Source: a virus. From it: a DNA stretch of 28,880 nt. Under the pieces are notes generated by a model. That model was given only the letters and a program-made list of their open reading frames with translations, was not told the origin of the DNA and did no database searches. Positions 1 through 28,880 of this stretch are shown here, piece by piece. The stretch's first letter is position 1. The number at the start of each line of letters is the position of its first letter. Where the stretch lies: IMG/VR virus record IMGVR_UViG_3300044638_004168, positions 1-28,880 of that record, one strand, 5' to 3'. Position numbers and translations under genes: made by a program.

Positions 1-20
1 GATTCTGTATCGTTGCGTCT

Positions 21-260
21 TCATGCGTTGAGTTTCTGGTGTGCGGCCTCGGTGATGAGCACGCCGTTGCCGGTTGCTGGGGCGAACTTTTCGACTTGGT
101 GTTCGAGCATCTGGAGCGCGAGCACCTCGCGCGCTGAATGCGGCATGACGAGGTGCATGGTCCCGGCGATTTGCCGTGTGGTGACGCTGTCGGTGATTTG
201 CGTCCGGCTCGCGACGATGACCGTCGGGTTTTTGATGCGTTGGGTGATGTGAAAGATCAT
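21..260 (-). CDS. Small hypothetical protein (early leftward cluster)
   Basis: This 79-residue ORF is the last visible member of the leftward early cluster, starting at an ATG 23 bases after the preceding membrane-protein gene. No family is recognised. The sequence is mixed and soluble-looking, with an N-terminal strand-rich part (VIVASRTQ) and a helical middle (REVLALQMLEHQVEKF). There is no clear Shine-Dalgarno. A similar-sized ORF runs antisense over the same bases (13-252). The leftward one is preferred because its composition is more protein-like and it matches its neighbours' direction. Confidence 0.5.
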   Translation of the reverse strand: MIFHITQRIKNPTVIVASRTQITDSVTTRQIAGTMHLVMPHSAREVLALQMLEHQVEKFAPATGNGVLITEAAHQKLNA

Positions 261-283
261 TGGTTGTAGCTATGGTTAGAGAT

Positions 284-562
284 TCACAGGCGGGGCCGGA
301 TCGCGCGGCGGGCTTCGTGCACTGATTGTTCGAGGCCGATCTTGTAGAGGCGCCCTGACTCACGGGCGGCGATGCCTGCCCAGATCGCTGCGCCGATGGC
401 GGATGCGATGAGACCGAAGAGCCACAGAGGGTTTGCGCCGTTGTGGTTGTCAATGAGCGCCGATGGAATCCAACATGCGCTGGCAGCGGTGAGCATGAGA
501 GCGAGTGTCGCTTGCAGTGCGGAGGCTCGGCTGTTGCGGTAGTAGCGTTCTGATAGTTTCAT
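284..562 (-). CDS. Small two-helix membrane protein
   Basis: A 92-residue protein starting at the ATG at 562. Upstream ATG-in-frame extensions give Ser/Pro/Arg-rich shadow sequence overlapping the HTH gene, so they were not used. Two hydrophobic segments are visible, roughly residues 16-35 (LALMLTAASACWIPSAL) and 47-66 (LWLFGLIASAIGAAIWAGIA), followed by a basic C-terminus. It is probably an inner-membrane protein. The function is unknown; a superinfection-exclusion or early membrane protein is possible but not shown. The start is preceded by a run of AACCC units instead of a Shine-Dalgarno, as at the holin gene near 4881. Confidence 0.6.
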   Translation of the reverse strand: MKLSERYYRNSRASALQATLALMLTAASACWIPSALIDNHNGANPLWLFGLIASAIGAAIWAGIAARESGRLYKIGLEQSVHEARRAIRPRL

Positions 563-584
563 GGTTGGGTTGGGTGGGTTGGGG

Positions 585-794
585 TTAGTAGGTGAGAGCA
601 GTTGGAGATGGCGGCGCGGTGCGTGCGTCCTTGAGCTGGATGAGCACCTTCGCGAGGTCGTAGCGAACAAGGCTGTCGATGCGGAACTCGGGGCTGATGA
701 CTCCCTTGGATTCGAGATTGCGGACAGTCGGTGCAGAGACACCGAGCTCCTTGGCCAAGGCAGCGGCAGTGATGAGGCGAGGCTTGGTTTTCAC
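585..794 (-). CDS. Small HTH DNA-binding protein (MerR/excisionase-like)
   Basis: A 69-residue protein with a GTG start (794) and the best Shine-Dalgarno in the early cluster (AAGGAGGT, five bases upstream). It overlaps the preceding stop by four bases (GTGA), suggesting coupled translation. Residues about 8-32 (ITAAALAKELGVSAPTVRN, then LESKGVIS) form a classic helix-turn-helix of the MerR/HTH_17 type found in excisionases and Cox/AlpA-like regulators. The position, divergent from the repressor and not far from the attachment site, suits a lytic-switch regulator or excisionase. Which of the two cannot be told from sequence. Confidence 0.7.
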   Translation of the reverse strand: MKTKPRLITAAALAKELGVSAPTVRNLESKGVISPEFRIDSLVRYDLAKVLIQLKDARTAPPSPTALTY

Positions 795-979
795 GCCGCA
801 CCTCCTTCGAGCTGTGCCTTGGCGGCGGCGGTGAGGATTTCGCGGATGGACTGCTGAACGGTCAGCCCGGTGGCCGAATACGCGATGATGTAGTCCTTGG
901 TTTGCTCTGGAAGATCCTTGAGCGCGATTTGCGGAAGAGTGCTTGTTTCAAGCGTTTTCGTGAGCGTGTCGGCGTGCAT
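791..979 (-). CDS. Small hypothetical protein, first gene of the leftward early transcript
   Basis: A 62-residue protein with ATG at 979, immediately next to the operator-rich divergent region. No known family is recognised. The middle and C-terminus (LPEQTKDYIIAYSATG, then helical VQQSIREILTAAAKAQ) resemble short helical DNA-associated or ribbon-helix-helix-like proteins, but this is only an impression. It is translationally coupled to the downstream HTH gene by a GTGA overlap, and the pair probably forms the start of the early lytic transcript controlled by the ACGTAA sites just upstream. Confidence 0.6.
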   Translation of the reverse strand: MHADTLTKTLETSTLPQIALKDLPEQTKDYIIAYSATGLTVQQSIREILTAAAKAQLEGGAA

Positions 980-1081
980 GTCGATTACGTGATAACGTAA
1001 TTTACGTAATTAGCAACGTAAAATTCGTATTTTGTGAAAAAAATATCGTAGCTTACGTTAATCCTGTGTTAAAATGCCCCC
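980..1081. promoter_or_regulatory. Divergent switch region with ACGTAA/TTACGT operator-like sites
   Basis: This AT-rich region separates the leftward early genes from the rightward repressor. ACGT occurs at 987, 995, 1004, 1016 and 1055, each within TTACGT or ACGTAA. TTACGT (985-990) and ACGTAA (995-1000) face each other, ACGTAA and TTACGT (995-1007) form a 13-bp palindrome around a single T, and TTACGTAA (1002-1009) is itself palindromic. A weak promoter for the rightward gene could use TTGTGA (1032-1037) with a -10 overlapping the site at 1055. The layout suggests binding sites for the adjacent repressor. Confidence 0.6.
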
Positions 1082-1489
1082 ATGATAGCATTCGAAGACA
1101 TCGAAAAACGCTTGAAAAAGCTTGGAAGAGACCGCATGTGGCTGGCCGAAAAATCCGGTCGAAGCCACGCCTCAATCCGAACGGCACTAGCAAAGAGCGC
1201 TGCGCCCAAAGCCCGCAGCGCCCTGCTGCAAAAGGCTTTGACTGACGCCATCGAGCGTGAGGAATCAGAACAGGCAAAAAAGCCGGAGCTCACGAAGTCG
1301 ATCTCGCTTGAACCTTCGATTGAGGAATACCGGTTCTGGTCGGAGGCTTTCAAATCGAGCCCGTACTCGACGATTGAGGAATGGGCGGTCGCCGCGCTGA
1401 ATGGATCATCCGGTGCGCTGCATGCCCTCCCGACATCCATGGTCGCCGAAGAGCCTCCCGAATACGGAGCAAAGAGAAGGCCGAAGTGA
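1082..1489 (+). CDS. Repressor-like HTH protein
   Basis: A 135-residue protein diverging from the early cluster. Residues about 4-45 read as a Cro/CI-type helix-turn-helix (FEDIEKRLKKLGRDRMWLAE, then KSGRSHASIRTALAKS). The C-terminal half (EYRFWSEAFKSS, YSTIEEWAVAAL) could be an oligomerisation region. There is no LexA/CI-type autocleavage site visible. Divergence from the small early genes, operator-like repeats in front and an integrase behind make it the best candidate for the lysogeny regulator. It has no Shine-Dalgarno and a short leader. Exact assignment as the maintenance repressor is inference. Confidence 0.65.
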   Translation: MIAFEDIEKRLKKLGRDRMWLAEKSGRSHASIRTALAKSAAPKARSALLQKALTDAIEREESEQAKKPELTKSISLEPSIEEYRFWSEAFKSSPYSTIEEWAVAALNGSSGALHALPTSMVAEEPPEYGAKRRPK

Positions 1490-1493
1490 TCGC

Positions 1494-1601
1494 CATGTAT
1501 CCAGCGCGGAGGTATGCGAGCTGGGCGTCAATCGTCCACACTTTTACCGCATCGGTAATGCTCGCTGGACCATTTTCCTGACGCCACGAAAATGGTTTTG
1601 A
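1494..1601 (+). pseudogene. Possible excisionase-like HTH remnant or overlapping small gene
   Basis: The +1 frame relative to the repressor stays open past its stop and ends at TGA 1599-1601. It encodes SSAEVCELGVNRPHFYRIGN followed by ARWTIFLTP and RKWF, which resembles the recognition helix and wing of AlpA/Xis-type proteins. No good start is present: the only ATG in frame (1401) lies inside the repressor gene and gives a shadow-like N-terminus. It may be a decayed or frameshifted excisionase, or chance. Confidence 0.25.
1569..1596. repeat. 9-bp inverted repeat (ACCATTTTC/GAAAATGGT)
   Basis: Perfect 9-bp arms, 1569-1577 and 1588-1596, separated by ten bases and followed on the + strand by TTTT. 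It could act as a weak terminator for the repressor transcript. Each arm contains the CCATTTT word that recurs around the attachment core, so a pair of inverted integrase arm-type sites is at least as likely. Confidence 0.5.
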
Positions 1602-1752
1602 TCCGCGATAAGTCCCTGAAGGGTCCATTTTTAAGACAAGGCCCGCAATCCTAGATGAATAGCGGGTCCGCCTGTTCTTCGTAATGAGCAGGTCGTCGGT
1701 TCAAATCCGACCAGCGGCTCCATTTTACTAGGGTTCCAGAGGGTAAAAATGG
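1570..1752. other. attP region with five CCATTTT arm-like sites
   Basis: CCATTTT occurs at 1570-1576, 1625-1631 and 1720-1726 on the + strand, and as AAAATGG at 1589-1595 and 1746-1752. These flank the tRNA-derived core on both sides, as arm-type integrase sites do in lambda-like attP regions. A further near-inverted repeat (GGCCCGC 1640-1646 with GCGGGTC 1662-1668) lies just left of the core. The integrase start is about 50 bases past the last site. Binding is inferred from spacing and repetition only. Confidence 0.6.
1678..1722 (+). other. tRNA-Thr(CGT) 3' half = attachment-site core
   Basis: From the anticodon loop (TTCGTAA, anticodon CGT) to the encoded CCA, the sequence is a textbook tRNA 3' half. 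It has a 3' anticodon strand TGAGC, a variable loop, a T arm GTCGG-TTCAAAT-CCGAC, a 3' acceptor strand CAGCGGC, discriminator T and CCA. No 5' half is present: the expected GCCGCTG acceptor strand is absent upstream, and the bases before the loop do not complete the anticodon stem properly. Tyrosine integrases commonly use tRNA 3' ends, and E. coli thrW (same anticodon) is a known example. It is not a functional tRNA gene here. Confidence 0.82.
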
Positions 1753-1802
1753 AAAAAGAAGAAACTTGAGAAAGCACGAAAGGGCCATAAGGTGCAGGCA
1801 AG

Positions 1803-2888
1803 ATGCCGCGCGTAGCTGAGATCAAACCGTTCAAGACGCCTCAAGGATGGCGGGTAAATATCCCGAAGAGCATGGCTGCCGATGGAAAGCGGCATAAAAA
1901 ATACTTCCGCACGGAGTCCGAGGCGAATCGATACGCGGGCAAGCTCAGGTCGCAATACGCCTCGGGGGTCCGTGGATCGGCGCTACCTCTTGCGATCGCT
2001 TTGCAGGCGACTGAGGCCATCAGCATCCTCGAAGGTACCGGCGTTGGACTGGTCGAGGCGGCCAAGATCGTGGCCAAGCAGATCAAATCATCCGGTGGCA
2101 ATGAAACATTCAGCGAGCGATATGATCGCGCCATGCTCGATGGCGAAGGCCGCTGGTCGAAACGCTACCGGCAGGACATGGATCGTATGCTGCGGTGGTT
2201 GCCAAAAGGTTTTTTGGCAAAGCCCTGCGGGGTGATCGACCGGGGTGTCATTGAAAAAGCCCTGGTCGAAGATCGGAAACTCTCCCGTGCGACGATCGAC
2301 ATGCGGACGACGCGCATCCTCGCTGTCTTAAACTACCGCGAGCGGCACCGCAAATCGAGCGAGATCAAGATCCTCACCTTGGCGGAGGTCGAGGCGGTAC
2401 TCTCGCATTGCCAGTCGGTCGAGGAGCGCCGTGTGGTGGCGCTGTTGGCCTTTGCGGGCATCCGACCTGATGCGGAGTCGGGAGAGATTGCTCGACTCGA
2501 CTGGGAGGCTGTGGGAGCTAAGGAAATCTACATCGCCCCTGCGACATCGAAGACCGGATCGGACCGGCATATTGAAATCACGCCTCGGCTGCGGGCGGAG
2601 ATCGATGGTCATCCTGCCAGCGGGCCGGTGCTGCCTGCGGGTTGGCGGCGAGCTTGGCAACGGATCAGGAAGGCGGCGGGCATTGCGGGCGAGCAGGACA
2701 TTCTGCGGCATTCGTTTGCGAGTCACATGCTCGCGGCGACCGATGAAGCGCGGGCCAAGGCGGCGATGGGTCACACGGCTGGCAGCTCGACGCTCTTCCG
2801 GCACTACCGACGGGCCGTGACGCAGGCCGATGGTTTGGCCTATTTCGGCATGTGCGATGATAAAAAGAAACGGACGAAAAGCGGGTGA
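1803..2888 (+). CDS. int: Tyrosine recombinase (phage integrase)
   Basis: A 361-residue integrase catalysing site-specific recombination between attP and a host tRNA-Thr gene. The N-terminal part (residues about 1-50, ending in KKYFRTESEANRYAGKL) looks like an arm-binding domain and about 100-180 like the SAM-like core-binding domain. The catalytic domain shows Arg221 (AGIRPD), Lys250 (TSKTGSDR), Arg302 in ILRHSFASH, His324 (MGHTAGSS) and nucleophile Tyr335 (FRHYRR). The first His of the usual HxxR box is Asp299, a change I believe occurs in related phage integrases. It lies next to its att core and is convergent with the late operon, separated by a hairpin. Confidence 0.95.
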   Translation: MPRVAEIKPFKTPQGWRVNIPKSMAADGKRHKKYFRTESEANRYAGKLRSQYASGVRGSALPLAIALQATEAISILEGTGVGLVEAAKIVAKQIKSSGGNETFSERYDRAMLDGEGRWSKRYRQDMDRMLRWLPKGFLAKPCGVIDRGVIEKALVEDRKLSRATIDMRTTRILAVLNYRERHRKSSEIKILTLAEVEAVLSHCQSVEERRVVALLAFAGIRPDAESGEIARLDWEAVGAKEIYIAPATSKTGSDRHIEITPRLRAEIDGHPASGPVLPAGWRRAWQRIRKAAGIAGEQDILRHSFASHMLAATDEARAKAAMGHTAGSSTLFRHYRRAVTQADGLAYFGMCDDKKKRTKSG

Positions 2889-2905
2889 ATCTGCATTTGG
2901 TTCAT

Positions 2906-2926
2906 AGGTCAAGCAGGGCTTGACCT
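2906..2926. terminator. Bidirectional hairpin between integrase and late operon
   Basis: Perfect 9-bp arms AGGTCAAGC (2906-2914) and GCTTGACCT (2918-2926) with a 3-base loop lie in the short gap between convergent genes. There is no strong U-tract on either strand, so it may be Rho-assisted or an RNA 3'-end stabiliser rather than a strong intrinsic terminator. Confidence 0.6.
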
Positions 2927-2938
2927 GCGGCGCGGATC

Positions 2939-3187
2939 TTAATCTTTCGAGTACAGGTTAACCACTCGGCCATTCATGCGCGCCTTGCGCTTTTTGAGCA
3001 GTCCCTTGGTGAGTAAAGTGTTGAGCCGACTGACCGCCGAGCTGACGCTGACTGCTTCGCCCTGGGCGGCAAGGCTTTGAATAAAATCATCGATGCTAAA
3101 TTCATCCTCACGCTTTTCCGCAGCGGAAAGCTCCGAGAGCGCGAAGTCGAGCGCGGATAGCGCGGTCTTGGTGGTTTGTTTTTTCAT
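2939..3187 (-). CDS. Small winged-helix-like protein
   Basis: An 82-residue protein; the ATG at 3187 overlaps the stop of the phosphoesterase gene (ATGA), so the two are probably translated together. Longer in-frame extensions are antisense-like shadow. Residues about 31-75 (SIDDFIQSLAAQGEAVSVSS, then AVSRLNTLLTKGLLKK) have the helix-helix-helix-wing pattern of a winged HTH, with a basic C-terminal strand (RKARMNGRVVNLYS). This could be a DNA-binding regulator at the far end of the late operon. A dedicated function is not known. Confidence 0.6.
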   Translation of the reverse strand: MKKQTTKTALSALDFALSELSAAEKREDEFSIDDFIQSLAAQGEAVSVSSAVSRLNTLLTKGLLKKRKARMNGRVVNLYSKD

Positions 3188-3915
3188 AGAATGCCCATTG
3201 GCGAGATCCAAGTGCTTCCTTCCTTGATCACATGCCATGCCTGCCATGAGCCGGTGCGATCGTTGATGATGCCGTAGAGCCACCCATTGCGCCATGCGAG
3301 CTTGGCGGGCGTTCTGTCGGCGTATGAGAGCTGATCGATGTCGGCCAGACAGCCTACGGAGAATGACGCCTCGCCGTCGATGTGACGCGCGGTGTAGGTG
3401 TCGGGCTTGTGGGTGTGGCCGTGCAGGCAGGCGCCCCAGTTCTCGAAGTGTGCTTTTGCCGGGTACATAGTGGCACGGAAGCCATGGATCAGCTTCGGTC
3501 CGCCCTCGGGCATCCGCAGGTACTTGCCGACATGATACGGCACCCACGCAATCTTGCGCTTTTTGAACTCATCCTCCGAGGCTTGAGCGAGCTTCGCGCA
3601 ATGTTCGCGGAGCATGCCATCCGAACACTTTGTCGAGTGCATCCAGATCCGATCGTCGTGGTTGCCGAGCGTCAGAAAGTTCGGGCGGAAGGCGTCGAGA
3701 AAATCGAGGCCGCATTGGTAGTCATCCGAGATGCCGTCGGCTTTTTCCTCGGGCGAGGCGCCACGGCGCAGCGGCGAGAAATCCCATAGATCGCCGAGGT
3801 GAATGCGATGGTGCGGCTTCCAATCGTCGGCGAACGCGAGAAACTTTTTCTTCGCTGCCTCGCAGACCAGACCGCCATGGTTGTCGGCGGCTACTATGAA
3901 CTTTTTGTAGGCCAT
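3184..3915 (-). CDS. Calcineurin-like metallophosphoesterase
   Basis: A 243-residue protein starting at the ATG at 3915, between the lysin gene and the wHTH gene. The metal-binding signature of the calcineurin-like family is complete and in order: DNHG (residues 11-14), GDLWD (41-45), GNHDD (84-88), His144 (LIHGF) and GHTHK (166-170). These enzymes hydrolyse phosphomono- or diesters with two metal ions. Substrates range from nucleic acids to signalling nucleotides, and sequence alone does not decide here. Cytoplasmic, no signal peptide. Its position beyond the lysis genes, coupled to a wHTH gene, is typical of accessory cargo; DNA processing or counter-defence are speculative roles. Confidence 0.85.
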   Translation of the reverse strand: MAYKKFIVAADNHGGLVCEAAKKKFLAFADDWKPHHRIHLGDLWDFSPLRRGASPEEKADGISDDYQCGLDFLDAFRPNFLTLGNHDDRIWMHSTKCSDGMLREHCAKLAQASEDEFKKRKIAWVPYHVGKYLRMPEGGPKLIHGFRATMYPAKAHFENWGACLHGHTHKPDTYTARHIDGEASFSVGCLADIDQLSYADRTPAKLAWRNGWLYGIINDRTGSWQAWHVIKEGSTWISPMGIL

Positions 3916-3929
3916 GCTTGGCGGTGGTG

Positions 3930-4493
3930 TTAAACAATCGGCCCGTCGCACAAGATGTACTCGAAGCCTTTCTGCCCCGCCTTCTTCATCTCCGAGCGGG
4001 TGAGTAGGTAGAACGCATCCCATTGCGCGGGTGGGATCGTCTGGCAGCCGAGCGAGCTTGTGCCTTTGTAGCCGCCTTTGTGGATGTTGATGGCGATGCC
4101 CTGCTTGATGCCATCCATGCCGTCGCGCATGACCGGCAGGGCTTCTCCTTTGGTGTTCGGGCGGAAGGCTGGGTATCCACCGCCGGGGCGACTGATGCCG
4201 TGGTTGCCGGGTCGATACGGATGGACACCGGAGATGAGCGAGGCGATGCCTGGGCGATGGCGGCTTGGGTCGGTGTTCGCGTTGAAGGCGGCAAAGGTTT
4301 CGGGGCCGACGACGAAGATTGCATCGTCGTAGATTCCGCGGTCGTTCTTGCCTTTCGCGCCCATGGTGTCGCGGTAGTAGCCGCGGATGCCGACCACGAA
4401 CATTGGCGGCAGCAGTTCGTCGGGGTAGGCTTTGACCCACACCTTGACCGCTGCGGCCATGACCGCAAACTGTTTGGCTCGCGGCTTGTTCAT
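3930..4493 (-). CDS. Putative endolysin with L,D-transpeptidase-like Cys motif
   Basis: A 187-residue protein directly after the holin/spanin-type genes. The N-terminal region (VVGIRGYYRDTMG, NDRGIYDDAIFVV) and a conserved-looking core INIHKGG...TSSLGCQTIP (His138, Ser147, Cys150) resemble the H...S-x-G-C active site of YkuD/L,D-transpeptidase-fold peptidoglycan enzymes. No lysozyme, amidase or CHAP motif is seen elsewhere in the window, so this is the best candidate for the cell-wall hydrolase. No signal peptide is evident, fitting release through the holin. The match to the YkuD family is from motif memory and would need a profile search. Confidence 0.55.
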   Translation of the reverse strand: MNKPRAKQFAVMAAAVKVWVKAYPDELLPPMFVVGIRGYYRDTMGAKGKNDRGIYDDAIFVVGPETFAAFNANTDPSRHRPGIASLISGVHPYRPGNHGISRPGGGYPAFRPNTKGEALPVMRDGMDGIKQGIAINIHKGGYKGTSSLGCQTIPPAQWDAFYLLTRSEMKKAGQKGFEYILCDGPIV

Positions 4494-4499
4494 GGTGCG

Positions 4500-4685
4500 T
4501 TATTTTTCGGCGATGATCTCCAGCACGCGGAGAGCGGCTGGAGCGTCGATGGTGGCGTCTTTGCTGCCGTCCGGGTTGACCCGTAGGGTGCAGCTTGTCA
4601 TCACAGCGACGGCTGCCCAGATGAGCAGCGAGGCGATCAAAGCCCAGATGAGGCCGACTCGGTCGGATTTGGTTTCAGAGTTCAT
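4500..4685 (-). CDS. Small lipoprotein-like protein (o-spanin candidate)
   Basis: A 61-residue protein with a basic N-terminus, a hydrophobic stretch (residues about 11-29) and Cys32 in VMTSC, a weak lipobox. Cleavage there would leave a short periplasmic lipoprotein of about 30 residues, the size of Rz1-type outer-membrane spanins. It overlaps the holin gene by 11 bases and precedes the lysin gene by six. A single-span membrane protein is the alternative. Confidence 0.5.
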   Translation of the reverse strand: MNSETKSDRVGLIWALIASLLIWAAVAVMTSCTLRVNPDGSKDATIDAPAALRVLEIIAEK

Positions 4686-4881
4686 CGCGATAGACAGTTT
4701 TTTCGGAGGTGTCGATGTAGCTGCGGGCGGTCGTCAATGCCGTGCCGAGCAGGCCGAGGGCGAATCCGATCACTTGCTTGGCGTCGGTAAAGTCGATCGT
4801 TGCGAGTCCCGCGCTTCCGGCGGAGACGACGGCGATGAGGACATAGAGGACGAGGCGGAGGGTGCTTTGTTCGGGTGTCAT
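4675..4881 (-). CDS. Holin-like two-helix membrane protein
   Basis: A 68-residue protein with two hydrophobic helices, residues about 8-28 (LRLVLYVLIAVVSAGSAGLA) and 36-52 (VIGFALGLLGTALTTA), a short polar N-terminus and a charged tail (SEKTVYRDEL). Size, topology and place in the lysis cluster fit a class II holin, which would form the inner-membrane lesion that releases the lysin. The ATG at 4881 is preceded by AACCC repeats rather than a Shine-Dalgarno. Confidence 0.65.
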   Translation of the reverse strand: MTPEQSTLRLVLYVLIAVVSAGSAGLATIDFTDAKQVIGFALGLLGTALTTARSYIDTSEKTVYRDEL

Positions 4882-4908
4882 GTTTGGGTTGGGTTCGATG
4901 TTAGAAAA

Positions 4909-5130
4909 TCAGCGGCGTTTCCAGTGGCACTCGGCAACACCGCATCCGGCGGCCATGCGTTCGACTTCGCCTTGGAGTTTCTCGATTGTCGCGCTCTGAG
5001 CGTTGATCACTCGATCCTGCGCTTCGAGGCGGCTCTTCATGAAGTTCCACATGAGCGCGGCCAAGGTTGCGACTGCGCCCGAAAGCGTTCCGATCGTGGC
5101 GAGTATCCATGCGATGGGGAGTTCGATCAT
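4909..5130 (-). CDS. Membrane-anchored coiled-coil protein (i-spanin or second holin candidate)
   Basis: A 73-residue protein with one N-terminal transmembrane helix (residues about 5-31, ILATIGTLSGAVATLAAL) and a following coiled coil (SRLEAQDRVINAQSATIEKL) that ends in two Cys residues. This is the architecture of an inner-membrane spanin subunit, though short compared with Rz. The ATG overlaps the preceding stop (ATGA at 5127-5130). If the 4500-4685 product is the lipoprotein partner, the pair would span the envelope, implying a Gram-negative-type host. Confidence 0.5.
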   Translation of the reverse strand: MIELPIAWILATIGTLSGAVATLAALMWNFMKSRLEAQDRVINAQSATIEKLQGEVERMAAGCGVAECHWKRR

Positions 5131-5420
5131 GCCCAGAAAATGTTAGGTGTGGATTCGTCGGAGGGGCGTTGTTCGCCGGAGGTGGAAGCCCAATAGATAA
5201 ACTGCTCGCCGCCTTCTGGAATCGGGATGCCGACAAGGTCGCGGAACAGCACCCACCATTGTCCATCGCCATTATGCTCACCGATGATGTGGAGTGCGTA
5301 TTCATGTGACGCGAGAGCAATCTGCGCCTCACCATCCTCGTCGATGGTCGCAAAGTCATTCTGTAATCCAAACTGGACTGCTGTATCGCGGTCTTCAAAT
5401 TTAAGCAAATAGTCGATCAT
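5127..5420 (-). CDS. Hypothetical protein following the tail-tip gene
   Basis: A 97-residue acidic protein translationally coupled on both sides (ATGA overlaps at 5417-5420 and 5127-5130). No family is recognised. It begins MIDYLLKFEDRDTAVQFGL and ends with EQRPSDESTPNIFWA. It is rich in Trp, Asp and Glu, with no membrane segment or signal. Genes in this position after a receptor-binding protein often encode fibre-assembly chaperones or small virion parts; here that is only positional. Confidence 0.6.
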   Translation of the reverse strand: MIDYLLKFEDRDTAVQFGLQNDFATIDEDGEAQIALASHEYALHIIGEHNGDGQWWVLFRDLVGIPIPEGGEQFIYWASTSGEQRPSDESTPNIFWA

Positions 5421-6877
5421 GCCGTGAGTGCTTGGAGTTTGGCGTTTGGTAGGCGTTTGCGGTAGTAGCGGATGGAATCGACTGGGCCGTTAATATGAGA
5501 ACCAGATCCACTGTAACCAATTCCAAGAACAGTTGGATTGAGCACCAAAGTGCCACTTGTTGAACTGACAGATCCACCATTAGCAACCGCTGACACCAAG
5601 TTTCCACCATGCGTACATGCAACTCTAAGGCTTCCGCTAACAAATGTTCCAAGAGCTAAATCAAAAGTTCCTCCTCCTCGTATGATGGCAGAAAGAGTAT
5701 TTGAGCTTGTTCTCCTATGACCAAAGAAATTAATCCAGTTTGCGGGGTAATAATCAAAACCACCAGTTGGAATTATTGTCTTGGATAGGAGGGTTCCCTC
5801 TGACGCATTCCACAATGTTGATGAAGTGATGCTACACACATCCGCGCTACGCACCACGGACGATGCCACGGTCGGGATGTAGGAGGTGGCAAAAGATCCT
5901 GCTTCTACTTGTGCGCCCCAAACAAAGATTCCGCTACCGATTGTGCCGACATACGGAGACCAACCTAGTGCAGTAGATGAGATCTGTGGCCCAATGGTGA
6001 AAGTGCTTGATCCAGTTGCTGCTGATGCTGCCGTGATCGAGCATCTATACCATCCGTTTGGGTATGCTTGAATTGATGATGTCGCACCGCTGCCACTTCC
6101 GATTGTCCCAGCATTTACCCCGCCAATAACAAAGTTTTGGAACTGGCCACCAAATGCGCTGCCAAACCGTAATTGGACAAAATCTCGTTCGGCAGCTTTA
6201 ACAAAACACGAGAATGTATATGTGGTTCCACTTACAAAACTCGCGCCCTGAATCGCAATTCTTCTATTGGATGCAGTTGTGTTTTCTGAAATTTTGTCGG
6301 CATCCATTGCTCCAGATGGGCTTGTGGTCTGGTCAAGAGAAATCGCCACAAGCCCGGTATCATTCGACCAAGTCGTCCCAAAATTTTCGCTCTGAAGGCA
6401 AATATTCGTCCTGATCTCCTCGATCAGCAACCCCCTGCACACGCCAGCAGAGGTGTGGTCGAAGCGGGGGCCGCGATAGCCGATACGCCATGATGTAAAT
6501 GTTCCGCTGCCACCGATGCTGGTCATGTTGCAAACCAGCGACTGCGTGGCTGCATCGTAACTGGTGACAGTTCCGACCATGAAGTTCGACCCGTTCGATG
6601 CCTCGACGGCATCGCCAGCGCGCCAGAGTTGATCCTGTCCGGCGGTCGCTGCCAGCGTGAATGTCCGGCTGCCTGTGCCGATCGTGTTCGAGGTGGTTGA
6701 GGTATCGACCCCGTGGATCAGACCATCGCTCCCGATGTAGGTTGCGCCACTTCCTCGCGTAAAGGTCGGCGTTGGGCCGACCCGAGCGGTGAGCGATTTG
6801 GTCGCTGCAAACGGCAGGTCGAGCGACAACTGGTCGTTGCTCGACAAGTTCGACCGCGATGTCTTGAGGATCATCAT
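5417..6877 (-). CDS. Tail fibre/tip protein with LamG-like carbohydrate-binding modules
   Basis: A 486-residue Ser/Thr/Gly-rich protein. The N-terminal ~120 residues are phage-specific. The segment RGLLIEEIRTNICLQSENF through FSCFVKAAERDFVQLRFG, YPNGWYRCSITA and AQVEAGSFATSYIPT (residues about 145-335) is a recurrent module of phage and bacterial fibre proteins with a carbohydrate-binding jelly-roll fold. The C-terminal third (TLLSKTIIP...DSIRYYRKRLPNAKLQ) resembles a concanavalin/LamG repeat. Host-surface binding is the likely role. It is coupled by ATGA overlaps to a collagen-like fibre upstream and to a small protein downstream. The middle is more AT-rich than the flanks. Confidence 0.75.
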   Translation of the reverse strand: MMILKTSRSNLSSNDQLSLDLPFAATKSLTARVGPTPTFTRGSGATYIGSDGLIHGVDTSTTSNTIGTGSRTFTLAATAGQDQLWRAGDAVEASNGSNFMVGTVTSYDAATQSLVCNMTSIGGSGTFTSWRIGYRGPRFDHTSAGVCRGLLIEEIRTNICLQSENFGTTWSNDTGLVAISLDQTTSPSGAMDADKISENTTASNRRIAIQGASFVSGTTYTFSCFVKAAERDFVQLRFGSAFGGQFQNFVIGGVNAGTIGSGSGATSSIQAYPNGWYRCSITAASAATGSSTFTIGPQISSTALGWSPYVGTIGSGIFVWGAQVEAGSFATSYIPTVASSVVRSADVCSITSSTLWNASEGTLLSKTIIPTGGFDYYPANWINFFGHRRTSSNTLSAIIRGGGTFDLALGTFVSGSLRVACTHGGNLVSAVANGGSVSSTSGTLVLNPTVLGIGYSGSGSHINGPVDSIRYYRKRLPNAKLQALTA

Positions 6878-7257
6878 ATCAGGTTGCCGGACAGGTTGTA
6901 GACGCCGCTTGCGACGCGCATGAGCGAGGCTGGTGCGTGCTGGCCTGCGGTGGCGAGCAGGTTGCCGAAGGAGTTGATCGTTGCGCCGGAGCCTTGCTGG
7001 AAAGTGACGCGGCCTGTGCCTGCTTGGATGATCATACAGGAGAACCCAGCGGCGAGCGTCGATGGCACGGTGACGGTGACAGCGGATGATGCTGTGCAGC
7101 GGATCACGCGGTTGTTGTCGCTGTCGGCAAGGGTGATCGATGTCGCTGCATTGTCGGCGATCGTGAGAGATGGCTCTGGGCCGGTCGGGCCGGTGCTTCC
7201 GGTTGGTCCTGCTGGGCCTGTTGCACCAGTTACTTTTCCGAGATTGAGTGTAGGCAT
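6874..7257 (-). CDS. Short collagen-like tail fibre
   Basis: A 127-residue protein with six Gly-X-Y triplets near the N-terminus (GATGPAGPTGSTGPTGPE) and a beta-rich C-terminal domain (VIRCTASSAVTVTVPSTLAA, RVTFQQGSG) typical of small trimeric phage tail-fibre tips. The upstream gene's TGA stop lies inside the boundary word TTGACACC, 15 bases before this ATG. Together with the next gene upstream it forms a collagen-like fibre pair, probably trimeric. Confidence 0.75.
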   Translation of the reverse strand: MPTLNLGKVTGATGPAGPTGSTGPTGPEPSLTIADNAATSITLADSDNNRVIRCTASSAVTVTVPSTLAAGFSCMIIQAGTGRVTFQQGSGATINSFGNLLATAGQHAPASLMRVASGVYNLSGNLI

Positions 7258-7276
7258 GTTCGTGAGTGATTAGGTG

Positions 7277-7981
7277 TCAATAGCTCATGAAGAGGTCGCC
7301 CCCCTCGATGTAGAAGGTGTAGGTGGGTGCTGGCGTCCCGGCTGGGCCTTGGGGACCGACTGGCCCCGCTGGGCCTGTTTGCCCGACGCTTCCGGCGGGT
7401 CCGGCGCTTCCGGTATCGCCTTTGATACCTTGGGGTCCGGCTGGGCCTGTGCTTCCTGCGGGCCCTGCGGGTCCGACTGGGCCTACGGGGCCTGCGCTTC
7501 CGTTCGCCCCTTGCGGCCCGACGAGGCTGGCAAGCCATTGGCTCTGGCTGCCGCTGAAACCACTCTCGACGGCGACTTCGTAGGCGCTCTTGCCAGAGAT
7601 CGGCACGCCGGGTTGGGTGGTGTGAATTTCCGTGCTGGAGGTCGTCTTGCGGGTCACATCACGCACGAGCTTGATGCCGCCCAGCGCGACTGTGCGCACC
7701 TCTCCGGTGCTGAGGCTTTGCGCTTGGATGTCCCAGATGTAGGTGGCCGACGGAAGAGCCAGCGTGTCGGCCGGCACGATCTCGACCTCGGCGGTGTTGC
7801 CAGTGATCGAGATGCCCGCGCCGGTGAGCTTCTGGAAGACTGCCGCGTCGTCTGAATCCTGCGCGCTGCGCTTGGCCGTGAAGATCAGCGACCACGCCTC
7901 GCCGGGCGTGAAGTCATCGCCAGCCCATGTGAGCGGTATCTCGTGGCTCGTGCTGTCGCCGATGTACTGGGTGAGCTGCAT
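7277..7981 (-). CDS. Collagen-like tail/baseplate protein with BppU-like N-terminal domain
   Basis: About 234 residues from the ATG at 7981; a TTG at 8002 would add seven residues but lies within the boundary word TTGACACC and is less likely. The N-terminal ~110 residues ([41 protein letters not shown]) look like the beta-sandwich attachment domain of baseplate upper proteins. A linker [13 protein letters not shown]...WLASL, frequent before phage collagen repeats, precedes about twenty uninterrupted Gly-X-Y triplets. A short C-terminal strand ([14 protein letters not shown]) ends it. The likely role is a trimeric collagen-like stalk anchored to the tail tip. Confidence 0.8.
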
Positions 7982-8008
7982 CTTCGATGTGGCGGGTGTC
8001 AACGGGTC

Positions 8009-10633
8009 TTAACCGAGCAGGGATTTCTTGATCACCACTTCCATGGTGTCGCTGCGGATGTCTGAAATGCTCTCACCTGTGCCGGTGGTGACCTTGAGTT
8101 CGCAGAGGCCCTTGATGTCGGTCTCGTTGCTGGCTTCGACCTTGCCTTCGGCATCGATTTGCTCGACGGCATCTTCGTCGTAGTAGTCGTCGATGAGTGC
8201 GCCAAACTCGGCGGCGACTCCAACGACGCGCATCTTGTAGTAAGCGTTGGATCCGGTGCCGACCTTGGTGAAGGCGTCGCCTTCCATGAGCAGAGGACCA
8301 CCGATCTTGGAGGCGACTCCGAAACGCATGGCGGTGGGCTCTGGATCGACGGACTTGGTGCCTTTGGTAAAGCGGAGGTTAAGCCAGAGGATTTCGCCGC
8401 TCTTGATGAGAAGGGGCTTGTCCTTGGTCGAGTTCACCACAGTCGCGCCGGATGCGATGGTTGCTTCGGCTTTCGGCGGGGTGAGGCTCAATTCACGGGT
8501 TTGGAGATCCATGAAGACATCGACGCCTCCATTTTCTAAGAACACCGGTGGTGGGGTTGGCGCGGTGGAGGCGGCGGCCACATTCATGCGCAGGGTCTTG
8601 GCCGTGCCAGTGCCGACATTATTGGTGGCGGTGAGAGTCAATAGGTAGATGCCAGCAGCCGTTGGCGTACCAGAAATGAGGCCGCTGTTGTTGATCGTGA
8701 GACCTGCGGGGAGACCAGTCGCCGTGAATGACTCAGGATCATTGGTGGCTCGGATCTGGAGGTTGGTGGCGGTGCCGACCTGTGTTCCAGAGGAGAGCAC
8801 ATAAGCCTGGCCGTTCCATGGTGCATCCAGCCCGGTTAAGTCGATTTCTGAACGGCCTTTCTCGACGGTGATGGTGATGGTCTTTTCTTCGTCGATGAGT
8901 GGTTCGTTCCAATCGGTGCGATAGGTGAGCTTGATGGTCACTTCGTATTCGCCATAGATATTTGGAGTGCCTGTGATTTGATTGCCATTAACAAAGCTCA
9001 TACCGGGCGGCGGGTTTTCGACATGCCATTGGGCCGAGTTCACATTCTGCCTAGCCATCAAGTAAATCGAACGCGATTCAAACGCGCCGATCGTCATGTC
9101 GGAATTGGCGATAATCGAGGTAAAGACTGGATCAAGCGAGGTGGGGGCTTCCTTTACGATAAAAGGCACCGTGAGATAAGTGGTGCCTTCGACTTGGTAC
9201 AAATTCCCAGATGCGGGAATTGGGTTGTAAAGAGTGAAATCGGAAAGCTCGATTTTGATCAGCGCGTTTTGCGTTCCGGTTTCTGTTGGTGAGCCGATGA
9301 TGTTCGCGGTTTCGACTAGGTTACCGTCGAAGGATAAACCATCGGGCATCGAGACGCTTGTGAATCGGATGTGATTGGAGTATCGGGTGAATGAGTCTTT
9401 GAGTACTGGGAAGGGCAGCGTCGAGTTGGCGAGCGGCGAACCGTTGCCGAGTTGCCCGAACGAGTCCGATCCCCATGTGAAAAGGTTGCCATCACTGGTA
9501 ATGACTGACGAGTGGTAGCCGCCTGCCTCGACAGCGATCGGTGTTTTGCCATTGAGGTGACCGCCAGCAAACACCTTTACTGCGGTGGTTGAGTTGAGCG
9601 TAGTGCCGTTTCCAAGTTGGCCGTTGGCATTGCGCCCGACCGCTGCGACTGTGCCATCAGAACACAAGAACAAGGTGTGCTCCATGCCCACTGATACATC
9701 CGTGATCGTCTTGCCGGCCAAGGCTCCCGTCATGCTGACCGCTGCCCATGTCGTTTGGCCGATTGCATTGCCATTGCCGAGCTTGCCATAGGTATTAGCT
9801 CCAAGTCCGGCGATGGTGCCATCCGTGCAGATAGCAAAGATGCGATCGATACCCCCGACAAGGCGGCTCACGGCCTTACCTGTCAGTGCGCCATTCAGAG
9901 TGACGCTTGAAAAATTATCGAGATGGGAATTGATCCTAAAGATTGTGCCGTCTGAGCATAGCGCATAAACAGCCAAGCCAGATCCTTCCAGTTGGGTGAT
10001 GGTTTTCCCAGATAACGGGGCAACCTGCGCGGCTTGAAAAGCTATTGTGGTTGCGCTCCCCTGTTTATAAAAAAGACCAGATTCTTTTCTGAATACTTGG
10101 TAATAATTATACTGACTAGTTCCCGTAACAGCGAAATCAAGAACACCACTAGTAAGAAGCACGGGGGTATTATAGCTATTATTACCTAAATCCCCCCAGC
10201 GAAAAAAATCTCCATCGTCACTTAAAGCATAGCTTGAATTGTTCACAGTTTCGTATGCGCATTTAATTCTGGTGATGTTCTTTAGGCTTAAAGCGCCACT
10301 TGTGAAAACCTCAACAGGGGTGTTTGAGTCGGTTTGACTGTTGTTACCTAGCTGCCCGTGGTTATTTCTACCGAACGCCGCCAGCGAACCATCCGTATTT
10401 AATACGATGGTGTGATTCTCCCCTGAAGATATTTTAGAAACACTCTTGCCTGCTAATACTCCGCCATCTTGTGAGATTGGATTCCCTGTGTATGGATAGG
10501 TCAGCGACTCTCCTGTGATCCTTTTGAGATCCACAAAATCAGCCAGATCGATCTCGGCGGCTTGGTCTTTGTAAATTGAGATCCCATCGGTGATCCCAGT
10601 CTTCAATTTGGCGGTGATAAGGTCACTTGGCAT
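8009..10633 (-). CDS. Large tail protein: RCC1-type seven-blade propeller plus putative-Ig repeats
   Basis: 874 residues. After a ~55-residue N-terminus come seven blade-like repeats (residues about 58-420). Good copies read VSKISSGENHTIVLNTDGSL...AFGRNNHGQLGN, ISV/VGMEHTLFLCSDGTV...GRNANGQLGNG and VEAGGYHSSVITSDGNLFTW...DSFGQLGNG; blades two to four are more diverged. This is the RCC1/BNR-like pattern of a seven-blade beta propeller. Then follow two or three putative-Ig (He_PIG) modules (GMSFVNGNQITGTP, GLPAGLTINNSGLISGTPTA). The last ~170 residues resemble the N-terminus of the 759-residue neighbour. It is probably a host-recognition or tail-tip protein. The propeller-coding DNA near 9950-10450 is AT-richer than the rest. 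Confidence 0.8.
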   Translation of the reverse strand: MPSDLITAKLKTGITDGISIYKDQAAEIDLADFVDLKRITGESLTYPYTGNPISQDGGVLAGKSVSKISSGENHTIVLNTDGSLAAFGRNNHGQLGNNSQTDSNTPVEVFTSGALSLKNITRIKCAYETVNNSSYALSDDGDFFRWGDLGNNSYNTPVLLTSGVLDFAVTGTSQYNYYQVFRKESGLFYKQGSATTIAFQAAQVAPLSGKTITQLEGSGLAVYALCSDGTIFRINSHLDNFSSVTLNGALTGKAVSRLVGGIDRIFAICTDGTIAGLGANTYGKLGNGNAIGQTTWAAVSMTGALAGKTITDVSVGMEHTLFLCSDGTVAAVGRNANGQLGNGTTLNSTTAVKVFAGGHLNGKTPIAVEAGGYHSSVITSDGNLFTWGSDSFGQLGNGSPLANSTLPFPVLKDSFTRYSNHIRFTSVSMPDGLSFDGNLVETANIIGSPTETGTQNALIKIELSDFTLYNPIPASGNLYQVEGTTYLTVPFIVKEAPTSLDPVFTSIIANSDMTIGAFESRSIYLMARQNVNSAQWHVENPPPGMSFVNGNQITGTPNIYGEYEVTIKLTYRTDWNEPLIDEEKTITITVEKGRSEIDLTGLDAPWNGQAYVLSSGTQVGTATNLQIRATNDPESFTATGLPAGLTINNSGLISGTPTAAGIYLLTLTATNNVGTGTAKTLRMNVAAASTAPTPPPVFLENGGVDVFMDLQTRELSLTPPKAEATIASGATVVNSTKDKPLLIKSGEILWLNLRFTKGTKSVDPEPTAMRFGVASKIGGPLLMEGDAFTKVGTGSNAYYKMRVVGVAAEFGALIDDYYDEDAVEQIDAEGKVEASNETDIKGLCELKVTTGTGESISDIRSDTMEVVIKKSLLG

Positions 10634-10636
10634 GTT

Positions 10637-12916
10637 TTAAGCGATTTCGAGTTCTGCGGCTTCCATTTTGAGCGAGATCGCGCCGCGTGTGCCTTCGCGA
10701 TCTTCGGTGTCGAAGTTGAGGAGGCGGGCGCGGATAGCGAAGGCGGAGTTGCTTGGCGGCGTCGCGTTCTGCGAGCGGCCGTAGAGGGTGCTAGTGGCAC
10801 TGAGGACTGAGCTGGCATCGCTGGATACCGAAAGCCCGAAGCTGTGCTCGACGATCGTGCTGGAGAGGATGAGGCGCTGGGAAATGATCGGCGTGGCCCA
10901 CTGAAGGTTGGCAAAGTTCGGGCCGTAGTTGCTGCCCTGCGACTCTTGCAGCGTGCCGAAGGCGACCTCCAGCATGTACTGGGCGCGGGTGTTGCCGAGC
11001 AGTTGCAGAGATGGCTTCACGCTCAAGCTCAGACTGCGTTTCGCGGTGAGCATTTCAGCTGCGATCCAGAGCAGGAAGATGTCGTGCTCGTACTCGACCG
11101 GGAAGTAGCTGTTGCCGTTCTTCCGAACCTCGTACATCACCGAACCATTGCTGGCGATGTAGCCATTAGATGCCACCGGCCATGCCTTGCGGTTGCGGGC
11201 CGAGGGGATGAGCCATGGTGTGCTGAGTTGCTTTACTTGCCCGGCGAAGGTCTCCACGGCGAACGGCGGCGCGGCTGGCGAGACCGTCGCATCGTGAACG
11301 GCACCCAGTAGCGGCAAGCGGCCATTCGGCAGGGAGGATCCCGCAGGAATCGTGATGTCGATTCCCTCAATCTTCATCAGGGTGCCACTGGCGTCTTGGT
11401 TTTGACCTGGGCCCGCTGCGAGCATGACTTGTTCCAGCGTCTCCACCCGGCTGCCGATGTCATCGAGCAGGAGGTTCAATCCCTCAATCTGCTCGATGGT
11501 GTGCGTGTGCGCTTGGAAGGCCGAGATCGGTCCGGCCGTGGTGATGGTCGCCACATACTGGTTAGCTGTCGGCGGAGTCTTGAACTTGATGGTGAGATCG
11601 TCCTCGCTATCGAGGGTCACGGCGTAGGAGACATAGAGGTCCTCGCCATCGACGCTGAACTGGCGATCGACGATGGCGGACTCGCCATCGTTCTTTCTTA
11701 GCGTCACATGCAGGTCGCGGGTACCGAGGTTGTGAGTGAGCGTGTACTCGGTGTTGGTGCCATCGCCGATCGGGGCGACATAGTGTTGGCTGCCGGTGAT
11801 GATCTGATCCTCGGTATACGGGATGTAGGTGCGACCGTGTGGCGGGCGCAGCCAGTCGATGTTGGCGGCGGTTTCCAGACCCTCCCAGTTGAGCTCGCGG
11901 ATGATCCGCACCGGCACGCGGATCGGCGTGATGGTGTAGAGGGTGTCGGGATCGTTCTCGTCCTCGATGGTCATCTCGACCTCCAGCACCGCAGTGGTGA
12001 TGTTATCGACGGCACGCAGAGCGTCGGCCAGCTCGGCGGTGTTGAGGTTTAGGACGAAGGTTGGGTCGCCGGGTGGCGCTGAGAAAACCTCAACCTCGAT
12101 CAACTCTTGGGCAAAGCCCTCCATCGAGCCGCCGAAGGTAATGTGGGCGGTGTTGTTGTTCGGATTGGTGACAGTGAAGCTGCCGTCCTCATCAGCGAGC
12201 TTGGCGATGGCAGCTTGGATCTCATCCGCGCCATCCTCAATCGAGAGTTCGCCCGATTTCTTGTATCCTCGGCGAAGTTGATAGCTGCCACGAAAAAACG
12301 GGTTGACCTTGAGAGCTTGGATCTCCGGCCATGTGGTGGTGTTGTCGGTTCCTCCCTCTTGGATCCGTGTGATGCTAGGCATCGCCGGCAGGATGTTGGA
12401 AAAGATCGAAGTCGAGGCGAGCGGTGAGCGGATCAGGCGGATCTCGTGGCGCGTCTTGCTGCCGACGAGGTACGAGCGCACCCGCACATGGGCGGTTGGC
12501 TCAAGGCTTACCGAGGTGCCGGTGATCGGGTACTGGGCCTCGGTGGCATCAGCGACATCGACCATCCACGAGCCGTCTTTGAAGGCGACCGTCGCGGTCG
12601 AGGAGTAGACTTCTTCGAGCGCGGCCTTGACTTGGGCAGCGGTCGCATCGAACGAAAGCGGCGAGCCGGCAGCATCGCCATCGACATAAAGTTGAAAGGT
12701 GCCTGCCGTCGGGCGGGCATCGACAAGGCCGATGCTGGCGCGCAGGGAATTGAGCGTGCGGGAGACCTCGGTGGCGGTGCCTTCGATCTGCTCAGAGAAC
12801 CGCAGCCCGATGCGGACTTCATCGCCTTGAACCAGTTCCGGCAGGGTAAGCGTGCTCCCGCCGAGGGTGCTGTTGAGCTTCCGGTTGGTGAGATCTACAA
12901 ACGCGAGGACTTGCAT
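10637..12916 (-). CDS. Large tail/baseplate-like structural protein
   Basis: A 759-residue protein lying three bases before the RCC1 gene. The N-terminus (LAFVDLTNRKLNSTL, GDEVRIGLRFSEQ) resembles the C-terminal domain of the RCC1 protein and may be a shared tail-attachment fold. The central part is beta-rich. A motif near residue 510-530 (HTHTIEQIEGLNLLLDD) followed by a short coiled coil is common in phage fibre and baseplate proteins. The final ~150 residues form another beta domain. It is probably a structural tail-tip or upper baseplate component. No enzymatic motif is seen. Confidence 0.65.
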   Translation of the reverse strand: MQVLAFVDLTNRKLNSTLGGSTLTLPELVQGDEVRIGLRFSEQIEGTATEVSRTLNSLRASIGLVDARPTAGTFQLYVDGDAAGSPLSFDATAAQVKAALEEVYSSTATVAFKDGSWMVDVADATEAQYPITGTSVSLEPTAHVRVRSYLVGSKTRHEIRLIRSPLASTSIFSNILPAMPSITRIQEGGTDNTTTWPEIQALKVNPFFRGSYQLRRGYKKSGELSIEDGADEIQAAIAKLADEDGSFTVTNPNNNTAHITFGGSMEGFAQELIEVEVFSAPPGDPTFVLNLNTAELADALRAVDNITTAVLEVEMTIEDENDPDTLYTITPIRVPVRIIRELNWEGLETAANIDWLRPPHGRTYIPYTEDQIITGSQHYVAPIGDGTNTEYTLTHNLGTRDLHVTLRKNDGESAIVDRQFSVDGEDLYVSYAVTLDSEDDLTIKFKTPPTANQYVATITTAGPISAFQAHTHTIEQIEGLNLLLDDIGSRVETLEQVMLAAGPGQNQDASGTLMKIEGIDITIPAGSSLPNGRLPLLGAVHDATVSPAAPPFAVETFAGQVKQLSTPWLIPSARNRKAWPVASNGYIASNGSVMYEVRKNGNSYFPVEYEHDIFLLWIAAEMLTAKRSLSLSVKPSLQLLGNTRAQYMLEVAFGTLQESQGSNYGPNFANLQWATPIISQRLILSSTIVEHSFGLSVSSDASSVLSATSTLYGRSQNATPPSNSAFAIRARLLNFDTEDREGTRGAISLKMEAAELEIA

Positions 12917-12976
12917 CTTTTCCCCTGCCCTCGCGTCAACTGAAGCGGGGTGTTTTCATGGCGTTTTTGCTACGCT

Positions 12977-13582
12977 TTATATGGGCGGATACCATCCATC
13001 ATTAAAAAGATATCTTGTATTAGGTTCTGGAAAAAATGGAATTTTCCTTAGGTCTAGTCTAATTGATTGTTGCATTTCTAATCCTGGCGACTTTGGTCTG
13101 TAATCTTTGAATTTAGTATCTTTGGTGACCCTAAACTTGCGTTCTATAATGTTGCCATCTTTATCTCTTATCAGGAGCCAGTCATTGGAACCGGATGGGA
13201 AACTGGTCCCTTGTTCTTGAAATACCGGCCCACCGTTGGAGCTATTATTTGAGTTTTTTGATATGCTTTTTCGCTCAATACCTCCGCCGTTTTGCCTAAA
13301 AGAAGCCGCTAAACTCTTGAAGCGTTTTTGAGCTCTATCACGATACAAAAATCTCCCCCAAATGCTCTCAAAATGACAGATTGCTTGCAGATACTCGATC
13401 CATATTTCACCCATGGAAACAATTACCCAATACGCCTTACCAAAATCATCAGATTCTGTTTGATTGTTAAAAAATCCATAGGGAAACGAAGTGCTTGGAG
13501 GCGAATCTGGATTTAATTTTTCTTTTTGTATCTCAGCTTCGGCTCTTTTGCGATTAAGGTTTTCCTGTTTATTTAAGTTCAT
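12977..13582 (-). CDS. Hypothetical tail-region protein, AT-rich
   Basis: About 201 residues from the ATG at 13582, which overlaps the preceding stop (ATGA); a TTG at 13591 would add three residues. The protein starts with a highly charged Lys/Glu/Asn helix (KQENLNRKRAEAEIQKEKL), has an aromatic middle (YWVIVSMGEIWIEYLQAI) and a Ser/Asn-rich linker. No family is recognised. Base composition is clearly more AT-rich than the head genes, suggesting a different origin for this block. Confidence 0.6.
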   Translation of the reverse strand: MNLNKQENLNRKRAEAEIQKEKLNPDSPPSTSFPYGFFNNQTESDDFGKAYWVIVSMGEIWIEYLQAICHFESIWGRFLYRDRAQKRFKSLAASFRQNGGGIERKSISKNSNNSSNGGPVFQEQGTSFPSGSNDWLLIRDKDGNIIERKFRVTKDTKFKDYRPKSPGLEMQQSIRLDLRKIPFFPEPNTRYLFNDGWYPPI

Positions 13583-14661
13583 GATGACCAAAAAACCCCT
13601 TTCATGTTGCGACTCTTCAAAGTCTGAATCAGCTCGTTAAGTTGTGAGTTCAATGGCGCAAGCAAGGTGGCGATTGTAATATCTGCCAAGCCGCCCGCTA
13701 GTCCGGTGGTAAGGCGGATCGGTTCTATCGGCGTAGCGTCCGGGATGTTCTGCGTTGAATGAGACAAATTCCAAAAATGGTTGTATTTAACATAAGGGGT
13801 CCATGTGGCGTCCAGCTCGGCTGATGGATCCACCCCCTCGGGGCTCACAAAGTAAATGGTGGCGATCTGTGTTAGATCATATTCGGGGTCGGTCATCCCT
13901 TCGAGCAACGCCATCTCGGATTCTGGGACTGGAGGCGGATTGAATTTAGGGCTGACCCTTAAATAAGCATTTTTTTTCATTCCGCCTGAATGATTGTAAG
14001 TGACATAGATTGCGCCTAATGTGCCGTCCAACAAGCTGCCAGGGTACACCTCAAACTTGGCCGAGGGACGGTCTTTCCAGAGTGAGACATCGCAGGCCCG
14101 CAGGCGGCGTGCTGCCTTAGTGTCTTCCTGTCCATCGATAAAACTGATCCCGCCGGTGACACCGCCAGTGATCTGGGTGTTTGCCGAATTGACGCCAAGG
14201 TCGGCGAAGAACTTAGGTACCGGCTCATAGCTTAACCTAAGCCCTGAACTGGATAATGCGCTGCCTCCAAATCCCGTTGGGGACGCGCCAGTGCCGATCA
14301 CCCTTGTGGGGCCAATTTCCACCATCGGCCATTCTGTTAGATAGGCGTCGATGATCCGATTTGGTTTGCTTAAATCCTCTTTTTCATCTTTCAACCGTGC
14401 CAGAGTTCGTTCACTCGCGTGCTTTACGCGGGTGGGAATAGTCACCTCTAAGCCATTAACAAATCCCGGTTTGATCTTAAATAGCCATTGGCCTTTAGTT
14501 CCTTTTCTTTGATCTATTTCCCCCCATGTTGGCTTAATGGTCCAAGGGTGTTCCCATTTTCCAGACTCTGGCGATGGGTTGAAAGTTAATGGCCGCCGGC
14601 GCTTGATGGTATCCACCATCGAGTTCCATGTTTCATGGCGAATGAGCGGGATATACTTCAT
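13579..14661 (-). CDS. Hypothetical tail-region protein
   Basis: A 360-residue protein coupled on both sides by ATGA overlaps (14658-14661 and 13579-13582). No known domain is recognised. The middle is Gly/Ser-rich (GTGASPTGFGGSALSSSG, ITGGVTGGISF) with many beta-type segments and a YVTYNHSGGMKKNAYLRVSP stretch. The C-terminus (LAPLNSQLNELIQTLKSRNM) could be a short coiled coil. The place between tape measure and fibres suggests a tail-tip component, but no homology to lambda L, K, I or J can be seen. Confidence 0.65.
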   Translation of the reverse strand: MKYIPLIRHETWNSMVDTIKRRRPLTFNPSPESGKWEHPWTIKPTWGEIDQRKGTKGQWLFKIKPGFVNGLEVTIPTRVKHASERTLARLKDEKEDLSKPNRIIDAYLTEWPMVEIGPTRVIGTGASPTGFGGSALSSSGLRLSYEPVPKFFADLGVNSANTQITGGVTGGISFIDGQEDTKAARRLRACDVSLWKDRPSAKFEVYPGSLLDGTLGAIYVTYNHSGGMKKNAYLRVSPKFNPPPVPESEMALLEGMTDPEYDLTQIATIYFVSPEGVDPSAELDATWTPYVKYNHFWNLSHSTQNIPDATPIEPIRLTTGLAGGLADITIATLLAPLNSQLNELIQTLKSRNMKGVFWSS

Positions 14662-15266
14662 GTGGAAAAGAACAATAATCTGCTCGCCGTATTATTGTCT
14701 TGGTATAAATACCGAAGGTTGTGGTGTACTATTTGAAAGTATTCTTCCACATATGACCTGCTTGCATTAAGGTAGCAAGCGGCAATGGGATAATAAAATG
14801 CCCCATCATCATCACCAAGGTCAGTTTTTGTTGCTACTATTTGAAGGTCTTGATCCGCTCTTATTATAGAGCCGTCTATATTTGTTTTAACTCTCAGTGA
14901 AATGTAAAATTTACCTCCTTCAAATTTGCTGACATCTACTTCCATTATTGGTTTTTCGTAGGGAGGTTGCAATCCAAGAGTCATGATCGGCCTCCATTGG
15001 TTTTTTGATTTATCTAAAACAAATGGAAACATGCTATTGACCGTTCCTGGGCTGATCGTGACTGTGAGACCACTTATTCCAACCTTGAATGGATGGTTGT
15101 ACGGCTGATTCTGTCGGCTTACCGTAATGATCGTTCCTTTGGGTGTTTCTCGGACCAAGATGCCATCGTTCGGCACCACCTTGAGCGTGTCCACCCACCG
15201 CACCAATCTCTCCCACGCGGTTTGGATTCTCTCGCCCTTCTGGACTTTGATTGCCTCGGTTTTCAT
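14658..15266 (-). CDS. Hypothetical tail-region protein, AT-rich
   Basis: About 202 residues from the ATG at 15266, chosen because TGATG links it to the stop of the preceding gene; upstream extension adds 16 shadow residues. The N-terminal third contains RIQTAWERLVRWVDTLKVV and GILVRETPKGTIITVSRQ, a pattern of virion proteins that repeat near this locus. The C-terminal part contains YYPIAACYLNASRSYVEEYF. The 3' end is very AT-rich. No function is recognised. Confidence 0.65.
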   Translation of the reverse strand: MKTEAIKVQKGERIQTAWERLVRWVDTLKVVPNDGILVRETPKGTIITVSRQNQPYNHPFKVGISGLTVTISPGTVNSMFPFVLDKSKNQWRPIMTLGLQPPYEKPIMEVDVSKFEGGKFYISLRVKTNIDGSIIRADQDLQIVATKTDLGDDDGAFYYPIAACYLNASRSYVEEYFQIVHHNLRYLYQDNNTASRLLFFST

Positions 15267-16003
15267 CAGCTTAAATTGCCGGCATTGCCATCGGGGTAGA
15301 CTTCCTTCGGCCACTTAAAGTATTCGGACAGCTTCCATGATTCAGAAATCTGCCAGACATTGCCACGCTTGGAAATCTGCGGCGGCATCTTTATCCAGTT
15401 GCGTTCGCCTTTATCGAGACCATTAAATTCAGCAGGGGCCCCTGGGATGGTATTGGATGAATTTCCTATATTTCCAATGACTGATCCTGGGAGAGTTCGC
15501 TTGGTATAGCTAACAGATGCGATACAGTTCATCTCAATAAAAGTTTTCGTCCCATACATTGGGTTTTTTGCCCCCCCTCCAGACTTATTTGAAGATAAGC
15601 CTGATGATCCGCCGCTTCCTGCTGGGAGTTTTTCGGGGAAACCTCCGACACCATCAATCACCTCCCATCCGTATTCTTCTTTGATTTTATCAAAATTCCA
15701 GTGCGACTCGATAGGTACTTCAGCTTGCTCGAAATCAAGACTCCATACGGCGCTATCAACTTCGCTGTTGCTGGATTCTGCTGCGCCGCCCTCGTAGGTG
15801 ACAGTCACGATGTAGGAGGGTTCGGCCCCGTCGTTGTTGCAGCTCCATGTACGAGACACCTCTTTGCAGCCTTCGTGATCGGCCTTGCCAACTTGTTGAA
15901 TCAATTCTTTGTTCGGCACATAATAAGGAACCACCCATTGGATGACGCCTTCTTTGCTCTTGGAACCGGTGGTCCCTTCGGTGATAAAATTTCCATTACT
16001 CAT
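15266..16003 (-). CDS. Hypothetical tail-region protein
   Basis: A 245-residue protein, the first gene after the tape measure. It is beta-rich and acidic, with a Gly/Ser linker in the middle (LPAGSGGSSGLSSNKSGGG) and several Trp residues (VIQWVVPYYVPN, VWSLDFEQAEVPIESHWNF, NVWQISESWKLSEYFKWP). No known distal tail or tip family is recognised. The order in the operon suggests a virion protein. The stop overlaps the next start (TGATG). Confidence 0.65.
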   Translation of the reverse strand: MSNGNFITEGTTGSKSKEGVIQWVVPYYVPNKELIQQVGKADHEGCKEVSRTWSCNNDGAEPSYIVTVTYEGGAAESSNSEVDSAVWSLDFEQAEVPIESHWNFDKIKEEYGWEVIDGVGGFPEKLPAGSGGSSGLSSNKSGGGAKNPMYGTKTFIEMNCIASVSYTKRTLPGSVIGNIGNSSNTIPGAPAEFNGLDKGERNWIKMPPQISKRGNVWQISESWKLSEYFKWPKEVYPDGNAGNLS

Positions 16004-16037
16004 GATAAAATAGGTAGGATATTTGTTGATTCAGCTA

Positions 16038-18470
16038 TCAGCCTCCAAAAACAGGGATGTAAACATCGGGCGGACTCTTCTTGGGCATGGTGTTCTCCTT
16101 AATAGCCCTCAGCAGTGATGTCTGGCGTCGGTTTTCATCCAATAATCCATCATTGGCTGCGCGGCCCATGAAGACATTGGTCGCCTTGGCGACGCTGCCG
16201 AGTTGGGCGACGGCTCCACCGGAATCCACGGGGGGCTTATTTTTGTTTTTCTCGCGTGCCTTGTCGGCCTCATCTGCGGCAGCACGGGCATCGACCATCT
16301 TGGCGGCGGTGTCTTTAACGCCCACTCCTTTAAGTTTATCCATCAGGGCCTGCGCTTTCTGCATTTCCTTGGTGCCGATGAGATCCATGACGACTTGGAT
16401 ATTTTTGCTTTGGAGGGCATCGACGAGTTTTTGAGCCTTCTCCATATCCTTGGTGCCGAGCACCTCGATCGCGGCTTGGATCTGTGCGCCTTTATCGGTC
16501 ATGCCCAGCGCTTCGAGTCGAGTGATTTCCTCGCGGATTGCCTGCTCGCGTTGGAGCGCATCGATCCGCTTTTGATCACCAGCGATTCTTGCTCGCACCA
16601 GATCGACTTCGAGTCGGTATTGGGCACGGCTTGATTCTAAATCTTCGTTTTGAGATGGGCTTTTCTTGAAATTACTTATTTTCTCTTTGAGCTTTATTGC
16701 ATCCAAAAGCTCTTTTGGTGTGCGCAAATTTGTCGATTTTAGGACAATATCTACTTCTTTGCTGGATGGCATTGAAGCGATGGCATCCTTCAAGTCGTAC
16801 AAGCCATTAAATCCAACTGTATTTATGGCGACATCCAAATTTTTACCTTCGGCTGCTTTTATAACTCTATTGGCCGCTTCAATATCCGGGGTTCCGATGA
16901 CCTTTATGGATATTTCATTGGCTTGTGCTGTCAGTTTATCGATGGATTGCTGTGCTTTCTGGACATCCTGCGTGCCAAGAACTTCCATGGCCGCTTGGAC
17001 ACTCTTGCCTTGAAGGGTGTTCAGAAGCTGCTGGGCTTTCTGGACATCCTGCGTGCCAAGGACCTCCATGGACACCTCCTTTGACTGCCCATTTATTGAA
17101 TCAATCCTTTCCTTGGCCTCTTTGAAGTTTTTAATATCAAATGAGGTGATTGATGGCCCATCTCCCGTTTCAGGTTGGGTTGGATGAATAGATTTTCTTT
17201 TGGTCTCTGCGGCGGCTCTGTCTCTTGAAAAGAAATCAGACGGCGGTTGCTTTTGCGGTGTGTTAGCGACCGAGATTTCTTTGAAGAGGCTGCGGATTCT
17301 TTCGATGCCGTCACCGATCTGGTTTTCCATGATCGGGCCTTTAGCATTTGAAACCTCCTCGCTTAACTTGCCTTCATTGAAAAACGGATCGTTGCCAAAA
17401 GTGTCTTGGCTCCACTTGGACATCTTGCGGATGGGGTTGTAGTCCTCCATCAATCGAAGAGTGCTTTCCGTGGCTTCCGCAAAACCGCGCGTCAGAGCCA
17501 CCTTAAATCCAAGCATGACAGACTCACCAATGAGTTCGCCGATCTTGACCATGCGGCTAGTGTCGCCTTGAAGTGCCTCAGCCAGCGCGGCGGTGATCGT
17601 GTACCCAACTTCGCGGATCTTAGGAGCCAGTTTGCTGAACGAGTCGATGATCTGCGGCGTCATCTTTGCCACATCGGCAGCGAATTTTGAAAAGACCTCC
17701 GCCATCGGCTTGCCGATCTCTTCGAGCATCTGGCCGACGGACACCTTGATCCTCGACATGCCGCTTGCGGTCGCGTTGGCGGATCCACCGACCTGTGTTT
17801 CGATGGCTTTGAGTACCTGGTCGAATGCCTTGGCGCGGTTGCCGGTTTGAGCAAACTCCTGTGAGATGGCTTTGATCTGCGAGGTGGTCAGTGCGCCGGT
17901 GCGCTTCAGCGCGGCCAGTCCCTTTTCTGGATCCTCAAGTGCCTTGCCGAGTTGCACGGCGTAATTCGAGGCGTCACCCCCGAAGACGGCCGCCATGTCG
18001 AGCGATGCTTGTGTGGCGCGATCGAAGGCACCTCCGGTGGTGCCGGCGGTTTTGGCAAGTTCCTTGAAGGTCGCGAGCTTCGCCTGCGACGCCATGATGA
18101 GGTCACCATCGACGCCTGTGGCGAGCTCGGTCGCATCGGCCATTTTGATGAGGCGATCGGCCACATCATCGGATTGATCTCCGAAGAGACCCATGGTTTT
18201 GACGACGCTCTTGATGCGGTTCTCCGCCTGAAGCCCTTCCTCACCGATGCTGATCAGCTTGTACGCGATGCCACCGACAGCGGCGGCTGCACCTGTGGCG
18301 GCGATACCGATCGCTCCGACGCTTTTTGCGACGCCTGAAAAGGCCGAGCTGATGCCCGAACCGATCGACGACATCGAGGTCTTGAGTGACAGAGCGGACT
18401 TTTTCGACCGATCAATCCCGCGAACAAAGTCCGAGGCGTTGAGTGTGAGTTTGGTGGTGATCCCTGCCAT
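16038..18470 (-). CDS. Tail tape measure protein with ~27-residue repeats
   Basis: An 810-residue protein, typical in length and position for a tape measure that sets tail length and may be ejected with DNA. The N-terminus (LTLNASDFVRGIDRSKKSAL) and a hydrophobic stretch near residues 49-74 are standard. Residues about 75-290 are helical. From about 455 to 600 and 660 to 730 repeats of the type MEVLGTQDVQKAQQLLNTLQ occur (variants EVLGTKDMEKAQKLVDAL, KVIGTPDIEAANRVIKA). The best two copies are 81 bp apart. The repeat-coding DNA around 16640-17120 is more AT-rich. By the usual ~0.15 nm per residue the tail would be near 120 nm. Confidence 0.9.
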   Translation of the reverse strand: MAGITTKLTLNASDFVRGIDRSKKSALSLKTSMSSIGSGISSAFSGVAKSVGAIGIAATGAAAAVGGIAYKLISIGEEGLQAENRIKSVVKTMGLFGDQSDDVADRLIKMADATELATGVDGDLIMASQAKLATFKELAKTAGTTGGAFDRATQASLDMAAVFGGDASNYAVQLGKALEDPEKGLAALKRTGALTTSQIKAISQEFAQTGNRAKAFDQVLKAIETQVGGSANATASGMSRIKVSVGQMLEEIGKPMAEVFSKFAADVAKMTPQIIDSFSKLAPKIREVGYTITAALAEALQGDTSRMVKIGELIGESVMLGFKVALTRGFAEATESTLRLMEDYNPIRKMSKWSQDTFGNDPFFNEGKLSEEVSNAKGPIMENQIGDGIERIRSLFKEISVANTPQKQPPSDFFSRDRAAAETKRKSIHPTQPETGDGPSITSFDIKNFKEAKERIDSINGQSKEVSMEVLGTQDVQKAQQLLNTLQGKSVQAAMEVLGTQDVQKAQQSIDKLTAQANEISIKVIGTPDIEAANRVIKAAEGKNLDVAINTVGFNGLYDLKDAIASMPSSKEVDIVLKSTNLRTPKELLDAIKLKEKISNFKKSPSQNEDLESSRAQYRLEVDLVRARIAGDQKRIDALQREQAIREEITRLEALGMTDKGAQIQAAIEVLGTKDMEKAQKLVDALQSKNIQVVMDLIGTKEMQKAQALMDKLKGVGVKDTAAKMVDARAAADEADKAREKNKNKPPVDSGGAVAQLGSVAKATNVFMGRAANDGLLDENRRQTSLLRAIKENTMPKKSPPDVYIPVFGG

Positions 18471-18494
18471 CTTTTCAATTCAGTAAGGTGTCAA

Positions 18495-19157
18495 TCATGA
18501 TATTTTTTTTGCCGCTTTCTTGAGGAAATTGTTCACCCGGTTCTGCATGGCACGGGTTTGCCAGCGCACGGCGTACTGCATACGGCGGTCGACCCCATCC
18601 ATATTGCTGGCCCAGTTGACTAAGTTGCTGATCGTTGCCGTGATTGTAGTGGAGGTTGACTTAATATCCGCATCGCCTGGCGCGTCATGCCTACCGATCC
18701 AGCTTGGCACTCGGATCTTGCCAAGTCTGCGGGCGGCGGATGCCCAGCCGGACGCGAGGTAGCCTACGCCTTTCTGTTTCACCTTGATGAAGTTGGTGAT
18801 CATCGAGCGGGCCGCGCGAGTTGGCTTCACTGCCCGCTTGATGCGGATGTTTCCACCACGGCGCTTGGTGTGCATGATGTTGGCCATTTCCGACATACTG
18901 CTGACCTCCGAGTTCTTCGGGGTGGATCCGATGAAGACATTGCGCACATCGCTGGCAATCGCGGCCTCCCCCAGTTTCTTAGCCTTTACTCCGCGCGTCT
19001 TGCCGTTACTCGGAGGCGTGATGTCCATCAGTTTGCGAACCACTCCCCGTGCCTGCTCTTCCATGAGCGCGCGGCCATCGCGTTTAGAGAACTCCCCGAG
19101 CCTTGCGGCCATGGCTTGAAACTGCCGGATGTCAGTCTCGATGTTAGTTCTGGCCAT
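18495..19157 (-). CDS. Hypothetical tail-assembly region protein
   Basis: A 220-residue, strongly basic protein that starts immediately after the GT stop (19158) and precedes the tape measure. N-terminal helices (DIRQFQAMAARLGEFSKRDG, ALMEEQARGVVRKLMDITPP) recall HK97 gp10-like or minor tail proteins, but the match is not firm. The C-terminus is helical and basic (MQYAVRWQTRAMQNRVNNFL). It is probably a minor tail or assembly protein. Confidence 0.6.
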   Translation of the reverse strand: MARTNIETDIRQFQAMAARLGEFSKRDGRALMEEQARGVVRKLMDITPPSNGKTRGVKAKKLGEAAIASDVRNVFIGSTPKNSEVSSMSEMANIMHTKRRGGNIRIKRAVKPTRAARSMITNFIKVKQKGVGYLASGWASAARRLGKIRVPSWIGRHDAPGDADIKSTSTTITATISNLVNWASNMDGVDRRMQYAVRWQTRAMQNRVNNFLKKAAKKIS

Positions 19158-19397
19158 TTATTCAGGGGAAGAGTCAACCAGTTCATCGATGTAGCTGAGC
19201 AGAGAGTCTGGCACCATTTCCTCGAGTTTCGCGGCTGTGACTGGCTCAAGCGTCCAGAGGTTTGCCGCCTGCAATGCACAGTGGTAGTATTGGAGGGCTC
19301 GCGACAGCGGTAGCTCCCAGAGGATGTGCTTCTCGCTCCATCCGGTGTCCTTGGCGATCGCGTAGACCACGCTCGCGCACCAACCAGGGTTTAGGAC
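19158..19397 (-). CDS. GT frameshift extension (T part of tail assembly chaperone)
   Basis: This is the -1 frame continuation reached from the GGGAAAG slippery site. After the slip, translation would read VLNPGWCAS, then a 70-residue helical domain (ILWELPLSRALQYYHCALQA, KLEEMVPDSLLSYIDEL). An independent start is only possible at GTG 19370, which lacks a Shine-Dalgarno, so expression as a fusion is favoured. The predicted G-T fusion is 213 residues. In lambda the T part recruits tail tube protein while the G part coats the tape measure. It is adjacent to the tape-measure module, as expected. Confidence 0.8.
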   Translation of the reverse strand, partial: VLNPGWCASVVYAIAKDTGWSEKHILWELPLSRALQYYHCALQAANLWTLEPVTAAKLEEMVPDSLLSYIDELVDSSPE

Positions 19398-19798
19398 TTT
19401 CCCGGCGGTGTCTCTTCCTCAGATTTGTACTTCGACTCGACGCGCACATCATTGGCGGCGACTTGCGAGCCGATGCGGTTGATCTCTTCGAGCATCTCAG
19501 GGAAGTTGGAGAAGTCGATACTGAGCGAGTAACGGAGAACGGCCTGCCCTGCGGTGTTGGCAGATACGGCTGAGACCACCTCGTCCAGCGGTGCTGACTG
19601 CATCCAGACGAATGTGGCGATCTGGCGCTGGCGCTCGATCTCGCTGAGGTCGGAGTCGTCGCCGGTAAACATAGTGAGCCCGAGTAGATAGGCGATCTGG
19701 AGCGATCCGTAGGAGAATGATCGCAGCTTCATGCCGCCGATCGTTTTGCTGTCGCCTTCGATCATGCCGGCGGCGATGAGTTGATCTCGTGATTCCAT
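19391..19798 (-). CDS. Tail assembly chaperone, G-like
   Basis: A 135-residue acidic helical protein (IGGMKLRSFSYGSLQIAYLL, ERQRQIATFVWMQSAPLDEV) ending ...TPPGKS. Tail chaperones are usually poorly conserved in sequence, so the assignment rests on position between the tail-tube genes and the tape measure, on size, and on the slippery heptamer three codons from its end. Most ribosomes would stop at TAA (19391-19393); a minority would shift into the T frame. Confidence 0.8.
   Translation of the reverse strand: MESRDQLIAAGMIEGDSKTIGGMKLRSFSYGSLQIAYLLGLTMFTGDDSDLSEIERQRQIATFVWMQSAPLDEVVSAVSANTAGQAVLRYSLSIDFSNFPEMLEEINRIGSQVAANDVRVESKYKSEEETPPGKS
19397..19403 (-). promoter_or_regulatory. Programmed -1 frameshift slippery site GGGAAAG
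   Basis: On the coding strand the G-frame codons are ccG GGA AAG tcc taa, so the heptamer is G GGA AAG in exactly the X XXY YYZ phase. It is the same heptamer used by lambda gene G. After slipping -1 the frame GGG AAA GTC CTA is open through 19158. Confidence 0.85.
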
Positions 19799-19802
19799 AA
19801 TC

Positions 19803-20270
19803 TTAGAAGTATGAGAGGATCTTTTCGCGTTTCGCTTTGCTCTCTGGATCGTTGCCGGACGGAACGATCGCGAGGCGATTGCCCCTGCGTATCAGCAGCA
19901 TCGGGCGCATGGTCTTGATCTTATCGACAAGCCGGTTGTAGCAGTCCGACATGGCGCGCATGTAGGCGATGGGATGGTCGGAGTTTTCCTCGCACCACTC
20001 CTGCGAATCAAATCGCTTTTGAAACTCAGTGAAGGTCAGTTCCTCCTCTTTGGCGATCGGTGCAAACTTGACTTTCTTCGCCCCATCCATCATCCAAGTG
20101 ACCGTGCGCTTCGGGTTGCCCCCGACATCTTCGATAGTGTCGGAGAATGCCTTGTCCGTACCAAACTCGCAGCCAGAGGCAATTGCGGCAGCGATGAGCC
20201 GCGTGTTGCGGCTTTCAATGGGTGGGGTGTCGAAGTCGCGCACGATGGCGACCGTTGAGCCTTGTCTCAT
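19803..20270 (-). CDS. Hypothetical protein between tail tube and chaperone genes
   Basis: A 155-residue protein with no recognised family. The first half is mixed (VAIVRDFDTPPIESRNTRLI, DVGGNPKRTVTWMMDG) and the second half helical and charged (FTEFQKRFDSQEWCEENSDH, YNRLVDKIKTMRPMLL). There is no membrane segment. The place in the tail module suggests a morphogenesis role. It starts 55 bases after the second tube-like gene, beyond a small hairpin. Confidence 0.6.
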   Translation of the reverse strand: MRQGSTVAIVRDFDTPPIESRNTRLIAAAIASGCEFGTDKAFSDTIEDVGGNPKRTVTWMMDGAKKVKFAPIAKEEELTFTEFQKRFDSQEWCEENSDHPIAYMRAMSDCYNRLVDKIKTMRPMLLIRRGNRLAIVPSGNDPESKAKREKILSYF

Positions 20271-20303
20271 TTTGTAATCTTGTAGGGTGATCTAGTGGTT
20301 TTT

Positions 20304-20321
20304 CTGGTTCTTATGAACCAG
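20304..20321. repeat. Hairpin after second tail-tube-like gene
   Basis: Perfect 7-bp arms CTGGTTC (20304-20310) and GAACCAG (20315-20321) with a TTAT loop lie five bases beyond the stop of the tube-like gene. On the coding strand no U-tract follows, so it is more likely an mRNA 3'-stabilising or processing hairpin than a terminator. Confidence 0.5.
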
Positions 20322-20325
20322 TCTA

Positions 20326-20646
20326 TTATGCCCCTGGGTATGCGACTCCTGTGACCTCAAACGAATTAAAGTCATCGTTGGTCTGGGAATTTTTTACCGA
20401 GGTGATGATTACTTTCCCATCTACTTCACTTGGAACAAGATTACCTCCACTAGATCCCGCTTCAACCTCAGTTGAGCCGCGCCCTTTGACTGTAAATTCA
20501 AACTTGGGGTCGAAAGCCTTTGCCGCGCCAAATCCACCTTCGGTGGACATGATCATCTTGGTCTCAAAGTTCTTGCTGACCTCAACGCTTTCAATGAACT
20601 GGGCGGTGACTTGTTTTACTCCAATCTCTAGGTTAGTTGCGGACAT
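20326..20646 (-). CDS. Tail-tube-like protein, paralogue B
   Basis: A 106-residue protein homologous to its 105-residue neighbour. The shared pattern covers FEFTVKGRGSTE (neighbour RTITVSGKGTTN), a Gly-rich turn, and IITSVKNSQTNDDFNSFEV (neighbour ISSVKITESNDDFPEFEI). The small beta-sandwich size, place before the chaperone pair and expected high abundance suit a tail-tube or tube-like protein. Tube proteins are usually longer, so one of the two copies could be a decoration or terminator-like version. Confidence 0.65.
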   Translation of the reverse strand: MSATNLEIGVKQVTAQFIESVEVSKNFETKMIMSTEGGFGAAKAFDPKFEFTVKGRGSTEVEAGSSGGNLVPSEVDGKVIITSVKNSQTNDDFNSFEVTGVAYPGA

Positions 20647-20658
20647 AGCTTTAGATGA

Positions 20659-20976
20659 TTAGTTGATATCTTCGTAAGTAGTTGCTTGAATCTCAAATTC
20701 AGGGAAATCGTCGTTGCTTTCGGTTATTTTGACCGAGCTGATCATCGCTACGTTTAAAGCAGCATCTCCTCCGGTAACCTGAGCAAAGTTAGTAGTTCCC
20801 TTTCCAGAGACCGTAATCGTTCTGGTGATCAGCTTCTTGGGTTCGGCTTGCACGGTGACTCCTTGCTGGTTGCGAAGGGTGACGACATCTACCGTTGAAT
20901 CCTCACTGGATTGACCTATAAACCCATCATCTGGGGAAAGTCCTCTCGTATTGGTAACTCCGAATGTAGCAGCCAT
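20659..20976 (-). CDS. Tail-tube-like protein, paralogue A
   Basis: A 105-residue protein and paralogue of the following gene (see the shared motifs there), 12 bases apart. It begins MAATFGVTNTRGLSPDDGFI and has a middle LRNQQGVTVQAEPKKLIT. The ATG is preceded by the boundary word TTGACACC and a small hairpin (20980-20995) that ends three bases before the start, with no Shine-Dalgarno. It may be the major tail protein, but which copy builds the tube cannot be told. Confidence 0.65.
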   Translation of the reverse strand: MAATFGVTNTRGLSPDDGFIGQSSEDSTVDVVTLRNQQGVTVQAEPKKLITRTITVSGKGTTNFAQVTGGDAALNVAMISSVKITESNDDFPEFEIQATTYEDIN

Positions 20977-20979
20977 GAT

Positions 20980-20995
20980 ACACCAATTCTGGTGT
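20980..20995. promoter_or_regulatory. Hairpin in the leader of tail-tube-like gene A
   Basis: 6-bp arms ACACCA (20980-20985) and TGGTGT (20990-20995) around ATTC. On the mRNA the stem ends three bases before the ATG at 20976 and overlaps the TTGACACC boundary word, so it could influence initiation. Structure is from inspection only. Confidence 0.4.
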
Positions 20996-21001
20996 CAACT
21001 T

Positions 21002-21400
21002 TTAGAGCCGGCTAACGCCGATGAGCGCTTCAATCGAAGTGATCCATCGGCCATCGTCTGACACGCCTGCGGTGTGATTGGTGATGTGAAATCCGCGCAC
21101 ATCAATCGCGGTGATGCCGAGGTTCTGGGCTGAAGGCAGTGGTTCGGTGAAGGCGTCTCTCACATCATCCACAATGTCCATGTGGGCGCTGCGGGTGCTG
21201 GTATCTGCCGGTGACGAAATGGAGACCTTGATCGTGGCTTTGTACAGGCTGCCGACGACGCCTTCCACCTGGTCGGCGAGCACCAGCACCGCGTGTGATT
21301 CTGGCGTGCGAACTTCCGAGCTGGTGCCGGTGAATACCTCGACATCTTGGCCGAGGTTGCCGACGAGCTCGGCGAGATAGTCTTCGATGTGTTGGTTCAT
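21002..21400 (-). CDS. Tail terminator/completion-like protein
   Basis: A 132-residue protein just before the tail-tube genes. The sequence (MNQHIEDYLAELVGNLGQDV, HAVLVLADQVEGVVGSLYKA, HMDIVDDVRDAFTEPLPSAQ, ITSIEALIGVSRL) follows the alpha-beta pattern of gpU or DUF3168-like tail terminators: a helix, a strand with variable loop, a helix and C-terminal strands. Position and size agree. The name is based on pattern and order, not a firm match. Confidence 0.55.
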   Translation of the reverse strand: MNQHIEDYLAELVGNLGQDVEVFTGTSSEVRTPESHAVLVLADQVEGVVGSLYKATIKVSISSPADTSTRSAHMDIVDDVRDAFTEPLPSAQNLGITAIDVRGFHITNHTAGVSDDGRWITSIEALIGVSRL

Positions 21401-21409
21401 GGTGAAAAA

Positions 21410-21718
21410 TTAGCGGCGGGCAACTCGGTATTCGATGACGCCAGCACCGGGCTTGAGCATGATCTCTTCGACCTTGTAGCGCAGATCGCCGATGGTTATG
21501 GCGCTGTTCTGTGCCGGTGCTGGATCTGGCAGGTGATCGACCAGCATGCGGACGCTGAGTGATCCGTCCTGGGAGAATCCTCCTTCTTCCAAATCGATCT
21601 GGACGCCACCCATCGAGATCGCGGCGACATACTCCTCTTCACCGATGGTGATTGGTACGCCGATGTCATCGAGGATCGATGCGAATGCCTCGGCGGCGGC
21701 TTCTTGAATTAGGTTCAC
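21410..21718 (-). CDS. Head-tail joining-like protein
   Basis: A 102-residue protein with a GTG start at 21718. The N-terminal helix (MNLIQEAAAEAFASILDDIG) is followed by a beta-rich part with GDLRYKVEEI and an acidic loop. Size and place after the capsid genes and before the tail terminator fit a gpFII-type connector. The start lies 11 bases after TTGACGCC, a variant of the late-operon boundary word, and downstream of a strong terminator-like hairpin. Confidence 0.5.
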   Translation of the reverse strand: MNLIQEAAAEAFASILDDIGVPITIGEEEYVAAISMGGVQIDLEEGGFSQDGSLSVRMLVDHLPDPAPAQNSAITIGDLRYKVEEIMLKPGAGVIEYRVARR

Positions 21719-21738
21719 GCTTCACGCGCGGCGTCAAA

Positions 21739-21772
21739 AAAGCCCCACCCGGAAATTTCCAGATGGGGCTTT
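21739..21772 (-). terminator. Intrinsic terminator-like hairpin after capsid genes
   Basis: 9-bp arms AAAGCCCCA (21739-21747) and TGGGGCTTT (21764-21772) surround a loop with its own palindrome GGAAATTTCC. On the leftward coding strand the stem is followed by a run of T (CTTTTTTGA), as in Rho-independent terminators. It sits inside the late operon between the capsid and connector genes. Confidence 0.7.
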
Positions 21773-21799
21773 CTCCTTAGACGCTACCAATGTAACAAA

Positions 21800-22051
21800 T
21801 TACTTCTTGGCCTTCTTCGGCTCGGGGGCCTCTTCCGGCTCGATCGGCTCGATCACTGCGGCGGCTGCTTTTTTGGCATACCGCTTGAGCGTGTCACCAT
21901 TCGACCAGATTTGCACCTCATCAGCACCACCGAAATCGCCGGTCACTTTCGCGGCCTTGAAATCGGCAAGCTGGTCGGCCAGCGTCACACTCGGAAGGTG
22001 CTTAACCTTCCAAGTGTCGCCATTGCGGGTTAGTGTGATGGCGCGGCGCAT
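21800..22051 (-). CDS. Small protein after major capsid (FI-like position)
   Basis: An 83-residue protein starting two bases after the capsid stop. The first part (MRRAITLTRNGDTWKVKHLP, LADQLADFKAAKVTGDFG) is mixed, and the tail is Ala/Glu/Pro/Lys-rich (EPIEPEEAPEPKKAKK), a flexible low-complexity end. It occupies the place of lambda FI but no similarity is seen. Function unknown; a head-tail or packaging accessory is plausible. Confidence 0.6.
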   Translation of the reverse strand: MRRAITLTRNGDTWKVKHLPSVTLADQLADFKAAKVTGDFGGADEVQIWSNGDTLKRYAKKAAAAVIEPIEPEEAPEPKKAKK

Positions 22052-22053
22052 GA

Positions 22054-22959
22054 TTAGGCGGAGACGATCCGTTTGAGGGCTGCGGCGTGGCCGAGGGCGA
22101 AACCATAGTTGACCTCGATGACCGATTTCTCGGTGTCGGTGTCAGGGTCACCCCATGAGCGGTACTCGATGGTGAGGCCGGTCTCTGGGTCGGTGACGGT
22201 CTCGTAGTTGGTGAGGCTGGCGCGCACACCCGAGGAAGGAGTCACGGGCGAGAATGCCACGAGGATCGCTTCTGGGAGTGCCACCATGCCGACGAGGTTC
22301 TGCGAGTTGCCGGGGATGAGGTTGGTGCCGATGACATTGAAGCCAGCGATGCTTGGAAGCAGGCCGTTTTGGATCGCCGAGGCGGTGCCAACTGCGGCTG
22401 CGTTCTTGATGCCGGCGTCCTTGAGCAACGCGCCTTCGTAGGCGTTGTCGAGGATCATCGTGCGGCTCGATTTTGCCCACTTAGCTTGATCGAGTGCGGT
22501 CTTGATGGTGATGACATCATCCGAATCAAACGCGGAGGCCGCGCTGGTGAGGACGGGTGCGCCGTAGTTAGCGGTCGTCACAACACTGAGGATGTCCTTG
22601 ATGATGTCTTCGGCGAGCTTGCGACCCTTCAGGAAACCGAGTTGCTCGGGGTTGAAGTAGGGTTGGCGAGCCAGTTCGCTGGAGGTGAAGGAAAGCGCTT
22701 GATACTTGCGCTTGTTGACGGTGATTTCGCGGCTGTTGATCGCATTCGTATCGCTGAATGCGTAGGTGCCGTTGAAATCGACGGTGGCGTCCGTTGCCAA
22801 TGGGAAGAAAGGCACGGCGATCTTGTCAGTGCCTTGAAGCGGGACCGAGTTGTACACGGTGCTGAAGGCATTGATGGGAAGAAGCGCCTCGCGAAGTGCA
22901 ACAAGCGCACTGTCGAGGACGACATTCAGTTTGAGTTCACTGCTGATGGTGGTTGCCAT
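22054..22959 (-). CDS. Major capsid protein (HK97-fold type)
   Basis: A 301-residue protein following the protease/scaffold gene. It begins MATTISSELKLNVVLDSALV and contains YNSVPLQGTDKIAVPFFPLA, VNKRKYQALSFTSSELARQP, SSRTMILDNAYEGALLKDAG (a typical P-domain strand/helix) and a C-terminal EVNYGFALGHAAALKRIV. Length, order and pattern fit an HK97-fold capsid subunit assembled around the scaffold and probably trimmed by the S49 protease. The leader is C/A-rich with no Shine-Dalgarno. No separate gpD-like decoration gene lies between protease and capsid. Confidence 0.85.
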   Translation of the reverse strand: MATTISSELKLNVVLDSALVALREALLPINAFSTVYNSVPLQGTDKIAVPFFPLATDATVDFNGTYAFSDTNAINSREITVNKRKYQALSFTSSELARQPYFNPEQLGFLKGRKLAEDIIKDILSVVTTANYGAPVLTSAASAFDSDDVITIKTALDQAKWAKSSRTMILDNAYEGALLKDAGIKNAAAVGTASAIQNGLLPSIAGFNVIGTNLIPGNSQNLVGMVALPEAILVAFSPVTPSSGVRASLTNYETVTDPETGLTIEYRSWGDPDTDTEKSVIEVNYGFALGHAAALKRIVSA

Positions 22960-23006
22960 AATGATTGGATGAGTTCGTTGTGGTTAGTTCGGGTTGGTTT
23001 TTGGTT

Positions 23007-23465
23007 TCAAAGTTTGGCCGCGTGGGCTTCGAGTTCCTTGCGGTGAGCCCTGAAAATTCGGGTTTTCTCTGCGCCAGAAGCGTTCTTCCACTGGTCGTAG
23101 ATGCTCTCGCTGCTCTGTGCGTCCGGTGAGACATTCACGGGTGCGCTGGAGCTGCGGCTGGCGATGGCGGCGGCCTTGGCGGCTACTGCTTCATCGATGG
23201 AAAGTTGGTTGGCCTTCAGTGCGGCGATCTCGCCTTGCAGCGATGCCAGAGTTGCCTTGAGGTCGCCGATGATTTCGGTGGCGGACTCTTCCTTGGGCTC
23301 CTCAGCAGGCGCGCTTTCGGTTTCTCCTTCTGGTGCGGATTCAGGAGCTGCCTCTTGCTCACCTTCCGGTGCGGATGGGGCAGCTTCGTTGGCGATTTCC
23401 GCAACAACGGTCTCGACCGATGCGACGACTTCTTCGGATGGGGTGCTGGCGACTTGTTCGCTCAT
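23007..23465 (-). CDS. Internal in-frame scaffold (Nu3-like) start
   Basis: The last 152 codons of the protease gene form an acidic, Ala/Glu/Pro-rich and coiled-coil region (MSEQVASTPSEEVVASVETV, then IIGDLKATLASLQGEIAALK). They start at an internal ATG (23465) with GGAAG five bases upstream. The boundary word variant TTGACACT lies 12 bases before this ATG, as it does before other late genes. In lambda, gpC and Nu3 are arranged this way. This would give extra scaffold copies without protease. Confidence 0.6.
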   Translation of the reverse strand: MSEQVASTPSEEVVASVETVVAEIANEAAPSAPEGEQEAAPESAPEGETESAPAEEPKEESATEIIGDLKATLASLQGEIAALKANQLSIDEAVAAKAAAIASRSSSAPVNVSPDAQSSESIYDQWKNASGAEKTRIFRAHRKELEAHAAKL

Positions 23466-24296
23466 GCCATCTTCCGCAGTGTCAACTGCGCGAAGCGGAG
23501 AGGATCCGGCTTTGCCTGCTTGCGAAGCACTGCGCACCACGGTGGCGAGGCCCAGGTCGGAGGCTTGCGGGCCGTAGAATGTCTGCCCTTGCATCGCTTC
23601 GGCGGGGATCTTGCGACCTTGGCGCGTGACGGCGGATTTGAACTCACCGAAGACTTGATCGATGCGCTCTTGGATCAGCTCGCGTTGCGATTCGGTGAGC
23701 GAGGTGCCTGGGAAGCCTGCGGCCTTGAACTTGCCGGTCGTGAAAAGCTCGACCTTCACGCCGAGCATCTCGGCGCGTTTGCTTTGGTCGATGTGCGGGA
23801 CCATCACTCCTATGGATCCGACCGATGCCGAGCGCGTCATCGAAACGCTGGTGGCTTGCGAGCCGAGCCAGTAGGCAGCGGATGCCATCGTGCCGGAGGT
23901 GTGCGCACGCACCGGCTTGACCTTGCTGGCTTCGTAAATCGCATCGGCAGCCTCGGGGGTGCCGCGAACGGTTCCGCCAGGAGAGTCGATGTTGAGGACG
24001 ATCGATGTGACCGCTGGATCAGCGGCGGCTCTTTCAACGGTGGAGCGAACTTCATCGAGACTCGTCGCACCGAGCATCACGCGATCGAACTCGTCGGTGG
24101 TCGGAAGGAGCGGACCAGTGATCGAGATTGTGGCGACGCCATCGGCGACGCTCATGATCGACTGCGGTGCTTCGCTCTGCGGCAGGGTGAAGAGTTTGCC
24201 GGCGGCCATGTCCATGGCCAAACCGATGATGCCGTCCATTGCCTCCGGGGCGATGGCCCACGGCTCCTGTGTCAAAATGAGATCGCGTGCGTTCAC
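23007..24296 (-). CDS. Head maturation protease (S49) with C-terminal scaffold
   Basis: A 429-residue protein. Residues about 55-250 carry the S49/SppA-type fold: VTSIVLNIDSPGGTVRGTP, catalytic Ser139 in GTMASAAYW, SVGSIGVMVPH, and the likely general base Lys191 in FTTGKFKAAG. This matches lambda gpC-type prohead proteases. Residues from about 278 form a scaffold-like acidic and coiled-coil region, ending in KTRIFRAHRKELEAHAAKL. A GTG start at 24296 follows TTGACACC. It cleaves itself, the scaffold and possibly the capsid during head maturation. Confidence 0.88.
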   Translation of the reverse strand: MNARDLILTQEPWAIAPEAMDGIIGLAMDMAAGKLFTLPQSEAPQSIMSVADGVATISITGPLLPTTDEFDRVMLGATSLDEVRSTVERAAADPAVTSIVLNIDSPGGTVRGTPEAADAIYEASKVKPVRAHTSGTMASAAYWLGSQATSVSMTRSASVGSIGVMVPHIDQSKRAEMLGVKVELFTTGKFKAAGFPGTSLTESQRELIQERIDQVFGEFKSAVTRQGRKIPAEAMQGQTFYGPQASDLGLATVVRSASQAGKAGSSPLRAVDTAEDGMSEQVASTPSEEVVASVETVVAEIANEAAPSAPEGEQEAAPESAPEGETESAPAEEPKEESATEIIGDLKATLASLQGEIAALKANQLSIDEAVAAKAAAIASRSSSAPVNVSPDAQSSESIYDQWKNASGAEKTRIFRAHRKELEAHAAKL

Positions 24297-24322
24297 GCGA
24301 TGCGTGGGGTGTCAATTCCCCA

Positions 24323-25747
24323 TCACTTCGCAGGCCCAGTCGGCGCTTCGACCGGCGGGGTGGCAACTCCCGATGCGAACAGCATCTGAAGTGGGATGTC
24401 GTATTTCTTGGCGAGGTCTTGCAGGTGTGCGATGTCGCGTGCGCGGCGTTCGGCCTCCTCCTCAAAGTCCATGCCCAGCTCGGCGAAGTGATCGGACAAG
24501 GTCTTGAGACCGGCCTTCACATCCTCGCGGTTTTGCAGCGACTCCCGACCGGCATCGACGGTGACGCGGCGCGGGGTGACGACGGAAATCTTCCACCATC
24601 CTGCAATCAGCGGGATCTCGCCACGAGTGATGGCATCGCCAATGACAAATTTCCAGACGGGCGTGAGAAAGCGGCGGATGAGGATGTTTTGCCTGTGGGA
24701 GAATCGGCGATCGGCCTTGGCAACCACCATACGGACTCCGGCGCCGCCGATCTTGCTTGAATCTGCGGTGAACTCGTAAGGAACGACGCCAAGTGCCGAA
24801 TCGCGGCGAAGGTGATCGAGGAATCCGGTGAAGGTGGGCGATGGGCGGTTGCTCTCGAAGGGTTTGAGTTCTTCGCCCGGCTTGAGTGCCACCCATTTGC
24901 CGCCGACGATCTTTTGCAGTGCAGTCGGGTCGCTGTGTGGATTGTCCTCGGCCTTGCCAGAGTCGATGTCGAGTCCGCCAAAGCCATCATTGCTGTCGAT
25001 CTCGCCATTAGCGGTCGTGATCGCGAACGATTTGTCGGCATGGTCCTTGAGCGCGTGCTTTTCGAGCGCCAAAAGTTCCATCTCATCCCGGATGTGATTG
25101 ATCGAATGTGCCAGCGATGGCACGCCACGAGCCGATGATGCGCGCTCTGGATCGAAGATATGGAGCACCGAGTAGGCCGGAAGCTCGATGAAAGTGCCGT
25201 CATCCTGGCGCACATTGTACGAAACTGGTCGGCCATAGCCGTCGAAACGGATGCCATCGACCGTGCCGTCGTTGTTCCCGCCGCTCACACGGTGGCTTTC
25301 GATGAGTTGGATCACCGGGCGGCCTTCGACGCGGGTGAGATGGACAAAAATGTCACCGTCTTCGTCGATCGCGCGGCAGATAAGCATTTCGCACTCGGAA
25401 AGGGAGAATCGTCCCGTCACCTCGCACTGATTCGACCATTCCTCCCAGTAGTCGAGCGCGCCGGCAATCCATTCGCGGTCTTCGGTCCTTGGCTGGATCT
25501 TGAGACCATCGCCGACCGAGTAGACGGCCATGTCGAAGACCATTTCGCGGGCAAACCCGCTGTTTTTCATCAGATACCGGCTGCCTTTGATGAGTTCGTT
25601 GCGTACCAGCGGCGTTGCCTCCTTGCGGTGGTCTTGCGGAGCTGCGGCGGGCAGGCGTTGGCGAACGGGCGATGGGTTGACGCTCTCATACGGCGACCAT
25701 CCGAAGGCTAAAGCGGCGGACTTGGTGATTTTTTGCAGCAGGCTCAC
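24323..25747 (-). CDS. Portal protein, lambda gpB family
   Basis: A 474-residue protein with the conserved order of the lambda-type portal family: LVRNELIKGSRYLMKNSGFA near the N-terminus, GDGLKIQPR, CRAIDEDGDIFVHLTR, VIQLIESHRVSGG, VLHIFDPERASSARGVPSLA, MELLALEKHALKDHADKSFA. This dodecameric ring joins head and tail and takes part in DNA packaging. The start is a GTG (25747) following TTGACACACC. The C-terminus (LAKKYDIPLQMLFASGVATP) fits phages in this family. Confidence 0.9.
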   Translation of the reverse strand: MSLLQKITKSAALAFGWSPYESVNPSPVRQRLPAAAPQDHRKEATPLVRNELIKGSRYLMKNSGFAREMVFDMAVYSVGDGLKIQPRTEDREWIAGALDYWEEWSNQCEVTGRFSLSECEMLICRAIDEDGDIFVHLTRVEGRPVIQLIESHRVSGGNNDGTVDGIRFDGYGRPVSYNVRQDDGTFIELPAYSVLHIFDPERASSARGVPSLAHSINHIRDEMELLALEKHALKDHADKSFAITTANGEIDSNDGFGGLDIDSGKAEDNPHSDPTALQKIVGGKWVALKPGEELKPFESNRPSPTFTGFLDHLRRDSALGVVPYEFTADSSKIGGAGVRMVVAKADRRFSHRQNILIRRFLTPVWKFVIGDAITRGEIPLIAGWWKISVVTPRRVTVDAGRESLQNREDVKAGLKTLSDHFAELGMDFEEEAERRARDIAHLQDLAKKYDIPLQMLFASGVATPPVEAPTGPAK

Positions 25748-25843
25748 GCATTTGAAGGTGTGTCAAACCACCAATCTGAAGGTCACAAATTTTGAATCAA
25801 AAAAAGTGAGGACAAAATCATCCTTTGGTGATGTCATGGAAAC

Positions 25844-26053
25844 ATGTCATACAACAAATCCAAAACACCCCATGGAGGCCGGATCGCATATTCGTTCGCT
25901 GAATTTGCTGATAAAGTCGGCAAAGAGCGGACCTGGGTTTATAGAAATGTTAAGAAAGGTCGCATCCGAGCCATTACTGGTTATGGAGCTGCCATGATCC
26001 CGGCATCTGAAATCGACCGCATCTTTTCTTCAGTCAAAAGTGATGACGCTTAA
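25844..26053 (+). CDS. Lone rightward HTH protein inside the head module
   Basis: A 69-residue basic protein on the strand opposite to all neighbouring late genes, starting at ATG 25844. Residues about 15-45 (YSFAEFADKVGKERTWVYRN, VKKGRIRAI) have the helix-turn-helix and wing of excisionase/MerR-like small regulators. Its own leader of about 95 bp is AT-rich, with TTGAAT at 25792-25797 as a weak -35 and a direct repeat ATGTCAT (25831-25837 and 25844-25850) at the start codon that could be an operator. It converges on the gpW-like gene. It looks like an acquired, independently expressed gene (moron). Confidence 0.65.
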   Translation: MSYNKSKTPHGGRIAYSFAEFADKVGKERTWVYRNVKKGRIRAITGYGAAMIPASEIDRIFSSVKSDDA

Positions 26054-26071
26054 TAACGCGCGAAGGATTTG

Positions 26072-26317
26072 TCAGAAATTACCGGCAGTTGACTGACAGG
26101 TGCGGCGGGTCTTTCCGTAGGTGATCGGGTCGAGCTTGCGGAGAGCGTGCTGGCAAGCCGCGATGATCTCTTTCGTGTCATCGAGGCGCTTGTAAGTGAT
26201 CTGCGATCCCGACTCCTGGAAGCTGACCATGAGCTTCTTCAGTGTCTTTTTGTTCTCTTCGAGGATCTCGACCACCTCTTCGGTGGAAAAACCTGTCGTC
26301 ATGTCGAGGGCCGCCAT
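26072..26317 (-). CDS. gpW-like head-tail joining protein
   Basis: About 81 residues from the ATG at 26317; upstream codons overlapping the terminase 3' end give Arg/Ser-rich shadow sequence. The gene lies between terminase and portal as W does in lambda. The central part (MVSFQESGSQITYKRLDDTK, then EIIAACQHALRKLD) matches the gpW pattern of a beta hairpin, Y-x-R/K-x-x-x and a final helix that counts along a leucine stripe. gpW is about 68 residues; this one has extra residues at both ends. Confidence 0.6.
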   Translation of the reverse strand: MAALDMTTGFSTEEVVEILEENKKTLKKLMVSFQESGSQITYKRLDDTKEIIAACQHALRKLDPITYGKTRRTCQSTAGNF

Positions 26318-26333
26318 GCCCTCTGACAAGTTG

Positions 26334-28220
26334 TCAATCTTCGGCGGCTTCCTGCTCGGTCTCGCGGCCAAGGATTTTGAGCATGAAGGCAAACACCGTC
26401 GCCATCGCCTCACAGTCGAGTAAGTGGTTCGGTCGTTTCTGGATCCGCGACCATTGCCACTTGTCGCCGTCCTTGATCCGCATTTCGGATTCCATCTGGC
26501 TCAGGTACGCGATCTTCTTTTCGTCGTTGTCGACCTCGGCGAGAGCTTCGACCGGCACCTCCCATGTCGGGCCTCGGCTTGGATCTTGATTGCGGCGGAT
26601 CCTCGAGAGGGCGTCTTTGATGTTGAGGTTCGACCAGTAGAACATCTGGGCGACTTTGCCTGCCGAGCAGTTGATCGAGCGCTTCGGGGAATAGAATCGG
26701 TCGAGTGATTTGACCCGGACGCCGACGCCGAGGCGCTGCTTTAGTCGGTGAGTCCATGTGGCCTTCCTGTCACCCATCAAGGCGACCCAGCCATGCTCGG
26801 CGCAGCGTTGGTAGACCTCGTAGGAGTTGAATCCGGCATCGACGCCGACGAGCGAGGACGAAACGCGGTACTTTTCCTGCTGTTCGAGCAACTCTTCCCA
26901 GGTGTGGGCTGTTCCCCAGTCGATCCGGCGACTGGATCCATCGGGGCTCCATTGGGTTATGAGGTACCAAAAGTGATCCATCTGGACATCGACGGTCATC
27001 ACGCGCAGTCGCACCGGCGGGTCGTCGTCCTCATCCGGCACCCGGATCTTGCCTCCAATGATCGCGCCTTCCTTTTCCCAGGCTAAATCGCCGCGCGCGT
27101 AGGTGCTGTCGGTGATCTTAATCGAGAAATCCTCGGTGTATTCGGTGAATGGTAGGGCGAGGCGCTTCTGCCAGAAGATTTTCAACTGCTCCATGTCGCC
27201 GGTGCGTGCCGACGCTTTCGCCCGAAGGTAAATCTCGGCGAGGTTGCCCCATGATCCCGCGCAGAGACCATTCCAATGGAAGCCGACATTCGACTTCGCT
27301 GCTCCGGGGTTCTGGGAGACATAACGCGCGCCGTTCATAGGGTTGTTGAGCTCACGCCGTGATCGGTCGGTATCGGGAAAGCGGGTGCCACACTCGCAGA
27401 ACATTTCGGTGGTCTCGCGGACCCGCTCGTAGTCCCACGCGCCATCTTCGAGGCGGCAATCCTTCGACCACTCGATGTTTTCCCATTTCCATGGCTGCGT
27501 CGTCTTGCAGCTCGGGCATCGCCAGCACCATTCACGCTGGTCGGTCGATCGAAATTTCCGATCGGTGTCGTCGTCCACCTCGCCGGCCTGCGACACGAAG
27601 AACCTTTTTCCCAGCCACCCGAAGGCGGTGACCCGCGCCTCGGCCTCGGCCATGTGACCGGATGGCCAGCGCCATGTCTCATCGCCGATCAACCAGCGGA
27701 TCGATCTCCTTTGTAGGTTGGTCTTGGAGTGAGCACCGAGCACCCAGCCGGTCATGCCGTTGAGAAATGCGACCGAGTTGCGCTTGAGCTTGTGCCTTTC
27801 GGTTCCTTGCTGGCGCGGGAGGATTTCGCGGATCGGCGCACATTGTTTCCAGAGCACTTGCAGACGGTTCTCCATCTGGTCCTTGGCGTCGGCATCGGTC
27901 TGGTCGAGCCAGAGCATTGGTCCGGGCGCATTCGCCGCGATCCAGCAGGATCCAAGCTCGGCGGTCATGGTTTTGCCCGCCTGAATCGCCGCGATGATCG
28001 AAACCAGCGATACCGACGGATCTGCCAGCGCCTCCAATGGTTCGCGGATCCATGGAGAGTTGCCCGATTGGAACCCACCCGGCACCGGCGAGTACGGGAT
28101 CGACTCGACATGCTGCTCGCACCACTGCCACGGCGGCCGGCGATCGGTGATCACATGCCCAGTGCGCAGGATCTCATCGAGCAGGTCAGTCGTCGGATTT
28201 CTTTCGTCCTCTGGTTTCAA
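26334..28220 (-). CDS. Terminase large subunit, gpA family
   Basis: A 628-residue packaging ATPase/nuclease. Walker A is AAIQAGKT (77-84), and a likely Walker B with catalytic Glu is LIGDETW (177-183). Cysteines at 232, 235, 238, 275 and 277 (CWRCPSC, CECG) form a zinc-binding element typical of the gpA family. The nuclease half has acidic positions Asp411 (TVDVQMDHF), Asp461 (GVDAGF) and Asp602 (LLDCE). The start is a TTG (28220) overlapping the small subunit by 35 bases; no better ATG is present. gpA-type terminases usually cut at cos sites. Confidence 0.93.
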   Translation of the reverse strand: MKPEDERNPTTDLLDEILRTGHVITDRRPPWQWCEQHVESIPYSPVPGGFQSGNSPWIREPLEALADPSVSLVSIIAAIQAGKTMTAELGSCWIAANAPGPMLWLDQTDADAKDQMENRLQVLWKQCAPIREILPRQQGTERHKLKRNSVAFLNGMTGWVLGAHSKTNLQRRSIRWLIGDETWRWPSGHMAEAEARVTAFGWLGKRFFVSQAGEVDDDTDRKFRSTDQREWCWRCPSCKTTQPWKWENIEWSKDCRLEDGAWDYERVRETTEMFCECGTRFPDTDRSRRELNNPMNGARYVSQNPGAAKSNVGFHWNGLCAGSWGNLAEIYLRAKASARTGDMEQLKIFWQKRLALPFTEYTEDFSIKITDSTYARGDLAWEKEGAIIGGKIRVPDEDDDPPVRLRVMTVDVQMDHFWYLITQWSPDGSSRRIDWGTAHTWEELLEQQEKYRVSSSLVGVDAGFNSYEVYQRCAEHGWVALMGDRKATWTHRLKQRLGVGVRVKSLDRFYSPKRSINCSAGKVAQMFYWSNLNIKDALSRIRRNQDPSRGPTWEVPVEALAEVDNDEKKIAYLSQMESEMRIKDGDKWQWSRIQKRPNHLLDCEAMATVFAFMLKILGRETEQEAAED

Positions 28221-28734
28221 GTTTTGGGATCTTCTTTTGATCGCCAGAGTTCATGATCGCGATGTACTCATCGACCACCCTGGCCATTTCTTTGCGGATG
28301 TCGACCGCATCTCTGCCGACCAGTAGCGGCGGCAATTCGTTTTCGAGCTTGTTCCGAAGCAGGGCGTTTGCCTGTCCGATGTGATAGAACCAGCGCTCAC
28401 GCACCGCGTCGATCGGGACGAACTGCCCCTTGCGAACCAGCACCTTGAGCTCGCGATCCTCGACCTCGGCCAGTAGCTTCCGAGCCCGCAGCGCCTCGCT
28501 ATCCATCAACTGCTCTTCGCGGGATCCAAGTGTCTGCGATCCGAGCCCACGAGATGAAATGAAGTTACGCCACTCCGTCACCGAGTGACCACCATTCGGG
28601 CGCGGCCTCGGAGCCCCGTCGAGCTTCCGCCAAACATTCAATGTCTTGCGGGTGGTCCCTAAAACCTCCGCCAGATCGACCACAGTTGGTACAATATCTG
28701 GTGTTTGGCGCTTTTCCTTGGTGGGCGTTGACAT
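28186..28734 (-). CDS. Terminase small subunit-like protein
   Basis: A 182-residue protein with an N-terminal helix-turn-helix (VVDLAEVLGTTRKTLNVWRK, residues about 17-36), a helical middle (EALRARKLLAEVEDRELKVL) and a basic C-terminus (LETRGRKKSDD). This is the Nu1-like plan: DNA recognition followed by a multimerisation and terminase-binding part. It overlaps the large subunit by 35 bases, so the pair is co-translated. The promoter upstream was not recognised. Confidence 0.8.
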   Translation of the reverse strand: MSTPTKEKRQTPDIVPTVVDLAEVLGTTRKTLNVWRKLDGAPRPRPNGGHSVTEWRNFISSRGLGSQTLGSREEQLMDSEALRARKLLAEVEDRELKVLVRKGQFVPIDAVRERWFYHIGQANALLRNKLENELPPLLVGRDAVDIRKEMARVVDEYIAIMNSGDQKKIPKLETRGRKKSDD

Positions 28735-28744
28735 GGGTCAAAAG

Positions 28745-28839
28745 AGGGTCTGGTGGCACCCTAAAAAGAGTTTTCTCACATTTTTTCAATGTAGGTCCGC
28801 AAAGCCGCGCCCTCGGCCCCCCCTCCAAGGAGACTCCTT
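28745..28839. other. Non-coding region before terminase with palindromes (cos candidate)
   Basis: The stretch before the small terminase gene holds AGGGT/ACCCT (28745-28762) and a 13-bp palindrome AAGGAGACTCCTT (28827-28839) within very G/C-skewed DNA. For gpA/Nu1-type phages the cos site lies just before the small terminase gene, so this is a candidate location. No sequence identity with known cos sites was recognised. Confidence 0.3.
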
Positions 28840-28880
28840 ACCCCCACCCCCATGCCTGTATCTTGTGTGGTCTGGGTCAT
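28776..28880 (-). CDS. Possible 3' end of an upstream gene (edge)
   Basis: An open frame enters from the right edge and stops at TGA 28776-28778. It encodes TQDTGMGVGVRSLLGGGAEG, then AALRTYIEKM. It may be the C-terminus of a gene preceding the terminase, or non-coding packaging-site DNA read by chance: the Gly-rich part coincides with a G/C-rich, palindrome-bearing stretch. Confidence 0.25.
   Translation of the reverse strand: MTQTTQDTGMGVGVRSLLGGGAEGAALRTYIEKM

Follow-up and report, generated by a model that had tools for sequence, protein, structure and literature searches.

The closest described system is the G/GT gene pair of phage lambda, in which a -1 shift at the heptamer G_GGA_AAG near the end of the first open reading frame (ORF) yields a short and a fused product, both encoded upstream of the tape measure gene (mechanism as described in PMC5009743). 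Tail chaperone frameshifts are also known from other siphoviruses (Xu et al. 2004, as cited in PMC5009743), and in an HK97-like cluster frameshifting was measured at 6-7% (PMC3711429). Experiments in E. coli found heptamers ending in AAG to be the most shift-prone and re-pairing from AAC to AAA to be less tolerated (PMC4066793); G_GGA_AAG itself ranks with the most shift-prone heptamers there (PMC4066793; PMC5009743).

The locus analyzed here lies on the minus strand of a 28,880-nt viral sequence, IMG/VR record IMGVR_UViG_3300044638_004168, the whole of which is referred to as the window. Heptamer and phase are identical to those of lambda G/GT, and as in lambda, the -1 shift falls late in the first ORF, predicts a short and a fused product, and precedes the tape measure gene. 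Gene order, -1 direction, and low similarity between lineages are likewise shared with the chaperone frameshifts of HK97-like phages and other siphoviruses. Unlike those chaperones, the window proteins match no tail assembly chaperone family model, and they differ from lambda G/GT in having no detectable sequence similarity to it, in an additional gene preceding the tape measure gene, and in the host phylum and lysine tRNA set of the window's relatives.

The initial annotation had placed a lambda-type GGGAAAG in the G GGA AAG phase near the end of a 135-residue ORF, with the -1 frame open across the junction into a poorly started second ORF and a predicted fusion of 213 residues; all of this was confirmed. 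The G-like ORF (19391-19798, minus strand; 135 residues, with conserved relatives in IMG/VR and in Verrucomicrobiota genomes) is the product of standard translation. Its codons at the junction read ACA CCG CCG GGA AAG TCC TAA, placing the slippery heptamer at 19397-19403 and the zero-frame stop TAA (19391-19393) one codon beyond it. Just past a TGA at 19419-19421, the -1 frame opens and stays so as far as the stop at 19158-19160, and since that TGA closes the frame upstream, it can be entered only downstream of it. The T-like region in this frame (19158-19397, 79 residues) has no start of its own; the sole nearby start codon, a GTG at 19370, is without a Shine-Dalgarno-like sequence. A -1 shift would join 134 and 79 residues into the predicted G-T fusion (19158-19798), which homologues match end to end. 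The heptamer count was rejected as evidence, with four copies of GGGAAAG in the window against 4.55 expected. Since the string is not rare, the case rests on its phase, its place, and its conservation.

Conservation was assessed by scanning IMG/VR with T-like profiles and with the fusion and the downstream gene as queries, which recovered well over a hundred loci. Four bacterial contigs in GTDB carried relatives, all named Verrucomicrobia, Akkermansiaceae, or Haloferula, and the window appears to belong to a phage of Verrucomicrobiota bacteria. Among cultured phages, tblastn with the window fusion gave no match, and two distant relatives used as queries gave chance-level matches (E 0.6) or none. 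We compared 82 distinct 300-base junctions, with the register set by alignment of the T-like proteins and not by the heptamer. In the homologous junctions examined, the second ORF was offset by -1 relative to the first, and an in-phase XXXAAAN heptamer was present at exactly the same register in 81 of the 82 (GGGAAAG in 53, CCCAAAC in 17, GGGAAAC in eight, and CCCAAAA in three). The background frequency, taken from upstream positions of the first ORF, was 12 in-phase heptamers at 8,200 positions (0.15%). The remaining junction belongs to a Haloferula sp. BvORR071 prophage, whose in-phase A_AAA_AAG lies 18 nt upstream. In nearly all relatives, the zero-frame stop follows the heptamer directly or one codon later. 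Signal and phase are thus retained while proteins and heptamers change, the point that an alignment of homologues had been proposed to check, and this conservation, together with phase and position, makes the heptamer significant although the string itself is ordinary. More remote relatives in Verrucomicrobiota genomes carry A_AAA_AAG, A_AAA_AAC, C_CCA_AAC, G_GGA_AAC, or G_GGA_AAG near the junction, and one carries none of them. Three further remote T-like copies (L235, L236, and L237) occur in a single Verrucomicrobiota genome, the same one that holds L149 and L232, each with A_AAA_AAG upstream; two of them have a short zero-frame ORF of 28-31 codons and are perhaps decayed.

The window very probably makes two forms of a tail chaperone by a lambda-type -1 slip at GGGAAAG, as judged from sequence comparison. 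A second ORF translated independently, whether initiated at the GTG at 19370 or translationally coupled to the stop, would leave the heptamer incidental. Such a GTG does exist, 27 nt into the -1 frame, and coupling is conceivable because the end of the 135-residue ORF lies a short way upstream. Start codons, however, vary in position and presence among the relatives: 17 of 55 representatives have none within the first 25 codons of the second ORF, and none of the 55 has a Shine-Dalgarno-like start for it. Moreover, the -1 frame shows protein-level constraint immediately past the zero-frame stop and upstream of the GTG. Within the window's branch, a proline there is kept in 49 of 49 distinct sequences with four different codons, a glycine in 47 of 49 with four, and an alanine in 49 of 49 with three, and residues kept across several codons before the GTG indicate that ribosomes read this stretch in the -1 frame. 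CCG GGA AAG is itself invariant in all 49 sequences, for which codon usage alone, given P-G-K, predicts about 4%, and in the wider family the heptamer register survives codon and amino-acid changes. The constraint before the GTG, the unconserved starts, and the lack of Shine-Dalgarno-like sites leave no good explanation other than slippage at the heptamer, and independent translation is highly improbable. The annotation had also named, as counter-evidence, homologues in which the slippery site is missing and the second ORF is properly started; the comparison was carried out and the frameshift reading came through it. A single gene split by a recent frameshift mutation, or by an error in sequencing, would account for two frames that differ by one base, but more than 80 distinct sequences, drawn from many assemblies with bacterial genomes among them, show the same frame relation, which already refutes this explanation and leaves it a negligible probability.

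A programmed frameshift that is real might also serve some other virion assembly factor. No family match was found for either window protein in Pfam, PHROG, or NCBIfam, and relatives of both gave only marginal matches there, to unrelated or unnamed families. Profile comparison by hhalign against lambda G and against lambda T returned a probability of about 0.5% each, in agreement with the earlier remark that the proteins do not resemble lambda G or T. AlphaFold models of the two proteins were of moderate confidence (pLDDT 75 and 72); compared with a structure library, they gave no match at E<=0.001, and the best viral matches were unnamed. Homology to lambda G or T by profile, or to solved or predicted folds, was accordingly discarded for want of any significant match. 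The failure to match any chaperone in family or fold thus fits a non-chaperone role, as does a conserved gene of 220 residues and no known family (18495-19157, minus strand) that separates the T-like frame from the tape measure gene. The latter (16038-18470, minus strand) was identified by PHROG tape measure matches (best E 1.5e-10). The pair had been described as lying just before the tape measure gene; it does lie upstream, although the 220-residue gene intervenes. In the relatives examined, the T-like frame is likewise followed by a gene of similar size, and gene order is conserved. Against a non-chaperone role, proteins of about 135 and 79 residues, encoded upstream of a tape measure gene and joined by a -1 shift where the first ORF ends, reproduce the G/GT architecture, and among the structural matches, none of them significant, are the lambda-like GT of phage N15 and some proteins named as tail assembly chaperones. 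A different assembly function therefore seems unlikely, if less so than independent translation of the second ORF. We regard the pair as a tail assembly chaperone by mechanism and position, unrelated in sequence to lambda G and T. The role is assigned by analogy with lambda G/GT, from gene order, size, architecture, and the frameshift itself, and means that the pair works like G/GT, not that it belongs to the lambda protein families.

Under the tail chaperone reading, most ribosomes would stop at the TAA (19393-19391) and release the 135-residue G-like chaperone. A minority would slip back by one base on GGA AAG, with the P and A sites re-pairing on GGG AAA, and would read on to 19158, yielding a G-T fusion of 213 residues. 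On the lambda model, the tape measure protein would be coated by the G part and the tail tube subunit recruited by the T part, at a ratio of G to G-T that the slip rate would determine. Both the slip and its rate are what we infer from these sequences. No tail tube or major tail protein gene was found by family search in the window.

Relatives of the window with a heptamer ending in AAC or AAA share a covarying 9-bp stem-loop that begins 7 nt past the heptamer. In bearers that include L132, L138, and L072, it extends from about 7 to 43 nt past the heptamer. The corresponding site in the window, 19354-19389 on the minus strand, lacks it. Across 24 distinct rows with the stem, 96.3% of cells pair and 29 cells are changed on both sides; none of 500 shuffles reached either the pairing or the double-change value, and sliding the partners by 1-3 columns reduced pairing to 25-42%. 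At the same positions, the GGGAAAG branch shows 45% pairing and no double change. Over 113 distinct 90-base junctions, all 65 of the AAC/AAA type have 7-9 of the nine pairs and all 47 of the AAG type have 3-5, the one remaining junction being that of the Haloferula prophage. A null model that keeps the protein and draws codons at random gave 5.79 +- 0.18 pairs for the AAC/AAA representatives, against 8.51 observed, and 4.77 +- 0.21 for the AAG representatives, against 4.13 observed. Rfam had no family match for the relatives' stem-loop or for the window. Two candidate stimulators in the window itself were rejected: a downstream stem-loop, given a fold z of about 0 and a branch consensus fold of only -2.5 kcal/mol, and an upstream Shine-Dalgarno element, which is unsupported because Shine-Dalgarno-like matches are inconsistent between relatives. 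The stem-loop rule fails at the same position in very remote relatives, so it is claimed for the window's chaperone family only.

In a tree of the fusion proteins, the AAG branch forms one clade (support 100/99), so the change in heptamer and stem was a single event. In the same tree, more than one switch between C and G affected the first triplet of the heptamer, with the stem kept. The stem was likely lost in the window's branch, though the midpoint root of the tree serves for drawing only. On balance, we favor the view that slippery-codon strength and an RNA stimulator are interchangeable within this family: an apparent ancestor with a stem and an A-site codon weak in E. coli (AAC or AAA) would have given rise, once, to the AAG type of the window's branch, the stem being lost and the product ratio presumably kept. 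The strength of AAG and weakness of AAC in E. coli fit such an exchange between motif strength and stimulator. Hosts of the AAG type were considered as possibly lacking tRNA-Lys(CUU), which would make AAG slippery; this was rejected, as the three genomes with close AAG-type relatives contain both tRNA-Lys(CUU) and tRNA-Lys(UUU). E. coli, the setting of the AAG slippage measurements, has a single lysine anticodon, UUU. Since hosts of close AAG-type relatives have both lysine tRNAs, the E. coli rate is not simply transferable and may differ in them.

The frameshift mechanism has long been known from lambda; what is new is the host phylum, by which lambda-type chaperone frameshifting extends to phages of Verrucomicrobiota, and a protein family invisible to current models. 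With neither protein named by family searches, the fusion would probably escape annotation pipelines. The trade-off between codon and stem-loop is the more interesting part, more so than the frameshift itself. The family offers a clean natural comparison, with the same protein pair and slip site, four heptamers, and junctions with and without the stem-loop, and how evolution holds a frameshift ratio constant is directly testable in it.

Some other features of the window were noted in passing. In the translated tape measure protein, a motif like EVLGTQDVQKAQQ is repeated, as seen by eye, several times in the middle of the protein. Two adjacent small genes on the minus strand (20326-20646 and 20659-20976; 106 and 105 residues) have similar C-terminal halves (34% over 56 residues) and are possibly duplicated tail tube or decoration proteins. 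Collagen-like GPAGP repeats occur in a predicted 241-residue ORF (7277-8002, minus strand) that is probably part of a tail fibre.
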